Part shown: positions 1 through 64,000 of the stretch, piece by piece
Layout: each line of letters starts with the position of its first letter
Numbering within the stretch: the first letter of the stretch is position 1
Assembly: GCF_025165815.1 (NCBI RefSeq)
Contig: NZ_JAFFZE010000010.1
Span: 248,001 to 312,000 of the forward strand
Reading direction: 5' to 3'
DNA: 64,000 bases
Source of the DNA: Actinophytocola gossypii
GTDB taxonomy: Bacteria; Actinomycetota; Actinomycetes; Mycobacteriales; Pseudonocardiaceae
Program-made: the position numbers and the translations under genes
The notes under the pieces: generated by a model
Databases searched by the model: none
Told to the model about the DNA's origin: nothing
Seen by the model: the letters and a program-made list of their open reading frames with translations, nothing else

Positions 1-1639
1 AGCCCTGGCCGGCCAGGTGCTCGCGGTTCAGCGTCACCCGCTCGACGTCGGGCGCGAAGAGCTGGCAGGCGTCGAACCGGTCCGCCAGCTCCGGGTGCTC
101 GTCGCGGTACCGGCCGACGATCTCCCGGACCCGCCGCCACAGGTCGGCGCGGGGATGGCCGAGGTCGTCGAGCAGGATCTCGGCCCAGAACCGGAGCTGG
201 CCGGCGAACACCGAGCTGAACAGCGACTGGGCGAGCAGGTGCGGGGGCCAGCGCAGCATGTCGGCGCTCGCCTCCGGCGCGAGGCTCGCGTACTCGGGCA
301 GGTCGGCGTCCATCAGGTCGACGCCCTGGGCGAAGTCCTTGATCGCGACGCGCAGCGGGACGCCGTGCTCGTCGGTGACGAGGATCAGGTTCTGACCGTG
401 CGGGCAGAAGCCGACGCCGTAGCGCAGCAGCCAGTGCAGCAGCGGGGTCAGCAGCAGGTCGAGCAGGCGGCCCAGCCACTCCCCTGCGTCCAGGGTGGAC
501 TCGGCGATGAGCCGGGTGAGCACGGCCCCGCCGTCCGGGCCTCGGTAGGGCAGGGCGGCGAACGAGATCGCCCGCTCCCCCGGCGCGAGCCGGGCCACCA
601 TCGGCTCGCGCCACAGCGCGCCGAGGGTCTCGTGAAACCGGTACGGCAGCTCGTCGAGGTGGCCGAGCAGCGGGTGGCGCACGGACACGCTGGCGACCTC
701 GCCGAGCAGCTCGAACCGGTACTTCTCGGTGAGCAGCGGGTCGGCGGCGCCGACCTCGCGCAGCCAGGTGGTGACCGCCGGGGCGGCCAGCGTGGCGGCC
801 TGCGCGAGTCCTCTGTAGACGAGCGTGTTCCGCACCGACACGGCGGTCTTGACGTCCCGGCGGTCCGGGCGGGTGACGTTGGCGAGCGTGCGGATCGTCT
901 GGTGTGGACGGTAGTGGTCGCGGCTCTCGCCGACCGGGACGACGACGCCCTCGGCCAACTCGCCGGCGTAGAGGGTGCCGAGGATCTCGTCGGCCTGCCA
1001 CGGGTGCACCGGCACCAGCACGTAGTCGTCACCGGGCAGCCCAGCGCGGAAGGCGTCGAGCTGGTCGCCGAGTTCCTCGCGCAGCAGCTGTTCCTCGGTC
1101 AGCTCGGCGACGCAGCGGAACGACGCGTGGTCGCGGTGCACGGCGAACCAGCGCAGCGGGAACTCCCGCCCGGACTCCGGCGCGTAGCGGGCGCGGTCGG
1201 TGGCGGAGAAGCCGACCCGGCCCTTGTTCAGCACCAGCCTCGGGTGCCCGGTGAGATGCCCGTCGGCGGTGTTGTAGTCCATCGCGACCAGTTCCGCCGC
1301 GGTGGGCGCGCGGTCGAGCCGGGCGGCCTCGTTGGTGACCGTCGCGGTCAGCTCGGCGAGCACGTCGGCGAGCCGCAACCCGGTGAGCCCCAACCGTTCC
1401 CGCGCGTCGACGACCAGCGTGCGCGGGTCGCGGGCCGGCTCGCCGTCGCGGGTGGCGCTGCCCGGCTCGACGTGCCAGGACTCGAACGCGCCGCGCCGGG
1501 CGCGGAACCGGTAGGTGGCGGCCGGCAGCGCCAGCACCCAGTCGTCGCCGTCGCGGACCGGTTCGAGCAGGCCCTCGTAGCTCAGCTCGCCCAGCATCTT
1601 GTGCACGACGAGTGATCCGGCGTCGCTCCAGCCGCTCAT
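1..1639 (-). CDS. IucA/IucC-family siderophore synthetase (DesD-like), 3' end cut by window edge
   Basis: NIS synthetase that would join hydroxamate monomers with ATP in the cytoplasm. 546 codons are visible, and the family is about 590 residues, so only a short C-terminus lies outside the window. Family signatures seen in order are a VKTAVSVRNTL block, VHPWQ, and GFCPHGQNL near the C-terminal half, with AIKDF shortly after. ATG at 1639 overlaps the stop of the upstream monooxygenase gene (ATGA) and follows a clear GGAGGA site. It is the last visible gene of a three-gene operon with a PLP decarboxylase and an N-monooxygenase, which argues for a cadaverine- or putrescine-derived hydroxamate of the desferrioxamine type. 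The exact product cannot be read from sequence. Confidence 0.9.
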   Translation of the reverse strand, partial: MSGWSDAGSLVVHKMLGELSYEGLLEPVRDGDDWVLALPAATYRFRARRGAFESWHVEPGSATRDGEPARDPRTLVVDARERLGLTGLRLADVLAELTATVTNEAARLDRAPTAAELVAMDYNTADGHLTGHPRLVLNKGRVGFSATDRARYAPESGREFPLRWFAVHRDHASFRCVAELTEEQLLREELGDQLDAFRAGLPGDDYVLVPVHPWQADEILGTLYAGELAEGVVVPVGESRDHYRPHQTIRTLANVTRPDRRDVKTAVSVRNTLVYRGLAQAATLAAPAVTTWLREVGAADPLLTEKYRFELLGEVASVSVRHPLLGHLDELPYRFHETLGALWREPMVARLAPGERAISFAALPYRGPDGGAVLTRLIAESTLDAGEWLGRLLDLLLTPLLHWLLRYGVGFCPHGQNLILVTDEHGVPLRVAIKDFAQGVDLMDADLPEYASLAPEASADMLRWPPHLLAQSLFSSVFAGQLRFWAEILLDDLGHPRADLWRRVREIVGRYRDEHPELADRFDACQLFAPDVERVTLNREHLAGQG

Positions 1640-2904
1640 GGGGTTCCTCCGAGTCCGAATGTGGTGAACGCGGTCCGCTCCGGCAGGCGGTGGACCTCCC
1701 GCCCGCAGACCGAGTTCAGGATGCTCGCCGACCGCCAGGCGGCCAACCCGAGGTCGGGCGCTCCGACGCCGTGGGTGTGCCGCTCGGCGTTCTGCGTGAA
1801 CAGCGACCCGCCCGCGTCCAGCCGCACCCGGTGGTCGGCGTCGACCGCGATCCGGCCGGCCGCGTCCCGCTCGATCCGGTCGGCCAGCGGCGCGAGCAGC
1901 GCGGAGAGGTCCCGCTCGCGGTACCCGGTCGCGCACACCACCGCGCCGGTGACCACGGTCGCCACGCTGTCCTGCTGGACGTGCCGCAGCGTCAGCTCGA
2001 CGCCGTCGGGCCGCGCGGTCGCGCCGGTGACCGCCACGCCGGGCAGGAGCGTGGCGTCCGGCCAGCCGCCGCCGACCGTGCGCCGGTACAGCTCGTCGTG
2101 GATCTCGGCGATGGTGTCCGCGTCGATCGCCTTGTAGAGCTGCCACTGCGCGGGCACCAGCCGGTCGCGGGTTGGCTCGTCGAGGCCGTGGAAGAACCGC
2201 GTGTGGTCCGGGGTGAACTGCTCCAGCCCGAGCTTGGAGTACTCCATCGGCGCGAACGCGGGCGTGCGGGTGACCCACCGCAGCCGCCCGCGTGGTCGGG
2301 CGCGCAGCAGGTCCAGGAACACCTCCGCGCCGGACTGCCCGGAGCCGACCACGGTGACGTCCTCGGCGGCGAGCAGCCGGTCCCGCGCGGGCAGGTAGTC
2401 GGCCGAGTGCAGGACGTCCGGGCCCGCCAGGGGTGCCAGCGGTTCGGGCAGCACCGGCTCGGTGCCGACGCCGAGCACCACGTTCCGCGCCCGCACGGTG
2501 CCGGCCGGCTCGACGTCCAGCTCGAAGGCGTCCCCGGCCCAGCGCACGGCCCGCACCCGCTGCCCGAACCGGCAGCTCGGCAGCCGGCGGGACGCCCAGG
2601 CGCAGTAGTCGTCGTACTCGGCGCGCGGGATGTGGAACCTCTCGGCGAAGTAGAACGGGAACAGCCGGTCGAGGTCACGCAGGTAGGCCAGGAACGACAG
2701 CGGGTTGGTCGGGTCGACCAGGGACACCAGGTCGGCGAGGAACGGCACCTGCAGCGTGGTGCCCTCGATCATCAGCCCGGGGTGCCAGCGGAACTCCGGC
2801 TCCCGCTCGAAGAACGCGGCGCGCAGGCCGGGCACCGGGGCGGCGAGCGCGGCGAGGGACAGGTTGACCGGCCCGATCCCCACCCCGGCGAGGTCGAGGG
2901 TCAC
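1636..2904 (-). CDS. Lysine/ornithine (diamine) N-monooxygenase, DesB-like
   Basis: FAD- and NADPH-dependent N-hydroxylase of 422 residues, the usual family length. The N-terminal FAD motif GVGIGPVNLSLA lies at about residues 6-17. A second nucleotide-binding segment (VTVVGSGQSGAEVF) sits near the middle, and the family ATGYRER block lies near the C-terminus. The substrate is inferred from context: the upstream decarboxylase would supply a diamine and the downstream IucC enzyme would use its N-acyl-N-hydroxy form. I chose GTG at 2904 because it overlaps the decarboxylase stop (GTGA). A longer reading frame exists upstream but would lie inside the decarboxylase gene. Confidence 0.92.
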   Translation of the reverse strand: MTLDLAGVGIGPVNLSLAALAAPVPGLRAAFFEREPEFRWHPGLMIEGTTLQVPFLADLVSLVDPTNPLSFLAYLRDLDRLFPFYFAERFHIPRAEYDDYCAWASRRLPSCRFGQRVRAVRWAGDAFELDVEPAGTVRARNVVLGVGTEPVLPEPLAPLAGPDVLHSADYLPARDRLLAAEDVTVVGSGQSGAEVFLDLLRARPRGRLRWVTRTPAFAPMEYSKLGLEQFTPDHTRFFHGLDEPTRDRLVPAQWQLYKAIDADTIAEIHDELYRRTVGGGWPDATLLPGVAVTGATARPDGVELTLRHVQQDSVATVVTGAVVCATGYRERDLSALLAPLADRIERDAAGRIAVDADHRVRLDAGGSLFTQNAERHTHGVGAPDLGLAAWRSASILNSVCGREVHRLPERTAFTTFGLGGTP

Positions 2905-4568
2905 GGCAGCGGGACCCCGGCGAGTTCCGCGGCGTGCGTGATCACCAGGTCGAGCAGGTCGACGTAGCCCGCGAGGTCGGCCTCCGGGTTGAGCAGGGTG
3001 AGCTTGAGCCAGACCCGCCCGTCGATCGTGGCCCGGCCGAGCACGGCGGTGCCCGCGTTGAGCAGCCGCCGGCGCACCTCGGCCACCAGCTCGTCGCCGT
3101 CCGGGTGGTCGTCGGCGACCGAGGGCCGCAGCAGCACCGTGGACAGCGTCGGCTCGGCCCACAGCCGCAGCCCGTCGTGCCGGCGTACTTCGGCGGCGAG
3201 GTCGCGCGCCATCCGGCAGCACCGCTCGACCAGCGCGGCGACGCCGGTGCGGCCGAGCGCCCGCAGCGTGACGGCGATCTTGAACGCGTCCGGGCGGCGT
3301 GAGGTGCGCAGCGAGCGGCCGAGCAGGTCGGGCAGCCCGGCGGCCATGTCGTCGTCCGGGTTGAGGTAGTCGGCGCGCACGTCGAGCGCGGTGATCGGCT
3401 CGCGGGTGGCGAGCACCCCGGCGGCGATCGGCTGCCAGCCGAACTTGTGCAGGTCGACGGCGACCGAGTCGGCGCGGGTGAGCCCGTCGAGCAGCGGGGC
3501 GAGCCGGTCGCTGAACAGGGTCGCGCCGCCGTAGGAGGCGTCGACGTGCAGCCAGGCGCCGGCGCGGTCGGCGAGCGCGGCGAGGCCGGGCAGCGGGTCG
3601 ATGGCGCCGGTGTCGGTGGTGCCGGCGGTACAGGCGACGATCGCGCGGTCCGGGAGGCTGATCCGGTCGGGCCGATCGAGATCGACGACGGTCGGGGTGG
3701 GCAGCCCGAGCAGCCAGGCGGCGCGGGCGACGCTGTGGTGGGCGGTCGGTCCACAGACGACGTTGCGGGCGCCCGCCTCACGGGCGAGCAGGATGCCGAG
3801 CAGGTTGGACTCGGTGCCGCCGCTGGTGATCACCGCGTCCGGGGTGCCGTCGGGGAAGCAGAGGCGGGCGAGCGCGGCGGTCAGCTCGCGTTCGAGCTCA
3901 CTGGCCATCGGGGCCTGGTCCCAGGAGTCCAGCGAGGGGTTGAGCATGCTGGCGACCAGGTCGGCCGCGGCGGACACGGCGAGCGGCGGGCCGTGCAGGT
4001 GGGCGGCACACCAGGGGTGCGCCGGGTCGACGGAGCCGGCGGTGAGCAGCCGGGTCAGCTCCCCCAGCGCGGCGGCGGGCCCGACGCCGTGCTCGGGCAG
4101 GATCCCGGACGCACCACGCGCCAACCCGCCACCGCCCGCGCCGGAACCGCCGACGCCACCCGCACCCGCGCCACCACCCGAACCATCGACGCCGTACGTG
4201 TCCGCGCCACCACCCGAACCATCGGCGCCGTACGTGCCCGGGCCGCCACCCGAACCATCGACGCCACCCGCACCCGCGCCACCACCCGAACCGCCGGCGC
4301 CGTACGTGCCCGGGCCACCGGTACCGTTCGCGTCCGGCCCCTCACCCGAACCACTACCGGTGTTCGGGGCGCCGAGCGCGGCCGCGAGTGCCGCGGCGAC
4401 GGCCGGTGGGCCGCCCGCCGGGACCGGGCCGGTGCGGGACGCCGCGGCCTCGGCCACCGCGTCCAGGGCCACCGCTACCAGTTCGCGCACCTCGTGTGCG
4501 CCGGCTGCTCCGCCGGCGAGCAGCGGCCCGCCGGCGGAGTTGCCCGAGTCGATCAAGGCTGACCCCAT
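2901..4568 (-). CDS. PLP-dependent group II decarboxylase (DesA-like) with Gly-rich repeat insertion
   Basis: First gene of the siderophore operon; it would decarboxylate lysine (or another diamino acid) to a diamine. The 555 residues carry a PLP-decarboxylase core with the Lys in VAVDLHKFGWQP and the upstream substrate loop HLHGPPLAV. Residues about 75-155 are foreign to the family: five 36-nt units encode a Gly/Ser/Tyr/Asp-rich run, and this accounts for the extra length over typical DesA (about 480). ATG at 4568 is preferred over an upstream in-frame GTG at 4580, because the GTG lies inside the iron box. Expression should be iron-repressed. Confidence 0.9.
   Translation of the reverse strand: MGSALIDSGNSAGGPLLAGGAAGAHEVRELVAVALDAVAEAAASRTGPVPAGGPPAVAAALAAALGAPNTGSGSGEGPDANGTGGPGTYGAGGSGGGAGAGGVDGSGGGPGTYGADGSGGGADTYGVDGSGGGAGAGGVGGSGAGGGGLARGASGILPEHGVGPAAALGELTRLLTAGSVDPAHPWCAAHLHGPPLAVSAAADLVASMLNPSLDSWDQAPMASELERELTAALARLCFPDGTPDAVITSGGTESNLLGILLAREAGARNVVCGPTAHHSVARAAWLLGLPTPTVVDLDRPDRISLPDRAIVACTAGTTDTGAIDPLPGLAALADRAGAWLHVDASYGGATLFSDRLAPLLDGLTRADSVAVDLHKFGWQPIAAGVLATREPITALDVRADYLNPDDDMAAGLPDLLGRSLRTSRRPDAFKIAVTLRALGRTGVAALVERCCRMARDLAAEVRRHDGLRLWAEPTLSTVLLRPSVADDHPDGDELVAEVRRRLLNAGTAVLGRATIDGRVWLKLTLLNPEADLAGYVDLLDLVITHAAELAGVPLP
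4132..4311 (-). repeat. Five 36-nt tandem units inside the decarboxylase gene
   Basis: Five 36-nt units start at about 4132, 4168, 4204, 4240 and 4276. They share the core GCCACCACCCGAACCATCG (plus strand) and differ at a few positions. They keep frame (12 codons each) and encode repeats such as YGVDGSGGGA at roughly residues 86-146 of the decarboxylase. The pattern is a minisatellite-like expansion, probably from slippage or unequal recombination. Confidence 0.85.
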
Positions 4569-4570
4569 TC

Positions 4571-4589
4571 TTAGGTTCACCTAACTTGA
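4571..4589 (-). promoter_or_regulatory. IdeR/DmdR1-like iron box upstream of siderophore operon
   Basis: Plus-strand TTAGGTTCACCTAACTTGA. Read on the coding strand it matches the 19-bp actinobacterial iron-box consensus (TTAGGTTAGGCTAACCTAA, from memory) at 15 of 19 positions. It ends 2 bp upstream of the chosen ATG, so Fe2+-bound repressor would cover both the promoter and the ribosome-binding region. An overlapping 19-bp inverted repeat, GGTTCA-N7-TGAACC, is also present. Confidence 0.75.
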
Positions 4590-4610
4590 ACCTCAGAATA
4601 CGGCCGGGCC

Positions 4611-5558
4611 TCAGGGTGCCAGCGACCGCACCACGTCCAGCGGATCGGCGCCGGTGGGCAGCACGGAGATCACCGGCGTGTCCAGTCCGGACTCGACGTA
4701 CGCGGCGACGCGCTCCCGGCAGTGCTCGACCGGCCCGTGCACGACCAGCTCGTCCACCACCGAGTCCGGGATCGCCTCGTTGGCCGCCGCGCGGTCGCCC
4801 GCCGCCCACGCCTCGTGCATCGGCGCCAGCGCGTCGCCGCGGCCGAGCCACTCGTGGAACGCCCGGTACACCGGCACGGTCAGGTAGCTGCTGATCAGCA
4901 GGCGGCCAAGGCCGCGGGCGGCGTCGGCGTCCTCGGTCGGGCACACGAAGATCCGGGCCACCAGCTCGCGGTCGGATCCCAGCTCGGCACGGACCGTCGG
5001 CACGTCGGTCGGGGCGAGCCAGTTGGTGATCGCGCCGTCGGCCTCGCGGGCGGCGAGCCGGAGCATCCCGGGACGCAGCGCCGCGAGCAGGATCGGCGGT
5101 GGTGGGGTCGGCGGGCGCTCCAGGCGGAACTTGGACACCGCGAACGTCGGGTAGGTCTCGGTGACCTTGTCGCCGACGAGGGCGGCGCGCAGGAACCGCA
5201 GGGTGTCGCGGGCGCGTGCGTACGGCTCCTCGAACGGCACCGCGTTCCACCCGGTCACGATCGCCGGCGTCGAGGTGCCGACGCCGAGCACGAACTTGCC
5301 CGGTGCCAGCTCCGCGATGGTCGCCGCCTGCATCGCCAGCAGCCCGGGCCCCCGGGTGTAGACCGGCGCGATCGCGGTGCCCAGGCGCAGGCCAGGCGCC
5401 CACTCGGCGGCCAGCGCGAGCGGGGTGAACGCGTCGGTGCCGGCGGTCTCGGCGGACCACACGTCGGTGAAGCCGAGGTCGGGCAGCTCACGCACCAGGT
5501 CACGGTGCGCGGCCAACGGCACGCCGGTCAGCGGAAGGGTGATGCCCCAGCGGTTCAC
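4611..5558 (-). CDS. LLM-class F420-dependent oxidoreductase
   Basis: Luciferase-like TIM-barrel oxidoreductase, 315 residues. Family features seen are the N-terminal ITLPLTGVPL strand, GFTDVWSAETAGTDAFTPLALAA, the LRLGTAIAPVYTRGPGLLAMQAATIAELAPGKF-type region (given by key residues), and LGVGTSTPAIV. Such proteins usually take hydride from F420H2; the substrate is unknown. GTG at 5558 overlaps the stop of the upstream S9 peptidase gene (GTGA), so the two are probably cotranscribed. It ends just before the siderophore operon and its iron box, and no terminator is visible between them. Confidence 0.85.
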   Translation of the reverse strand: MNRWGITLPLTGVPLAAHRDLVRELPDLGFTDVWSAETAGTDAFTPLALAAEWAPGLRLGTAIAPVYTRGPGLLAMQAATIAELAPGKFVLGVGTSTPAIVTGWNAVPFEEPYARARDTLRFLRAALVGDKVTETYPTFAVSKFRLERPPTPPPPILLAALRPGMLRLAAREADGAITNWLAPTDVPTVRAELGSDRELVARIFVCPTEDADAARGLGRLLISSYLTVPVYRAFHEWLGRGDALAPMHEAWAAGDRAAANEAIPDSVVDELVVHGPVEHCRERVAAYVESGLDTPVISVLPTGADPLDVVRSLAP

Positions 5559-7645
5559 TTCGCCACCCCCAGAGCGTCGCGCAGCCATTCGACCTGCATC
5601 AGCATGAAGTTCTCCGCCACTTCGTCGTCCTGCGGGGTCATGTGGGTGACGCCGGGCAGCGGCAGCAGCGCGTGCGGTCGGCCGGCGGCGACCAGCGCGG
5701 CCGACAGCCGGACCGAGTGCGCCACCACGACGTTGTCGTCGGCGAGCCCGTGGATGATCAGCAGCGGGCGCCGCAGGTTCGGCGCGTCGTCGATCAGCGA
5801 GTTGCGGGTGTAGACGTCCGGGTGCTCGTTGGGATGACCGAGGTAGCGCTCGGTGTAGTGGGTGTCGTAGAGCCGCCAGTCGGTGACCGGCGCGCCGGCG
5901 ATCGCCGCGTGGAACACGTCCGGGCGGCGCAGCACGGCGAGCGCGGACAGGTACCCGCCGTAGGACCAGCCTCGGATGGCCACTGTGGACAGGTCGAGGT
6001 CCGGGTGTTCCTCGGCCGCCGCGTGCAGGGCGTCGACCTGGTCGTCGAGGGTGACGCCGGCGAAGTCGAACGCGATCGCCCGCTCCCAGTCGGTACCCCG
6101 GCCCGGCGTGCCGCGCCCGTCGGCGATCAGCACGGCGAAGCCCTGGTCGGCGAGCCACTGCGGGCCCAGGTAGGCGTTGCGGCTGGCGAGCACGCGCTGC
6201 GCGTGCGGGCCGCCGTAGGGGTCGAGCAGCACGGGGAGCTTCCCACTGCCCGGCACGTGCCCGGTCGGGTAGACGACCGCTGCGCGCAGCCGGCGCTCGC
6301 CGAGGGTGAACAGGTGCAGGTTCGGGACCACGCCGGGGTCGACGGCGTGCGAGTCGACCCGCGCGACCTCGGTGTCACCGCGCAGCACCCGCACGACCGG
6401 GCCCGAGTGCTGAAGCGACCACGAGGACAGCACGGTCACCTCGCCCGCCCTGGCCGCGCCGTGCACACCGTCCGATGTGGACATCCGGGTGACGGTGTCT
6501 CCGGCGCGGTAGACGTGCACCTGGGTCGGGTCCTGCTCGGACGCGGTGCACAGCACGTCGTCGGCGACGTCGAGCACGGCTCGTACGTGCAGGTCGGGCG
6601 GCGTGATCTCCTTGCCGTCCACCACGACCCGGTTCACACCCTCCGAAGTGGACACGTGGACGAGCCGCCCGTCCGGCGTCCACGCCGGCACGCCGGGGAC
6701 GATCTCCACCCAGCGCTCGTCGGTGTGCTCGGCGAGCAGTTCGGTGGCGCCGGTGTCCGGGTCGACCGAGCGGATCTGGGTGCGGCGCTGGTCGCGGGAC
6801 TGGAGCAGGACGAGCGGCGGGCCGCCCGTCGACCAGTGCACGGTGACCAGGTACGGCAGGACGTCGGTCTCCAGGTCGACGTCGACGCGCGTGCCGTCCA
6901 GGCCGACGAGCACCAGCCGGACCTCGACGTTGTCGGTGCCGGCGGCCGGGTAGGCGACGACGTTCGGCGCGGCCTCGGGGTTCGCCGGGTCGGCGATGTG
7001 CCACCGGCGGACCGGCCGGCGGTCGGTGACCGCGACGAGCAGCCGTTCTCCGTCCGGCGACCACCAGTACCCGCGAGCGCGGCCCATCTCCTCCGCGGCG
7101 ATGAACTCGGCGACCCCGCACGCCCGGTCCGGCCCGTCCGGCTCGGCGAGCGCGCGGTCGCCGGTGCCGTCGACGCCGACCACGCGCAGCGCGTCCTGGG
7201 AGACGTACGCCACGTGCGTGCCGGTCGGGTCGGGGCGCGGGTCGATCACGCCGGGTGCGGTGGGCAGTTCGCGGGCGTCGCCGGTGACCGCGTCGGCGAC
7301 GAAGAGCCGCCCGGACAGCGCGAACGCGGCGATCCGCACGGCCGCGTCGGTGGCGTTGCCGACGACACCGCCGCCCTGCTCGCGGCTGCGTTCGCGGCGG
7401 GCACGCTCCTCCGGCGGCAACTCCTCGTCGCCCGCGCTCCCGTCGAGCAGCCGGGCCGGGTCGCCGAGCCGCGTCTCCTGCCCGGTGGCGAGGTCGAGCC
7501 GCCACAGGATGTGTTGGCGGTCCTCACCGGAGGCGGAGCGGAGGAACAGCACCCGCTCGCCGTCCGGGGAGACCTGGAAGCCGCGCGGGGTGCCGAGGGT
7601 GAACCGCTGGGTCCTGGCCTGCAGCCGTAGGAAAGAGTTGGTCAC
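5555..7645 (-). CDS. S9-family prolyl oligopeptidase / dipeptidyl-peptidase-like serine peptidase
   Basis: 696 residues: an N-terminal beta-propeller (about residues 20-420) and a C-terminal alpha/beta-hydrolase domain. The catalytic triad reads Ser561 in GWSYGGY, Asp636 in GLADDN and His668 in GVTHMT. No signal peptide is visible, so a cytoplasmic oligopeptidase is most likely. The DPP IV-type Glu motif may be AAEEMGRARGYWW near residue 190, which would favour dipeptidyl-peptidase activity. GTG at 7645 is preceded by AAGGTG, which is half of a palindrome shared with the divergent gene. It is translationally coupled to the downstream F420-type oxidoreductase. Confidence 0.9.
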   Translation of the reverse strand: MTNSFLRLQARTQRFTLGTPRGFQVSPDGERVLFLRSASGEDRQHILWRLDLATGQETRLGDPARLLDGSAGDEELPPEERARRERSREQGGGVVGNATDAAVRIAAFALSGRLFVADAVTGDARELPTAPGVIDPRPDPTGTHVAYVSQDALRVVGVDGTGDRALAEPDGPDRACGVAEFIAAEEMGRARGYWWSPDGERLLVAVTDRRPVRRWHIADPANPEAAPNVVAYPAAGTDNVEVRLVLVGLDGTRVDVDLETDVLPYLVTVHWSTGGPPLVLLQSRDQRRTQIRSVDPDTGATELLAEHTDERWVEIVPGVPAWTPDGRLVHVSTSEGVNRVVVDGKEITPPDLHVRAVLDVADDVLCTASEQDPTQVHVYRAGDTVTRMSTSDGVHGAARAGEVTVLSSWSLQHSGPVVRVLRGDTEVARVDSHAVDPGVVPNLHLFTLGERRLRAAVVYPTGHVPGSGKLPVLLDPYGGPHAQRVLASRNAYLGPQWLADQGFAVLIADGRGTPGRGTDWERAIAFDFAGVTLDDQVDALHAAAEEHPDLDLSTVAIRGWSYGGYLSALAVLRRPDVFHAAIAGAPVTDWRLYDTHYTERYLGHPNEHPDVYTRNSLIDDAPNLRRPLLIIHGLADDNVVVAHSVRLSAALVAAGRPHALLPLPGVTHMTPQDDEVAENFMLMQVEWLRDALGVAK

Positions 7646-7650
7646 TCCAG

Positions 7651-7662
7651 CACCTTAAGGTG
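7651..7662. promoter_or_regulatory. Perfect 12-bp palindrome giving an AAGGTG ribosome site to both divergent genes
   Basis: CACCTTAAGGTG lies between two divergent starts, GTG at 7645 (minus) and ATG at 7668 (plus). Because it is self-complementary, each strand presents AAGGTG about 5-6 nt upstream of its own start. The start codons are only 22 bp apart, so each gene's promoter must lie in or next to the other gene's coding sequence. Confidence 0.6.
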
Positions 7663-7667
7663 CGGGT

Positions 7668-8048
7668 ATGGCGGTCGTCGGTCTGGTTCTGGTGGTTGTC
7701 GGCTTCGGGGTGCTGGCGTTCGCGGTGCGGGAGGTGCTGCGGCTGCGGTCCGAGGTGGATGCGCTGGGCGTCCGGGCCGACGAGGTGGCCGAGCGACTGG
7801 ACGCACTGCCGCCGGAGCTGTCCGGGACGTTCGGTACGGGCGCACGGCACCTGATCACGGTGGAGCTGCTGAACCTGTTCGAGCTGGCGCACCGGGAGAG
7901 CGCGCTGACCAGGCCCCTCACCGCGCTCACCCCCCGGCTGCTGCGGGATGTCGTGCACCGTCGCCTGATCGGCCGGGTGCGGCGGAGTCTCGCCGACGCC
8001 GGCGTCCGAGCGGAGGTGAGGTTGCACCGTGCTGCTCGCCGTCCTTAG
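7668..8048 (+). CDS. Small protein with one N-terminal membrane helix, unknown function
   Basis: 126 residues. Residues 2-20 (VVGLVLVVVGFGVLAFAV) form one hydrophobic helix. A short heptad-like segment rich in Leu/Glu/Asp follows (about 24-50), then a basic, helical C-terminal half with many Arg. I do not recognise a family. It overlaps the next small gene by 20 bp and starts 22 bp from the divergent peptidase gene. Membrane anchoring with a cytoplasmic basic tail is inferred only from composition. Confidence 0.7.
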   Translation: MAVVGLVLVVVGFGVLAFAVREVLRLRSEVDALGVRADEVAERLDALPPELSGTFGTGARHLITVELLNLFELAHRESALTRPLTALTPRLLRDVVHRRLIGRVRRSLADAGVRAEVRLHRAARRP

Positions 8049-8262
8049 CGTCGTGTTCGTCGCCTGCGCCGCCGCGCTGCTGGTGGCGGCGCGGCGGCTG
8101 CGGGTCCGGGTGCGGCGGGCGTCGTGGCTGCTCACCCGCGCCACCGAGGCGATGGCCGAGGCTCGCCGGGCGAGCGTCACGGTCGGCGGGTCACAGCTGG
8201 TCGAGCAACTGCTGCGCGTCGTTGCTCGGGATGGCGAACCCGATGCCGACGCTGCCGGCTGA
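8029..8262 (+). CDS. Small membrane-anchored protein, unknown function
   Basis: 77 residues starting with GTG at 8029, 20 bp inside the preceding gene. Residues 2-20 (LLAVLSVVFVACAAALLVA) form a membrane helix, followed by an Arg-rich juxtamembrane region and a short helical tail. Layout resembles the preceding gene, and the two may form a pair. Its last 72 bp overlap the end of the converging protease gene, and the C-terminal third is that gene's antisense. The 3' part of the call is therefore less certain. Confidence 0.5.
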   Translation: MLLAVLSVVFVACAAALLVAARRLRVRVRRASWLLTRATEAMAEARRASVTVGGSQLVEQLLRVVARDGEPDADAAG

Positions 8263-9336
8263 CCCGTCCGGGCCGGAGAGCGGTGAGTAGATCGCCGAGT
8301 TGATGCCGATGACCTCGCCGGCGGAGTTGAACAGCGGACCACCGGAGTTGCCCTGGTTGATCGAGGCGTCGGTCTGGATGGCGCGGTAGGTGTTGGTGCC
8401 CGCGTCCTGGCCCTGCCACGGCGAGGTGCGCTGCTCGCTCGGCACGGTGACCTCGCGGTCGAGCGCGCTGACGATGCCGGTGGTGACGGTGCCGTCCAGC
8501 CCGCCGGGCGAGCCGATCGCGATGACCTGGTCGCCGACGTGCACGTCGTCGGAGTCGCCGAGCGGGGCCGGGGTGAGGTCGTCGACGCCCTCGAGCCGCA
8601 GGACCGCGAGATCGGCGTCCGGGTCGGCGTCGAGAACGGTCGCCGCCGCGGTACGTCCGTCCGCGAGCGTCACCCGGATCTGCTCGGCCCCCGCGACGAC
8701 GTGGTTGTTGGTGAGGACGCGCCCGTCGCCGTCGACGATGACACCGGAGCCGAACCCCTGGGCGGACGAGCTGGCGGTGTCGATCCGCACGACGCTGTCC
8801 CGCACCTTGGCGACGACGGAGCTGATGTCGGTCGGTGCGCTGGCGGAGGCGTTCGCGGCCGGAGCGGCCGTGCTCGAGCTGTCGTCCCCGCCGACGAGCG
8901 CCCCCACCGACCCCCCGATCCCCCCGGCGGCGAGCGTGACCGCGGCGACGAGGGCGACCGTGCTCCGCCGGAACCGACCCGCCGACTTCGGCGCCCGCAA
9001 CGCCACCGGCGGCTGCGGTGGCTGCTGATGCAGTGGCACCCGCGGCGAGTGAGACTGCGGCGGCTGCGGCGACTGGACCGGCTGCCCCGGCTCCGGCGCC
9101 CGCACTTCCGGCGATGGATGCGGTTGCGCTGGCGGATGCCACGGAGACTGAGGCGACTGCCCCGACTCCGACGCCCGCGATCCCGTCGGTCCCGGCGCTT
9201 GCGCCGGCACATGCTGTGGTTGCGCGGGTGGGCGCCACGGAGACGGCTGTGACTGCCCCGGATTCCCCGGCGGAACCGGCGGTGGGGTCGAGGCGGGGCT
9301 TTGCGGGGGCACTGGCGGCAGGTGGTTCTCGTTCAT
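8191..9336 (-). CDS. Membrane-anchored HtrA/DegP-type trypsin-like protease without PDZ domain
   Basis: 381 residues. Residues 1-115 are a Pro/Gln-rich cytoplasmic segment, residues 125-150 a single membrane helix, and residues 170-381 a trypsin-like S1C domain facing outside. The triad is His212 (TNNHVVAG), Asp242 (ADLAVLRLEG) and Ser331 (QGNSGGPLF). The protein stops 11 residues after the last protease strand (GIGFAIPSNDA), where other HtrA proteins continue into a PDZ domain. Likely role is extracytoplasmic protein quality control. The 3' end overlaps the converging small gene by 72 bp. Confidence 0.9.
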   Translation of the reverse strand: MNENHLPPVPPQSPASTPPPVPPGNPGQSQPSPWRPPAQPQHVPAQAPGPTGSRASESGQSPQSPWHPPAQPHPSPEVRAPEPGQPVQSPQPPQSHSPRVPLHQQPPQPPVALRAPKSAGRFRRSTVALVAAVTLAAGGIGGSVGALVGGDDSSSTAAPAANASASAPTDISSVVAKVRDSVVRIDTASSSAQGFGSGVIVDGDGRVLTNNHVVAGAEQIRVTLADGRTAAATVLDADPDADLAVLRLEGVDDLTPAPLGDSDDVHVGDQVIAIGSPGGLDGTVTTGIVSALDREVTVPSEQRTSPWQGQDAGTNTYRAIQTDASINQGNSGGPLFNSAGEVIGINSAIYSPLSGPDGSAGSVGIGFAIPSNDAQQLLDQL

Positions 9337-9428
9337 GCCCTCACATTGCGGGGGCAGGCTGGGAATCAGCTGTGAAGCACCACAGGGTTGTCCGAGAACT
9401 TCCTGTGCGGGCCCTCGGCCGCCCGGGC

Positions 9429-9599
9429 TCAGCGATCCTCGTGGGTGTCCCCGGTCGGGCGGCCTCGGCGCCGGGCCGGGCGCGGGGGTGCGTGCCGGGG
9501 CGGCCTGGCCGACTCCAGCTCGTCGACCTCCGCGTACGGTGCGTCCTCGGCCTCGGCGCGGCGGGCGTCCGACATCGAATAGGCCGTCGAATCAGGCAT
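9429..9599 (-). CDS. Small hypothetical protein, charged, 56 residues
   Basis: Short frame with ATG at 9599 and a strong GAGGGGG site 6 nt upstream. The product starts MPDSTAYSMSDARRAEAEDA, is acidic in its first half and Arg/Pro-rich in its second, and has no membrane helix. It lies on the same strand 92 bp before the HtrA-like gene. Good ribosome site and actinobacterial codon use support it, but no family is recognised. Confidence 0.5.
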   Translation of the reverse strand: MPDSTAYSMSDARRAEAEDAPYAEVDELESARPPRHAPPRPARRRGRPTGDTHEDR

Positions 9600-9684
9600 G
9601 GTGTTCCCCCTCTGTGGATCTCCCGAGGGGCACCCTACGTCGTGATCCCCGCAGCCTCACACCCCGGCCGGCCGCTCCGGCGCG

Positions 9685-11178
9685 TCAGTCGTTGCGTGGG
9701 AAGCCCAGGTTCACCCCGCCGTGGGACGGGTCGAGCCAGCGGCCGGTGACGACCTTCGTCCTGGTGTAGAAGTGGATCCCGTCCGGGCCGTAGGCGTGGG
9801 TGTCCCCGAACAGGGAGTCCTTCCATCCCCCGAACGAGTAGTAGCCGACCGGCACCGGGATCGGCACGTTCACCCCGACCATGCCCACCTCGACCTCGTG
9901 CTGGAACCGTCGCGCGGCACCGCCGTCGTTGGTGAAGATCGCCGTGCCGTTGCCGTACGGGTTGCCGTTCACCAGCTCGACCGCCGCGTCGTAGCTCGGT
10001 GCGCGCACCACGGACAACACCGGCCCGAAGATCTCGTCGGTGTACAGGGACATCCCGGGCTCCACCCGGTCGAACAGGGTCGGGCCGAGCCAGAAGCCGT
10101 CGGCATCGCCGTCGACCTCGTGGCCGCGGCCGTCGACGACCAGGGACGCGCCGGCCCGGACCCCGGCGTCGAGGTAGGACGCCACCTTGTCCCGGTGCGC
10201 GGCGCTGACCAGCGGACCCATCTGGCACCCGGGCCGGCGGCCGTCACCCACGCGGAGGTCACCCATCCGGGCACGCACCTTGTCGACCAACTCGTCGCCT
10301 ACCGGGTCGACCGCGACCACCACGGACACGGCCATGCACCGCTCCCCCGCCGACCCGAACCCGGCCGACACCGCCGCGTCGGCCGCCAGGTCGAGGTCGG
10401 CGTCGGGCAGCACGACCATGTGGTTCTTCGCCCCACCGAGCGCCTGCACCCGCTTGCCGTGGCTGGTGCCGGTCTCGTAGACGTACCGGGCGACCGGCGT
10501 CGACCCGACGAACGAGATCCCGCGCACGGTCGGGTGGGTGAGCAACCCGTCGACCGCGACCTTGTCGCCGTGCAGCACGTTCAGCACCCCGTCCGGCAGC
10601 CCGGCGCGCGCCCACAGCCCGGCCACGAAGTTCGCCGCCGACGGGTCCTTCTCGCTCGGCTTGAGCACCACCGTGTTCCCGCACGCGATCGCGTTCGGCA
10701 CGAACCACAGCGGCACCATCGCCGGGAAGTTGAACGGCGAGATCACCCCGACCACGCCGAGCGGCTGCCGGATCGAGTACACGTCCACCCTGGTCGACGC
10801 GTTCTCCGAGAAGCCGCCCTTGAGCAGCGCCGGGATCCCGCACGCGAACTCGACGTTCTCGATCGCCCGCTGCACCTCGCCCGCCGCGTCGTCGAGCACC
10901 TTGCCGTGCTCGGCGGTGACGATCGCGGCCAGCTCGTCCTTGTGCTCGTTCAGCAGCTCCCGGAACGCGAACAGCACCCGCGACCGGGCGGCCAGCGAGG
11001 TGTCCCGCCACGCCGGGAAGGCGCGTTCCGCCGCGGCGACCGCCTCGTCCACCTCGGACTGTGCGGCCAGGTCGACCTGCCCGGTGACCGCACCGGTCGC
11101 CGGGTCGTACACGTCGCCACTCCGCTGGGTGACCCCTGACCAGGTCTTGCCGTCGATCCAGTGGCTGATCCGCGCCAT
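9685..11178 (-). CDS. mmsA: CoA-acylating methylmalonate/malonate-semialdehyde dehydrogenase
   Basis: Oxidises (methyl)malonate semialdehyde with CoA and NAD+ to propionyl- or acetyl-CoA plus CO2. The 497 residues show the ALDH fold with FNFPAMVPLWF, the nucleotide-binding FVGSTPVARYVYE, and the catalytic Cys in GSAGERCMAV, typical of MmsA/IolA rather than general ALDHs. The start overlaps the stop of the aminotransferase gene by 1-4 bp (GTGATG; ATG at 11178 chosen). Beside a beta-amino-acid transaminase and a pyrimidine-catabolism locus, its likely substrate here is malonate semialdehyde from beta-alanine. Valine or inositol breakdown is the alternative. Confidence 0.92.
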   Translation of the reverse strand: MARISHWIDGKTWSGVTQRSGDVYDPATGAVTGQVDLAAQSEVDEAVAAAERAFPAWRDTSLAARSRVLFAFRELLNEHKDELAAIVTAEHGKVLDDAAGEVQRAIENVEFACGIPALLKGGFSENASTRVDVYSIRQPLGVVGVISPFNFPAMVPLWFVPNAIACGNTVVLKPSEKDPSAANFVAGLWARAGLPDGVLNVLHGDKVAVDGLLTHPTVRGISFVGSTPVARYVYETGTSHGKRVQALGGAKNHMVVLPDADLDLAADAAVSAGFGSAGERCMAVSVVVAVDPVGDELVDKVRARMGDLRVGDGRRPGCQMGPLVSAAHRDKVASYLDAGVRAGASLVVDGRGHEVDGDADGFWLGPTLFDRVEPGMSLYTDEIFGPVLSVVRAPSYDAAVELVNGNPYGNGTAIFTNDGGAARRFQHEVEVGMVGVNVPIPVPVGYYSFGGWKDSLFGDTHAYGPDGIHFYTRTKVVTGRWLDPSHGGVNLGFPRND

Positions 11179-12476
11179 CACCGCTCCCCGTCCGCCACGG
11201 CGATCGCCGCGGCGAGAATGTCCAGCGCCTCGTCCAGTTCCTCGGCCGTCAACGTCATCGGCGGCGCCAGGCGGATGACGTTGTTGTGCAGCCCGCCCTT
11301 GCCGACGAGCAGGCCACGCCGCCGGGTCTCCTCGAGGACGGCGGTCGCGGCGGCCGGTGCCGGCGTGGTCGTACCCGGCTCGACGAGCTCGACACCCACC
11401 ATCAGGCCCTTGCCGCGCACGTCACCGACCACCGGGTGCCGTTCGGCGATCTTCCGGAGGCCGCCGAGCAGCGCCGAACCGAGAGTCGCCGCGTTCGCCA
11501 TCAGGTCGTGGTCGAGCACGTAGTCGAGCACCGCACCGGCGCCGACCGTGGCCACCGGGTTGCCGCCGAACGTGGAGATCGAGTTCGCGCCGAGGCAGTC
11601 CATCACGTCGCCGCGGGCCACCACGCCGCCGATCGCGAGCCCGTTGCCCAGCCCCTTGGCGAAGGTCATCATGTCCGGGGTCACGTCGTGTGCCTGGATG
11701 CCCCAGAAGTGCTCGCCGGTGCGGCCCCAGCCGGTCTGCACCTCGTCGGAGACGAGCAGGATCCCGTGCTCGGCGAGAACCTGCGCGAAGCTGGTGAACA
11801 GCCCGTCCGGCGGCACGGCGAACCCGCCGACGCCCTGGATCGGCTCGGCGATCATGCAGGCGACGTCGCCGGAGGTGCCGGTGTGCAGGACGTCGCGCAG
11901 GTCGTCGGTGCACGCGGCGATGTAGTCGGCGTCGGACAGGTGTCCGAACGGGCTCCGGTACCGGTACCCGCCGTGCACGTAGGACACCTTGACCGGCGAC
12001 AGCGACGACGCCGACCAGCCGCGGTTGCCGGTCACGCCGATCGTGGCGAACGCGCGGCCGTGGTAGGAGTTGCGCAGGGCCAGCACCTGGTTGCTGCGCC
12101 GGTACTGGGTGGCGAGCATCAGCGCGGTCTCGTTGGCCTCGGTGCCGGAGTTGGTGAAGAACACCTTCGCGTCCGGGATCCCGGACAGCTTCGCGATCCG
12201 CTCGGCCAGCTCGACCTGGGCGCGGATCAGGTACAGCGTCGAGGTGTGCAGGATGCCGCTGTCGAGCTGCTTGCGCACCGCGTCGCTGATCTCCGCGACG
12301 TCGTAGCCGATCGCGTTGGTCAGGATCCCGGCGAAGAAGTCGAGGTAGGTCCGGCCGGTCGAGTCGGTGACCCGCCGGCCGTGCCCGTGCACGATCTCCA
12401 GCGGTTCGTCGTAGTAGAGGGCGAGCCAGGACGGCATGACGGCGCGGTGTCGTTCGACGAGGGGCGGTTCGGCCAT
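11178..12476 (-). CDS. Class III PLP aminotransferase, AGXT2-like, probably acting on beta-alanine
   Basis: 432 residues with the class III pattern: FFTNSGTEANETAL for cofactor phosphate, SYHGRAFAT, VSDEVQTGWGRTG with the pyridine-contacting Asp, and the Schiff-base Lys in MTFAKGLGNG. It would move the amino group of an omega-amino acid to pyruvate or glyoxylate. Placement in one transcript with mmsA suggests beta-alanine to malonate semialdehyde; 3-aminoisobutyrate is equally compatible. ATG at 12476 follows GGGGG. The gene is divergent from a PucR regulator 76 bp away, the likely controller. Confidence 0.88.
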   Translation of the reverse strand: MAEPPLVERHRAVMPSWLALYYDEPLEIVHGHGRRVTDSTGRTYLDFFAGILTNAIGYDVAEISDAVRKQLDSGILHTSTLYLIRAQVELAERIAKLSGIPDAKVFFTNSGTEANETALMLATQYRRSNQVLALRNSYHGRAFATIGVTGNRGWSASSLSPVKVSYVHGGYRYRSPFGHLSDADYIAACTDDLRDVLHTGTSGDVACMIAEPIQGVGGFAVPPDGLFTSFAQVLAEHGILLVSDEVQTGWGRTGEHFWGIQAHDVTPDMMTFAKGLGNGLAIGGVVARGDVMDCLGANSISTFGGNPVATVGAGAVLDYVLDHDLMANAATLGSALLGGLRKIAERHPVVGDVRGKGLMVGVELVEPGTTTPAPAAATAVLEETRRRGLLVGKGGLHNNVIRLAPPMTLTAEELDEALDILAAAIAVADGER

Positions 12477-12488
12477 GCCCCCGAGTGT

Positions 12489-12536
12489 GGCCGCGCGGCT
12501 GCCGGCGCGCCATGGACAGTGTGTATCGGCGCGGCC
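12489..12536. promoter_or_regulatory. Candidate operator between aminotransferase and pucR-type gene
   Basis: In the 76-bp divergent gap, GGCCGCGC (12489-12496) and GCGCGGCC (12529-12536) form an exact 8-bp inverted repeat spanning 48 bp. GTGTG and CACAC words sit beside the pucR-type start. It must hold both promoters and could be the PucR site. High GC makes such repeats common, so support is weak. Confidence 0.35.
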
Positions 12537-12552
12537 GTAGGCTGTGCACACT

Positions 12553-14160
12553 ATGTACCCGACCGTCGCGGACGTGCTCGCGCTGCCGGTGATCCGGCAG
12601 GGTGTGGCCACCGTGGTCGCCGGCGCGGGCGGCCTCGACCGACGGGTGCGCTGGGTGCACGTCGCCGAGATCGCCGACATCGCGCCGCTGTTGCGCGGCG
12701 GCGAGCTGGTGCTGACCACCGGGATCGCCCTGCCCGACGACGCGGACGCGCTGGCCACCTACGTCGACGAGCTGGCCGGGGCGGGGGTCGTCGGCCTGGT
12801 CGTGGAGCTGGTCCGGCACTGGAGCCACACACTGCCGCCCGCGCTGCTCGCGGCGGCCGACCGGCACGGGCTCCCGCTGGTCACGCTGTCCCGGGAGACC
12901 CGGTTCGTCGCGGTCACCGAGGCGGTCGTCGGGTTGATCGTCGAGGCGCAGGTGGCGGAGCTGCGCGCTGCGGAGCGGGTGCACGAGACGTTCACCGCGC
13001 TGACCGTGGCTGGCGCGGAGCCGTCGGAGGTGCTGCGCGAGGTGGCCAGGACGTCCGGGCTGCCGGTCGTGCTGGAGACCCTCGGGCACGACGTGCTGGC
13101 CTACGACGCGGCCGGCGCGGACCCCGCGGAGCTGGTGGCCGACTGGGCGGCGCGCTCGCGTGCGGTCGCCGGCGCGACGCGGACCAGTTACCACGCCGGC
13201 CCGGGCTGGCTGGTCACCGTGGTCGGCGCGCGCGGCAACGACTGGGGCAGGCTGGTGCTGGTGACCCCGCACGAGCCGGCGCACCGCGTGGTGGTGATCG
13301 CCGAGCGGGCGGCGTCCGCGCTGGCCGTGCACCGGCTGGTGGCCCGCGACCGGGAGGGCCTGGAGCGACACGCGCACCGCACGCTGCTGACCGAGCTGCT
13401 GGCGTCGCCGACGCCGCCGGCGGACCTGACCGCGCGGGCCGACGCGCTCGGCGTGCCGCTGTACCGCCGTCAGCTGGTCGGGGTGTCGGTGCGCCCGAGC
13501 ACGGTGACGTCGTCACCGACGATGGCCACCCAGGAGGTGCTGCGCGACCTCGCCGAGGCGACCGCGCTGGCCGCGCGGAGGGCACGGGTGGCGGCGCTGG
13601 TCGGGGTGGTCGACGACATCTCGGTGCGCGCGCTGCTGTCGCTGACCCCGCAGGCGGACGCGACGTCGGTGGTGCGCAGGCTGGCCAAGGAACTGCACCA
13701 GGCCGCGTCCGCCGGCCCGCCGGTGGTGGTGGCGGTGGGCACGACCGTCCAGGCGGTGCCCGACGCGCGCCGGAGCCTGGTGGAGGCCGCACACGTGGCG
13801 AAGGCCGCGTCCCGGTTCCCGGACGCCCGGCCCTACCACCGCCTCGACGACGTGCGGCTGCGCGGTCTGCTGCACCTGCTGGCGGACGACGACCGGGTGA
13901 CGGCGTTCGCGGAGCGCGAGCTGGGCCCGCTGCTGGCGCGGGACACGGCGCACGCGAGCCGCCTGGTCGACGCGCTGCGCCACTTCTGCGAGCACGGCGG
14001 CAACAAGTCGGCGGCCGCCGCGGCGGCCCACATGTCGCGGACGGCGTACTACCAGCAGCTGGCGCGGATCGAGCAGGTCCTCGGCGTCTCCCTGGACGAC
14101 CCGGAGTCGGTGCTGTCCCTGCACGTGGCCCTGCTGGTGAACGAGATCGGAGCACGATGA
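12553..14160 (+). CDS. PucR-family transcriptional regulator
   Basis: 535 residues. The N-terminal PucR ligand-sensing domain (about 1-125, YPTVADVLALPVIRQG then VLTTGIALP) is followed by a GAF-like middle and the C-terminal PucR helix-turn-helix (about 465-525, DALRHFCEHGGNKSAAAAAAH). Members control purine, pyrimidine, GABA or beta-alanine use. Divergent placement from an aminotransferase-mmsA operon, and proximity to the pyrimidine locus, suggest an intermediate such as beta-alanine as effector. ATG at 12553 is preferred; a GTG at 12544 is in frame. It overlaps the following Nudix gene by 4 bp. Confidence 0.92.
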   Translation: MYPTVADVLALPVIRQGVATVVAGAGGLDRRVRWVHVAEIADIAPLLRGGELVLTTGIALPDDADALATYVDELAGAGVVGLVVELVRHWSHTLPPALLAAADRHGLPLVTLSRETRFVAVTEAVVGLIVEAQVAELRAAERVHETFTALTVAGAEPSEVLREVARTSGLPVVLETLGHDVLAYDAAGADPAELVADWAARSRAVAGATRTSYHAGPGWLVTVVGARGNDWGRLVLVTPHEPAHRVVVIAERAASALAVHRLVARDREGLERHAHRTLLTELLASPTPPADLTARADALGVPLYRRQLVGVSVRPSTVTSSPTMATQEVLRDLAEATALAARRARVAALVGVVDDISVRALLSLTPQADATSVVRRLAKELHQAASAGPPVVVAVGTTVQAVPDARRSLVEAAHVAKAASRFPDARPYHRLDDVRLRGLLHLLADDDRVTAFAERELGPLLARDTAHASRLVDALRHFCEHGGNKSAAAAAAHMSRTAYYQQLARIEQVLGVSLDDPESVLSLHVALLVNEIGAR

Positions 14161-14987
14161 GGAGCGGCGACCGGCTTGTCCGGTGTGGACAGGGCCACAC
14201 GCACTGGGGCCGTTACGGCGCCGCGGGCCTGCTGCCGTACGCCGACGGGCACGTGCTGTTGCAGCACCGGGCCAAGCTGACCATCGGCGGCGGCACCTGG
14301 GGCATCTTCGGCGGCGCGCGTGACCGGGACGAACCGTCGGTGGACGCGGCGCTGCGGGAGACCGCCGAGGAGTCCACGCTGGACACCGCCGAGGTGACCG
14401 TGCACGGCGTGATGCGCGAGGACCACGGCGGCTGGTCCTACGACACGGTGCTGGCGACGGTGCCGTCGCTGCTCGTGGTCGAGCCCGCGTCGTGGGAGTC
14501 GAAGGACGCCGCGTGGGTGCCGGTCGACGCGGTGGCCGACCACGACCTGTTCCCGCCGTTCGCCGCCGCGTGGCCCCGGCTGCGGCCGGTTCTGCGCCGC
14601 CCGGTGCTGGTGGTGGACGTGGCCAACGTGATGGGTTCGCGGGCGGACGGCTGGTGGCGCGACCGGGCCGGCGCCGCCGCCCGCCTGCGCGACGAGATCG
14701 CCGCGATCGACGGCCTGACCGGGATGGCCCCGTTCGACGTGGCCTATCCGGAGCGGGTGCTGGTCGTCGAGGGCAGGGCCAGGGACATCGGCGCCGGCGA
14801 CACGTCCGTCCGCGTCGTCGCCGCACCCGGCGATGGCGACGACCAGATCGTGGCCACCGTCGCGGAGGCCACCCGGGAGCCGGGCGTGCCGTGCCTGGTG
14901 GTCACCGCGGACCGGGCGCTGAAGGCCCGGGTCCGCGCGGAGGGTGCGGAGGTCACCGGCCCCCGCTGGCTGCTGAACCAGCTCTGA
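14157..14987 (+). CDS. Nudix hydrolase fused to a PIN/NYN-like nuclease domain
   Basis: 276 residues in two domains. Residues about 1-135 are Nudix: the motif reads GARDRDEPSVDAALRETAEE, satisfying G-x5-E-x7-RE-x2-EE, although the usual later Gly is Thr. Residues about 145-276 look PIN-like: VLVVDVANVMGS, VLVVEG, GDGDDQIV and LVVTADRALKARV place acidic residues as in metal-dependent RNases of the PIN/NYN fold. The start overlaps the PucR stop (ATGA), so the two are cotranslated. Function is unknown; nucleotide-derivative cleavage plus RNA cleavage is inference. The Nudix call is firm, the PIN call moderate. Confidence 0.8.
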   Translation: MRSGDRLVRCGQGHTHWGRYGAAGLLPYADGHVLLQHRAKLTIGGGTWGIFGGARDRDEPSVDAALRETAEESTLDTAEVTVHGVMREDHGGWSYDTVLATVPSLLVVEPASWESKDAAWVPVDAVADHDLFPPFAAAWPRLRPVLRRPVLVVDVANVMGSRADGWWRDRAGAAARLRDEIAAIDGLTGMAPFDVAYPERVLVVEGRARDIGAGDTSVRVVAAPGDGDDQIVATVAEATREPGVPCLVVTADRALKARVRAEGAEVTGPRWLLNQL

Positions 14988-15029
14988 GCCACCGGCGGGT
15001 CGGGCGCGACGCGACTCAGTCCAGCGTGG

Positions 15030-15496
15030 GTGGCCACGCAGTGCTCGCTGCCGCCGAGGACCGCGCGTCCGGTTGTGGCCTTCGATGGCGGAGCAGCCGG
15101 AGCCGGGGGATCGTTTGTCGCACGGCGTGGTGACGTCGCGGAAGTAGCCACACCGGGTGTGCTGCAACAGGTTCCCGCCGATGCTGGCCATGTTCCGCAG
15201 CTGGGGCGACGCGCTTCGCAGCAGGGCCTGGGAAATCACCGGGTAGGGGGTGGTGACCAGTGGGTTGGCCGCGACCTCGCTCATCCTGGCCATGGCACCC
15301 AGGTGCGGCCCTCCGTCGTCACCTCGGATCTCCCGCAGCGGCAACTGGTCGACGTGCACGACCGTGCCCGGTGTCGTCACCTCGAGCTTCATCAGTCGAC
15401 GAGCGTGGTGCCGCCCGCGAGGTAGGTGCCGTGCTCGCCGGCCAGCGCGATCGCCTCGTCCACAGTGGCCGCGGTGGTGAAGGTGAACGGCCGCAT
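15030..15496 (-). pseudogene. Remnant of PaoB/YagS-like FAD subunit of a xanthine-dehydrogenase-type oxidase
   Basis: Starts with ATG overlapping the preceding remnant, then MRPFTFTTAATVDEAIALAG...GGTTLVD, and stops at 15392. A one-base loss there shifts the rest into another frame: LMKLEVTTPGTVVHVDQLPL, ASIGGNLLQHTRCGYF, GSGCSAIEGHNR. A second shift near 15090 is needed to read AVLGGSEHCVATH. Homology then ends, about 100 residues before a YagS protein would. Two frameshifts and a missing C-terminal half show a dead gene. FAD subunits of this type bind FAD and a [4Fe-4S] cluster. Confidence 0.85.
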
Positions 15497-15928
15497 CAGC
15501 GCACCCCGCCCCGGCGCACCGCGTCGACGACGTTCGGGTAGGCACCGCACCGGCAGATGTTTCCGGACATCCGCTCGCGGATCTCCTCGTCCGACGCGGG
15601 AAGTCCTTCGCGGTGCAGGGCCACGGCGGACATGATCTGTCCGGGCGTGCAGAAGCCGCACTGGCCGCGGTCGCAGCCCTTCTTCGTGCCGGTGAGTTCC
15701 AACCGTTCCCGCAGGGTGTCCAGCAGCGTGGTCCTCGGATCCAGCTGGAGGTGGTGCACCCGGCCGTTCACCCGCAGCGCGACAGCCAGGTGTCGACGTC
15801 CACGGTGTCGGCGGCCGCCGACGTCGTGTCCGCGGCCGCCGCACTCGTGCCGGAGCCCCCGGAGGCCAGCACGGCGGCCGAGACCGCGCCGCACCCGCAA
15901 GGAAGACGCGCCGGGAGACGTCACTCAT
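15496..15928 (-). pseudogene. Remnant of Tat-exported PaoA/YagT-like [2Fe-2S] subunit
   Basis: Begins MSDVSRRVFLAGAA, a twin-arginine signal as in E. coli PaoA, then changes frame twice: an Ala-rich linker in one frame, then LRVNGRVHHLQLDPRTTLLDTLRERL in another. Inside the ferredoxin fold, GTKKGCDRGQC jumps straight to GFCTPGQIMSAVAL. The segment between the two cysteine clusters (about 45 residues with further iron ligands) is deleted, apparently between two similar QCG.C words. The C-terminal SGNICRCGAYPNVVDAVR is intact. It overlaps the FAD-subunit remnant by ATGA. The molybdenum subunit gene is absent. Confidence 0.88.
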
Positions 15929-16029
15929 CGTCGCCACAACCTGATCATGCGGGCGAAACTAACGAGAGTTCGTCCGCCCGCACATCAGGGATGTCCCCTG
16001 ATGCCGGCTTTCCGGCGAGCGGTGGCCCA

Positions 16030-16503
16030 TCAGGACGGCGAGGGCCGGCAGGTGCCGACCGTTCCCCCGTTCGGGTAGTACACCGGCCACAGCAGGGCCT
16101 TGCGGGTGTTCGGGCCGTACACGCCGTCGTCGTCGACGCCGCGCTTGTACTGCGCGTACGCCAGGGCCTTCTTGGTCCTGGGCCCGAAGTCCCCGTCCAC
16201 GACCAGGCCGGACGCGTAGTTGCACTGCTTGAGCGTCAGCTGCAGGATCCGCACCACGCTGCCGGAGGCTCCCTCGGCGAGCAGGCAGTTCCGGCTGCCC
16301 GTGGCCTTGATCATCGGCTGGTGCAGGACGTAGCTGCCGACCGAGAGCTTCTTCCACGAGTCGCACCAGCCGTCGGCCGACGCCGCCACGGCAGGCGACA
16401 CGGTCGGCGGCACGGATGGCACCGCCGCCGCGGTGGTGGTGGAAGCGCCGAGTCCTACCAGTACCGCGGCCGAGGCCACGACCGTGGCGAGAAAACGTCG
16501 CAT
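16030..16503 (-). CDS. Secreted peptidoglycan-binding-domain protein
   Basis: 157 residues: a signal peptide (MRRFLATVVASAAVLVGLGA, cleavage near residue 28-30), then a PG_binding_1-type three-helix domain with the repeated pattern VDGDFGPRTKKAL and DDDGVYGPNTRKAL. Four cysteines after the signal suggest disulphides outside the cell. No catalytic domain follows, so it probably only binds cell-wall glycan or acts as an inhibitor or adaptor. ATG at 16503 has a GGGGGA site. It stands alone between the dead oxidase genes and the SDR gene. Confidence 0.85.
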   Translation of the reverse strand: MRRFLATVVASAAVLVGLGASTTTAAAVPSVPPTVSPAVAASADGWCDSWKKLSVGSYVLHQPMIKATGSRNCLLAEGASGSVVRILQLTLKQCNYASGLVVDGDFGPRTKKALAYAQYKRGVDDDGVYGPNTRKALLWPVYYPNGGTVGTCRPSPS

Positions 16504-16604
16504 GAGTCCCCCTTCGTCACATACCCGCGTCACTCCCTGTGACGCCGGAACGGATCCTGCCGTCGGCGCTTTCCTGACGCTTTCATCGAAGGGCAAGCGT
16601 TCGG

Positions 16605-17477
16605 CTAACCGAGATGCCGGCGCATGGCCGCGGCGACCGCCCGGTCGTGGTCGGTCTCCTCGGGCATCGCGTCGAGCAGGGCGGTGGTGCGGGCGGCGAT
16701 GGCGTCGACCATCATCCGGTCGGTGTGCAGGTAGAGCTGGTCGGCGCGGATCGCGGCGAGCACCTGGTCGCCGACCTGCTCCGGGTCGAGGCCCAGCTCG
16801 CCGAGCAGCGTCTCCCGGACTGTCCAGGCCTGGTCGACCGCGACCTGCTCCTCGGCTGTGCGCGCCGCCGCCGGCTCGCTGGCCCGGCTGGTGGCCGCGA
16901 TGCCGGTCGCCACCAGGCCGGGACAGAGCACGGTGAGCCCGATCCCGTGTGGTTCGAGCAGCAGCCGCAGCGCCTCCGACATGCCGACCACCGCGTACTT
17001 CGCCGTGTGGTACATGAACTCGGTGCCGGCCATGACCGCCAGCCCGGCGCCGGACGAGGTGTTCACGACGTGGCCCGGCCCGCCGCGGGCGAGCATCCGA
17101 GGCAGGAACGTCTGGACGCCGTTGACGACGCCGCCGAGGTTGACCCCGAGCACCAGGTCCCAGTGCGCGTAGGTCATCTCGGCCAGGCCGAGCCCGCTGC
17201 CGACGCCGGCGTTGTTGCACAGCACCGAGACCGGCCCGAGCCGGCTCTCCACCTCGTCGGCGACGCGCTCGAATGCCGTTCGGTCCCGCACGTCCAGCTC
17301 GAAGGCCGCGACCTCGGTGAGTTCGGCGAGTTCGGCCCGCGCACGGTCGAGCTCGGCCGCGTCGAGGTCGGCGACGGCCACCTTCGCGCCCTCGCGGGCG
17401 AACGCCCGGGCCATCGCGAGCCCGATCCCGCGAGCCCCGCCGGTGACGAACACCGTCCTGCCGTCGAACGTGTCCAT
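16605..17477 (-). CDS. Short-chain dehydrogenase/reductase (SDR)
   Basis: 290 residues, classical SDR. TGGARGIG (about residues 11-18) binds NAD(P), NNAG follows, and the catalytic Ser and YxxxK (NTSSGAG, then YHTAK) are present. The acidic residue after beta-2 (VADLD) favours NAD(H). The substrate is unknown. ATG at 17477 is preferred over GTG at 17483 because AAGGAG lies 5 nt before it. The gene is divergent from a TetR regulator whose candidate operators fill the 74-bp gap, so the regulator probably represses it. Confidence 0.9.
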   Translation of the reverse strand: MDTFDGRTVFVTGGARGIGLAMARAFAREGAKVAVADLDAAELDRARAELAELTEVAAFELDVRDRTAFERVADEVESRLGPVSVLCNNAGVGSGLGLAEMTYAHWDLVLGVNLGGVVNGVQTFLPRMLARGGPGHVVNTSSGAGLAVMAGTEFMYHTAKYAVVGMSEALRLLLEPHGIGLTVLCPGLVATGIAATSRASEPAAARTAEEQVAVDQAWTVRETLLGELGLDPEQVGDQVLAAIRADQLYLHTDRMMVDAIAARTTALLDAMPEETDHDRAVAAAMRRHLG

Positions 17478-17490
17478 ACGCACTCCTTGG

Positions 17491-17540
17491 TTGCAGTTGA
17501 TGCTTAATTACACTCACTGCAAGTATGCAGACGCTGCAGT
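17491..17540. promoter_or_regulatory. Triple TGCAGT/ACTGCA repeats, probable TetR operator
   Basis: Three copies of one 6-mer occur: TGCAGT at 17492-17497, ACTGCA at 17516-17521 and TGCAGT at 17535-17540. The first two also extend to TTGCAGT and ACTGCAA. They form two overlapping inverted repeats in an AT-richer gap between divergent SDR and TetR genes, the usual position for a TetR autoregulatory operator. Confidence 0.6.
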
Positions 17541-17551
17541 AGGCTGTCCAC

Positions 17552-18259
17552 ATGACCGAGCCCGGCCTGCGCGAGCGCAAGAAGCAACGCACCCGTCGAG
17601 CGCTGGTCGACGCGGCGATGCGCCTGTTCGACGAGCAGGGGTACGACGAGACCTCGGTCGCGGCGATCGCGGCCGCCGCCGAGGTGTCGACCAGGACGTT
17701 CTTCACCCACTTCCCCACCAAGGACGACGTCTTCTTCGCCTCGAACGACGAGGGCATCGACGCGGCCCTCGGCGTGCTGGCCACACGCGCGGCCGGCGAG
17801 CGGCCGCTCGACGTGCTGGTCCGGGCGGTCGAGCGGATGTCGGTGGCCCACTCGGCCGCGCTGGCGCACGCCGCCGAGTTCGGCCCACTACGGCTGCGCC
17901 TGCTCAACTCGGTACCCGCGCTCCGCGCCCGCGCCGTGCACCGGTTCGCCGACGCCCAACAACGCCTCGCCGACGCCCTGCACGACGCCTATCCCGAGGT
18001 CGACCGGGTCACGGCCTCGGCGACCGTCGGCGCGCTCGTCGGCGCGGTGGTCAGCACCACGTTGAGCGGTCTCGCGGCGCACGAGCCGGACCTGCCGGAC
18101 GCCCTCCGCCGCGCGATCGACGTCGCCGTCCAGGGCGTCGCCGTCACCCTCGACCCGCTGTGCGGCCGCGACGCAACTGACACAGTGCCCACCGTCCGCG
18201 CCAACGGCGAACACCGTGACACTGCCTTACCGCCCCGGGACACGACGACGATGCCGTGA
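17552..18259 (+). CDS. TetR-family regulator
   Basis: 235 residues. The N-terminal TetR helix-turn-helix is clear (LVDAAMRLFDEQGYDETSVAAIAAAAEVSTRTFFTHF region, residues about 16-60); the C-terminal ligand domain is unassigned. It is divergent from the SDR gene with shared inverted repeats in the gap, so autoregulation and repression of the SDR gene are likely. The last 30 residues are Thr/Arg/Pro-rich and look unstructured. It ends 62 bp from the converging GPP34 gene. Confidence 0.9.
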   Translation: MTEPGLRERKKQRTRRALVDAAMRLFDEQGYDETSVAAIAAAAEVSTRTFFTHFPTKDDVFFASNDEGIDAALGVLATRAAGERPLDVLVRAVERMSVAHSAALAHAAEFGPLRLRLLNSVPALRARAVHRFADAQQRLADALHDAYPEVDRVTASATVGALVGAVVSTTLSGLAAHEPDLPDALRRAIDVAVQGVAVTLDPLCGRDATDTVPTVRANGEHRDTALPPRDTTTMP

Positions 18260-18321
18260 TGGCGCAGAGCACTCAACCGGACGGCCGGGTCGACCCCACC
18301 GAGACCGGCCATGCCCCCGGG

Positions 18322-19023
18322 TCAGTGGTGGCCGGTGGACAGCAGGGCCGCGCCGACCGACGTCTCCACGTCCGCGAGCAGGTGGTGCAGCGGCGCGGGC
18401 AGGCCGGCTCGCAGCCGGGACATCATCGTCCTGACCTCGGTCGCGGGGAGGTCCCACGCCGGAAGCTTCTCGCGGAGTCCGGTGGCGTCGACGAGCCCGG
18501 CGAGCAGCACCGCGTTCAGGCTGGTGTCCGCGCCCCGGTTGCGCATCAGTCCGAAGATCCGGGCCTCCGGGCCCATCGCCCGGTTCGGGTCGACGGCGTG
18601 GTACTCCATACTCGAACCACCCCACCAGCGTCGCGCCCGGACCTCCCGCAGCAGCCCGGCGGCGAACAGCCGGGCGACCACGCCGTCGGTGACGTCGTGG
18701 CGCAGCTCGCTGAGCCATGCCGAGACCGGCTGCCCCGGGTGGCGGGCGATCCGCTCGGTGATCTGCTCGCTGATCTCGTCCGACCCGTGGCCGTCGGCCC
18801 GGTGTCGTCCGGTTCGGGCCGCCCGCAGGTTGGCGGCGAGGATGTAGTCGTCGGTCTGCCCGACCCGCCCGTCCAGCATCAGCTCGGTGAGCAGCGCGCC
18901 GGTCAGCCCGAGGCTCAGTACGACCGGCTGCAGCCTGGGGCGCATCCGGGTCGCTTCGTGGTCGTGCGCGGCCAGGAAGAACTCGTCGGCCAGCCGCAGC
19001 CCCGGCAATTGACTGCTCGCCAT
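18322..19023 (-). CDS. GPP34 (GOLPH3/VPS74-like) phosphoprotein-family protein
   Basis: 233 residues. The N-terminal LADEFFLAAHD, then GLTGALLTELMLDGRV, and the long helical remainder follow the GPP34 pattern. Eukaryotic members bind PI4P at the Golgi; actinobacteria often carry several copies of unknown role, some beside secondary-metabolite genes. No signal or membrane helix is seen. ATG at 19023 follows AGGGGA. It is divergent from the NCS1 permease across a 286-bp gap, with no evident functional tie to the catabolic genes. Confidence 0.8.
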   Translation of the reverse strand: MASSQLPGLRLADEFFLAAHDHEATRMRPRLQPVVLSLGLTGALLTELMLDGRVGQTDDYILAANLRAARTGRHRADGHGSDEISEQITERIARHPGQPVSAWLSELRHDVTDGVVARLFAAGLLREVRARRWWGGSSMEYHAVDPNRAMGPEARIFGLMRNRGADTSLNAVLLAGLVDATGLREKLPAWDLPATEVRTMMSRLRAGLPAPLHHLLADVETSVGAALLSTGHH

Positions 19024-19131
19024 GTCCCCTACCCGTCGCGCTACACCGACCCGGTCGGCGCACGACAATTGACGAAGATCACGCGCCGCACAAGTGCTTT
19101 GTCCGAAACAGGCGGGATAATTACCTCGAAT

Positions 19132-19154
19132 GGCCCAACCCGGGGGATTGGGCC
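19132..19154 (+). other. Perfect stem-loop in the leader of the permease operon
   Basis: GGCCCAA (19132-19138) and TTGGGCC (19148-19154) pair exactly around a 9-nt loop, about 155 nt before the permease start. The 286-bp gap (19024-19309) is AT-richer than its surroundings and also holds TTGACA at 19213. The hairpin could be an attenuator element, an operator or a 5' mRNA structure; there is no U-run after it. No known riboswitch was recognised. Confidence 0.4.
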
Positions 19155-19309
19155 TAGAGGGCTTCCGACGTTCGAGTCAAGAAGCAGACTGTTCACAAGC
19201 ACCGCGAATTTTTGACAATCTGACACTCCCGTCCCGGCTTCCAACCCTCAAACATGCCCGGGTGTCAAGATCGCCCTCCTATCGGCAGGCTGAAAGCGGC
19301 GGAGTAGCT

Positions 19310-20890
19310 ATGACCACTGTCAGCACGACCATGACGACTCATCCGGACGGACGGGTCGACCTACCCGATCACTCCGCGATACGCGACAGTCGCTTCTACA
19401 ACGCCGAGCTCGCCCCGGTCCCGGTCGGCTTTCGCACGTGGAACACCTACAACTACACCGCGCTGTGGATGGCCATGGCGTTCTGCGTGCCCAGCTACTC
19501 GCTGGCGGCCGGGCTGATCCTGCTCGGCATGAACTGGCTGCAGGCCTTCCTCACGATCACCCTCGCCAACGTGATCGTGCTGGTGCCGATGCTGCTCAAC
19601 AGCCACGCGGGCACCAAGTACGGCATTCCGTACCCGGTGTACTCGCGCGCCTTCTACGGGATACGCGGCGCGAACCTGGCCGCCCTGCTGCGTGCCCTGG
19701 TCGCCTGCGGCTGGTTCGGGGTGCAGACCTGGATCGGCGGTTCGGCCATGTACTCGATCATCGGCCGGCTGACCGGGCCGGTCTGGGTCGACGCGGGGAT
19801 GATCGCGGGCAAGCCGTGGACGCTGTGGCTGTGCTTCGCGCTGTTCTGGGCCGCCCAGATGGTGCTGATCTGGCGTGGAATGAACGCGGTCAAGATGCTC
19901 GAGAACTGGGCCGCGCCGGTGCTGGCGCTGAGCCTGGTCGCGGTGGCGGTGTGGATCGTCGGCGAGGCAGGCGGAATCGGCACGATCTTCTCCCAGGAGT
20001 CCCAGCTCGGTTGGGGCGCCGACTTCTGGAAGGTCTTCGCCCCCTCGCTGATGGGCATGATCGCGTTCTGGGCCACGTTGTCGCTGAACATCCCGGACTT
20101 CTCCCGGTTCGCCGCCAGCCAGCGCAAGCAGACCATCGGCCAGGCCCTCGGCCTGCCGACCAGCATGGCCTTCATCGCCATCCTGTCGATCATCATCACC
20201 TCGAGCGCCAGGGAGCTCTACGCCGATGAGATGGGCGACGATCTCAGCGCGCTGTTCAACCCGGTGAACCTGGTCAACCAGTTCGACAGCTCGTTCGCCG
20301 TGTTCCTCGGCCTGATCGTGGTCATCGTGGCGACCGTCTCCACGAACCTCGCGGCGAACGTCGTCAGCCCGTCCTACGACTTCTCCAACGCGTTCCCGAA
20401 GCGGATCAGCTTCCGGGCCGGCGGGTTGATCACCGGCATCATCGGCGTGGTCATCCTGCCGTGGAAGCTGTTCGAGGACCCGGACATCTACATCTTCGCC
20501 TGGCTCAACACCTACGGCGGGCTGCTCGCCCCGGTGGCCGGCGTGCTGGCGGCCGGGTACTGGATCCGCGCCCGCACCCACCTCGACCTCCGCGAGCTGT
20601 ACGAGGAGCGGGGCCGGTACTGGTACACCGGGGGCTGGCACTGGCCGGCGCTGGCGGCCACCCTGATCGGCGCCCTGCTCGCCGTCGGCGGCGCGTACTC
20701 GAACGTCGACGCCCAGGGCGTGAAGACCGGACCGTTCCCGGTGGACGGACTGATCCCGTTCCTCAAGGGACTCTACGACTACAGCTGGATGGTCGGATTC
20801 GTGGCAGCATTCGTCGCGTACCTGGTGCTGACCGCGGGCCGGCGCGACGAGGCCGCGTCGCACGAGCGGCGCGCGGAAGGAGTTGTCTGA
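19310..20890 (+). CDS. NCS1-family nucleobase/hydantoin:cation symporter
   Basis: 526 residues with about 12 membrane helices. The NCS1 pattern is clear: WNTYNYTALWMAMAFCVPSYSLAAG at the start, YPVYSRAFYGIRGAN, GWFGVQTWIGG, and LNIPDFSRFA. Likely substrate is uracil, dihydrouracil or a hydantoin, because the next genes open and degrade such rings. GGAG precedes ATG at 19310. Its stop overlaps the next start (TGATG), giving tight translational coupling. It is the first gene of the operon that runs to at least 24133. Confidence 0.92.
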   Translation: MTTVSTTMTTHPDGRVDLPDHSAIRDSRFYNAELAPVPVGFRTWNTYNYTALWMAMAFCVPSYSLAAGLILLGMNWLQAFLTITLANVIVLVPMLLNSHAGTKYGIPYPVYSRAFYGIRGANLAALLRALVACGWFGVQTWIGGSAMYSIIGRLTGPVWVDAGMIAGKPWTLWLCFALFWAAQMVLIWRGMNAVKMLENWAAPVLALSLVAVAVWIVGEAGGIGTIFSQESQLGWGADFWKVFAPSLMGMIAFWATLSLNIPDFSRFAASQRKQTIGQALGLPTSMAFIAILSIIITSSARELYADEMGDDLSALFNPVNLVNQFDSSFAVFLGLIVVIVATVSTNLAANVVSPSYDFSNAFPKRISFRAGGLITGIIGVVILPWKLFEDPDIYIFAWLNTYGGLLAPVAGVLAAGYWIRARTHLDLRELYEERGRYWYTGGWHWPALAATLIGALLAVGGAYSNVDAQGVKTGPFPVDGLIPFLKGLYDYSWMVGFVAAFVAYLVLTAGRRDEAASHERRAEGVV

Positions 20891-21732
20891 TGTCGGAAAT
20901 CATTCGGGCCGGCCTGGTCCAGCAGCGCTGGACGGGCGACAAGGAGTCGATGATCGAGGCCGCCGTGGCCCACATCGCGACCGCGGCCTCGCAGGGCGCA
21001 CAGGTGGTGTGCCTGCAGGAGCTGTTCTACGGCCCGTACTTCTGCCAGGTGCAGGACGCCGACTACTACTCCTACACCGAGCAGATCCCGGACGGTCCGA
21101 CCACGCAGCTGATGTGCGAGCTGGCCGACCAGCACGGCGTGGTGCTCGTGGTGCCGATGTACGAGCAGGAGCAGCCGGGGGTCTACTACAACACCGCCGC
21201 GGTGATCGACGCGGACGGCACCTACCTCGGCAAGCACCGCAAGAACCACATCCCGCAGGTCAAGGGCTTCTGGGAGAAGTTCTACTTCCGGCCGGGCAAC
21301 CTCGGCTACCCGGTGTTCGACACCGCGGTCGGCAAGATCGGCGTCTACATCTGCTACGAGCGGCACTTCCCGGAGGGCTGGCGGGCGCTCGGGCTGGGCG
21401 GCGCGCGGATCGTGTTCAACCCGTCGGCGACCAGCCGGGGCCTGTCGCAGTACCTGTGGCGGCTGGAGCAGCCCGCCGCCGCGGTGGCCAACGAGTACTT
21501 CGTCGGCGCGATCAACCGGGTCGGGGTGGAACCGTTGGGCGACAACGACTTCTATGGTCAGTCGTACTTCGCCGACCCGCGCGGGCAGCTGGTCGGGGAC
21601 GCCGCGTCGGACACCGACGACGAGGTCGTGGTGCGCGACCTGGACATGGGCCGGCTGACCGAGGTCCGCGACCTGTGGCAGTTCTACCGCGACCGCCGCC
21701 CGGACACCTACGACTCGCTGACCGGGGCGTGA
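20890..21732 (+). CDS. Nitrilase-superfamily N-carbamoyl-beta-alanine amidohydrolase (beta-ureidopropionase-like)
   Basis: 280 residues, carbon-nitrogen hydrolase fold with triad Glu44 (LQELF), Lys118 (KHRKNH) and Cys155 (YICYERHFP). It closely follows the beta-ureidopropionase/N-carbamoylputrescine amidase pattern. Directly before dihydropyrimidinase, the expected reaction is N-carbamoyl-beta-alanine to beta-alanine, CO2 and ammonia. A strong GGAAGGAG site lies before ATG at 20890. If the substrate were N-carbamoylputrescine, a putrescine gene would be expected nearby, and none is. Confidence 0.9.
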   Translation: MSEIIRAGLVQQRWTGDKESMIEAAVAHIATAASQGAQVVCLQELFYGPYFCQVQDADYYSYTEQIPDGPTTQLMCELADQHGVVLVVPMYEQEQPGVYYNTAAVIDADGTYLGKHRKNHIPQVKGFWEKFYFRPGNLGYPVFDTAVGKIGVYICYERHFPEGWRALGLGGARIVFNPSATSRGLSQYLWRLEQPAAAVANEYFVGAINRVGVEPLGDNDFYGQSYFADPRGQLVGDAASDTDDEVVVRDLDMGRLTEVRDLWQFYRDRRPDTYDSLTGA

Positions 21733-21737
21733 GGCCG

Positions 21738-23123
21738 ATGCGCACGCTCATCCGCAACGGCACGGTGGTCAATGCCGGCGGCGCGCTGGCCGCGGACGTG
21801 CTGGTCGACGGCGAGACGATCGCCGCGGTCACCGCGCCCGGCCTGTTCGACACCGCGGACCGGGTGATCGAGGCCGAGGGCCGGTACGTGCTGCCCGGCG
21901 GGATCGACGCGCACACGCACATGGAGATGCCGTTCGGCGGCACGTTCTCGGCGGACACCTTCGCCACCGGCACCACCGCGGCGGCGTGGGGCGGGACGAC
22001 CACGATCATCGACTTCGCGGTGCAGGCCAAGGGCACCTCCCTGCTGTCCACCCTGGACAAGTGGCACGAGAAGGCCGACGGGCACTGCGCGGTCGACTAC
22101 GGGTTCCACATGATCGTCTCCGACGTCAACGAGCAGTCGTTGAAGGAGATGGAGTCCTGCATCGACGCGGGCGTGAACAGCTTCAAGATGTTCATGGCCT
22201 ACCCCGGCGTGTTCTACGCGACCGACGGCGAGATCCTGCGCGCGATGAACAAGGCCACCGAGACCGGCTCGATGATCATGATGCACGCGGAGAACGGCAT
22301 CGCGATCGACGAACTGGTCGCCGACGCCATCGCGTCCGGCCGCACCGATCCGGTCGAGCACGGCATCACCCGCCCGCCGGAGCTGGAGGGCGAGGCGACG
22401 TCGCGGGCCATCCGGCTGGCGAAGGTCACCGGCGCACCGCTCTACATCGTGCACCTGTCGGCCCGGCACGCGCTGGAGGCGGTGGCGGAGGCCAGGAACA
22501 CCGGGCAGAACGTGTTCGCCGAGACCTGCCCGCAGTACCTGTACCTGTCCATCGAGGACCTGGCCAAGCCGGAGTTCGAGGGCGCGAAGTACGTGGCGTC
22601 GCCGCCGCTGCGGCCCAAGGACCACCAGGCCGACCTGTGGCGCGGGCTGCGCACCAACGACCTGTCGGTGGTGTCGACGGATCACTGCCCGTTCTGCTTC
22701 AAGGACCAGAAGGAACTTGGCCGAGGGGACTTCTCCAAGATCCCGAACGGCATGCCCGGCGTGGAGCACCGGATGGACCTGCTGCACCAGGGCGTGGTGG
22801 CCGGCGAGCTGTCGCTGGCGCGCTGGGTGGAGGTCGCGTCGGCGACGCCGGCACGGATGTTCGGGCTGTACGGGCGCAAGGGCGTGATCGCGCCCGGGGC
22901 GGACGCGGACATCGTGGTGTACGACCCGGCGGCGACCCAGACGCTGTCGGTCGAGACGCACCACATGAACGTCGACTACTCGGCGTACGAGGGCATGTCG
23001 GTCACCGGCCGGGTGGAGACCGTGCTGTCCCGGGGCTCGGTGGTGATCGCCGACGGCGAGTTCCACGGCCGCGAGGGCCACGGGAAGTTCCTGTCCCGCG
23101 ATCTGTCGCAGTACCTGGTTTAG
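21738..23123 (+). CDS. hydA: Dihydropyrimidinase / D-hydantoinase
   Basis: 461 residues, cyclic amidohydrolase. The binuclear metal site is complete: His59 and His61 (DAHTHMEMP), Lys150 for carbamylation (SFKMFMAYPG), His183, His239 and Asp315 (STDHCPF). It would hydrolyse 5,6-dihydrouracil to N-carbamoyl-beta-alanine. ATG at 21738 is chosen; an in-frame GTG at 21729 overlapping the previous stop is possible. It lies inside one operon with the permease, amidohydrolase and an LLM oxidoreductase, and all intergenic gaps are 11 bp or less. Confidence 0.93.
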   Translation: MRTLIRNGTVVNAGGALAADVLVDGETIAAVTAPGLFDTADRVIEAEGRYVLPGGIDAHTHMEMPFGGTFSADTFATGTTAAAWGGTTTIIDFAVQAKGTSLLSTLDKWHEKADGHCAVDYGFHMIVSDVNEQSLKEMESCIDAGVNSFKMFMAYPGVFYATDGEILRAMNKATETGSMIMMHAENGIAIDELVADAIASGRTDPVEHGITRPPELEGEATSRAIRLAKVTGAPLYIVHLSARHALEAVAEARNTGQNVFAETCPQYLYLSIEDLAKPEFEGAKYVASPPLRPKDHQADLWRGLRTNDLSVVSTDHCPFCFKDQKELGRGDFSKIPNGMPGVEHRMDLLHQGVVAGELSLARWVEVASATPARMFGLYGRKGVIAPGADADIVVYDPAATQTLSVETHHMNVDYSAYEGMSVTGRVETVLSRGSVVIADGEFHGREGHGKFLSRDLSQYLV

Positions 23124-23134
23124 GAGGGTCCACG

Positions 23135-24133
23135 ATGGACTTCGGAGTGGTGCTGCAGACCGACCCGCCGGCGCGGGACGTCGTGCGGCTGATGACCTCG
23201 GCCGAGGAGCAGGGCTTCCGGTACGGCTGGACGTTCGACTCGTGCGTGCTGTGGCAGGAGCCGTTCGTCATCTACTCGCAGATCCTGGCGAGCACCCGGT
23301 CGATGGTGGTGGGGCCGATGGTGACGAACCCGTCCACCCGGGACTGGTCGGTCACCGCGTCGCTGTTCGCCACGCTCAACGACATGTTCGGCAACCGCAC
23401 GGTGTGCGGGATCGGCCGAGGGGACTCCGCGCGCCGGGTCATCGGGCAGAAGCCGGCGTCGCTGTCGGTGCTGCGCGAGTCGATGCACGTGATCCGCGAG
23501 CTGGCCGAGGGCCGGGAGGTCGACCACCACGGGGCGCCGGTGCGGATTCCGTGGGTGCGGGACGGGCGGCTGGAGGTGTGGATGGCCGCGTACGGGCCGA
23601 AGGCGCTCCGGATGGTCGGCGAGCACGCCGACGGCTTCATCCTGCAGACGGCCGACCCCGCGATCACCCGCTGGACGATCGAGTCGGTGCGGGCGGCGGC
23701 CCGTGATGCCGGCCGTGACCCGGGCGGGATCACGATGTGCGTGGCGGCGCCCGCGTACGTCGGTGACGACCTGGCGCACCAGCGGGACCAGTTGCGCTGG
23801 TTCGGCGGGATGGTCGGCAACCACGTGGCGGACCTGGTGGCCAGGTACGGCGAGTCCGGCCCGGTGCCGCGCGAGCTGACCGACTACATCCGCGGCCGGG
23901 AGGGCTACGACTACGCCCACCACGGCAAGGCCGGGAACCCGTCGACCGACTTCGTGCCCGACGAGATCGTCGACCGGTTCTGCCTGCTCGGCCCGGCGTC
24001 GGCGCACGTCGACCGCCTCACCGAGCTGGCCGAGCTGGGTGTCGACCAGTTCGCCATCTACCTGATGCACGACGCGAAGGAGCAGACGCTGGCGGCCTAC
24101 GGCAACGAGATCATCCCGAAGCTCACCGCCTGA
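23135..24133 (+). CDS. LLM-class flavin/F420-dependent oxidoreductase of the hydantoinase-linked type
   Basis: 332 residues with a luciferase-like fold: MDFGVVLQTDPPARDVVRL, the GWTFDSCVLWQEPFVIYSQIL region, VVGPMVTNPSTRDWSV, GIGRGDSARRVIG. From memory it matches the TIGR03842 F420-type family that recurs next to dihydropyrimidinase. No dihydropyrimidine dehydrogenase gene lies in the window, so this protein is the candidate for uracil/dihydrouracil redox chemistry, which is inference. GGAGGG precedes ATG at 23135, 11 bp after the hydA stop. Confidence 0.85.
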   Translation: MDFGVVLQTDPPARDVVRLMTSAEEQGFRYGWTFDSCVLWQEPFVIYSQILASTRSMVVGPMVTNPSTRDWSVTASLFATLNDMFGNRTVCGIGRGDSARRVIGQKPASLSVLRESMHVIRELAEGREVDHHGAPVRIPWVRDGRLEVWMAAYGPKALRMVGEHADGFILQTADPAITRWTIESVRAAARDAGRDPGGITMCVAAPAYVGDDLAHQRDQLRWFGGMVGNHVADLVARYGESGPVPRELTDYIRGREGYDYAHHGKAGNPSTDFVPDEIVDRFCLLGPASAHVDRLTELAELGVDQFAIYLMHDAKEQTLAAYGNEIIPKLTA

Positions 24134-24170
24134 TCAACGATTCGCCGGGTCGGCGGCGGATCACGCAACG

Positions 24171-24189
24171 ATTGCTCGGTATGCGCAAT
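24171..24189. promoter_or_regulatory. Inverted repeat ATTGC-N9-GCAAT upstream of the ornithine-type aminotransferase
   Basis: ATTGC at 24171-24175 and GCAAT at 24185-24189 lie in the 100-bp gap before the aminotransferase, flanked by GCAAC on the left and TTCGC on the right. The shape is like Lrp/AsnC-type or PucR-type sites. It suggests the aminotransferase has its own promoter. Confidence 0.4.
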
Positions 24190-24233
24190 GGTTCGCGGAT
24201 GAAACCGCCGCCGACTGGGCTTAACCTGTTCAC

Positions 24234-25439
24234 ATGTCGAAGACTGCCGCCGACCTCATCGCGCTCGACGAGACGTGGAGCACGCACAACTACCACCCGT
24301 TGCCGGTCGTCCTCGCCGAGGCCGACGGAGCCTGGGTGACCGACGTGGACGGCAAGCGGTACCTCGACTTCCTGGCCGGCTACTCGGCGCTCAACTTCGG
24401 CCACCGCCACCCGGCGCTGGTCGAGGCCGCGGTGGCGCAGCTGGGCCGGCTCACGCTGACCAGCCGCGCGTTCCACCACGACCAGCTGGGCCTGTTCTGC
24501 CGGGAGCTGGCCGAGCTGACCGGCACCGAGATGGTGCTGCCGATGAACTCCGGCGCCGAGGCCGTCGAGTCCGCGATCAAGGTGGCCCGCAAGTGGGCGT
24601 ACCAGGTCAAGGGCGTGCCCGACGGCACGGCGGAGATCGTGGTCGCCGGCTCGAACTTCCACGGCCGCACCACGACGATCGTCTCGTTCTCCACCGACGA
24701 CACCGCCCGCGCCGACTTCGGCCCGTTCACCCCGGGCTTCCAGGTCGTCAAGTACGGCGACGCCCAGGCGCTGGAGGCGGCCCTGTCGCCGCGCACGGCG
24801 GCGGTCCTGATCGAGCCGGTGCAGGGCGAGGCCGGCGTGCTGGTGCCGCCGGCCGGGTACCTGCGCGAGGTCCGCGAGCTGTGCGACGCGAACAACACCC
24901 TGCTGATCGTCGACGAGATCCAGTCCGGCCTGGCCCGCACCGGCACCCTGCTCGCCTCCGAGCACGACGGCGTCCGCGCCGACCTGTACACCCTGGGCAA
25001 GGCCCTCGGCGGCGGCATCATGCCGGTGTCCGCGGTGGTCGGCCGCCGCGACGTCCTGGGTGTGCTGCGTCCGGGTGAGCACGGCTCCACCTTCGGCGGC
25101 AACCCGCTGGCCTGCGCGGTGGGCCGCGCGGTCATCCGGCTGCTGGCGACCGGCGAGTTCCAGGAGCGGTCCCGGACGCTGGGCGCGCACCTGCACACGC
25201 GCCTGGGCGAGCTGGTCGGGCACGGGGTGGCCGAGGTCCGCGGCCGCGGTTTGTGGGCCGGCGTGGAGATCGCCCCCGGCGGGCGGACGGCCCGCGAGCT
25301 GAGCGAGACCCTGATGGCGCGCGGGGTCCTGTGCAAGGAGACCCACGACACCACCCTGCGCATCGCCCCGCCCCTGGTCATCGCCAAGGACGACCTGGAC
25401 CACGGCATCGACACCATCGCCGCCGCCCTGGCCGGGTGA
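24234..25439 (+). CDS. rocD: Ornithine aminotransferase-like class III PLP enzyme
   Basis: 401 residues. Family marks are NYHPLPVVLAEADGAWVTDVDG, LPMNSGAEAVESAIKVARKW, VDEIQSGLARTG and the Schiff-base Lys in LGKALGGG. It fits ornithine:2-oxo-acid transaminase better than the AGXT2-like gene upstream. In this context it might instead act on another omega-amino acid, so the symbol rests on overall pattern. A 100-bp gap with an inverted repeat separates it from the oxidoreductase, so it may be transcribed separately. It ends 8 bp before a response-regulator gene. Confidence 0.85.
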   Translation: MSKTAADLIALDETWSTHNYHPLPVVLAEADGAWVTDVDGKRYLDFLAGYSALNFGHRHPALVEAAVAQLGRLTLTSRAFHHDQLGLFCRELAELTGTEMVLPMNSGAEAVESAIKVARKWAYQVKGVPDGTAEIVVAGSNFHGRTTTIVSFSTDDTARADFGPFTPGFQVVKYGDAQALEAALSPRTAAVLIEPVQGEAGVLVPPAGYLREVRELCDANNTLLIVDEIQSGLARTGTLLASEHDGVRADLYTLGKALGGGIMPVSAVVGRRDVLGVLRPGEHGSTFGGNPLACAVGRAVIRLLATGEFQERSRTLGAHLHTRLGELVGHGVAEVRGRGLWAGVEIAPGGRTARELSETLMARGVLCKETHDTTLRIAPPLVIAKDDLDHGIDTIAAALAG

Positions 25440-25446
25440 GGACGAG

Positions 25447-26070
25447 GTGACGCCCGCGGCCGGGCCGATCTCGGTGCTGCTCGCCGAGGACATGCACCTG
25501 GTGCGCGGCGCGGTGGCGGCACTGCTCGACAACGAGCCCGACCTCGACGTGGTCGCCGAGGTGTCCACCGGTGACGGTGTGCTGCCGGCCGTGCTCGCGC
25601 ACCGGCCGGACGTGGTGGTCCTGGACGTCGACCTGCCCGTCATGGACGGCATCGCCGTCGCGGCCTCGCTGCGGGAGCGGGCGCCGGACTGTCGCGTGCT
25701 GGTGCTGACCGCGCTGGGCAGGCCGACCGTGCTGCGCAACGCGATGGCGGCCGGCGTCGACGGGTTCCTGGCCAAGGACGCGGCGCCCACCGAGCTGGCC
25801 CCCTCGATCCGCGCCGTCGTGGCGGGTGAGCGGGTGCTCGATCCGGCGCTCGCCGCGGCCGCGCTCAGGCTGCGGGACAACCCCCTCAGCGAGCGCGAGG
25901 TCGAGGTGCTGCGGCTCGCCGCGGACGGCGCCGACACCGCCGAGATCGCGCGCCGCCTGTACCTGAGCAGTGGCACGGTCCGCAACTACCTCGGTGCCGT
26001 GGTCACCAAGCTGGACGCCCGCAACCGCCTGGACGCGGTCCGCATCGCCGTCGAACACGACTGGCTCTGA
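25447..26070 (+). CDS. NarL/LuxR-type response regulator
   Basis: 207 residues. Receiver domain 1-120 with the acidic pair in LLAEDMHL, the phospho-acceptor Asp in VVVLDVDLPVMDG and the conserved Lys in FLAKDA. LuxR HTH about 145-200 (PLSEREVEVLRLAADGADTAEIARRL). It resembles DesR-like regulators of membrane or envelope stress. GTG at 25447 follows GAGGACGAG. It converges on the sensor-kinase gene with 7 bp between stops, so the presumed partners are transcribed separately. Confidence 0.92.
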   Translation: MTPAAGPISVLLAEDMHLVRGAVAALLDNEPDLDVVAEVSTGDGVLPAVLAHRPDVVVLDVDLPVMDGIAVAASLRERAPDCRVLVLTALGRPTVLRNAMAAGVDGFLAKDAAPTELAPSIRAVVAGERVLDPALAAAALRLRDNPLSEREVEVLRLAADGADTAEIARRLYLSSGTVRNYLGAVVTKLDARNRLDAVRIAVEHDWL

Positions 26071-26077
26071 CGCGTCC

Positions 26078-27793
26078 TCAGGCGCTGGGCTCCACCGGCA
26101 GCCGGACGGTCAGCGCGAAGCCGTCCTCGTCGGCACGGGTGGTGAGCGCGCCCCCCGACGCGCGCACCCGCTCGGCCAGGTTCCCGATCCCCCGCCCGGC
26201 CCGGTGGCCCTCCGCGGCGACGGTCGAGTCGTTGGCCACCCGCAACCGGACCTCGTCGCCGGCCCGATCGGTGTCGATCACGCACAGCCGCGCCCGACTG
26301 TGGCGCAGCACGTTGGTCACCGCCTCCCGCAGCACCGTCGCCAGCAGACCGTCCACCCGGGACGGCAGCCGGCCGTGCCGGGTGGTCAGCCGCAGCGACG
26401 TGCCCGCGGCGGCGAGCACGTCACCGGTCGACCCAAGCTCGCGGTCCAGCGACAACGTGACGCTGTCGCCGGGGATCGCGCGCAGGTCGGCGAGCGAGCG
26501 ACGGGCGATGCCGGCGATCTCGGCCGCGTCCCGCCCGGCCCGGTCCGGCAGCCGTACCGCCAGCCCGGCCTTGATCACGATCGCCGACAGGCCGTGGCCG
26601 AGCAGGTCGTGGGTGTCCCGCACGATCCGCCGCCGTTCCCGCGCGACGGCGATCTCGGCTAGCTCCCGCCGGGTCTCCCGCACCTCGTGGACGAGTCCGG
26701 TGGTCAGCGCGATCCCGTGGAAAATCACGGCCATCACCACGGTGTCCAGGCTGAGCGAGAGCACGTCGAAGGCCGCGACGCCCCGGGTGGTTAGGACCAC
26801 CGGCACCGCGGCCAGCAGCGCGGCGCAGAGCGGCCACGCGATCCTGCCGGGCAGCTGGATCAGCAGCGCGCCCGCGGCGAGACCGACGAGCTGCGGGTAC
26901 GGCGTGCCGGGTTGGACCAACGGGAGACACGCCAGCACGACCTGCACGGGCAGCGTCCACGCGACCAGCGCGGCCCTGGCCGGCGGGGTCCTCGGCAGGG
27001 AGTGGTGCAGTTGCAGGGCGACGACCGCGGTCAACAGGAGCAGGTCGCCGGCGAACCATGCGGCCGGCGGGTGCGACCGTTGGACGAACAGCGTCGCCAC
27101 CACCAGGTAGGACAGGTGCACGACGACCAGGATCGGCAGCATCATCCTCGGGGTCAGGTCCGTCGGCACCGCTCCCGTCGGCCGGGCGAGGTCCTGGCGC
27201 ACCCGCTCCGCGGCCTGACGGGCGAGCGTCGCGACGCGCCCGAGGTCGCCGCGCTCGGCCTGCCGGATGATCTCCGCGAGCGCGCTGCCGACGGTCGCCT
27301 CGAGCTCCTGGGACACCTCGGCCCGCTCGGTCGCCACGGACCGGGCCGCCAGCTCGCCCCTGGTCGCGTGCAACTCGGCGCGCACCTCGTCGAGCCTGGT
27401 CAGCGCGAAGATCACCAGCCCCTGCGAGATCGTGTTGCCCACGGCGTTCGCACAGTCGTAGAGGCTCGTCGTGGTGCTGAGGCCGGCGGCGAGCACGACG
27501 GCGGCGAACAGCGCCCAGCGCAGCCGGCGGTCCGGCACGATCAGCAGCACCGAGCCGGACAGGAATCCCGGCAGCGCGGCCCACGGGAACAGCGCGGCCT
27601 GCGCGGCCAACGTCCACCACCCCCGCAGGCGCCGTGTCCTGGGCAGACAGTGGAGCACCTGGAGCGCGAAGGTCAGCGCGGTCGCCCAGTCCGGCGACGA
27701 CAGTCCCGGACCGACCGCGAACGCGACCAGCACGAGGACGACCAGCACGGGTGTCCACTGTAGCCAGCTGTCCGGTTCGTGCGTTGCGCACAT
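26078..27793 (-). CDS. NarL-type sensor histidine kinase with duplicated membrane/dimerisation module
   Basis: 571 residues. Half 1 (about 10-205) has several membrane helices and a degenerate HisKA_3-like helix pair. Half 2 (about 215-571) has further membrane helices, a true HisKA_3 with His395 in RDTHDLLGHG, and a HATPase_c domain with N494 in REAVTNVLRHS. Residues 147-176 align without gaps to 377-406 (10 of 30 identical, including ELA, VA, ER, G, L, I), and the phospho-His position is Glu165 in the first copy. LQxxHxLPRT also occurs twice (44 and 260). ATG at 27793 is chosen because it clears the divergent gene. Confidence 0.88.
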   Translation of the reverse strand: MCATHEPDSWLQWTPVLVVLVLVAFAVGPGLSSPDWATALTFALQVLHCLPRTRRLRGWWTLAAQAALFPWAALPGFLSGSVLLIVPDRRLRWALFAAVVLAAGLSTTTSLYDCANAVGNTISQGLVIFALTRLDEVRAELHATRGELAARSVATERAEVSQELEATVGSALAEIIRQAERGDLGRVATLARQAAERVRQDLARPTGAVPTDLTPRMMLPILVVVHLSYLVVATLFVQRSHPPAAWFAGDLLLLTAVVALQLHHSLPRTPPARAALVAWTLPVQVVLACLPLVQPGTPYPQLVGLAAGALLIQLPGRIAWPLCAALLAAVPVVLTTRGVAAFDVLSLSLDTVVMAVIFHGIALTTGLVHEVRETRRELAEIAVARERRRIVRDTHDLLGHGLSAIVIKAGLAVRLPDRAGRDAAEIAGIARRSLADLRAIPGDSVTLSLDRELGSTGDVLAAAGTSLRLTTRHGRLPSRVDGLLATVLREAVTNVLRHSRARLCVIDTDRAGDEVRLRVANDSTVAAEGHRAGRGIGNLAERVRASGGALTTRADEDGFALTVRLPVEPSA

Positions 27794-27849
27794 CGGACTC
27801 GGGCGCCAGGCACTGTCGGGCACGGTGCCGGGATCGACAGGCTGGCGGC

Positions 27850-29769
27850 ATGTACCGAAACGCTGTGGCGCTCGCGCTCGCCGCGATGCTGCTCGCCGCG
27901 CCGGCCGCCGCCGCGCAGCCCGCACCGGCTCCGCCGGCCGACCTCGAACGGCGGCTGGACGACCTGGTCGGCGGGCAGTTGACCGACGACCACATCCCGG
28001 GTGCGGTGGTGACGGTGGTCGCGGACGGCCGGGTCGTGCTGTCCAAGGGGTACGGGCTCGCCGACGTCCACGACGGGACGCCGATGGACCCGGTGCGAAC
28101 CACCCTGCTCGGCGCCTCGGAGGCGAAGGTGCTGACCGCGATCGCCGCCGCGCAGCTGATCGCGTCCGGCCGGATCGACCCGGACGCGGACGTCAACCGG
28201 TACCTGACCGACTTCACGATCGAGGACACCTTCCCCGGCCGGCCGGTCACCATGAACCACCTGCTCACCCACACGGCGGGCTTCGACCAGGACTTCGTCG
28301 GGCTGAACAGCACCGGCTCGGAGGGCATCGAGGCACTCGGCCGCAGCCTCGCCGACAAGCAGCCGATCCGGGTGCGCCCACCCGGCGAGGCGATGGCCTA
28401 CGACAACTACGGCGCCGCGCTCGCGGGCCACCTCGTCGAGGTGGTATCCGGGCAACCGTTCGACCGGTACGTCGCCGACCACGTCCTGCGCCCGCTCGGC
28501 ATGGACAGCACCACCTTCACCCAGCCGACGCCGACCGCGCTCGCGGCCCGCCTGGCCACCGGGCACCGGCCGGCCGGCACGGGCCAGGACGTCGCGTCGG
28601 GGCAGTACGGCCCCTGGACCCCGACCGGGGGCGGCACCGTGATCAACGCGGCGGACCTGGGTGCGCTCATGCTGGCCCTGCTCGGCGACGATCCCCGCCT
28701 CGGCGACGGCGTCGCGCGGCTGGTCAAGCGGCAGCACTTCACGCAGGACCCGAGGGTGCCGGGCATCGGGTACCTGCTGGTCGAGGGCAGCCATGGCGAC
28801 GAACGGGTGCTGAGCAAGGACGGTGACCTGCCCGGGTTCCACCACGACCTGGCGCTGCTGCCCGACCGGGGAGTCGGTGTCTACGTCGGCTTCAACGGCG
28901 ACGGCGACGCGGGCGCCGCGTACTGGGACGCCAAGGTCGTACGCGCCGCGGTGCTGGACCACTTCGCCCCGCGCACACCGTCGGCCACGCCGGACCCGGC
29001 GCCCGGCGACGTCGGCCAGTACGCCGGCAGCTACCGGGCGTCCAACACCAGTGAGTACTCGCTGGCGAAGGTGACCGCGCTGACCACGCCGGTCTCGGTC
29101 GAGGAGGCGGGTGAGGGCAGGCTGCGCACCAGCGGCATCAGCGCCGACCCGGCCCAGGCGACCCAGGAGTGGGTACACGTGGGCGACGGCGAGTTCGCCG
29201 AGGTCGGCGGGTCCGAGCGGATCGTGTTCGGCCCCGACGGGATCCTCGCCGGCGGCTCCGGCCCGGAGGCGGTCGTGTACGTGCCGATCGCCTGGTACCA
29301 GAGCCCGGCGCCGCACCTGTTGCTGCTGGTGGTCGGGGTGGTCGGGCTGCTGGCCGGGTTCGTCTGGTTCCCCGTCGCCGCGCTGGTCCGCCGCCGGCGC
29401 GGGGCCGGCACGACCTGGCCGCTGCGCGTGGCGCGGGTGGTCGCCTGGCTCAACTGTGCCGTCGGCGTGGCGTTCCTCGTCGGCTTCGTGGTGCTGGTCG
29501 CGGACGGCAACGTCATGAACGAGGTGATCCTGACCGGTTCGCCGCTGCTGACCGTGCTCCCCTACCTGCCCGCCGCGATGCTCGTGACCTTCGCGGGCAT
29601 GGTGGTGCTGGCCGTGGTCGGCATCGGAAAGTCCTGGTGGCGGGCCCGCGGCTGGACCGGCTACCTGGCGATGACCGTCGCCGCGGCCGCCTTCCTCGGT
29701 GTCTGCGCCTACTACGACCTACTCGCCATCGGCGACACGGTCTCACCGGGCGGCTTCCACAGCAGCTGA
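27850..29769 (+). CDS. Secreted beta-lactamase-fold serine hydrolase with C-terminal membrane domain
   Basis: 639 residues. Signal peptide about 1-23 (ALALAAMLLAAPAAAAQ); penicillin-binding-like hydrolase domain about 30-365 with Ser90-x-x-Lys93 (GASEAK) and Tyr184-x-Asn186 (YDNYG). A linker and a small beta domain follow, then about four membrane helices (about 470-630). Class C-type domains of this kind act as esterases or D-Ala peptidases on envelope substrates; the true substrate is unknown. The third motif is KDG-like rather than HxG or KTG. ATG at 27850 lies 56 bp from the divergent kinase start. Confidence 0.88.
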   Translation: MYRNAVALALAAMLLAAPAAAAQPAPAPPADLERRLDDLVGGQLTDDHIPGAVVTVVADGRVVLSKGYGLADVHDGTPMDPVRTTLLGASEAKVLTAIAAAQLIASGRIDPDADVNRYLTDFTIEDTFPGRPVTMNHLLTHTAGFDQDFVGLNSTGSEGIEALGRSLADKQPIRVRPPGEAMAYDNYGAALAGHLVEVVSGQPFDRYVADHVLRPLGMDSTTFTQPTPTALAARLATGHRPAGTGQDVASGQYGPWTPTGGGTVINAADLGALMLALLGDDPRLGDGVARLVKRQHFTQDPRVPGIGYLLVEGSHGDERVLSKDGDLPGFHHDLALLPDRGVGVYVGFNGDGDAGAAYWDAKVVRAAVLDHFAPRTPSATPDPAPGDVGQYAGSYRASNTSEYSLAKVTALTTPVSVEEAGEGRLRTSGISADPAQATQEWVHVGDGEFAEVGGSERIVFGPDGILAGGSGPEAVVYVPIAWYQSPAPHLLLLVVGVVGLLAGFVWFPVAALVRRRRGAGTTWPLRVARVVAWLNCAVGVAFLVGFVVLVADGNVMNEVILTGSPLLTVLPYLPAAMLVTFAGMVVLAVVGIGKSWWRARGWTGYLAMTVAAAAFLGVCAYYDLLAIGDTVSPGGFHSS

Positions 29770-29776
29770 CCATCGC

Positions 29777-31402
29777 TCAACGGGCGCGGTCGACGCGGCC
29801 CTCGTCCCAGATCGGATAGTCCACTTCGGACACCACACCGTCGGAGCGGAAGATCAGGTAGCGGTCGAAGGAGCGGGCGAACCAGCGGTCGTGGGTGACC
29901 GCGAGGACCGTGCCGGTGAACTCCTCCAGGGCGTCCTGGAGGGCCTCGGCCGAGGTCAGGTCGAGGTTGTCGGTCGGCTCGTCGAGCAGGAGCAGGGTGG
30001 CGCCGGACAACTCCAGTAGCAGGATCTGGAACCGGGCCTGCTGACCGCCCGACAACGTCTCGAAGCGCTGCTCGCGAGCCGGCGCCAGGCCGTACCGGGA
30101 CAGGACTGCCGACGCACGGCCCTGGTCCAACCCGGCACGCTCGCCGTCGCCGTGCCAGAGGATGTCGGTCAGCGTCCGGCCGAGCCATTCCGGGTGCTGG
30201 TGGGTCTGGGCGAACAACCCGGGCACCACTCGCGCGCCCAGCCGCGCCGACCCGGTGTGCGCCACCTCGTCACCGGCCAGCAGGCGCAGGAAGTGGCTCT
30301 TGCCCGACCCGTTCGAACCCAGCACGCACACCCGGTCGGCGAAGAACACCTCGACGTCGAACGGCTTCATCAGGCCGGTCAGCTCCAGGTCCGCGCAGGT
30401 GATCGCGCGCAGGCCCGTTCGGCCACCGCGCAGCCTCGGGCGGACCCGCTGCTCGCGCGGTGGTAGCGGCGGCGCCCCGGCCTCCTCGAACTTCCGCAGC
30501 CTGGTCTGCGCCGCCTTGTACCGGGCCGCCATCGCGTCGCTGATCTTCGCGGCCTGTTGCAGTGACCGCACCAGCTCCTTGAGCTTCTCGTGCTCCTCGT
30601 CCCACCGGCGGCGCAGCTCGGCCATCCGCTCCCAGCGGGCCACCCGGGCGTCGTGCCAGGTGGTGAAGCCGCCGCCGTGTACCCAGGCGGTGCCGCCTTC
30701 CAGGGTGACGACGTGCTTCGCGGCCGAGGCGAGCAGTTCGCGGTCGTGGCTGACCAGCAGCACCGCCTTGGCGCACTCGGCGAGCCTGCGTTCCAGCCAG
30801 CGTTTGCCCGGCACGTCCAGGTAGTTGTCCGGCTCGTCGAGCAGCAGCACCTGCTCGGGGCCGGTGAGCAGCGCTTCCAGCACCAGACGCTTCTGCTCGC
30901 CGCCGGACAGGGTTCGCACCTCGCGGAACCGTGCCCGGTCGAACGGCACGCCGAGCGCGGCGACCGTCACCGTGTCCCACAGGACCTCGGCCTGGTAGCC
31001 GCCCGCCTCGCCCCACGCGTGCAGCGCGTTCGCGTACCGCAGCTGGGTCGGCTCGTCGTCGGTGTCCATCATCGCCAGTTCGGCGGCGTCCAGGCCTTCG
31101 GCGGCCGCTCGCAGCGCGGGCGGGGCGACCGCGAGGAGCAGGTCACGGACGGTGCGGTCGTCCCGCACCGAGCCGATGAACTGCGGCATCACGCCGAGCC
31201 CGCCCTGGACGGCGACGCCGCCGTCGCGCGCCGCCAGCTCACCGGCGAGGATCCGCAGCAGCGTCGTCTTGCCCGCGCCGTTCTCGCCGACGAGGGCCAC
31301 GACCTGCCCCGCGCTCACCCGGAACGACACGTCACCGAACAGTCGGCGTCCGTCGTCGAGCCGGTAGCCGAGCCCGTTCGCTTCGAGGTGTCCGGTAGCC
31401 AC
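29777..31402 (-). CDS. ABC-F-family ATPase
   Basis: 541 residues with two soluble ABC domains and no membrane segments. Walker A: GENGAGKTT and GSNGSGKSH. Signature: LSGGEQKR and LSGGQQAR. Walker B: VLLLDEP in both halves. The linker is about 80 residues and highly charged, as in ribosome-acting ABC-F proteins. Such proteins can protect ribosomes from antibiotics or tune translation; no antibiotic gene is nearby, so either role is open. GTG at 31402 fits the family N-terminus, but no strong ribosome site precedes it. It ends 7 bp from the converging hydrolase stop. Confidence 0.88.
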   Translation of the reverse strand: MATGHLEANGLGYRLDDGRRLFGDVSFRVSAGQVVALVGENGAGKTTLLRILAGELAARDGGVAVQGGLGVMPQFIGSVRDDRTVRDLLLAVAPPALRAAAEGLDAAELAMMDTDDEPTQLRYANALHAWGEAGGYQAEVLWDTVTVAALGVPFDRARFREVRTLSGGEQKRLVLEALLTGPEQVLLLDEPDNYLDVPGKRWLERRLAECAKAVLLVSHDRELLASAAKHVVTLEGGTAWVHGGGFTTWHDARVARWERMAELRRRWDEEHEKLKELVRSLQQAAKISDAMAARYKAAQTRLRKFEEAGAPPLPPREQRVRPRLRGGRTGLRAITCADLELTGLMKPFDVEVFFADRVCVLGSNGSGKSHFLRLLAGDEVAHTGSARLGARVVPGLFAQTHQHPEWLGRTLTDILWHGDGERAGLDQGRASAVLSRYGLAPAREQRFETLSGGQQARFQILLLELSGATLLLLDEPTDNLDLTSAEALQDALEEFTGTVLAVTHDRWFARSFDRYLIFRSDGVVSEVDYPIWDEGRVDRAR

Positions 31403-31542
31403 GCCGCGATCGTCCGGGAAATCACCGATTCGTGCGACTCTGTTTTCGCCGAAGTGGTAATGGGGTGCCGGTACCGCTGTCCGGATCCGAAGCGGTACGC
31501 TGCGTAGCCTGCGAGGGCTACCTGCGACGGGAAGGGATGGGC

Positions 31543-31707
31543 GTGACCGACACCCCGATCTACGACCAGATTCGCCAGGAGCTCGAGTCCGGCGGGAAAC
31601 GAGCCGAACGCCCCTCCGCCCGCCGGTCGAGGGCGGCCGACGAGCCGAGCCAGAGCGTGTCCGTGTGGTCCCTGGTGAACCAGCACCGCTCCGGGAAGCG
31701 CCACTGA
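31543..31707 (+). CDS. Small conserved-looking hydrophilic protein, unknown function
   Basis: 54 residues (VTDTPIYDQIRQELESGG... SVWSLVNQHRSGKRH), with a hydrophilic basic middle and no membrane helix. GTG at 31543 has GAAGGG about 6 nt upstream; ATG at 31537 is an in-frame alternative. It lies 21 bp before the RibD-like reductase gene and is probably cotranscribed. The 140-bp gap to the divergent ABC-F start would hold both promoters. Confidence 0.65.
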   Translation: MTDTPIYDQIRQELESGGKRAERPSARRSRAADEPSQSVSVWSLVNQHRSGKRH

Positions 31708-31728
31708 TCGGCGTGCTGTGATGTCCCC

Positions 31729-32472
31729 ATGCACCTGCTGCGGCCCGACGAGACCCTGGACGACCGTGCACTGGAGGACCTCTACGCCTACCCGGAGACG
31801 CTGAGCCGGCCGTTCGTGCAGGTGAACTTCATCGCCAGCGCGGACGGCGCGGCGACTTCCGGCGGGAAGTCGGCCGGTCTCTCCCATCCGGCCGACAAGA
31901 AGATCTTCGCCCTGGGCCGTGACCTGGCCGACGTCGTGCTGGTCGGCGCGGGCACCGTGCTCGTGGAGGGCTACCGGGGCATCAAGCGCACCGAGGTCCG
32001 CGCCGAGCGCCGGGCCCGCCTCGGACTGGCCGAGCTGCCCCCGATCGCCGTGGTCACCGGCCGCTGCTCGATCGGACCCGAGGCGAGTGTGATCGCCGAC
32101 ACCCGGGTGCCGCCGATCGTGCTCACCACCGAGGCCGCGCCGGCCGCCCGCCGCGCCGACCTGACCGCCGCCGGCGCCGACGTCGTCGTGGCCGGCGCGG
32201 AGAAGGTCGACCCGCACCGCGCGCTCGACGCCCTCGCCGAGCGGGGCCTGCTGCGGGTGTGCTGCGAGGGCGGCCCCACCCTGTTCGCCGACCTGATCGC
32301 GGCCGGCCTGGTCGATCAGCTGTGCCTGACCGTCGCCCCCCTGCTCACCGGCGCCGGCGCACCTCGCATCGCCGAGGGTGTGCCCGGCCAGGAACCACTC
32401 GGCCTGGAACTGTCGTCGGTGCTGACCGAGGACGGTTTCCTGATGCTCCGCTACCGCAGGAGCCCTACGTGA
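31729..32472 (+). CDS. RibD C-terminal-type pyrimidine reductase
   Basis: 247 residues with the dihydrofolate-reductase-like fold of RibD reductase domains: RPFVQVNFIASADGAAT, ALGRDLADVVLVGAGT, CEGGPTLFADL and DQLCLTVAPLL. NADPH-dependent reduction of a deaminated ribosylamino-pyrimidine in riboflavin synthesis is the model reaction, but stand-alone copies outside rib operons have unclear substrates. Its end overlaps the converging DNA ligase by 8 bp. The small gene before it is likely in the same transcript. Confidence 0.85.
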   Translation: MHLLRPDETLDDRALEDLYAYPETLSRPFVQVNFIASADGAATSGGKSAGLSHPADKKIFALGRDLADVVLVGAGTVLVEGYRGIKRTEVRAERRARLGLAELPPIAVVTGRCSIGPEASVIADTRVPPIVLTTEAAPAARRADLTAAGADVVVAGAEKVDPHRALDALAERGLLRVCCEGGPTLFADLIAAGLVDQLCLTVAPLLTGAGAPRIAEGVPGQEPLGLELSSVLTEDGFLMLRYRRSPT

Positions 32473-33544
32473 GAATGTCCGCGATGTCGAAGCGGACCGG
32501 CTGCTCCAGCTGGTCGTAGGTGCACGAGCGCGGCTCGCGGTCCGGGCGCCAGCGGACGAACTGGGTGGTGTGCCGGAACCGGACGCCCTCCATGTGGTCG
32601 TAGCGCACCTCCAGCACCCGCTCCGGCCGCAGCGGCACGAACGACAGGTCCTTGCCCGCGTTCCACCGGCTGACCTCGTTCTTCCTCGGCGTCCGCTCCC
32701 CCGCCTCGTGCGCCGCCCACGCCCACGGGTGGCCGTCGAACGTGGTGACCAGCGGCTGCAGCTCGACCATCAGCTCCTTGCGGCGGGCCATCGGGAACGC
32801 GCCGACCACGCCGACCGAGGCGAGCTTGCCGGCCTCGTCGTACAGGCCGAGCAGCAGCGACCCGATCGCGTCCGGGCCGGACTTGTGCACCCGGTACCCG
32901 GCGAGCACGCAGTCCGCGGTGCGCTCGTGCTTGATCTTCCGCATGATCCGCTTGTCCGGCTGGTACGGCTCGTCCAGCTGCTTGGCGACCAGCCCGTCCA
33001 GCCCGGCGCCCTCGAACAGCTCGAACCACTCGGCCGCCTTGTCCCGGTCGGTGGTGCCCAGCGTCAGGTGCACCGGTGCCTTCGCCGGTTCGAGTGCCCG
33101 CTCCAGCGCGGCCCGGCGCTCCCCGAACGGGCGGTCGAGGTAGGACTCGTCACCGAGTGCGAGCAGGTCGAACGCGATGAAGCTGGCCGGGGTCTGCTCG
33201 GACAGCAGCGCCACCCTGCTCGCGGCCGGGTGGATGCGCTGCTGGAGCGCGTCCCAGTCCAGGCCCTTCTTCTCCGTACTGGCGATGACGATCTCGCCGT
33301 CGACAACGCACCGCGGCGGCAGGTTGGCCTTGACCGCCTCGACGACTTCGGGGAAGTACCTGGTCATCGGCCGCTCGTTGCGGCTGCCGATCTCGACCTC
33401 GTCGCCGTCACGGAAGATGATCGACCGGAACCCGTCCCACTTGGGCTCGTAGAACTGGTCGGCCGGGATCCCGGACACGGACTTGGCCAGCATCGGGGGC
33501 ACGGGTGGCATCACAGGCAGCTGCACCGAGCCATTGTTACTCAC
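32465..33544 (-). CDS. ligC: ATP-dependent DNA ligase, LigC type
   Basis: 359 residues. The adenylation Lys35 lies in motif I (EPKWDGFR), followed by nucleotidyltransferase motifs III (FIAFDLLAL), IV (LDGLVAKQL) and V (MRKIKHERTADCVLAGYR), then an OB-fold. No polymerase or nuclease domain is attached, as in LigC repair ligases of actinobacteria. GTG at 33544 follows GGGGAGG. A LigD-type polymerase gene lies 4.8 kb away, but no ku gene is in the window. Its 3' end overlaps the reductase gene by 8 bp. Confidence 0.9.
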   Translation of the reverse strand: MSNNGSVQLPVMPPVPPMLAKSVSGIPADQFYEPKWDGFRSIIFRDGDEVEIGSRNERPMTRYFPEVVEAVKANLPPRCVVDGEIVIASTEKKGLDWDALQQRIHPAASRVALLSEQTPASFIAFDLLALGDESYLDRPFGERRAALERALEPAKAPVHLTLGTTDRDKAAEWFELFEGAGLDGLVAKQLDEPYQPDKRIMRKIKHERTADCVLAGYRVHKSGPDAIGSLLLGLYDEAGKLASVGVVGAFPMARRKELMVELQPLVTTFDGHPWAWAAHEAGERTPRKNEVSRWNAGKDLSFVPLRPERVLEVRYDHMEGVRFRHTTQFVRWRPDREPRSCTYDQLEQPVRFDIADILT

Positions 33545-33720
33545 AGTCCCGCCTCCCCGGGGGTTTATCTCTGTTGGTCGCGTTGGGAGTCTGTGTTCGG
33601 CCTGGTCACGCACTTGTGGCTGGGTCGCGTCGGGGCGACGGAAGATGGCTCACGGAACCCACACTCGGTATGTGCGACGCTGCGGTGTGACCGGGTGAGT
33701 TCAGGGGAGGACAGGAGCAC

Positions 33721-35262
33721 GTGAGGCGCTGGCGCAGTCGGATCGCCGTGGTGTGCGTCCTCGCCGGCCTGGTCGCGTCGTGCACGCCCGGGCCGTCGCC
33801 GCGGCCGGAGATCGTGGTCAACGACGCCCCCGCGCCGAGCCGGGGACCCGACGAGCAGGCCACCGAGGTCCCGCCGCTCGAGGAGATGCCGCAGGACACG
33901 GAGTGGCGGCCCTGCCCGATCGAGATCCAGACCATGCTCGACGAGCAGCCGCCGCCCGAGTGGCTGGGGATCGAGTGCCAACGGCTCAACAGCGTCCTCG
34001 ACTCGCCCTACGCGCCCGGTCGCGGCGTCGCCCGGGTCCAGCTGCTGCGCGCGGGTCACGGCGCGGTGCCGATCGCCGTCGTCAACGACATCGGTGGGCT
34101 GCCGGGCACGGTGTACGCGGCGCGCCTGGCCGCCACCCTGCCGCAGGAGTTCTTCGACACGTTCTCCCTGATCGGCATGGACCGGCGCGGCACGGGCGGC
34201 TCGGCGGCCGCGAACTGCCTGCCGCAGGAGGTCCGCGACGCGCTGCTCGACACCGACCCGGCCGGCCTGCCGATCGACACCTGGCTGGACAGCGCGCAGA
34301 CCGCGGGCCAGCAGTGCTCCATCCAGCTGGAGGAGCAACTACCCGCGCTGGACACCTGGCGCACCGCCGCCGACCTGGACAACCTGCGTACGGCGCTCGG
34401 CCAGACGCGGCTCAACGGCATCGGGCACGGCGAGGGCTCGCGGGTGCTGTCGGTGTTCGCCGACCGCTGGCCGGATCAGGTGGGCCGGATGGTGCTCGAC
34501 GGACTGCCCGACCCGACCCAGGACGCGGCGATCGCCCAGGAGGGCGTGGCGAAGGGCGCCGAGGCGGCGTTCGACGCGTTCGCCGAGGACTGTGTGAGCC
34601 GCGGCTGCGAGCTGGGCGAGGACCCGAAGCAGACGCTGCTCGAACTGCTCGGCGAGGTACGGGCGAACCCGCTGGTCGGGGTGCACGGCGAGATCACCGC
34701 CGGCACGGTGCTGCACGCGGTGCGGATCGGCCTGGCGGACCGGCGCGGGTGGCCCGCCCTGGCGACCGCGCTGGCCGACGCCGGGAACGGCGACCCGACC
34801 GGCGTGGCGGCGATCCTGGAGCCGGTGCGGTACGGCTCGCCCGTGCGGGTGCCCACGATGGACGGCACCCTGGTGACCACCTGCAACGACACCAAGACCC
34901 GGCTGTCGCCGGAGCGGATCGAGCAGCTCGGCACGGACTGGTCGGAGCGGTTCCCGCTGTTCGGGCCGCTGTCGGCGCAGCGGCTCGCGCAGTGCGGCCC
35001 GTGGACGGTGCCGAACCAGCCGTTGCCGACCCCGACGGCGAACGGCGCGCCCCCGATCGTGGTACTCGGCACCGCGGCCGACGCGGTCACCCCGCACGAG
35101 GGCGCGGAGCGGGCGGCCCAACAGCTGGACTCCGGGGTGTTCCTGTCCTGGCAGGGCAGCGGGCACGGCGCCCTCGGCTTCTCCCCCTGCGCGACCGACG
35201 CGGCCGTGGGTTTCCTCACCGAGGCCACCGTGCCCCGCGACGGGACCGTCTGCCCGCCCTGA
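33721..35262 (+). CDS. Lipoprotein of the TAP-like alpha/beta-hydrolase family, apparent Ser nucleophile missing
   Basis: 513 residues. Lipobox VASC places lipid Cys21; an alpha/beta-hydrolase fold with TAP-like C-terminal cap follows. Family tripeptidyl aminopeptidases have G-x-S-x-G before a helix ending in VGRMVLDG. Here the same spot reads G235-H-G237-E-G239 before FADRWPDQVGRMVLDG, so Gly replaces the Ser. The acid region (GTAADAVTP) and His (GSGHGAL) are retained, as is GMDRRGTGGS. It could be a non-catalytic binding protein, or use Ser240. GTG at 33721 follows GGGGAGGACAGGAG. Confidence 0.8.
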   Translation: MRRWRSRIAVVCVLAGLVASCTPGPSPRPEIVVNDAPAPSRGPDEQATEVPPLEEMPQDTEWRPCPIEIQTMLDEQPPPEWLGIECQRLNSVLDSPYAPGRGVARVQLLRAGHGAVPIAVVNDIGGLPGTVYAARLAATLPQEFFDTFSLIGMDRRGTGGSAAANCLPQEVRDALLDTDPAGLPIDTWLDSAQTAGQQCSIQLEEQLPALDTWRTAADLDNLRTALGQTRLNGIGHGEGSRVLSVFADRWPDQVGRMVLDGLPDPTQDAAIAQEGVAKGAEAAFDAFAEDCVSRGCELGEDPKQTLLELLGEVRANPLVGVHGEITAGTVLHAVRIGLADRRGWPALATALADAGNGDPTGVAAILEPVRYGSPVRVPTMDGTLVTTCNDTKTRLSPERIEQLGTDWSERFPLFGPLSAQRLAQCGPWTVPNQPLPTPTANGAPPIVVLGTAADAVTPHEGAERAAQQLDSGVFLSWQGSGHGALGFSPCATDAAVGFLTEATVPRDGTVCPP

Positions 35263-36030
35263 TCAGGCCGGTTCGGCCAGCCGGCGGCGCCGGACCAGTG
35301 CCACGACCGCGGCTGCCGACACCAGCACGGCGGGGATGAGCAGGCCCTGCGCGCCGATCGGGAACAGCACCATCGGGACCAGCACCGCACCGGCCAGGAT
35401 CGCGAGCGGGAGGCTGCGCTCGTGCCGGGCCAGGGCGAGCAGGCCGCCCGCGACGACCACCGGCTCCAGCAGTCCCGGCCCCGCCAACGCGCCCAGCAGG
35501 ACACCGGCCCCGACCACCAGGCTGACGGCACCGATCAGCGTCGCCGAGCGCCGCCCCGGCCCGAGCCGAAGTCCGGCCCACGCCGCGGCGACCGCGGCGA
35601 GTCCCAGCACCGGCAACGCGACCGACGTGATCAGCCCCGCCGGATCGTCGGTCGTCCCGGCCATCCCCGCGACGACGTACCCGAGCGGCAGGCCGACCCC
35701 ACCGCACACGGCCAGGGTCACGTGGGTACGCGCCGAGCCGCCCGCCCGGCGCGCCAGGACGCCGTACCGGGCCACCGTGGCGACCAGCACCGCGGTGATC
35801 ACCAACACCCACGGCCAGTCCCGCGCCGGGAACGAATGGTCGTAGAACGTCACCGACCCGAGGTGCCCCGACACGCTCTGGTCGGCGGACAGCGGCGCGT
35901 AGGCGAACCAGCCGAACGGCGAACCTGGTCGCATGTACTCCCAGCCGAGCAGGCCGAGCAGCCCGAGCCCCAGCAGCGCAAGCGGTAACCAGTACTCGTG
36001 GCGCCCCCCGACCGGGGCTCGATCGCGCAT
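35263..36030 (-). CDS. Polytopic membrane protein, unknown function
   Basis: 255 residues with about six to seven hydrophobic helices. An extracellular-looking loop between helix 1 and 2 contains FAYAPLSADQ and HSFPARDWPW. I recognise no transporter or enzyme motif. It ends on the base next to the converging lipoprotein gene's stop, so the two transcripts must overlap at their 3' ends. ATG at 36030 is the only good start. Confidence 0.75.
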   Translation of the reverse strand: MRDRAPVGGRHEYWLPLALLGLGLLGLLGWEYMRPGSPFGWFAYAPLSADQSVSGHLGSVTFYDHSFPARDWPWVLVITAVLVATVARYGVLARRAGGSARTHVTLAVCGGVGLPLGYVVAGMAGTTDDPAGLITSVALPVLGLAAVAAAWAGLRLGPGRRSATLIGAVSLVVGAGVLLGALAGPGLLEPVVVAGGLLALARHERSLPLAILAGAVLVPMVLFPIGAQGLLIPAVLVSAAAVVALVRRRRLAEPA

Positions 36031-36073
36031 GCGGGATGTTACCGCCGCGCGTCAGACCGTGTTCAGTCCGTGT

Positions 36074-36271
36074 TCAGTCCTCGGCCCGCACCCGGTACTC
36101 GCAGCCGTATTCCACGGCGTAGCACAGGTCGTAGTGGTGCACGATCTTCGGACCCTCGTGCAGGTGCACGTGGGTGACGGTCGAGCGTGGCTGCTCGGGC
36201 AGCTCGGTCAGCGTGTCCACCCGACCGTCGAGCGGCCCGCCGACGTAGCGCACGACGTACGGCTCCGTCAC
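36074..36271 (-). CDS. Small conserved-looking protein with GPLDG motif
   Basis: 65 residues, no membrane helix. The start VRYVGGPLDGRVDTL and the end HHYDLCYAVEYGCEYRVR resemble short actinobacterial proteins carrying a GGPLDG turn and a Tyr-rich strand. Function is unknown. GTG at 36271 is preceded by GGAGGCGAGG. It lies downstream of the Ca2+ antiporter gene on the same strand after a 135-bp gap. Confidence 0.65.
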   Translation of the reverse strand: MTEPYVVRYVGGPLDGRVDTLTELPEQPRSTVTHVHLHEGPKIVHHYDLCYAVEYGCEYRVRAED

Positions 36272-36406
36272 GATGACCTCGCCTCCCTCCGGCTCGACGC
36301 GCTCCTCGTCCGATGTTTCCTGCTGTGCTGGTGGAAATCAACCATGGTCTGAACGACCCGTTCAGGACGTTGAGTGTCGCAAGAGTGTCGTTCAGGGCGG
36401 GTGCGG

Positions 36407-37408
36407 TCAGGCGGCGGTGAACAGGTAGGTGACCACGCCGCCGTACAGCACCAGCCAGCCGAGCAGCCACGGCACCGTGAACCGCCGGACGAACCAGATG
36501 TTGACCAGCGCCAGCGCGCCCCCGACCAGCGCGCACGCCATCGCCAACAGCGCGGCGGGCTCCAGCCGCCACGACACGAACACCATGCCGATCGCCACCG
36601 GGATCGCCGTCTGGAACACCATCGCACCGGTGATGTTGCCCAGTGCCAGGGAGTCCTTGCCCTGCCGCACCCACAGTACGCTGTTCAGCTTCTCCGGCAG
36701 CTCACTCGCCAGCGGCGCCAGCGCCAGCGCGAGCACCAGCGCGGTCACGCCGAGAGCGTGCGCCACGTGCTCCACCTCGGTGACGAACAGCTCCGCCCCG
36801 CCCACGATCAGCGCCAGGCTGACCACGACCTGCAGGACGATCTGCACGTTGCGCGGCGGGTTGTTCTTCGACGGGTCGAAGAACAACCCGGACGGGTCCT
36901 CCTCCTGGCCGGCCTCGCCGCCCCGGGTCACCGTGCGCCACACGTACACCCCGTACGCCAGCACGAACAGCACCGCGGCGACCACGTGCACGACCTTGCC
37001 GACGTCCAGCACCCCGAGCAGCAGCGCCACGGCCAGCAGCACCAGGAACACCGCCAGGTCCCGCACGGTCGACGCGCGGTGCAGCCGCAGCCGGGTGCCC
37101 TGCTCCCGCCGGCCCCGCGCCAGCACGGCCGAGGCGCCCACCACGATCATCCCCAGCGTGGCCAGCAGGAACGGCGCCCCGACGATCGCGCCGATCGCGA
37201 TCTGCCCCGCCTGCTCGCCGGAGAGGATCGCGATCACCGGGATCGTCGACTCCGGCAGCGCGGTCGCCACCGCCGCCAGCACGCTGCCGACCGCGGCGTG
37301 CCCGAGACCGAGCCGCACCCCGGCCCACTCGACCGCGTTGGTGAACGTGAACGCACCCGCGAGGATCATGACGAAGCTCAGGGCGAGCAGGGCGTAGGTC
37401 CACGGCAT
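36407..37408 (-). CDS. CaCA-superfamily sodium/calcium exchanger
   Basis: 333 residues with about ten membrane helices in two inverted halves. The alpha repeats are recognisable: GSVLAAVATALPESTIPVIA in the first and LALAPLASELPEKLNSVLW in the second, each with the ion-binding Pro-Glu. A central cytoplasmic loop (about 150-190) is short and charged, as in YrbG-like antiporters. It would export Ca2+ against Na+ or H+. ATG at 37408. No regulator is adjacent. Confidence 0.88.
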   Translation of the reverse strand: MPWTYALLALSFVMILAGAFTFTNAVEWAGVRLGLGHAAVGSVLAAVATALPESTIPVIAILSGEQAGQIAIGAIVGAPFLLATLGMIVVGASAVLARGRREQGTRLRLHRASTVRDLAVFLVLLAVALLLGVLDVGKVVHVVAAVLFVLAYGVYVWRTVTRGGEAGQEEDPSGLFFDPSKNNPPRNVQIVLQVVVSLALIVGGAELFVTEVEHVAHALGVTALVLALALAPLASELPEKLNSVLWVRQGKDSLALGNITGAMVFQTAIPVAIGMVFVSWRLEPAALLAMACALVGGALALVNIWFVRRFTVPWLLGWLVLYGGVVTYLFTAA

Positions 37409-37468
37409 GCGGTCAGCCGTACCCGGGTTCGGCCGGGTTGAACGTCGGTCCGGCAGGCGCGGCGGTGA

Positions 37469-37894
37469 TCAGCTGTCGACGGGGACCAGCGTCAGCGAGA
37501 TGGAGTTGATGCAGTAGCGCTGGTCGGTCGGCGTGCCGTAGCCCTCACCCTCGAACACGTGGCCGAGGTGGCTGTGGCAGTTGGCGCAGAGGACCTCGGT
37601 GCGGACCATGCCAAGGGAGCTGTCCTGGCGCAGGATCACCCGGTCCTCGGCGAGCGGGCTCCAGAAGGACGGCCAGCCGCAGTGGCTGTCGAACTTGGTG
37701 TCGCTGCGGAACAGCTCGGCGTCGCACGCCCGGCAGCGGTAGACGCCGGTCGTCTTGGTCTCGGTGTACTCGCCGGTCCAGGGGCGCTCGGTGCCGGCCT
37801 GCCGCAGGACCGCGTACTCCTCGGCGGTGAGCTGCTCGCGCCACTCCTGATCGGACTTGACCACGCGCGGGGTGGCGTGTGCGTCGGTACTCAT
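37469..37894 (-). CDS. msrB: Peptide-methionine (R)-S-oxide reductase
   Basis: 141 residues, full-length MsrB. Zinc cysteines are Cys54/Cys57 (CRAC) and Cys103/Cys106 (CANC), and the catalytic Cys128 lies in RYCINSISL. HCGWPSFW and GHVFEGEG are conserved. It repairs oxidised methionine (R form) in cytoplasmic proteins using thioredoxin. It lies 9 bp after the small membrane-protein gene upstream and may share its transcript. Confidence 0.95.
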   Translation of the reverse strand: MSTDAHATPRVVKSDQEWREQLTAEEYAVLRQAGTERPWTGEYTETKTTGVYRCRACDAELFRSDTKFDSHCGWPSFWSPLAEDRVILRQDSSLGMVRTEVLCANCHSHLGHVFEGEGYGTPTDQRYCINSISLTLVPVDS

Positions 37895-37903
37895 GCCTCC
37901 ACG

Positions 37904-38230
37904 TTAACCCGGTCCGAAGAACACCGTGAGGACGTAGACGATGGCGTCCCAGGCGGCGACGATCACGCCGAGCAGGATCAGCACGACCAGCAGGGTGGCC
38001 ATGAGCCGCCGGTGCCCGCCGAGGCGGTTCGCGGAGCCGGCGAACTCGCTCATGCCCGAGATGTACCCCTCGACGGTGTAGCTGGGCCGGACCCGCTGCT
38101 GGCGCTCCAGGTGCTCGGCGAACGCCCTGGCCTCCGGGTCGTCCGGGTCGAGCCCGACCAGGTCGTCGTCGAACCGCTTGGCCAGCGGGTCCGCCGGCCT
38201 GCGGTCGTCGTCCGGGGTCTTGAGGGGCAT
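37904..38230 (-). CDS. Small protein with one C-terminal membrane helix
   Basis: 108 residues. The N-terminal 75 residues are hydrophilic and acidic; residues about 80-104 (LLVVLILLGVIVAAWDAIVYVLTVF) form one membrane helix. Function unknown. ATG at 38230; 9 bp upstream of msrB on the same strand, so cotranscription is likely. The 68-bp gap to the divergent polymerase gene holds both promoters. Confidence 0.7.
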   Translation of the reverse strand: MPLKTPDDDRRPADPLAKRFDDDLVGLDPDDPEARAFAEHLERQQRVRPSYTVEGYISGMSEFAGSANRLGGHRRLMATLLVVLILLGVIVAAWDAIVYVLTVFFGPG

Positions 38231-38298
38231 GGCTCCACGGTAGTCGCTGAGGGTCGCGATCGGGCGGACGCGGCGGTCCGGGCGGCTAGGCTGGCGGG

Positions 38299-39342
38299 GT
38301 GGCCGAGGCGACGGAGATCACGGTAGACGGCAGGTCGGTGCGGGTGTCGAACCCGAGCAAGGTGTACTTCGCGGAGAAGGGCGTCACCAAGCTCGACGTG
38401 GTGCGGTACTTCCTGTCCGTCGGCGACGGGATCCTGGGTGCGCTGCGTGACCGCCCTACCACCTTGGAGCGATGGCCCGGTGGGGTGTTCGAGGGCGCGA
38501 AGCTCGCCACCCGCGCGGACCAGCGGGGCGACGCGTTCTACCAGAAGCGGGCCCCCAAGGGCGCGCCGGAGTACGTGCAGACCGCCCGCATCACGTTCCC
38601 CAGCGGCCGGCCGGCCGACGAGGTGTGCCCCACCGAGCTGGCCGTGGTGGCCTGGGCGGCGAACCTCGGCACGCTCACGTTCCACCCGTGGCCGGTGCGC
38701 CGCCCCGAGGTCGATCACCCGGACCAGCTGCGGGTCGACCTCGACCCCCAGCCGGGAACGGACTTCGCCGACGCCGTCGTGGTGGCGAACGAGCTGCGCG
38801 CCCTGCTCGACGAGCTGGGCATGACCGGCTACCCGAAGACCTCCGGTGGCCGGGGCCTGCACGTGTACGTGCCGATCGAGCCGCGCTGGACGTTCGTGGA
38901 GGCCCGGCGCGCTCTGATCGCGCTCGGTCGCGAACTCGCCCGCCGCATGCCCGACCAGGTGACCGTCGACTGGTGGAAGGAAGAACGCGGCGAGCGGATC
39001 TTCGTCGACTTCAACCAGGCCGCCCGCGATCGCACGATCGCCTGCGCGTACTCGATCCGCCCGACCCCGCGTGCCCTCGTGTCGGCTCCCCTGACCTGGG
39101 ACGAACTCGGCGACGTGCACCCGGAGGACTTCGACGTGCACACCATGCCCGCCCGGTTCGAACGCGTCGGCGACCTGCACGCCGGCGTGGCGACCGAGGC
39201 GTTCTCCCTGGAACCCCTGCTGGCCCTGGTGTCCCGCGACGAACGCGACGGCCTGGGCGACCTGCCGTATCCCCCCGAGTACCCGAAGATGAAGGGTGAG
39301 CCCAAGCGCGTGCAGCCGTCCCGCGCCCGCCAGGAGGACTAG
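38299..39342 (+). CDS. Stand-alone LigD-type NHEJ polymerase/primase domain
   Basis: 347 residues, only the archaeo-eukaryotic-primase-like PolDom of LigD. Marks are VRVSNPSKVYF, THP-like TFHPWPVR, the metal-binding DLDP in LRVDLDPQPG, KTSGGRGLHVYVPI, and IFVDFNQAARDRTIACAYSIRP. It would fill ends with ribonucleotides in end-joining repair. The ligase and nuclease domains found in fused LigD are absent; LigC lies 4.8 kb away. GTG at 38299. The gene ends about 60 bp before the decayed IS21 element. Confidence 0.92.
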   Translation: MAEATEITVDGRSVRVSNPSKVYFAEKGVTKLDVVRYFLSVGDGILGALRDRPTTLERWPGGVFEGAKLATRADQRGDAFYQKRAPKGAPEYVQTARITFPSGRPADEVCPTELAVVAWAANLGTLTFHPWPVRRPEVDHPDQLRVDLDPQPGTDFADAVVVANELRALLDELGMTGYPKTSGGRGLHVYVPIEPRWTFVEARRALIALGRELARRMPDQVTVDWWKEERGERIFVDFNQAARDRTIACAYSIRPTPRALVSAPLTWDELGDVHPEDFDVHTMPARFERVGDLHAGVATEAFSLEPLLALVSRDERDGLGDLPYPPEYPKMKGEPKRVQPSRARQED

Positions 39343-39407
39343 CGGTCCATTGTGGAGCCCTTGGCCTCCGGTCCGGGTGAGACGTGCTGGCTGCGGAGGT
39401 TTCGTCC

Positions 39408-39485
39408 GACACCGCTTGTTGGCGAGTTCTGACACCGCCGGGCACGTGTCGGTGCCGCGGATGTTGGTTTGCGTCGACACCGCTT
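39408..39485. repeat. Direct repeats at the istB-side end of the IS21 element
   Basis: CGACACCGCTT is found at 39408-39418 and 39475-39485, 67 bp apart. TCTGACACCGCC (39428 region) and CGTGTCGGTGCC (39445 region) are related words in both orientations. This fits the multiple transposase-binding repeats at IS21 ends. It is also all that was noticed in the 159-bp gap between the polymerase gene and istB. Confidence 0.5.
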
Positions 39486-39501
39486 CCGCGCCCGACGGGT
39501 G

Positions 39502-40281
39502 TCAGGTTGTCCGCTGCTTTGTGGCTTGGGCCAGACGGTAGGAGTCGGTGCCGGTCTCGAGGATGGTGCCGCCGAAGGTGAGTCGATCGACGATGGCTGC
39601 GCATAGCCGGGGGTCGGTGAAGGTCTTGGTCCAGCCGCCGAAGGACTCATTGGACGCGATCGCGACCGAGGCCTTCTCCTCACGCTCGGTGAGGACCTGG
39701 AAGAGGAGTTCCGCGCCGCGGCGGTCGAGTTGCATGTAGCCGAGTTCGTCGATGCACAGCAGGTCGACGCGGCCGTAGCGGGCGATGGTCTTCGCCAGCG
39801 TCATCTCGTCGGCGGCCTCGACGAGCTCGTTGGCAAGCTGGGTCGCCAGGGTGTACTTGACCCGGTAGCCGGCCATGGCGGCCTCGGTGCCGAGTGCGAT
39901 CAGCAGATGGACTTGCCGGTGCCGGAGTCCCCGATCAGACACAGCGGCTGTCCCTTCTGGACCCATTCGCACTTGGCGAGGGTGTGGATCACGGCGGGAT
40001 CGATGTTGGGGTTGGCGTCGAAGTCGAAGGCCCGCAGGGACTTCTCGCGGGGGAACTTTGGCGGCCTTGATCCGGCGTTCGGACCGGCGTCGGGCGCGAT
40101 CGTCGCACTCGGCAAGCAATAGTTCGGCGAGGAACCCGCGGTAAGACATCTGCTCACGCCTTGCCCGGTCGGCGTAGTCGGTGAAGGAGTTGCGGATGGT
40201 GGGCATTCGCAGCATCCGGCACGCTTGGTCGATCGCGGCGTCGGCTGCTTCTTCGGTCATTCCACGGCGCTTGGTGGTCAC
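39502..40281 (-). pseudogene. istB: istB-like ATP-binding helper gene with two compensating frameshifts
   Basis: 259 codons are open, but the middle is wrong. An extra A near 40057 (CCAAAGTTCCCC) and a lost C near 39906 (AAGTCCATCTG) put about 50 codons out of frame. Read in the correct frame that stretch gives KFPREKSLRAFDFDANPNID and the Walker A CLIGDSGTGKS. Flanking sequence (NSFTDYADRARREQMSYRGFL; LLCIDELGYMQLDRRGAELLF) is normal IstB. The open product would lack Walker A and should be inactive. Two base-calling errors could also explain it. Confidence 0.85.
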
Positions 40282-41952
40282 GGTGCGGCTCCTTCGTTCG
40301 GGGTGTCACGTCGGCTGGCCAACAGCTGGTCGTACTTCTCCACGCTCGGCAGCGGCCGAGTGTCGGCCGGGATGTGGGCGCGGAGCCGGCGCTCGGTCAG
40401 CGATCGCACGGCAGGGATCTCGCCTTCTCCGCGTGCCCTGGCGCCGCTCATCAGGGACTGGTGGTCCGCTGTCGTGTCGTCGGCTCCGCCATCTGCCGTG
40501 TCGTTGTACTTGCGCGCTTCCAACGCGACAGCGTCCGCGGTGAGCGCGCCTGCACGCAGCGCCGTCGCGAGTCCGGCGACGACGTGGTCGTGTGGAAGGT
40601 GCCGGTGCAGCATCAGGACCTCGATGAGGGCACGGGTGCCGTCGGCGTCACCGTGGGCCTTGCAGGCCGCGGCCCACCAGGCGTCGTGAACGGGCGTGAA
40701 CCGCCCGGATGCCCTGGCCTGCTCCAGCGCTGTCGCACCGGGTAGCGCGCCCGGTTTGCGGAGGAGGACCTCGAGATAGTGGTCCAGGTCGACCCGGGTC
40801 GAGCCCTTGGTCATGAGCCGTTCGTCGCGGGCGATCTCGGTCCTGCCGTCGAACACGACCAGGTCGCTGGCGTTCAGGAGCACCCGGGCTTGACGGCCGA
40901 CCATGCGCGCGGGCACGGAGTACTTGTTCATCCGGACCGTGACCTGGGCGTACCTGTCCACGCGCGGGGTGAACCAGCGGCCGGTCTCGAACGGCTCGGT
41001 CGGAAGGGGCGCGAGGAGTGGCTGCTCGGTGGCGAAGTGTTCCCCGACCGTGCGGGCGCGGGACCCGATCCGCCGGGCATCGTCGGCTTCGTCCCAGGCG
41101 TCGACCATAGCGTTGAGCTCGTCTAGGGAGTCGACCTCGGGGATAGGGACGAGGTGGTTGCGTCACAACCAGCCGATCTGCCCCTCGACGCCGCCCTTCT
41201 CGTGCGCACCTTGGATTCCGGGCTGGCAATAGAAGGCTTCGATGCCGTAGTGGGAACGGACGGCGGTCCACCTGTCGGCCTCGACCCGCTGGCGGGAGAA
41301 CCCGATCACGCTCGCGACGGCGGCCTTGAGGTTGTCGTAGCGGATCTTCCCGGTCGGCACCCCGCCGAGCACGTTGAAGGCGTGGACGTGACCCTCGAAG
41401 AAGGCTTCCTGCCCAGCCGAGGCACTGACCCTGTGCACGGCCTTGCCCGAGTAGGAGAGCCGAAGGCTGAACAGCGCGCAGGTTACGAGCTCGCCGCGCA
41501 GGCGGATGGCGACGTCGCCGAAGTCAACCTCGGCCTCGCGGCCCGGGAGGTGCTCTTGCGGGATGAACGCGTTGGCAGGTTCCCGTCCGACCTCGACGCG
41601 AATCTCACGGCGTCGGGTGGCGACGTACTCGCGGACCATCCAGTACGACACCACCCCGGCCCCGTCATGTTCGTCAAGCAGTCGATCGAAGATCCGCTTC
41701 GCCGTGTGTCGCTGCTTCCGGCGCGTCGACGTCCGAGCGCAGCCAGTCGTCGATCACCACTCGGTACGCGTCAAGCCGTGAGCCGCGTTTGGGCGGTTGC
41801 TTTCTCTCCTTCGGCCATGCAGATTCCAGCGCCGCTGTCACGGTTCGGAAGCCGACGCCGTGCTTGCGCTGCAGCGCGCGGTTGGACATCCCAGATCGGG
41901 CATCCCGTCGGATCGCCGCGTACAGGTCGACCCGGGAACGCGGCTGCGTCAT
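40278..41952 (-). pseudogene. istA: istA-like transposase gene, broken by a frameshift and a nonsense codon
   Basis: Starts at ATG 41952 after AGGAGTG. The N-terminal MTQPRSRVDLYAAIRRDARS helix-turn-helix region runs to a frameshift near 41730 (after RSDVDAP). The DDE-core region follows in another frame (REPANAFIPQEH, EVDFGD, KIRYDNLKAAV, FYCQPGIQGAHEKGGVEGQIGW). A TGA at 41163-41165 interrupts it. After the stop the same frame continues RNHLVPIPEVDSLDELNA to the C-terminus. Both lesions must be absent in an active element, so transposition from this copy is not expected. Confidence 0.88.
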
Positions 41953-42079
41953 CGGTGGCACTCCTGACGTGAGCACGCCGTGGGCACGACTTTCGGCACC
42001 GGGCCACCGCCCGGGAACGGTGACCGCATGCGACCAAAGCCCGGAATCACTGGCCCTACCGAGGTGCCTGGTCATGTGC

Positions 42080-42361
42080 TGCGCAGGGCTTCGGAGGGCG
42101 GTACTGAGTCGGCCCGGAGTGCGGGGTACGACCGACGACGGAGCCGATGAGCAGCGAGTAGGCCAGGTCGAGTCCCACTGAAGCCCAGGTCAGTACGACG
42201 GCCCGGCCTTGCGTGGTGACGAAGACGTTGGTGACGAGCACGCCCAGGATCAGGCCTGTGATGCCGCCGACGACATCAACCTCGACACCACCTGTCCGCC
42301 CCGTGTCCCTGGCGCGACGAAGATCTGCTTGCGCGGTGCCTAATCGGTCTTCCCGCAACAC
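42080..42361 (-). pseudogene. Probable C-terminal remnant of a MacB/FtsX-type ABC-transporter permease
   Basis: The frame from 42361 gives two hydrophobic helices (VGGITGLILGVLVTNVF; VVLTWASVGLDLAYSLLIGSVV), spaced as in the last two helices of MacB/FtsX permeases. After a frame change near 42130, PGRLSTALRSP resembles the usual AARLDPVEALRS ending. The remainder of the permease is absent and no ATPase gene is next to it. It abuts the IS21 remnant, so loss by insertion or deletion is plausible. Alternatively it is just a chance hydrophobic frame. Confidence 0.4.
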
Positions 42362-42373
42362 CTCGCGGGCCCC

Positions 42374-43207
42374 TCAGTGTTCGCTGCTGAAGAACCGTAG
42401 CAACAGCGGGCCGACGATCTGTGGGTCGACGACGTGATCCGGCCCCTCGAGGGTCTCCCGTTGAGCGTGGGGTAGGAGGTCTGCAAGCTCGTCGGCTGCG
42501 CGGTCGAAGAAGTCCGAGGGCAGGCCTGCCATGTAGGGGACCGTGATCGGTCCTCCGGTGGTGACCAGGACCGGTTGGGTGACCGTTGCCAGTCGATCGG
42601 CCGGCAACTGGTAGCGGTTGAGGAAGAGGCTGTCGTGGACCAGCGTGGGCGCGAGGGCGACCGAATCCGCCCAGTGCGCCGTCTGCTTGCCTGCCGCTTT
42701 CCTGGCCGCGATGTTGTCGTCGGAGGCGCCGGTCATGCGCATGAACAGTTCGAGAACCTCCTCGTCTCGCCCGGCGTCGAAGGCGCGTCGGGTGTCCGCG
42801 ACGTACTCCTCGAATCGCGGGCGTATGTCGTCCCCGACCGCGTAGGGCACCTCCCACACGGCGATCGTGTCGATGGCTGACCCGGCCGCGGCGGCTTCCA
42901 GCGCCAGAGCGCCACCAGAGGACGCCCCGAACAGGTGTGCCGAGCCGCCCGCCTCCGCGATCAACGCATCCAGGTCCTCGATCTCCCTTTCCACGGCGTA
43001 GGGCTCGGTGAAGCCGCTCGCGCCCCGTCCCCGACGGGCATAGTTGTAAACCGTAAAGTGCTCGGCGAGAGCAGGTATCAAGGGAGCGTTCTCGGCTCCG
43101 TCGTCCTGTGCGCCGCCTACCAGGACGACAGCCGGGCCGCTTCCCTTCCGGTCGTAGGCGATGGTGGTGCCATCGTTTGATGTCACGCGAAAGGCCATCT
43201 CGTTCAT
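42374..43207 (-). CDS. Alpha/beta hydrolase
   Basis: 277 residues. Nucleophile Ser96 in LFGASSGGA; the oxyanion region VVLVGGAQDD and NYARRGRGASG follow the fold, and the His is in EGPDHVV near the C-terminus. No signal peptide. Substrate unknown. It is the last gene of PadR-DoxX-hydrolase on one strand, 27 bp after the DoxX gene, so PadR control is likely. Confidence 0.85.
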   Translation of the reverse strand: MNEMAFRVTSNDGTTIAYDRKGSGPAVVLVGGAQDDGAENAPLIPALAEHFTVYNYARRGRGASGFTEPYAVEREIEDLDALIAEAGGSAHLFGASSGGALALEAAAAGSAIDTIAVWEVPYAVGDDIRPRFEEYVADTRRAFDAGRDEEVLELFMRMTGASDDNIAARKAAGKQTAHWADSVALAPTLVHDSLFLNRYQLPADRLATVTQPVLVTTGGPITVPYMAGLPSDFFDRAADELADLLPHAQRETLEGPDHVVDPQIVGPLLLRFFSSEH

Positions 43208-43234
43208 CTCACATCTCCGTTCGAGAGGTTTGTC

Positions 43235-43657
43235 TCAGCGCCTGAGCAGCGTGCCGACGACGGCCTCGGTGCGCGACCACCGCGCCCTTGCGATCACGGC
43301 CGCCACGACGAGAAGGGCGAGCGGCAGCCAAGGGCTCTGCTCGAGCACGAACTGATCGGTGATGACAGCACCGGTCAGCAATGCCGCCAACCCGAGACTG
43401 GCCAGGCCCGCCAGAGCCGGGATCAGAAGTCCAACCCCTCCCGCGACCTCCAGCGCTCCGACCAGGTACCGGAGCCACTGGCCAGCCCCGATGTCGGCGA
43501 ACATGTCCACCATGACCGGGTCGCCGGCGAGCTTCGAGATTCCGCCGCCGGCGATGATCGCCGCCAGCACGACATGCAGAATCCAGATTCCGATGCTGCT
43601 CGCCCGCCCGGGCGTGTGCGCAACGGTTTCCGAGCTGTTCTTGAGGATGGTGCTCAT
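43235..43657 (-). CDS. DoxX-family membrane protein
   Basis: 140 residues with four membrane helices, matching DoxX: GIWILHVVLAAIIAGGGISKLAG, the AGQWLRYLVGALEVAGGVGLLIP region, then two helices and a basic tail. DoxX proteins have loosely defined roles in redox balance or quinone-linked reactions. Between this gene and PadR lies a 91-bp gap holding a promoter and direct repeats. Confidence 0.85.
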   Translation of the reverse strand: MSTILKNSSETVAHTPGRASSIGIWILHVVLAAIIAGGGISKLAGDPVMVDMFADIGAGQWLRYLVGALEVAGGVGLLIPALAGLASLGLAALLTGAVITDQFVLEQSPWLPLALLVVAAVIARARWSRTEAVVGTLLRR

Positions 43658-43689
43658 TCGGCTCTCCTTGCCGCGTCCGACCTGGCCGA

Positions 43690-43751
43690 CTAGTCAAGTT
43701 TGGTTACTCGGCCAAAGTACACAAGGAGGAGCGTCTAGTCAAGGTTGATTA
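43690..43751 (-). promoter_or_regulatory. Promoter and PadR-type direct repeats for the DoxX-hydrolase genes
   Basis: CTAGTCAAGTTTGGTTA (43690-43706) and CTAGTCAAGGTTGATTA (43735-43751) are 17-bp direct repeats, 15 of 17 identical, 45 bp apart. On the minus strand, TTGACT (43742-43737) and TACTTT (43719-43714) form a -35/-10 pair with exact 17-bp spacing. The upstream repeat overlaps the -35, and the other lies downstream of the -10, as expected for repression by the adjacent PadR protein. Confidence 0.6.
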
Positions 43752-44321
43752 GGGGACCGTTCGCCACGAACCCGGATCATCGGCCATGGTGTAGGCGCCC
43801 TCAGCCAGTCGTTTGCTCAGGCTCTTCGCCCACTCCAGTTCGGTGCGTGCATATCCCGCCCACAGTTCGGCCTGATCGCGGACGTGTTCGGGAATGTCGG
43901 GGTTCGGGTGCTCCCGCCACTTGGCCTGCTCTACGAGCTCCGCTTCCAGGCGCGCGACCCGCTCGTTGACGTGCGCGATGGCATCTGTCCTGGTCAGCAT
44001 GGGCAACATGGCGATCGACGCGTTGAGCATGGTGGGGTCATGGGTGCGCCGCAGACCGTCGCGGACCAGTTCGACTATCTCGTCACGTCCCCGAGCTGTC
44101 ACCCGGTACAGAACGCGCTCCGGCCCGGAGTTGCCCGGCTCGGCGTGTTCGGTGAGGAGGCCATCAGCCGCCGCCTTCTTCAGCGCGTGATAAATCGAGC
44201 CGGGCTTGATCTTGGCCCAAATCTCCGCACGCCAGCTCTGCAGCTCGGACCGCACCTGGTAGCCATGCGCGCCGCCGGAGAGGTGCACGATACCGAGTAC
44301 CAGGAGCTTCGTCGCCGACAT
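43749..44321 (-). CDS. PadR-family transcriptional regulator
   Basis: 190 residues. N-terminal winged helix: LVLGIVHLSGGAHGYQVRSEL, then KPGSIYHALKKAAADGLL and a YRVTARGRDEI wing. The C-terminal Vir-type helical domain (about 110-185) serves for dimerisation. ATG at 44321 follows GGAGGTG. It probably represses the downstream DoxX-hydrolase genes, and perhaps itself, through the repeats at its 3' end. Confidence 0.9.
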   Translation of the reverse strand: MSATKLLVLGIVHLSGGAHGYQVRSELQSWRAEIWAKIKPGSIYHALKKAAADGLLTEHAEPGNSGPERVLYRVTARGRDEIVELVRDGLRRTHDPTMLNASIAMLPMLTRTDAIAHVNERVARLEAELVEQAKWREHPNPDIPEHVRDQAELWAGYARTELEWAKSLSKRLAEGAYTMADDPGSWRTVP

Positions 44322-44552
44322 GCGCCCACCTCCGCTCAATCTGCTCGGACTCGCTCCGCTTGCGCGCCCGCCAGGGTGGTGTCAACTCCCACCAACACTA
44401 GGGTGCCCTCCTGGTCCGGGTGGTGTCAGCACTGACCTACAAACGGTGCTGGTGGAGACCTCCAAAGCCAACGTGCAGTACCTCGTAGTCCGTGGCCTCG
44501 CTGTGGGGCGGGCCGGCGCTCAGTAGCATCGCGTACCTTCACCCTCGTCATT

Positions 44553-44572
44553 CAGCCCGTCCCCATGGGCTG
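44553..44572 (-). terminator. Weak hairpin downstream of the FAD oxidoreductase gene
   Basis: CAGCCC (44553-44558) and GGGCTG (44567-44572) form a 6-bp stem with an 8-nt loop, 28 bp after the oxidoreductase stop on the minus strand. No clear T-run follows. The 278-bp gap 44322-44599 holds nothing else of note except two GGGTGGTGTCA words (near 44375 and 44418). Confidence 0.35.
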
Positions 44573-44599
44573 GCTTTGTCCGGTTCAGCGCGCACCCGG

Positions 44600-45754
44600 T
44601 TACGCGCCCAGCCGGGCGAGTGCGGGTGTCGCGGGTGCGATGTGCTTCACCGGGCGGAAGAGGTTCTCCGGGTCGTGGGTCAGTTTCACGTTCTGGAGGC
44701 GCGCGTAGTCGGACGGCGTGTACGCGGTGGACACTCGGGTCGGGTCGGGGAGCCAGTTGAGGAACGCACCACCTGTTGCGGCCGCTGTGATCGTGGGGAC
44801 CGGCGGGCCGTCGATGACCACCGAGAACGGGACGTCGCGGTGGCCGACGGGGGCCGGGTCGGCCCCGGGACGGGACATCGCTCCGCCCCAGGTGCGGAAC
44901 TCCACGCCGTTGGCCTCACCGTGGACGGCCTCGATGGCGGCTTCGATCACGGCGTCGGGCAGGGCGGCCTGGTAGGTGAACTGGCGGGGCGCCATGCCAC
45001 CGACCGTGCCGCTCTCCGTGTACGGGATCGTTTGCCAGGTGGTCTCGCGGGGGGTTCCGGCCACCTCGAACAGGGGGGCGAGGGCTCGGCGGGCATCCGA
45101 CGCCGAGCCGGCGTACATGCCGCGGATCGCCACGGAATCCTTGGTGAGGACGATGTTCGCGGTGAGGGCGTCTGGCATTTCCGGGGCTGTCTCGCGGTAG
45201 CGGGTGAGGATGTCGGCGGCTCGGTCGAGGGAGAACTTGGCCGTTCCGGCGTGCACGGTATGCACCGGGTGCAGGCGGAATTCCAGGCTCGTCACCACGC
45301 CGAAGTTGCCGCCGCCGCCCCGGATGGCCCAGAACAGGTCGGGGTTCTGGTCGGGGGTGACCGTCCGCGACTCGCCGTCGGCGGTGACGATCTCGGCTCG
45401 CAGGACGCTGTCGGCGGCGAAGCCGAAGCGGCGGGACAGCCAGCCAAGACCACCGCCGAGGGTGTAGCCGACCACGCCGACGGTCGGGCTCGTGCCGGAC
45501 AGGGGCGCGAGGCCGAACGGGGCGGCGGCGGCGATCACGTCGGCCCAGCGCGTGCCGGCACCGACCCGTGCCGTGCGGCGGTCGGGATCGACCAGCACGC
45601 CGGTCATCTCGGACGTGGTGACGACTACGGTGTCCTCGCCGGTCGGCATCGGGCCGCCGTGGCCCGTCGCGTACACGGTCAGCGGCAGGCGCCGCTCGTG
45701 CGCGGTCAGGACGGCGGTGCGGACGTCGGCTGGGGTGGTGGCGTTGACGATCAT
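44600..45754 (-). CDS. FAD-linked oxidoreductase of the berberine-bridge/PCMH type
   Basis: 384 residues. PCMH FAD-binding fold at the N-terminus (IVNATTPADVRTAV, His32 in ATGHGG as a likely covalent FAD ligand, GYTLGGGLGWLSRRFG) and a short BBE tail (DYARLQNVKLTHDPENLFR). It is shorter than usual members (about 450) mainly in the substrate domain, and no signal peptide is seen. ATG at 45754 has a poor ribosome site. Direct GACACCCTC repeats precede it. Substrate unknown; secondary metabolite or sugar oxidation are both known in the family. Confidence 0.85.
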   Translation of the reverse strand: MIVNATTPADVRTAVLTAHERRLPLTVYATGHGGPMPTGEDTVVVTTSEMTGVLVDPDRRTARVGAGTRWADVIAAAAPFGLAPLSGTSPTVGVVGYTLGGGLGWLSRRFGFAADSVLRAEIVTADGESRTVTPDQNPDLFWAIRGGGGNFGVVTSLEFRLHPVHTVHAGTAKFSLDRAADILTRYRETAPEMPDALTANIVLTKDSVAIRGMYAGSASDARRALAPLFEVAGTPRETTWQTIPYTESGTVGGMAPRQFTYQAALPDAVIEAAIEAVHGEANGVEFRTWGGAMSRPGADPAPVGHRDVPFSVVIDGPPVPTITAAATGGAFLNWLPDPTRVSTAYTPSDYARLQNVKLTHDPENLFRPVKHIAPATPALARLGA

Positions 45755-45801
45755 CTCGCGGGGGCCCTTCTGGTGCGGAACTCGCTGTCACCAGTGCGTC
45801 G

Positions 45802-45829
45802 GACACCCTCGGGGCGGATCGACACCCTC
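45802..45829 (-). promoter_or_regulatory. Direct GACACCCTC repeats upstream of the FAD oxidoreductase gene
   Basis: GACACCCTC occurs at 45802-45810 and 45821-45829, 19 bp start to start, about 50 bp upstream of ATG 45754 on the minus strand (where it reads GAGGGTGTC). Spacing near two helical turns suggests a regulator site. No regulator gene lies alongside. Confidence 0.35.
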
Positions 45830-45833
45830 CACC

Positions 45834-45852
45834 AAAAAAACCTCAGGCGAGG
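45834..45852 (-). terminator. Intrinsic terminator overlapping the yidC-like stop codon
   Basis: On the minus strand CCTC-GCCT-GAGG is followed at once by seven T residues (plus strand 45834-45840 are A). The stem overlaps the TGA of the YidC-like gene. The stem is short (4 bp) but GC-rich, and the T-run is unusual in this GC-rich window. Confidence 0.55.
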
Positions 45853-46559
45853 ATGTGCTGCTGTGCGAGCGACCAGACGTTGTTGACCGCGAAGTACAGC
45901 AGCACCGCGATCGGCACCGGGAAGAACGCTCCGGACGTGACGATCCCGACCGGCGCCAGGACCAGCATCGCCCGGCCGACGGTGGCGAACCGGGGGTCCG
46001 ACGAGGGCTGACGACGCAGCGACGCGCGCATGGTGAGGAACGTCGCGGTCGCGGCCACCACCATCAGGACGCCACCGACGGCCAGCATCGCGGGGGTCGC
46101 GCCTTCGGCGATCCAGTCGCCGAGTGGCGCGCCGAACAGGTCCGCCCCGACGAAGTCCGCGACGGCTGCCCGGTCGAAGACCTGGTTGGACTCCGCGCCC
46201 TCGGTGAAACCACGCAGCACCCAGTAGAGGCCGAGGAACACCGGCAGTTGGATCAGCGCGGGCAGGCAGCCGGCGAACGGGCTGGTCCCGGCGTCGGCGT
46301 GCAGCTTCTGGACCTCCCTGGCGAAGCGCTGCCGGTCGCGGCCGTACCTGGCGCGCAGCTTCTCCACCTTCGGCGCGAGCTCACGCGCCCGCTGGGCGGC
46401 CCGCAGCTGGTTGATCGCCGGTTTGACCAGCAGCGCGCGGACGGTGAACACGAGGAAGACGATCGACAGGCTCCAGGCGGCGGCCGGCGGCAGGCCGGAG
46501 AACAGCGTGTGCCAGCACCAGAGGATGGCCGAGACAGGGTAAAGGACGAGGTCGAACAT
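45843..46559 (-). CDS. YidC/Oxa1-family membrane insertase paralogue
   Basis: 238 residues, five membrane helices. Typical elements are the start LYPVSAILWCWHTLF, a basic coiled helical hairpin (QRARELAPKVEKLRARYG), and CLPALIQLPVFLGLYWVL. The large periplasmic domain of proteobacterial YidC is absent, as in Gram-positive members. The size suits the short second paralogue of actinobacteria rather than the main rnpA-linked YidC; no rpmH/rnpA genes lie nearby. It follows two small membrane-protein genes on the same strand. Confidence 0.88.
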   Translation of the reverse strand: MFDLVLYPVSAILWCWHTLFSGLPPAAAWSLSIVFLVFTVRALLVKPAINQLRAAQRARELAPKVEKLRARYGRDRQRFAREVQKLHADAGTSPFAGCLPALIQLPVFLGLYWVLRGFTEGAESNQVFDRAAVADFVGADLFGAPLGDWIAEGATPAMLAVGGVLMVVAATATFLTMRASLRRQPSSDPRFATVGRAMLVLAPVGIVTSGAFFPVPIAVLLYFAVNNVWSLAQQHILA

Positions 46560-46624
46560 GCGAGCGCTCCGTGGGCCGAGGTCATCGGGGGGACAGCGGA
46601 ACGGCTGCGCGAAAAAGGAACCGG

Positions 46625-46942
46625 TCACGCAGCCGTGCTGCGCGACCCCGGTGCTCGTGGACGGGTGCGACCGGGTGCGTCCGGGTCGCGGAGCCGCAGG
46701 AACGCGGCCGCCCACGCGGCCTCGCGCATCCGCACGGTCCGCACCAGGACGGGCGTGGCCGGCGGGGCGAGCCGGACGAACAGCGCCGCGGCGACCACGG
46801 CCACCGCGAGGCCCGCGGTCAACGCCGAGACGGCGGCGGCGAGCCCGAGCGGACCGCCGGACTGCGTGAGCAGGGCGAGGAAGCCGGGCAGGGCGACGGC
46901 CAGCACGATCCGCAGTCGGATCAGCCAGGTCTCGGTCGCCAC
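46625..46942 (-). CDS. Small membrane protein next to the YidC paralogue (possibly DUF6412-like)
   Basis: 105 residues with two hydrophobic helices (about 8-25 and 33-55) and an Arg/Pro-rich tail, RLRDPDAPGRTRPRAPG. That tail recurs, as far as I recall, in short actinobacterial proteins encoded beside YidC paralogues. It lies 10 bp from the upstream membrane gene and 65 bp from the YidC-like gene; it may assist or be a client of the insertase. Confidence 0.7.
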   Translation of the reverse strand: MATETWLIRLRIVLAVALPGFLALLTQSGGPLGLAAAVSALTAGLAVAVVAAALFVRLAPPATPVLVRTVRMREAAWAAAFLRLRDPDAPGRTRPRAPGSRSTAA

Positions 46943-46952
46943 GCCTCGGACT

Positions 46953-47333
46953 CTACCGAACGCGGCCGGCCCGCTCGGCCCGGCGCGCGGCGAAGTAGGC
47001 GTTCGACGACGGCCCGAACAGCAGGACCACTCCGGCGACGCTGAGCAGCGCGGCGACGAGCACGTAGACCACCGGGTTGTCGGTGAACTCCCATTCCCCG
47101 CTCAGCGGCAGCGGCAACCAGTACAGGAGTTGCACGCCGAGCAGGACGGTCACGGTGATCCGCGCCCAGTGGTGCTTCGCGGCGGCCAGCCCGACGCCGA
47201 TCGCGACGACGGCGAGGCCGCTGCCCGCGGCGGTGTCGCCGGTCGAGGTGGCGGTCATCGCGTAGAGCAGGGCCGCCAGCGCGACCGCGACCACGGCGCC
47301 GACCAGCGGCCGGGGACGTGGGGTCGAGGTCAT
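46953..47333 (-). CDS. Polytopic membrane protein, unknown function
   Basis: 126 residues, four hydrophobic helices (about 10-27, 37-52, 58-76, 88-108) and a basic C-terminus. No family recognised. It is first of three small membrane genes ending with the YidC paralogue, all on one strand and tightly spaced. The upstream DUF6351-like gene ends 58 bp before it and may belong to the same transcript. Confidence 0.7.
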   Translation of the reverse strand: MTSTPRPRPLVGAVVAVALAALLYAMTATSTGDTAAGSGLAVVAIGVGLAAAKHHWARITVTVLLGVQLLYWLPLPLSGEWEFTDNPVVYVLVAALLSVAGVVLLFGPSSNAYFAARRAERAGRVR

Positions 47334-47391
47334 GCCGGCAGTATGCCGCCGCCCGGACGGGACCGGTCCCGTCCGGGCCGGATGCTGCCAG

Positions 47392-49518
47392 TCAGTACGA
47401 ACGCCAGGCGTGCTCCGCGGGCCGCTCCGCCACCCCGGGCCGCGAGTGGTCGCACACGCCGTCGGGGAACGCGGTCAGCAGGCGCTCCTGCTGCTCGGTG
47501 GTGAACCGCACCGGGTAGTCGGCGAAGTCGATCGGGCGCAGCTCGCACGTCAGGGTGGTCATCGCCAGGTCGGCGCCGGCCACCAGCCGGGGGTTCGCGC
47601 CGATCGGATACAGCTGGGCGCACCGGCCGTCACCGTCGTGGGTCAGCGGCTCGGTGATCCGCTCGCCGGACGGCGGGTAGCAGCCGTCGGCCAGGTCAGC
47701 CGGCTTGTTCGCGGCGACCTTGGCCGCGCGGCCTCGGTCGGACGGGTCGGCGGCGATCGCGGTGAGCCAGCGCTCCATCGCGTCCAGCGCGTAGGCCTTG
47801 GCCTCGGCCTCCCGCGCCGGGTCCGGCGGGTTGACGATGATCACCTGGTTGTCGGCGGTGCCGTTGGCCGCCAGCAGGCGCTCGCGCAGGACGAACGACA
47901 TCTCCAAGGTGTGGATGTCGGCGATCGAGCCGGAGCGGTCGAGGTAGGTGCGCTGGTCGATGATCGGCGTGGAGCGCAGGCCGAGCCCGGCGGTGTTGAG
48001 CAGGCCGCCTGCGTAGGCCGCGCGCAGCGCCTCCCGGTCGGCGGACATCCGCTCCGGCACCCGTTCGCCGTGCGCGTCGTAGCCGCCGATGCCGGCGTTG
48101 AGCCGCACGAACCGTTCGGCCGACAGCGCCCCGGACTCCAGCGCGGCCAGGCCGTACTGCACGCCGGTGTTGTCCAGTGTGGACCGAACGAACCCGGTCG
48201 CCGGGTCGCGGCCGAGCTGGTTGGCCCACTGCTCGGCGGCGCCGCACCGCACCCCGTCCTGGTTGGTGTGCTCGTCCCAGCGCTCCTGCTCGGGGATCGC
48301 GTCGGGGCAGCTGCCGGTCGCGCTGAGCCGGCTCAGGAACGAGGTCGTCCAGGACGCGCACGTGTTGCCGGTGACGTAGCCGGTGACCGCGTGCCGCTCC
48401 TCGGTGGTGAAGTCGGCGCCGGGGCCGGCGAAGAACGCGGTCAGCAGGCCGCAGTCGGCGATCGGGGTCATCACGGTCAGCGGGTCGGGGTAGGAGATGC
48501 CGGGCACGATGCCGTCGAGGATCCCCGGATAGGCGTCGGCGATCGTGTACTGCTGGATCGCGCCGCCGGAGCCGCCCCAGCCGATGGTGTGCCGGATCGG
48601 GCCGTTGACCTCGGCGAACCGCTCCTTGACCATCATCGCGGTCTCCGCCGAGACGACCGGGCCGCAGTTGGTCTCCAGCACGTTCAGCGTCGACGAGGCC
48701 ACGCCGTAGCCGCGGGACAGGAACAGGTCCTCCAGCACGCCGCCGGTGGCCACGCCCTGGTGCCGGCCGCCGTTGCAGCCGCCGCCGAAGGTGTAGACGA
48801 GCCTGCCGTTCCACGCCGTCCCGTCGTCCTGGTCGGTCGGCGACGGGTCGCCGCCGTCGTACAGGACGGCGGTCTCGTACACCGCGCGGTTGATCGTGCC
48901 GATCTCGACCCGCACGACGTAGGGGCGCTCCCGACCGTCGACGGTCACCGTGGCGACGTCGTCCGGCGGGTGGTCCGGGTCGTCGAGCCGCGGGAACGCG
49001 CCGTCGGTGGTGCGGTAGCGGTAGGACACCTCGGTCTCCGCCGCGCAGTCCGGCTGCTCGGCCGGCTCGAGACCGAACGCGGCGGTCTCGCAGTAGAACG
49101 GCGTCTGCTGCTCGCCGGAGAAGACCGGCCCGGAGCGGTCGTGGTTGGTGACGGTCAGCGCCGTGTGCCGCATCCCGGACGTCGCGGTGATCGTGTTGCG
49201 GCCCTCGTCCAGGCCGGTGACCAGGCCGAGCAGCGAGCCGTCCGGCTGCTCGACGAAGCGCTCGGTGACGTCCTCGCCGTTGCTGTGCACCGCCAGCGGC
49301 TCGCCGGCGTCGAGGTTGGTGACCCGGACCAGCACGTCCCCACCGCTGACGAGGTCGGGGTCTGGGTTGGACACCGTCGAGAGGCGCAGCGCGTCCGCCG
49401 GATCGCCGGAGGACGCGCTGATCGCACCGGTGAGGCCGATGGTGACGACCGCGGTGGCGAGCAGCGCCCACGCGACCCGGCGCGCGGGTGGTCCGGCCGG
49501 ACGACGGGATTCGAGCAC
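47392..49518 (-). CDS. Secreted DUF6351-like alpha/beta-hydrolase-fold protein
   Basis: 708 residues. An N-terminal hydrophobic helix (about 15-37, WALLATAVVTIGLTGAIS) serves as signal or anchor, followed by a beta-rich region and a long domain with GWGGSGGAIQQYTIADAYPG, which looks like a nucleophile elbow (G-G-S-G-G), and NPRLVAGADLAMTTLTCELRPIDFADYP at the C-terminus. Many paired cysteines fit an extracellular place. From memory it resembles DUF6351, of unknown substrate. GTG at 49518 follows GGAGG. It is divergent from the membrane hydrolase gene across 119 bp. Confidence 0.8.
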   Translation of the reverse strand: MLESRRPAGPPARRVAWALLATAVVTIGLTGAISASSGDPADALRLSTVSNPDPDLVSGGDVLVRVTNLDAGEPLAVHSNGEDVTERFVEQPDGSLLGLVTGLDEGRNTITATSGMRHTALTVTNHDRSGPVFSGEQQTPFYCETAAFGLEPAEQPDCAAETEVSYRYRTTDGAFPRLDDPDHPPDDVATVTVDGRERPYVVRVEIGTINRAVYETAVLYDGGDPSPTDQDDGTAWNGRLVYTFGGGCNGGRHQGVATGGVLEDLFLSRGYGVASSTLNVLETNCGPVVSAETAMMVKERFAEVNGPIRHTIGWGGSGGAIQQYTIADAYPGILDGIVPGISYPDPLTVMTPIADCGLLTAFFAGPGADFTTEERHAVTGYVTGNTCASWTTSFLSRLSATGSCPDAIPEQERWDEHTNQDGVRCGAAEQWANQLGRDPATGFVRSTLDNTGVQYGLAALESGALSAERFVRLNAGIGGYDAHGERVPERMSADREALRAAYAGGLLNTAGLGLRSTPIIDQRTYLDRSGSIADIHTLEMSFVLRERLLAANGTADNQVIIVNPPDPAREAEAKAYALDAMERWLTAIAADPSDRGRAAKVAANKPADLADGCYPPSGERITEPLTHDGDGRCAQLYPIGANPRLVAGADLAMTTLTCELRPIDFADYPVRFTTEQQERLLTAFPDGVCDHSRPGVAERPAEHAWRSY

Positions 49519-49637
49519 GACGGCGATCCTCCCATCCGGGTCCGAAGGGATCGAGCAGCGGCGTGGCGTACCGACCGGACCGTTCCGGGTCCGTAAGATC
49601 AACTGGCTGCCCACCCTGCCTTCTGGAGCCGCGAGAC

Positions 49638-50408
49638 ATGATGGGACACAGCCACGCGCTGACCGGCTGGTGCGCCGGTCTTGCCGTGGCGCCGCTGGTC
49701 GGCCTGCACACGCTGCCCGAGGTGCTGCCGTTCGCGACCGCGTCGGCGGGCTACGCGCTGCTGCCCGACCTGGACCACCCGCACGCCACCGCGTCGCGGT
49801 TCCTCGGGCCGGTCACCGGGTTGCTGTCGAAGATCCTGCGAGCGTGCTCGCGCGGCCTGTACGCGCTGACCAAGGGCCCGCGCGACGAGAACTGCACCGG
49901 CACGCACCGGCACATGACGCACACGGTGGCGTTCGCGCTGCTGCTCGGCTGGCTCGCCACCGGGATCTCCGAGCTGGGCGGCGGCTGGGCGGTCGGCGGG
50001 ATCATCGCGTTCGGCCTGTTCCTGGCCGCGGACGTGCTCGGCGACTGGCTGCTGGTGGTGTCGGTCACCGCGGCCGGGTTCACCGCGTACACGGGCGGGC
50101 TGGACGACGCGTTGACCGCGTCGACCGGCTGGGTGGGGGTGGCGGTCGCGCTCGGCTGCGTCGTGCACTGCCTCGGCGACGCCGCGACCAAGTCGGGCTG
50201 TCCGTTCCTGTGGCCGATCCCGATCGCCGGCGAGACCTGGTACGAGCTGCGGCCACCGAAGTGGCTGCGGTTCCGCACCGGCGGCGGGGTGGAGAAGCAC
50301 CTGGTGGTGCCGGCGGCCACGGTCGCCGGCGTGCTGCTGCTGCCCGGCGTGTGGGGCGCGCTGACCGCCCTGGTCGCCCGCTTCGCCCCACCCACCGCGA
50401 TGCCCTAG
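49638..50408 (+). CDS. YdjM-like membrane-bound metal-dependent hydrolase
   Basis: 256 residues with five or six membrane helices. The start MMGHSHALTGW, then LLPDLDHPHATASRF and THRHMTHTVAF, give the His/Asp set of the LexA-binding inner-membrane (YdjM) hydrolase family; VVHCLGDAATKSGCPFLWP is a third block. The substrate is not established for the family; phospholipid-like substrates are suggested by a related phospholipase C fold. ATG at 49638 or 49641. The stop overlaps the converging pseudogene by 4 bp. Confidence 0.82.
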   Translation: MMGHSHALTGWCAGLAVAPLVGLHTLPEVLPFATASAGYALLPDLDHPHATASRFLGPVTGLLSKILRACSRGLYALTKGPRDENCTGTHRHMTHTVAFALLLGWLATGISELGGGWAVGGIIAFGLFLAADVLGDWLLVVSVTAAGFTAYTGGLDDALTASTGWVGVAVALGCVVHCLGDAATKSGCPFLWPIPIAGETWYELRPPKWLRFRTGGGVEKHLVVPAATVAGVLLLPGVWGALTALVARFAPPTAMP

Positions 50409-51265
50409 GTGAGGTCGGCCAGGAGCGCGGTGGTCCTGGCTGTTCGTCCTCCGGGCCGAGCGGCATGACCACCAGGTCGGTCGCCCCGGCGTCGAACAGC
50501 TCGCGGAGCCGGCGTTCGACCCGGCGCTCGTCGCCGATGACGACGGTGTCCTCCGGGCCGGCGGCACGGCCCCGGTCGAGCATCGCGCGGTAGTTGGGCA
50601 GCTGCCCGACCATGCCGAAGTTCTCCGCGACCCACGTCCGGCGGTCCTCCTCGTGCGAGGTGACGCAGACGACCGTCGCGGCGACCACGCGCGGCGTGCG
50701 CGAGCCGGCCGCCCGGGTGATCGTGGGCACCACGTGCTCGGCGAGACCGGCCGCGGTGGCCCAGGTCGTGATGGTCCCGTCGGCCAGCTCGCCGGCGACC
50801 GGAGCATCGCCGGCCCGAGTGCGCCGACGAGCACGGACGGCGGCGCGACCCCGGCCAGGTCGACGCCGCCGACGGCGGTGAGCGTCTCACCCCGGTAGGT
50901 CACGCTTTCCCCACATAGCAACGGAACCAGCGCGCACAGGTACTCGCGCAGGTGGCGAGCGGGGCGGTCGAAGGAGTACCCGAACTGGTCCTCGACGATG
51001 TGCTGATGGCTCACGCCGAGCCCCAGGCTGAGCCGGCCGCCGACGGCCTCCTGAACGGTCAGCGCCTGCGCGGCGAGGGCGAGCGGGTGCCGGGGATAGG
51101 TCGCACCACGCCGACGCCCAGCTCGATCCCGGGCACCTCGCGCCCGGCCACCGCGAGCGTCGTCAGCGCGTCCCGACCGGTGCGCTGGCCGACCCACACC
51201 CCGGCGAAGCCCGCGTCGGCCACGGACCGGGACTGGTCGACGACCGTGTCCAGGGAAGGCCCCAT
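50405..51265 (-). pseudogene. Frameshifted LLM-class F420-dependent oxidoreductase
   Basis: Three frames must be joined. The first reads ATLAVAGREVPGIELGVGVV-like sequence up to about 51104. The second reads TYPRHPLALAAQALTVQEA to ALGPAMLR at about 50800. The third reads GELADGTITTWATAAGLAEH to VVMPLG, and another shift near 50450 is needed for the usual ending RTTALLADL. Joined, the product follows the TIGR03564-like family over its length. At least three single-base losses make it non-functional unless the assembly is in error. The original N-terminal strand before MGPSLDTVV is also unclear. Confidence 0.85.
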
Positions 51266-51290
51266 CTCGTCCACGTGATCGCCACCGCGC

Positions 51291-53171
51291 CTAGAGGCTG
51301 GTTTCGCCGGGGAGGCCGAAGTAGTCGTGCCAGCGGGTGCCTGGCCCGAACCCGGAGCCGGTGGACAGCGCCGTGTAGACGTCGGCGCCCGCGTTGTGGG
51401 TGAACGTGACGATGTCGGTGCGGCCGTCGCCGTCGAAGTCGCCGACGTAGGGGAACTCGCCGGTGGGCGCGAAGAAGTCGTGCCAGGTCGACGGCGCGCC
51501 GAAGCCGGAGCCGGTGGACAGCGCCACCTGGACCTCGGCGGGGTCGCCGTCGAACGCGACGAGGTCGGCCCGGCCGTCACCGTTCACGTCGCCGAGCCTC
51601 GGGGTCACCCGGCCCGTCGCGAACGAGTCGTGCCACTTCGCCGACGGGCCGAAACCGGAGCCCGTGGAGAGCGCCACGTAGACGTCGGCGTCGCCGCCGT
51701 GGGTGAACGTGACGATGTCCGCGCGGCCGTCGCCGTTCACGTCGGCCACCCCGGGCGACTCGCCGGCGATGCCGAAGAAGTCGTGCCACTTCGCCGACGC
51801 AATGAAGCCGGAGCCGGTGGAGCGGGCGACGTAGACGTCCCCGAGCGCGTCGCGGGTGAACGTGACGATGTCGTCCCGGCCGTCCCCGTCGACGTCGCCG
51901 ACCGCCGGGACCTCGCCGTCGAGGGCGAAGTGGTCGTGCCACTTGGTGGCGCCGGCGAACGCGGAGCCGGTGGACAGCGCCACGTGCACGTCGGCCATCG
52001 ACCCGTGGGTGAAGGTCACGATGTCGTCCCGGCCGTCGCCGTCGAAGTCCCCGGTCAGCGGGGTCTCGCCGTCGAGCGCGAAGAAGTCGTTCCACTTCCG
52101 GGAGGTGCCGACGAACCGGCCGCCGTCCGACAGCGCGACGTAGACGTCGGCAAGCGGCCCGTGCGTGAACGTCACGATGTCGTCCCGGCCGTCCCCGTCG
52201 AAGTCGGCCGGTGTGCCGGTGAAGACGCGGGCCTGCGGTTCGCTGACGTGCAGCGGCGCGACGTGCAGCCCGCCCTGGCCCCAGCCGGCGCCGGTGATCC
52301 AGGTGGCGCCGTTCGGTTCGGTGACGATCTCGGCGGCGTGAGCGTCGATCCGGCCGGCGAGGTCGTCGACGGAGAAGTGGAACGGGTCGCGGCTGCGGTA
52401 GACGCGGGTGTCCTTGTAGCCGGGGTCGCAGCAGACGGACAGGTACCACCAGCCGCCGCGCCACATGACGAACGGCGACTCGGTGGGGCCGCCGAAGGTG
52501 CCGGAGGCCGGGTGCTGGAAGGCGACCCGCTTGGCGCTCCAGTCGGTGAGGTTGGTGCTGGTGCGGTAGGCGACCTGGTGGTTGCCGCCGGTGGGGGTGC
52601 TGTTGGCGGTGTAGTACATGACCCACTGGGTGCCGATCCTGGTGACCATCGGATCGCGGGCGTCGAAGCCGTCGGTGAACAGGGGGTTGGCCGGGCTGCG
52701 GGTCCAGGTGGTCAGGTCGGTCGAGGTGGCGAGGTGCATGCGGTAGGCGGCGTGGTCGGGGGTGCCGGCGGCGTAGAACATGTGGTAGACGCCGTCGTGG
52801 TGGATGACGTGCGGGGCCCAGATGTGGCTCTCGCCGGCGGCGGGGTCGGCGGTGAGCGCGAACGGTTGTTTGGTCCACGGGCCGTTCGGGGTGGGTGCGG
52901 TGGCGTGGCCGAAGTTCTTCTCGTCCAGGGGGTTGGCCGGCTCGGCGTGGGTGATGGCGAAGACGTGCCAGGTACCGGTGCGCACGTCGCGGACGAGGGT
53001 GTGGTCGTTGTAGTACCAGGGCTCCGACTCGCCGACCGAGGGGTCGTAGACGTGGACGAACGTACCGGCGGACACGGTGGGCAGCTCGGCGGCCGTGGCG
53101 GCGGCGGGTGCGATGAGCAGGGACGTCACGAGCGTCGCCGCGGCCAGGACGGCGGCCATGGTTCGGTTCAC
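51291..53171 (-). CDS. Secreted GH43-like beta-propeller protein with six FG-GAP/VCBS repeats
   Basis: 626 residues. Signal peptide about 1-28; then a five-bladed-propeller glycosidase-like domain (about 35-315: [67 protein letters not shown]), which looks GH43/GH32-like with acids in the expected places. Residues about 325-626 are six repeats with calcium-loop DxDGDGRxD and [18 protein letters not shown], forming a second propeller. Probably an extracellular glycan hydrolase or lectin. GTG at 53171 suits the AGAGGT site better than GTG at 53180. Confidence 0.85.
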
Positions 53172-53338
53172 CGCATCCACCTCTGGTGAGTAATCGATTT
53201 CCCACCAGGGTGCGGGGTTGGTGATTGACTGTCAATAGCCCGACCAGACGCGCACCGACCACCCCCGGAGCGCGATGGCCGTGCCGGCGGAGCTGGCTGC
53301 CCCGTCGACACGGCCACCGGCGATCCCGCCGCCCCGGC

Positions 53339-55258
53339 CTACGTCATTGGCTGCCGTTGCGTCGGGATCTCGAACAATGCCTCCTGGCGCGGTAGGTCGA
53401 ACAGCGCCTCCTGACGCGGAGCGGAGAGCGGGACCTCGAACGCCTCGACGTGTTGCTCGGAGTCCGTTGCCGCCGGCGCCACGTCGGCCGACGGCACCTC
53501 CGGCTCACCCCGCGCGTCCGCCGAACCCGGAACAGGATCGGGAGACGCTTCGGGTGCGCGCTCGATCTCCGGCATTCGCTCCCAGGCCACGCCATCGGCT
53601 CCCGCGGCCGCCGGACTACGCTCCAGGTCCGGCACCCGCTCCAACTCCGGCACCCGCTCCAACTCCGGCACCCGCTCGATCTCCGGCACCCGCTCCAACT
53701 CCGGCACCCGCTCCAACTCCGGCACCCGCTCCAGCCCCGGTACGCGCTCCCACGTTCCGCGTCCGACCCGCGGTGCGGGCATCGGCAGCAGGATCGGCGC
53801 CGGAACCGGGACCCGCTGCACCACACCCGAACCGTTCCCCGGCACCGGCGCCGACCCGTTCCCCGACACCGCCGCCACCACCGGCGCTTCGCGGCGCGGG
53901 CGTGGCGACGGCCTCGGCGTGGGGCGCGGCGCCGGCGGCTCGGGCTTCCGCCCGGAGTACACCGTCGTCGGCAGGCCGGCGTGCATCCCCGTGATCAACT
54001 GTCCACACAGCACCACCAACAGCGCGATCAGCGGCCACTCCCACGACTGCGTCGAGCTGTGCAGCAGCCCCGCCCCCAGCGTCGTGGCCCCCGCGATCGC
54101 GTAACCGAAACCCTGCACCATCGACGACAACGCCGCCGCCGTGTCCCCGTCCGGCGCCGCGCGCAGCGAGATCAGCGCGAGCGCGAGACCGACCGCCGGC
54201 ATCCCGAGCCCTAGTCCCACCGCCCACACCCACGGCGTCATCTGCGGATACAGCAGCAACCCGCCCATCGCCAGCAGGTTCGGCGCGCACAGCGCGATCG
54301 CCAGTGCGGACTGGCTCTGCGCGCCGCGCGCCCACTTCGGCACCAGCAACGCGATCGGCACGCCGAGCGCCATCGCCACGCCGAACATCCAGCCGACCAT
54401 CGACTCGTCGACGTGCGAGTGGTCGAGCAGAATACTCGGCAGCCAGCCCATGATGGTGAACGTGAACCCGGACGTGAGTCCGAAATGGATGGTCGTGGTC
54501 CAGGCCGTGCTCGGCGGCCGCAGGTTGAACGGGCTCGGCCGAGGGCCAGAAGCGGCGACGGGCGGCTCGGTGAACCTGCGAGCCGCCACCCGCCACGCCA
54601 CCAGCGCCGCCGCGGCGAGCAGCGCCCACGAGCTGACCCCCCACTGCCAGCTCATCCGGTCGGAGACCTGCGGCGTGATCAGGGCGCCGAGCCCGCTGCC
54701 GCCGCCCATCGCGGCGACGTAACACCCGGTCAGCAGCGCCCACGCCTTCGTCGGCGCGGCGTGCGTGATCACCGGGAGCAGGGTGCCGAGCACGGCGATC
54801 GCCAGGCACGCCAGCACCGTGCCGCCGAGCAGCAGGTACGGGCCGGACGCGACCCGGGAGGCCAGCGTCGCGGCCAGCACCACGAGCGCGACCGTGACCG
54901 TGCGCGAGGTGCCCCACGCCGAGCGCAGCTTGTAGGACAACGCGCCGCCGACGGCGAAGCACCAGACCGGCGCGGACACCACCACCGACGCGAGCACCGC
55001 GGACAACCCGGTGCCGGCCCGCAGGTCGTTGAGCACGGCGCCGACGCTGGTGACGGCCGGGCGAAGATTCAGCGCGAGCAGGGGAACGGCGACGAGAACG
55101 GAGATCGACAACGCGACGCGCGCGCCCTCGACGGGAACTCCGGTGGTCGGCGGACGGCGCCGGCGCGCCCCCCGGTGCAGGCCCGCGCCGGACGGTCGGG
55201 CCGGAACAAGGACTCGGTAGGGCGGGGAGTTCCGCCCGACGACATGGTTCGGCCTCAT
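53339..55258 (-). CDS. MFS transporter (CynX/NimT-like) with repeat-bearing cytoplasmic tail
   Basis: 639 residues. After a 45-residue basic N-terminus come 12 membrane helices (about 48-440), with LNLRPAVTSVGAVLNDL and TGCYVAAMGGGSGLGALITP typical of the CynX/NimT cyanate/2-nitroimidazole carriers. Residues about 445-639 are an added hydrophilic tail: Pro-rich, then seven ERVPEL-type hexapeptides (about 506-547), then an acidic end with two RQEALF(D/E) words. Carriers of this family normally end after helix 12. ATG at 55258 follows GGAGG. Substrate unknown. Confidence 0.85.
   Translation of the reverse strand: MRPNHVVGRNSPPYRVLVPARPSGAGLHRGARRRRPPTTGVPVEGARVALSISVLVAVPLLALNLRPAVTSVGAVLNDLRAGTGLSAVLASVVVSAPVWCFAVGGALSYKLRSAWGTSRTVTVALVVLAATLASRVASGPYLLLGGTVLACLAIAVLGTLLPVITHAAPTKAWALLTGCYVAAMGGGSGLGALITPQVSDRMSWQWGVSSWALLAAAALVAWRVAARRFTEPPVAASGPRPSPFNLRPPSTAWTTTIHFGLTSGFTFTIMGWLPSILLDHSHVDESMVGWMFGVAMALGVPIALLVPKWARGAQSQSALAIALCAPNLLAMGGLLLYPQMTPWVWAVGLGLGMPAVGLALALISLRAAPDGDTAAALSSMVQGFGYAIAGATTLGAGLLHSSTQSWEWPLIALLVVLCGQLITGMHAGLPTTVYSGRKPEPPAPRPTPRPSPRPRREAPVVAAVSGNGSAPVPGNGSGVVQRVPVPAPILLPMPAPRVGRGTWERVPGLERVPELERVPELERVPEIERVPELERVPELERVPDLERSPAAAGADGVAWERMPEIERAPEASPDPVPGSADARGEPEVPSADVAPAATDSEQHVEAFEVPLSAPRQEALFDLPRQEALFEIPTQRQPMT
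53619..53744 (-). repeat. Seven 18-nt tandem units in the MFS gene tail
   Basis: Plus-strand unit CGCTCCAACTCCGGCACC, starting at 53619, 53637, 53655, 53673, 53691, 53709 and 53727. Four copies are identical; the first, fourth and last differ by a few bases. The units keep frame and encode ERVPEL/ERVPEI/ERVPDL. Copy number probably varies between strains. Confidence 0.9.
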
Positions 55259-55831
55259 GCCGGCCTCCAGCTGGACAGCCCCACAGGGCGGCAGGACGCG
55301 AACCGCGGCGCGGTACGCAGGACGGCGACCTGATCCGCGTTGCTGGAGGGGGCGCAGGAGTTCGCCGCCGGGGTCCTGTGACGCTCGGCGAGGGAGCTTG
55401 CAATTGCGTTTGCGGCTGCGTTTGTAGCGAACGTTTGCGGGTGCGGTCCGGATGCTTTTCTTTGGTCACTCGCAGACGACATTACGGCTGACCCCGAGGT
55501 AGCGGAATGCCCGTACATCACGATTCGGTGATGGCTGGAATACGGGTCAGGTGCCACCGGTCGTACGGCGCGCCGGGATGCACAACCAGCTATTTCACCC
55601 GTTTGGAGGTCGCGGAAAATCGCGTGGAGGTGGCAGTGCGGACGTCGATCAAGCGTCATTGGCGCAATGAACAGCACATTCCCACATTTCGGACGGCACG
55701 CCGGTTCCGGGTTTTCGTTGGTCTCGGAACGGTTTCGAGCCGACCGGCCGTCGGGGGTCCGGTGGTACTCCGGTAGCGTCCCGCCCGGTTCGGCTCCACC
55801 CGGGAGCCGCTGGTGAGGAACGGGCACGCCG
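55259..55831. other. 573-bp gap without a supported gene
   Basis: Less GC-rich than its surroundings, between divergent MFS and acidic-protein genes. Short open frames (for example 55507-55776, plus) lack ribosome sites and family signals. It must hold the two divergent promoters. I saw no tRNA, repeat or clear operator. Confidence 0.5.
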
Positions 55832-56560
55832 ATGACGGAGCTGGACGAGAACGACCCGCGGTGGACCGACGAGGCCCGCGAGTCGTTCCGGGTAGCGACG
55901 ACGAACCTGGTCGAGGCGATCCGCCAGCACAGCGCGACACTGCTGGAGCTGACCGGCGCGGAGCAGGACGACGACACCGTCGCCGAGGTTGACGAGCACC
56001 TCGAAGCCGCGGCCGCCGCCTACGCCGACGCGCAGTTCGAGCTCACCGGCACCGTGCCGCCCCTCGGCCTGGACGAGGACGTCGACGAAGACGAGGACCT
56101 CGACGAAGACGAGGACGAGGATCTGGCGGAGTTCGCCGAGGAGGACGAAGGCGAGCCGGAGGACGAGGACGTCGACCAGGACGGCACCGAGGAGCTCGAG
56201 TTCACCGGCGAGCCGTCGTTCCGGCTGACGGTCCTGCACCGGGCGGACTTCGTCGTGACCGACGAGCCGGCGGTCGTCCAGGCCGGTAAGGAGGCTTACC
56301 ACGACTCGGCCGAGGACGGGGACGAGCCGGTCGACGTGACGGACCTGAGCGAGGCGTTGCAGCAACTGCACCAGGCGGGCGGCATCGAGGCACTGGCCGA
56401 GACCCCCGGTCTGGCCTCCGCCGGCTCGACGACCTGGGTCCTGGAGGCAACGGACCTCCTCGACGAGCACGACGCCGACGAGGGGCCCGACTCCCCGTTC
56501 GCCCTTGGCGAGGACGCCCGGCAGCGGCTACTGCACCGCCTGGACGAAATCACCGGCTGA
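55832..56560 (+). CDS. Acidic hypothetical protein with Asp/Glu-rich linker
   Basis: 242 residues, no membrane helix or signal. An N-terminal helical region (1-75, ARESFRVATTNLVEAIRQHSATLLELTG), a strongly acidic linker (about 80-125, DEDVDEDEDLDEDEDEDLAEF), and a C-terminal domain (about 128-242, SFRLTVLHRADFVVTDEPAVVQAGKEAY). I do not recognise the family. ATG at 55832 follows GGTGAGGA. It converges on the alpha/beta hydrolase gene with 21 bp between. Confidence 0.75.
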   Translation: MTELDENDPRWTDEARESFRVATTNLVEAIRQHSATLLELTGAEQDDDTVAEVDEHLEAAAAAYADAQFELTGTVPPLGLDEDVDEDEDLDEDEDEDLAEFAEEDEGEPEDEDVDQDGTEELEFTGEPSFRLTVLHRADFVVTDEPAVVQAGKEAYHDSAEDGDEPVDVTDLSEALQQLHQAGGIEALAETPGLASAGSTTWVLEATDLLDEHDADEGPDSPFALGEDARQRLLHRLDEITG

Positions 56561-56581
56561 GGACCCGGGCCCCGTCGGCAC

Positions 56582-58121
<1,540 letters not shown>

Positions 58122-58298
58122 GGCACCCCGCGACGGGTACCGCTGCTGGGCGCGCCGTATCCCCGGCCGGCAGGCGGACGGAAGCTGGGTCAGGACCGCC
58201 GTCACGCCGGAGACGATCGACACGATCCCGCTTCGTCAGCCGGAAACGGCGGTGCCGCCGGAGCAGGACCGGCGGCACCGCTGTTCCCCCTTGCCGGG

Positions 58299-61200
58299 TC
58301 AGTCGCGGATGATCGTGAACGTGTCGGTCGTGTTCCTGATGTCGACCGCGTTGTCCCGCAGCGTCAGGTTGTTGAACGTGACCGAGCCGCGGGCCGGCCC
58401 CTCCCCCGCTTCCGGCAGCTCGTTCACCCAGATGCCGAACCCGGACTTGGCGTCGAACTCGTCGCCGCTCTTCCTGGCGCCGCTGATCGTGACGTCGGTG
58501 AACACGGTGTCCGCCACCGGGTACAGCGGCTGGCCGCCCACGTAGTCGGTCTGGAACATGATGCCGCTGTATGTGGGATCCACGATGTCCACGTTCGACA
58601 CCCGGATCCCCTGGAAGATCTTCGTCGCCGAGTAGACCCAGATTCCGGGGAACGTCTGCGCGCCCCAGAAGTGGCCGCCCGCCCGCACGATCGAGATGTT
58701 CTCGAACCTCGTCGGCGGGTCGGCGCCGAAGCCGTTCATCGGGATGCCGAAGTCCAGCGAGCTGATCGTGATCCCGGAGTACACCAGGGTGTCCGCCACG
58801 TAGATGTTGCGGAACACGTTGTCGTACCCGCCGTACACCGCGATCCCCGCCGCCCGCCAGGTCAGGATCGACGTCAGGTTCTCGTAGACGTTCCCGGTCA
58901 CCTCCCCGCCACCGCCGTCCTGGGCGTTGAACAGGGCGAAGCTGTCGTCACCCGTGGCCCGGGACTCGTTGTTGGCGACCAGGTTCCCCGAACTGCCGTT
59001 CGTCATGTTGACCGCGTCCGCGAAGATGTTGCGGATCCGGTTGTCCCTGATCGTCATGTTGTCGGTGTTCATGCCCCAGAACAGGCACACGAAGTGCTCG
59101 ACCCAGATGTTCTCGATCGTCGACCCGGAGTGGGCGCCGAAGTCGAACACCTTGCCCGGCCCGTCGATCCGGTCGTTGTAGTTGCCGAAGTACGCGAAAC
59201 CGGAGAACACCGAGCCGTTCGCCGAGGCGTCGGCGCGGAAGCCGACATCGGTGTTGAACTGGCCGGACGGCGCGTGGAACCGGGTGTACCACGGCCCGGC
59301 GCCGACCACCTGGATGGCCTTGCCGTAGATCTGGAACTTGGTGTGGCTCTGGTAGTCACCCGGCGGCAGGTACACGCCGACCAGGTTCCCGGTCTGGTCC
59401 ATCCGCACCCGGTCCAGCGCGTTCTGCACGTCCTGGTGCGACGTCCCGTCCGGGATCGTGAACCGCGCGGGGTCCGGGTTCCCGGTCGGCGCCACCTGCT
59501 CCAGGCTGACGAAGTCGATCGCGTACGTGGTGCCGTTCGACGGGTCCTTCTGCAGCCGGATCGTGCTGCCCGCGGGCACCGTCGAGTCCAGCAGCACGTT
59601 GGCCTCGTCGTAGATGTGCCTCGGGCCGCCCGCGCTCGGCGAGTTGACCGGCTTCGCCTCGTTGCCGTACAGCCAGGCGTACTTCGACGTCAGGTCGATC
59701 GCCTTGTGGAACCGCCCGTCGACGTAGATGTTCAGCGTCGAGTTGATCCCGCCACCGCCCGGCGCGTCCGGGATGGAGAACCGGGTGACCAGGGTGTTGG
59801 TCGGCGCCGTCGTCGTCCACTCCACATAGGACCCGTTGCTGTTCAGCGTGACCGCCCGCCGGCCGGACGCCTCGCCGGCGAGGTCGCCGACCGTCCTGTT
59901 CGGACCGACGACGGTGGCGCCGCCGCCGACGCGGCCGTCCTCTGCCTCGTACATCTGGTACGGCATGTTCGCGCCGCGACCGACGAACAGGGTGTGCGTG
60001 CTGGTGTTGTTGTCCCGCTTGGCCGGCAGCTCGTTGGCGTCGTTCGCCAGCACCACCCGCACGGTGTACCGGCCGGTGGCGGCCTGCCAGGTACCCAGGC
60101 GCACCGGGCCGGTCACCGCGCCCGGCGCGATCACGCCGTCGTGCGCGCCGGTCAGCGTGCGCACCGTCTCGCCGGTGTTCGCGTCGAGGACGGTCAGCGT
60201 GACGCCGTGCGCGCCGCTCGCCGACGCGACGGTGCCCTGGTTGCGGATCGCCACCGAGAACGTCACCGTGGCGCCGGGTCGCGGGCTGGTCGGCGCCCAG
60301 CTGACCGGTGCGGCGACCAGGTCCGAGGTCGGCACCGCGGTCACCTCCAGCTCGTTCTGGCTGGTGAACGTGTTGTCGGACTCGTCGGTCTCGGTGACCT
60401 GCTCGGCCGGGTCCACGGTCGCGCCTGGCGTGTAGCTGCCGGCCTCGCGGGCGCCGATGTCGGCGGTGACGGTCGCGGTCGCGCCGGCGGCGAGGGTGTC
60501 GACCGGCGTGGTGCCGACCTCGTCGTCGCCGAGGGTGAAGCCGACCGTCGTGGCGGGTGCCGGGCGTTCGCCGCTGTTGCGGACGGTCGCCGACAGGGTG
60601 ATCTCGTCGCTCTCCGACGGCGTCGACGGCGACCAGGTCAGGCCGGTGACCTCGAGGTTCGGGTTCGGCGCCGGGGCACCGATGACCTGGAGCTCGGCGA
60701 CCTGGCCGGCGGGGGCGCCGGTGTTGCCGGTGAACCGCAGCCGCACGTCGGCGGCGGTCGCGGTGACCGGGATCGTCACCGTGTTGTCGGTCGCCGGGTC
60801 GAACTCGCGGGCGGCCGGCGGCGCGATGCCGGCGAAGGAACCGCCGTCCTGGTCGCGGCCGAGCACCTCGAAGGTCTGGGTGCGCGGGCCCCAGATCGGG
60901 TCCGGGTTGAGCTTCACCACGACCGACGTGATCGCGGCGTTCGCGCCGAGGCTCACGGTCAGCTCGTTCGGGTAGCCGCCGCCCTCCCAGTACGTGGCCA
61001 GCGAGCCGTCGTTGGCGTTGGCGGCGACGTAGCCGTGGGTGTGCCCGTTCGCGGTGATCGGCCTGCCCTCGGCGAGGTTCGTGCCCTGGGTGGTGCCCTG
61101 GCGGGTCACCGTGTTGCTGTTCGGTGACTCGTTGCCGGCCGCGTCGACCGCCCGCACGTAGTAGGTGACGGTGGCGCTCGCCGGCTGGCTGTCGGTGAAG

Positions 61201-62288
61201 GTGCGGCTGTCCGCGTCCACGCTGGTACGCAGCGTGCCGTTGGCGTAGACGTTGTAGCCGGTGACGCCGACGTCGTCGGTGCTCGCGGCCCAGGTGAGGC
61301 GGATCTGGCCGGTCGCGGGCTGGGTGTAGGCGAGGTCGGCGGGCGCGGTCGGGGCCCGCGTGTCGCCGCCGGCCGGGCCGTGGACCTCGATCTCGGCGAC
61401 CTGGCCGGCGGGCCAGCCGGTGTTCGCGGTGATGACGAGCCGCAGGTACCGGGTGCTGGTCTGGCCGAAGTCGATGGTGACCGTGTTGCCGCCGGCCGGG
61501 TCGAACCGGTGGCCGGCGGCGGCGACCAGGTCGCTGAAGGCCGAGCCGGTCTCGCTGCGCTGGACGGCGATGGTCTGGGTCCTGGCCTCCCAGTGGGCGG
61601 GCAGCTTCAGCACCATCCGGTTGGTGGCGACGACCGCGCCGAGGTCGACCTGGATCCACTGCGGGAAGGCGTGGTTGGCGCTCTCCCAGTAGGTGCCCTG
61701 GTCGCCGTCGGTGGCGTTGCCGGCCGGGTACTCGCCGAGCGCGCTGTTCGCGGTGGCCGTCCGGGCCAGGTTCGTGGTCGACACCTCGGCCGGGAAGACC
61801 CGAAGGTCGGACAGCTGGGTGGTGTCGCGGCCGCCGTCGTTGAGGAAGCCCAGCTCGACGTAGCGGGCCTGGACACCGGCGAGCGGGAGGCGGACGGCGT
61901 TGCCCCGGTCGGGGTCGAAGGTCCGGGTGGCCGAGCCGGTCGCGGTGGTGAAGGTGGCGCCGTCGGTGCTGGTCCGCACGGTCAGCACCTGGGAGCGGGT
62001 GTCCCAGCCGGCCGGCACCTTCAGCTCCAGGGTGCCGAGCCGCGCCTGTCGTTCGAGGTCGACCCGCAGCCACTGCTGCTTCGCGGTCGAGCTTTCCCAG
62101 TAGGTCTCGGGGTTTCCGTCGTTCACGTTGGCCGCCGGCCCGGTGGCGCTGCTCGCGGTGACCGGCTTGCCGTAGGCCAGGTCGTCGGGGTGCGGGTCGG
62201 CGATGGCGGTGGTGGCACCGGTCGCGACGAGCACGCCGGTGAGGAGGGTCGCGGCGGTCAGCCAGGACACGAAACGCTTCGCTCTCAT
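58299..62288 (-). CDS. Large secreted GH87-like alpha-1,3-glucanase with FA58C, FN3, CARDB and CBM modules
   Basis: 1329 residues. Signal peptide about 1-30; discoidin (FA58C) modules about 36-165, 170-305 and 400-540, with an FN3 module at 310-395; two CARDB modules (545-775); a CBM35/6-type module (785-925); then a right-handed beta-helix (930-1329). The helix resembles GH87 mutanase/mycodextranase: IENIWVEHFVCLFW, then IFADAVNMT and RATGDDSFALF. Asp1091, Asp1114 and Asp1115 keep the 23/24-residue spacing of the catalytic aspartates reported for Bacillus Agl-KA (from memory). Substrate is probably alpha-1,3-glucan of fungal or bacterial walls. Confidence 0.85.
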   Translation of the reverse strand: MRAKRFVSWLTAATLLTGVLVATGATTAIADPHPDDLAYGKPVTASSATGPAANVNDGNPETYWESSTAKQQWLRVDLERQARLGTLELKVPAGWDTRSQVLTVRTSTDGATFTTATGSATRTFDPDRGNAVRLPLAGVQARYVELGFLNDGGRDTTQLSDLRVFPAEVSTTNLARTATANSALGEYPAGNATDGDQGTYWESANHAFPQWIQVDLGAVVATNRMVLKLPAHWEARTQTIAVQRSETGSAFSDLVAAAGHRFDPAGGNTVTIDFGQTSTRYLRLVITANTGWPAGQVAEIEVHGPAGGDTRAPTAPADLAYTQPATGQIRLTWAASTDDVGVTGYNVYANGTLRTSVDADSRTFTDSQPASATVTYYVRAVDAAGNESPNSNTVTRQGTTQGTNLAEGRPITANGHTHGYVAANANDGSLATYWEGGGYPNELTVSLGANAAITSVVVKLNPDPIWGPRTQTFEVLGRDQDGGSFAGIAPPAAREFDPATDNTVTIPVTATAADVRLRFTGNTGAPAGQVAELQVIGAPAPNPNLEVTGLTWSPSTPSESDEITLSATVRNSGERPAPATTVGFTLGDDEVGTTPVDTLAAGATATVTADIGAREAGSYTPGATVDPAEQVTETDESDNTFTSQNELEVTAVPTSDLVAAPVSWAPTSPRPGATVTFSVAIRNQGTVASASGAHGVTLTVLDANTGETVRTLTGAHDGVIAPGAVTGPVRLGTWQAATGRYTVRVVLANDANELPAKRDNNTSTHTLFVGRGANMPYQMYEAEDGRVGGGATVVGPNRTVGDLAGEASGRRAVTLNSNGSYVEWTTTAPTNTLVTRFSIPDAPGGGGINSTLNIYVDGRFHKAIDLTSKYAWLYGNEAKPVNSPSAGGPRHIYDEANVLLDSTVPAGSTIRLQKDPSNGTTYAIDFVSLEQVAPTGNPDPARFTIPDGTSHQDVQNALDRVRMDQTGNLVGVYLPPGDYQSHTKFQIYGKAIQVVGAGPWYTRFHAPSGQFNTDVGFRADASANGSVFSGFAYFGNYNDRIDGPGKVFDFGAHSGSTIENIWVEHFVCLFWGMNTDNMTIRDNRIRNIFADAVNMTNGSSGNLVANNESRATGDDSFALFNAQDGGGGEVTGNVYENLTSILTWRAAGIAVYGGYDNVFRNIYVADTLVYSGITISSLDFGIPMNGFGADPPTRFENISIVRAGGHFWGAQTFPGIWVYSATKIFQGIRVSNVDIVDPTYSGIMFQTDYVGGQPLYPVADTVFTDVTISGARKSGDEFDAKSGFGIWVNELPEAGEGPARGSVTFNNLTLRDNAVDIRNTTDTFTIIRD

Positions 62289-62545
62289 AGCGTCGCTCTC
62301 ATCTGTACGAGTTTTGCAGGGGTTTGCTCGATTCTTGCGATGATTAGGTCAAGAGTTGCCCATCGGCTACTCAAAGTCAACGGTTCCCGCGTCGTTCACT
62401 CGGACTATTGCCACCCAGTGAGGTGATGGATACGTTCAGTGCGTGCACGACTGGGGGCGTCGGGGCTTGCTCACCCGAGACGCAATCAGCTATACGCCCT
62501 GTGTATAGCTGATCCGCGCCGCCAGTCCCGACCGGAAGGTGTCAG

Positions 62546-64000
62546 GTGCGAATCGGCGGAAAAGCAGGGATCTGCGGCGTGGTCCTGGGGACGGTGCTCG
62601 CCACCGCCCCCGCGGCCGCGGCGGCCCCGTCAACGGCCGCGAGTCCGGAGACAACAGCCAACACCACAGCCAACTCGACAGTGCAGACGGTCACCCTGAT
62701 CACCGGTGACCAGGTCGTCATGCACGACGGCCAGGCGAGATCCGTGCGGCCGGGCCCGGGCCGCGACGGAATGTCGTTCTCCGCGTTCACCCACGACGAC
62801 CACACCTACGTCATCCCGGCCGACGCTCGGCGGCTCGTCGCGACCGGGCGCGTGGACCGTCGGCTGTTCGACGTCACCACGCTGATCGAGTTCGGCTACG
62901 ACGACGCGCACCGCGACAGCGTGCCGCTGATCGTCACCCATCCGGAGGATCGGGCCGCGCCGCGGGTCGCCGGCGCCACCGACACCCGGGCGCTGGACAG
63001 CATCGACGCCGTCGCGATGACGGCGGAGAAGGGCGGCACCACCTGGGAGGCGCTGACCGACGGCACCGCGACCAGGCGCACCGCCGGCGGCGTGTCGAAG
63101 GTCTGGCTGGACGGCAAGCGAACGTCCACACTGGACCACAGCGTGCCGCAGATCGGCGCTCCGACCGCCTGGGAGGCCGGCTACACCGGTGAGGGCATCA
63201 CGGTCGCGGTGCTCGACACCGGCGTCGACCAGACCCACCCCGACCTCGCCGACCGGGAGATCGCCGAGCAGAACTTCACCGAGGCGCCGGACAACGTGGA
63301 CAACTTCGGCCACGGCACCCACGTCGCCTCGATCGTCGCCGGCACCGGCGCGAAGTCCGAGGGCAAGTACCGCGGCGTGGCGTGGGGCGCGTCGATCCTG
63401 GACGGCAAGGTGCTCGACGACTTCGGCGGCGGCCTCGAGTCGTGGATCATCGCCGGCATGGAGTGGGCGGCCGAGCAGGGTGCCGACGTCGCGAACCTGA
63501 GCCTCGGCGGCGGCGACACCGCGGACATCGACCCGCTGGAGGAGGCCGTCAACCGCCTGTCGGCCGAGACCGACACGCTGTTCGTGATCGCCGCGGGCAA
63601 CTCCGGCCCGGGTGCGGGCACGGTCGGCTCGCCGGGCAGCGCGGAGGCCGCGCTGACCGTCGGCGCCGTGGACCGCGACGACGAGCTGGCCGACTTCTCC
63701 AGCCGCGGCCCCCGGATCGGTGACGGCGGCATCAAGCCGGACGTCACCGCGCCGGGCGTGGACATCGTGGCCGCGTTGCACGCCGCCGGCACCATCGGCC
63801 CGCCGGTGGTCGACGGGTACACCGCGCTGTCCGGCACGTCGATGGCCGCCCCGCACGTCGCGGGCGCGGCGGCGTTGCTCGCCCAGCAGCACCCGGACTG
63901 GACCGGCGAGCAGCTCAAGGCCGTGCTCACCGGCTCGGCGACCCCGCACGAGTCGCTGACCGCGTTCGAGCAGGGCTCCGGCCGCGTCGACGTCGCGGCG
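62546..64000 (+). CDS. Secreted S8-family subtilisin-like protease, 3' end cut by window edge
   Basis: 485 codons visible. Signal peptide about 1-28, a propeptide with TVTLITGDQVVMHDG (typical of large actinomycete S8 proteases), then the peptidase domain. The triad is complete: Asp224 (VAVLDTGVD), His256 (GHGTHVAS) and Ser432 (SGTSMAAP). Actinomycete relatives are usually above 1000 residues, so much of the C-terminus probably lies beyond the edge. GTG at 62546 follows GGAAGG. It is divergent from the glucanase gene; the 257-bp gap is AT-richer and should hold both promoters. Confidence 0.92.
   Translation, partial: MRIGGKAGICGVVLGTVLATAPAAAAAPSTAASPETTANTTANSTVQTVTLITGDQVVMHDGQARSVRPGPGRDGMSFSAFTHDDHTYVIPADARRLVATGRVDRRLFDVTTLIEFGYDDAHRDSVPLIVTHPEDRAAPRVAGATDTRALDSIDAVAMTAEKGGTTWEALTDGTATRRTAGGVSKVWLDGKRTSTLDHSVPQIGAPTAWEAGYTGEGITVAVLDTGVDQTHPDLADREIAEQNFTEAPDNVDNFGHGTHVASIVAGTGAKSEGKYRGVAWGASILDGKVLDDFGGGLESWIIAGMEWAAEQGADVANLSLGGGDTADIDPLEEAVNRLSAETDTLFVIAAGNSGPGAGTVGSPGSAEAALTVGAVDRDDELADFSSRGPRIGDGGIKPDVTAPGVDIVAALHAAGTIGPPVVDGYTALSGTSMAAPHVAGAAALLAQQHPDWTGEQLKAVLTGSATPHESLTAFEQGSGRVDVAA

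Follow-up and report, generated by a model that had tools for sequence, protein, structure and literature searches.

The way in which signalling depends on asymmetry within a histidine kinase dimer is not settled, and has usually been approached through mutated or mixed dimers. Kinases may also be governed by kinase-like proteins: DivL, a pseudo-histidine kinase of Caulobacter, is reported to regulate the kinase CckA; it keeps a CA domain. Among the systems closest to the protein considered here is DesK of Bacillus subtilis, a HisKA_3 kinase partnered by the LuxR/NarL-type regulator DesR. DesK is reported to function as a homodimer of single-unit chains, to carry its phosphatase residue at Gln193 and, in the phosphomimetic form H188E used for crystals, to adopt an asymmetric state resembling that of phosphorylated DesK (PMC5231405). 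A second precedent comes from laboratory evolution of Corynebacterium glutamicum, where a ChrS frameshifted after its DHp domain raised output via the paralogue HrrS, its own histidine being dispensable; an in-frame deletion of the CA domain helped too, though less, whilst also removing the DHp domain abolished the growth advantage (excerpts of PMC9491836). Heterodimers were seen between native ChrS and HrrS in the excerpted account, but none with truncated ChrS in that assay (PMC9491836). The monomeric kinase EL346 functions as a single chain whose dimer face is masked internally; it differs from the present protein in belonging to the HWE/HisKA2 family, in using a LOV sensor as the cover and in having no duplication (PMC10359499, in part). 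KdpD, which has been called a 'tandem' serine and histidine kinase, represents a different arrangement (PMC12471899, excerpt), and four further papers matched by search terms deal, in their excerpts, with subjects other than a double-kinase layout (PMC3899027, PMC11371814, PMC9289397, PMC4916428). The layout set out below was described nowhere in a literature search on tandem, double, duplicated and pseudo histidine kinases and on DHp domains, most subscription papers lying outside its scope; within that scope the view of the preliminary description, that no such kinase had been described, holds.

The window, a stretch of 64,000 nucleotides from Actinophytocola gossypii, carries on its minus strand at 26078..27793 a tandem-duplicated DesK-type sensor histidine kinase of 571 amino acids, with its ATG at 27793 and its stop at 26078. 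There is some uncertainty about roughly the first 15 residues, the frame of the Amycolatopsis antarctica orthologue beginning at residue 16 in window numbering. The second copy is complete. Its DHp domain (26474..26704, minus strand) contains the only HisKA_3 match that Pfam finds in the whole chain (residues 386–440, 39.1 bits against a curated cut-off of 24), and includes His395 (26609..26611, minus strand), the phospho-acceptor, followed by Asp396, a pair that recurs in three orthologues. The ATP-binding (CA) domain follows at residues 441–571 (26081..26473, minus strand); its HATPase_c match of 14.7 bits falls below the Pfam cut-off of 26.4, but the N box, ND and GxG are all found in the alignment of units. 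Among solved structures DesK was the top sequence match (E 1e-21, residues 370–566), and it also ranked first when the predicted model was searched with Foldseek, at about 30% identity in the alignment; the C-terminal part of DivL was among the Foldseek matches. Copy 2 is by these alignments a DesK-type (HisKA_3) kinase, with the His-Asp motif kept and the same type of regulator next door. One difference concerns the position of Gln193 in DesK, five residues after the phospho-histidine, which is His400 in the window kinase (codon at 26594–26596) and Tyr in the three orthologues. Across the aligned double kinases Leu, Met, Phe or Tyr frequently stands there, and phosphatase activity may therefore be weak in many of them.

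The adjoining regulator (25447..26070, plus strand; Response_reg and GerE by Pfam) is of the NarL/DesR type and lies tail to tail with the kinase, 7 bp away. This pairing is kept in the three orthologues, whose regulators are 75–80% identical to that of the window. More widely, 43 of the 50 fetched loci that contain a two-copy chain also have a regulator of 50% identity or more across at least 100 residues, whilst within the fetched stretches of L044, L045, L047, L090, L093, L107 and L112 there was no regulator match of that length.

What precedes the complete kinase unit is a second, reduced version of it. A profile built on one unit matches the single reading frame twice, at residues 37–203 and 214–567. 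Aligned directly, residues 42–199 and 258–438 give a local score of 140, whereas 2000 shuffles average 38 and reach no more than 70, a contrast somewhat flattered because shuffling disrupts the membrane segments; with the DHp parts alone the score is 61, and the maximum over 5000 shuffles is 60. Other comparisons give independent support. HHalign relates DHp1 of the four orthologues to the DHp2 profile with a probability of 91.7% (E 7.7e-7), and five other first copies without a CA domain to the second-copy profile with 97.3% (E 1.7e-11), whilst BLAST matches the first 208 residues to the second half of L010, an orthologue, at E 1e-6. On these comparisons the two halves are homologous by internal duplication and the window kinase belongs to a series of tandem double DesK-type kinases. 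The preliminary description had proposed that a whole sensor and DHp unit precedes a complete kinase within the same chain, and the whole-half score, HHalign and the profile bear this out; the series of fused kinases was absent from it. Its LQxxHxLPRT motif, shared at residues 44 and 260, and its ungapped match between residues 147–176 and 377–406 (10 of 30 identical) were both reproduced. The latter is no evidence of homology, however, for 50 of 60 shuffles of the first half reach at least 10 identities in their best ungapped 30-mer.

In copy 1 a DHp-like two-helix hairpin occupies residues 134–203 (27185..27394, minus strand; profile, HHalign and models), and no CA domain comes after it. The position of the phospho-histidine, opposite His395 as originally noted, is taken by Glu165 (27299..27301, minus strand), and the next residue is Ala where Asp would be expected. 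Lacking both the phospho-histidine and a CA domain, copy 1 is not classed as a kinase. AlphaFold2 models from 3-sequence alignments place hairpins at residues 111–180/184–203 and 341–414/416–439 of the window protein (mean pLDDT 68, pTM 0.45) and at 95–164/168–184 and 326–399/403–422 of the A. antarctica orthologue (L130; mean pLDDT 64, pTM 0.42), and are too shallow to place one half relative to the other. Both nonetheless contain the hairpin that had been read at residues 140–205, and with HHalign in agreement the predicted hairpin of copy 1 is homologous to DHp. A frameshift or assembly error behind the missing first CA domain was ruled out, the junction being common to the four orthologues.

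The membrane part of copy 1 (residues 15–133; 27395..27751, minus strand) is read as six segments with the N-terminus probably inside, from hydropathy, loop charges and homology to copy 2. The count of six is indirect, since segments 2 and 6 fall below the hydropathy cut-off and were taken from helices of the model. When the loops are assigned manually, four and three Lys plus Arg fall in the loops that follow segments 2 and 4 and none in the remaining three, which agrees with an N-terminus inside and a cytoplasmic DHp1. Copy 2 has six hydrophobic segments at residues 215–363 (26705..27151, minus strand; model and hydropathy), where loop charges of 1, 2, 0, 1 and 1 give a weak positive-inside signal; this counts against the reading that we favour below.

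The relatives of this kinase show the stages between an intact double kinase and the window protein. Loci were picked for long reading frames or good similarity, and their frames searched with the one-unit profile; several rows come from one genus, so the counts that follow are not a census. In a set of 62 loci, selected mainly on the length of their reading frames, 50 have a two-copy chain; two-sensor chains are no rarity in this bacterial group. One unit or more was found in 106 frames, and two units in 71 of these, the window's included. Both CA domains are present in 54 of the 71, the first is missing in 15 (its match ending no later than profile position 260 of 359) and two are partial; the Murinocardiopsis flavida chain (L129), outside the 71, was added by alignment as a sixteenth without a first CA domain. 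The reverse kind, with the second CA domain missing and the first kept, was not found among the 71 two-copy chains. The full doubles (for example L040 and L041), tandem double DesK-type kinases of Actinomycetes for which we found no name, have sensor, DHp and CA twice per chain with a regulator nearby. They retain the first histidine in 46 of 54 cases, whereas the window kinase has neither histidine nor CA domain in copy 1.

Even in the full doubles the loss is one-sided. Of the 54, 45 have the histidine in each copy, eight have lost it from copy 1 (Ser in four, Asn in two, Gln in one and Glu in one, L049) and one from copy 2. The GxG of the G2 box is absent from copy 1 in 17 of 52 and from copy 2 in one of 52, L115 and L155 having been left out of this test as each was split into three matches. 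In the chains examined, decay hits copy 1 far more often than copy 2. The single full double with its phospho-histidine gone from copy 2 (Asp) and not from copy 1 is L042 (4938–7409). Amongst the 16 chains without a first CA domain the phospho-histidine of copy 2 is always present, whilst the first position is Glu in five, Arg in five, His in two, and Gln, Ala, Val and Asp in one each. The two that keep His are L149 (406–2478) and L131 (1916–4150; Nonomuraea gerenzanensis); that residue could be phosphorylated by the CA domain of the second copy, which would provide a natural test of cis versus trans phosphorylation.

A tree of 84 units (membrane and DHp columns, without L131, L140, L149 and L150; quick search with SH-aLRT only) separates first from second copies, with 5 and 7 label changes against shuffled means near 27. 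The two copies of L042, for instance, are sisters, and exceptions of this kind make several separate duplications likely. First copies without a CA domain occupy at least three separate places: one starred cluster holds the orthologue group together with L047, L050, L055, L058 and L120; L095 and L099 sit next to full doubles from the same genus; and L118_783 is found beside the full double L118_2956. Adjacent gene pairs in which each gene is a two-copy kinase were seen at L092, L094, L095, L099, L108, L118, L119 and L121, one member having a degenerate or shortened first copy at L094, L095, L099 and L118. Plasmid matches were considered as full double kinases and set aside, the Streptomyces rows aligning both halves of the query with a single stretch of about 1.1 kb and so looking like single kinases. 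The 11.85 Mb record NZ_LT559118.1, source of L131 and filed among plasmids, is probably the N. gerenzanensis chromosome.

Orthologues of the exact window arrangement number four with the window itself. The others are from A. antarctica (L089, identical with L130; 68% identity to the window kinase), from a genome of the same family as the window (L039/L010; 58–60%) and from M. flavida, which belongs to another order, Streptosporangiales (60%). A search of 390 genomes of the family with the N-terminal part found an orthologue in three, the window included, with weaker matches in 135 others; a genome scan with two short N-terminal patterns gave only two named homologues, and of 30 stretches fitting a pattern in a viral collection, searched for homologues to deepen the alignment, none was confirmed. 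Between the window and the other three, copy 1 (residues 15–203) is 64–76% identical with dN/dS of 0.28–0.45, and copy 2 is 58–65% identical with dN/dS of 0.39–0.48; the ratio is lower for copy 1 in all three pairs. These are rough values, obtained by the Nei-Gojobori method with a custom script on GC-rich genes. For the hairpins alone they are 0.27, 0.48 and 0.41 in copy 1 and 0.44, 0.43 and 0.44 in copy 2, which amounts to about equal constraint and not to better conservation of the former, a point against the reading favoured below. Purifying selection, by these estimates, acts on copy 1 among the orthologues, and path lengths to the orthologues in the tree are likewise shorter for copy 1 than for copy 2.

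We consider it likely that the protein is a duplicated and fused kinase in which copy 1 serves as a non-catalytic second sensor and DHp domain controlling a copy 2 that alone is active; a natural, hemi-active double-sensor kinase is the best reading of the locus. On this view, duplication of a gene for a DesK-type membrane kinase and in-frame fusion of the copies would have produced a single chain whose two sensor-DHp units are both turned towards the cytoplasm, after which copy 1 would have lost its CA domain and phospho-histidine whilst being retained for sensing and as a DHp hairpin. Copy 2 would autophosphorylate through His395 and its own CA domain and pass the phosphate to the convergently encoded regulator. 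The activity of copy 2 would be set by copy 1, most probably with DHp1 packed on DHp2 to make a lopsided dimer out of one chain. Such putative pairing within the chain is plausible, and it would oblige copy 2 to phosphorylate its own histidine in cis, the other half having no acceptor. The parts of the ChrS system, a sensor and DHp without a CA domain plus a paralogous kinase unit, are all present in the chain, and by analogy the protein looks like the ChrS/HrrS arrangement fixed on one polypeptide. In evolved ChrS, too, an actinobacterial sensor and DHp act through a paralogous full kinase, but there the two are separate proteins and the truncation is a frameshift from laboratory evolution (PMC9491836, excerpt), whereas the window kinase is a natural single chain occurring in two orders. 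That truncated ChrS formed no heterodimer in the reported assay we count against our reading. Compared with DivL, a separate protein, copy 1 is fused to the kinase that it would regulate. More tentatively, and with somewhat less than even confidence, we suggest that Actinomycetes have repeatedly turned DesK-type dimers into single-chain lopsided dimers, with two sensors, two bundled DHp domains, one phospho-histidine and one CA domain, of which the window protein would be a finished case, its one active site receiving input from two different sensors in fixed asymmetry.

The strongest competitor is that two chains pair, DHp1 with DHp1' and DHp2 with DHp2', leaving copy 1 as an additional module for sensing and dimerisation on top of an otherwise classical homodimeric kinase; cis and trans phosphorylation would then both be possible. 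DesK itself functioning as a homodimer (PMC5231405, excerpt) speaks for this. On the other side, and as an argument of little weight, stacking gives no special reason for both helices of DHp1 to stay while the CA domain is lost in several lineages. We regard such pairing as a real possibility, though clearly less probable than control by copy 1 within the chain.

A different emphasis falls on Glu165 itself, which the preliminary description took either for a mimic of phospho-histidine or for a spoiled site. As a permanent mimic it would hold DHp1 in a phosphorylated-like, asymmetric state and bias copy 2. Glu stands at this position in all four orthologues, and also in L095 and the full double L049, and DesK H188E, asymmetric and similar to phosphorylated DesK, offers a precedent (PMC5231405, excerpt). 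Yet 11 of the 16 first copies without a CA domain have no Glu, five of them having Arg instead, and the Asp expected after the histidine is lost as well. The five with Glu include the four orthologues; outside these it occurs in one chain of 12 (L095), and Glu is therefore not a defining feature of the design. A spoiled site fits the class as a whole, an essential Glu does not, and the conservation of Glu165 extends to the orthologues but not to the other shortened first copies. By analogy with DesK, mimicry is possible for the orthologue group, and we think it unlikely that it is the key to the protein.

Decay of copy 1 into a mere membrane anchor with no signalling role is less probable again, and we give it little credence. 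Its catalytic residues are gone and the residue at the histidine position varies among lineages, as such a remnant would lead one to expect, but among the orthologues copy 1 is conserved at least as well as copy 2, both in identity and dN/dS and in its shorter tree paths. That the likeness of the halves is mere chance between helical, hydrophobic stretches, a view which the chance-level ungapped match would permit, can be dismissed given the whole-half score, HHalign and the existence of relatives with a full kinase in each half.

The wider value of the series is that it offers natural, covalent double kinases at several stages, some with both halves intact and others with one half dead, so that each half can be mutated separately on one chain. 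The locus also illustrates that domain annotation, which reports one HisKA_3 here, can conceal half a kinase.

A PF00144 serine hydrolase (27850..29769, plus strand; Pfam) is divergent from the kinase, the two starts lying 56 bp apart, and a gene 65–71% identical to it adjoins two of the three other orthologues, L039 and A. antarctica (L089/L130). In M. flavida a PF00144 gene lies beyond the regulator, but it did not match the window hydrolase at 1e-8. The hydrolase is a candidate target or partner of the kinase system, and an envelope-related signal would be our guess from its presence. On the other side, ending 7 bp before the regulator, 19130–25439 encodes in succession a nucleobase permease, an amidohydrolase, a luciferase-like monooxygenase and a class III aminotransferase, a row of genes that looks like a pyrimidine-degradation operon. 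We saw no sign of a tie between the kinase and these genes, the A. antarctica frames beyond the regulator differing by eye. Further along, the protein encoded at 29780–31771 is matched twice as an ABC ATPase by Pfam, which gives no membrane domain for it, and is presumably of the ABC-F type.
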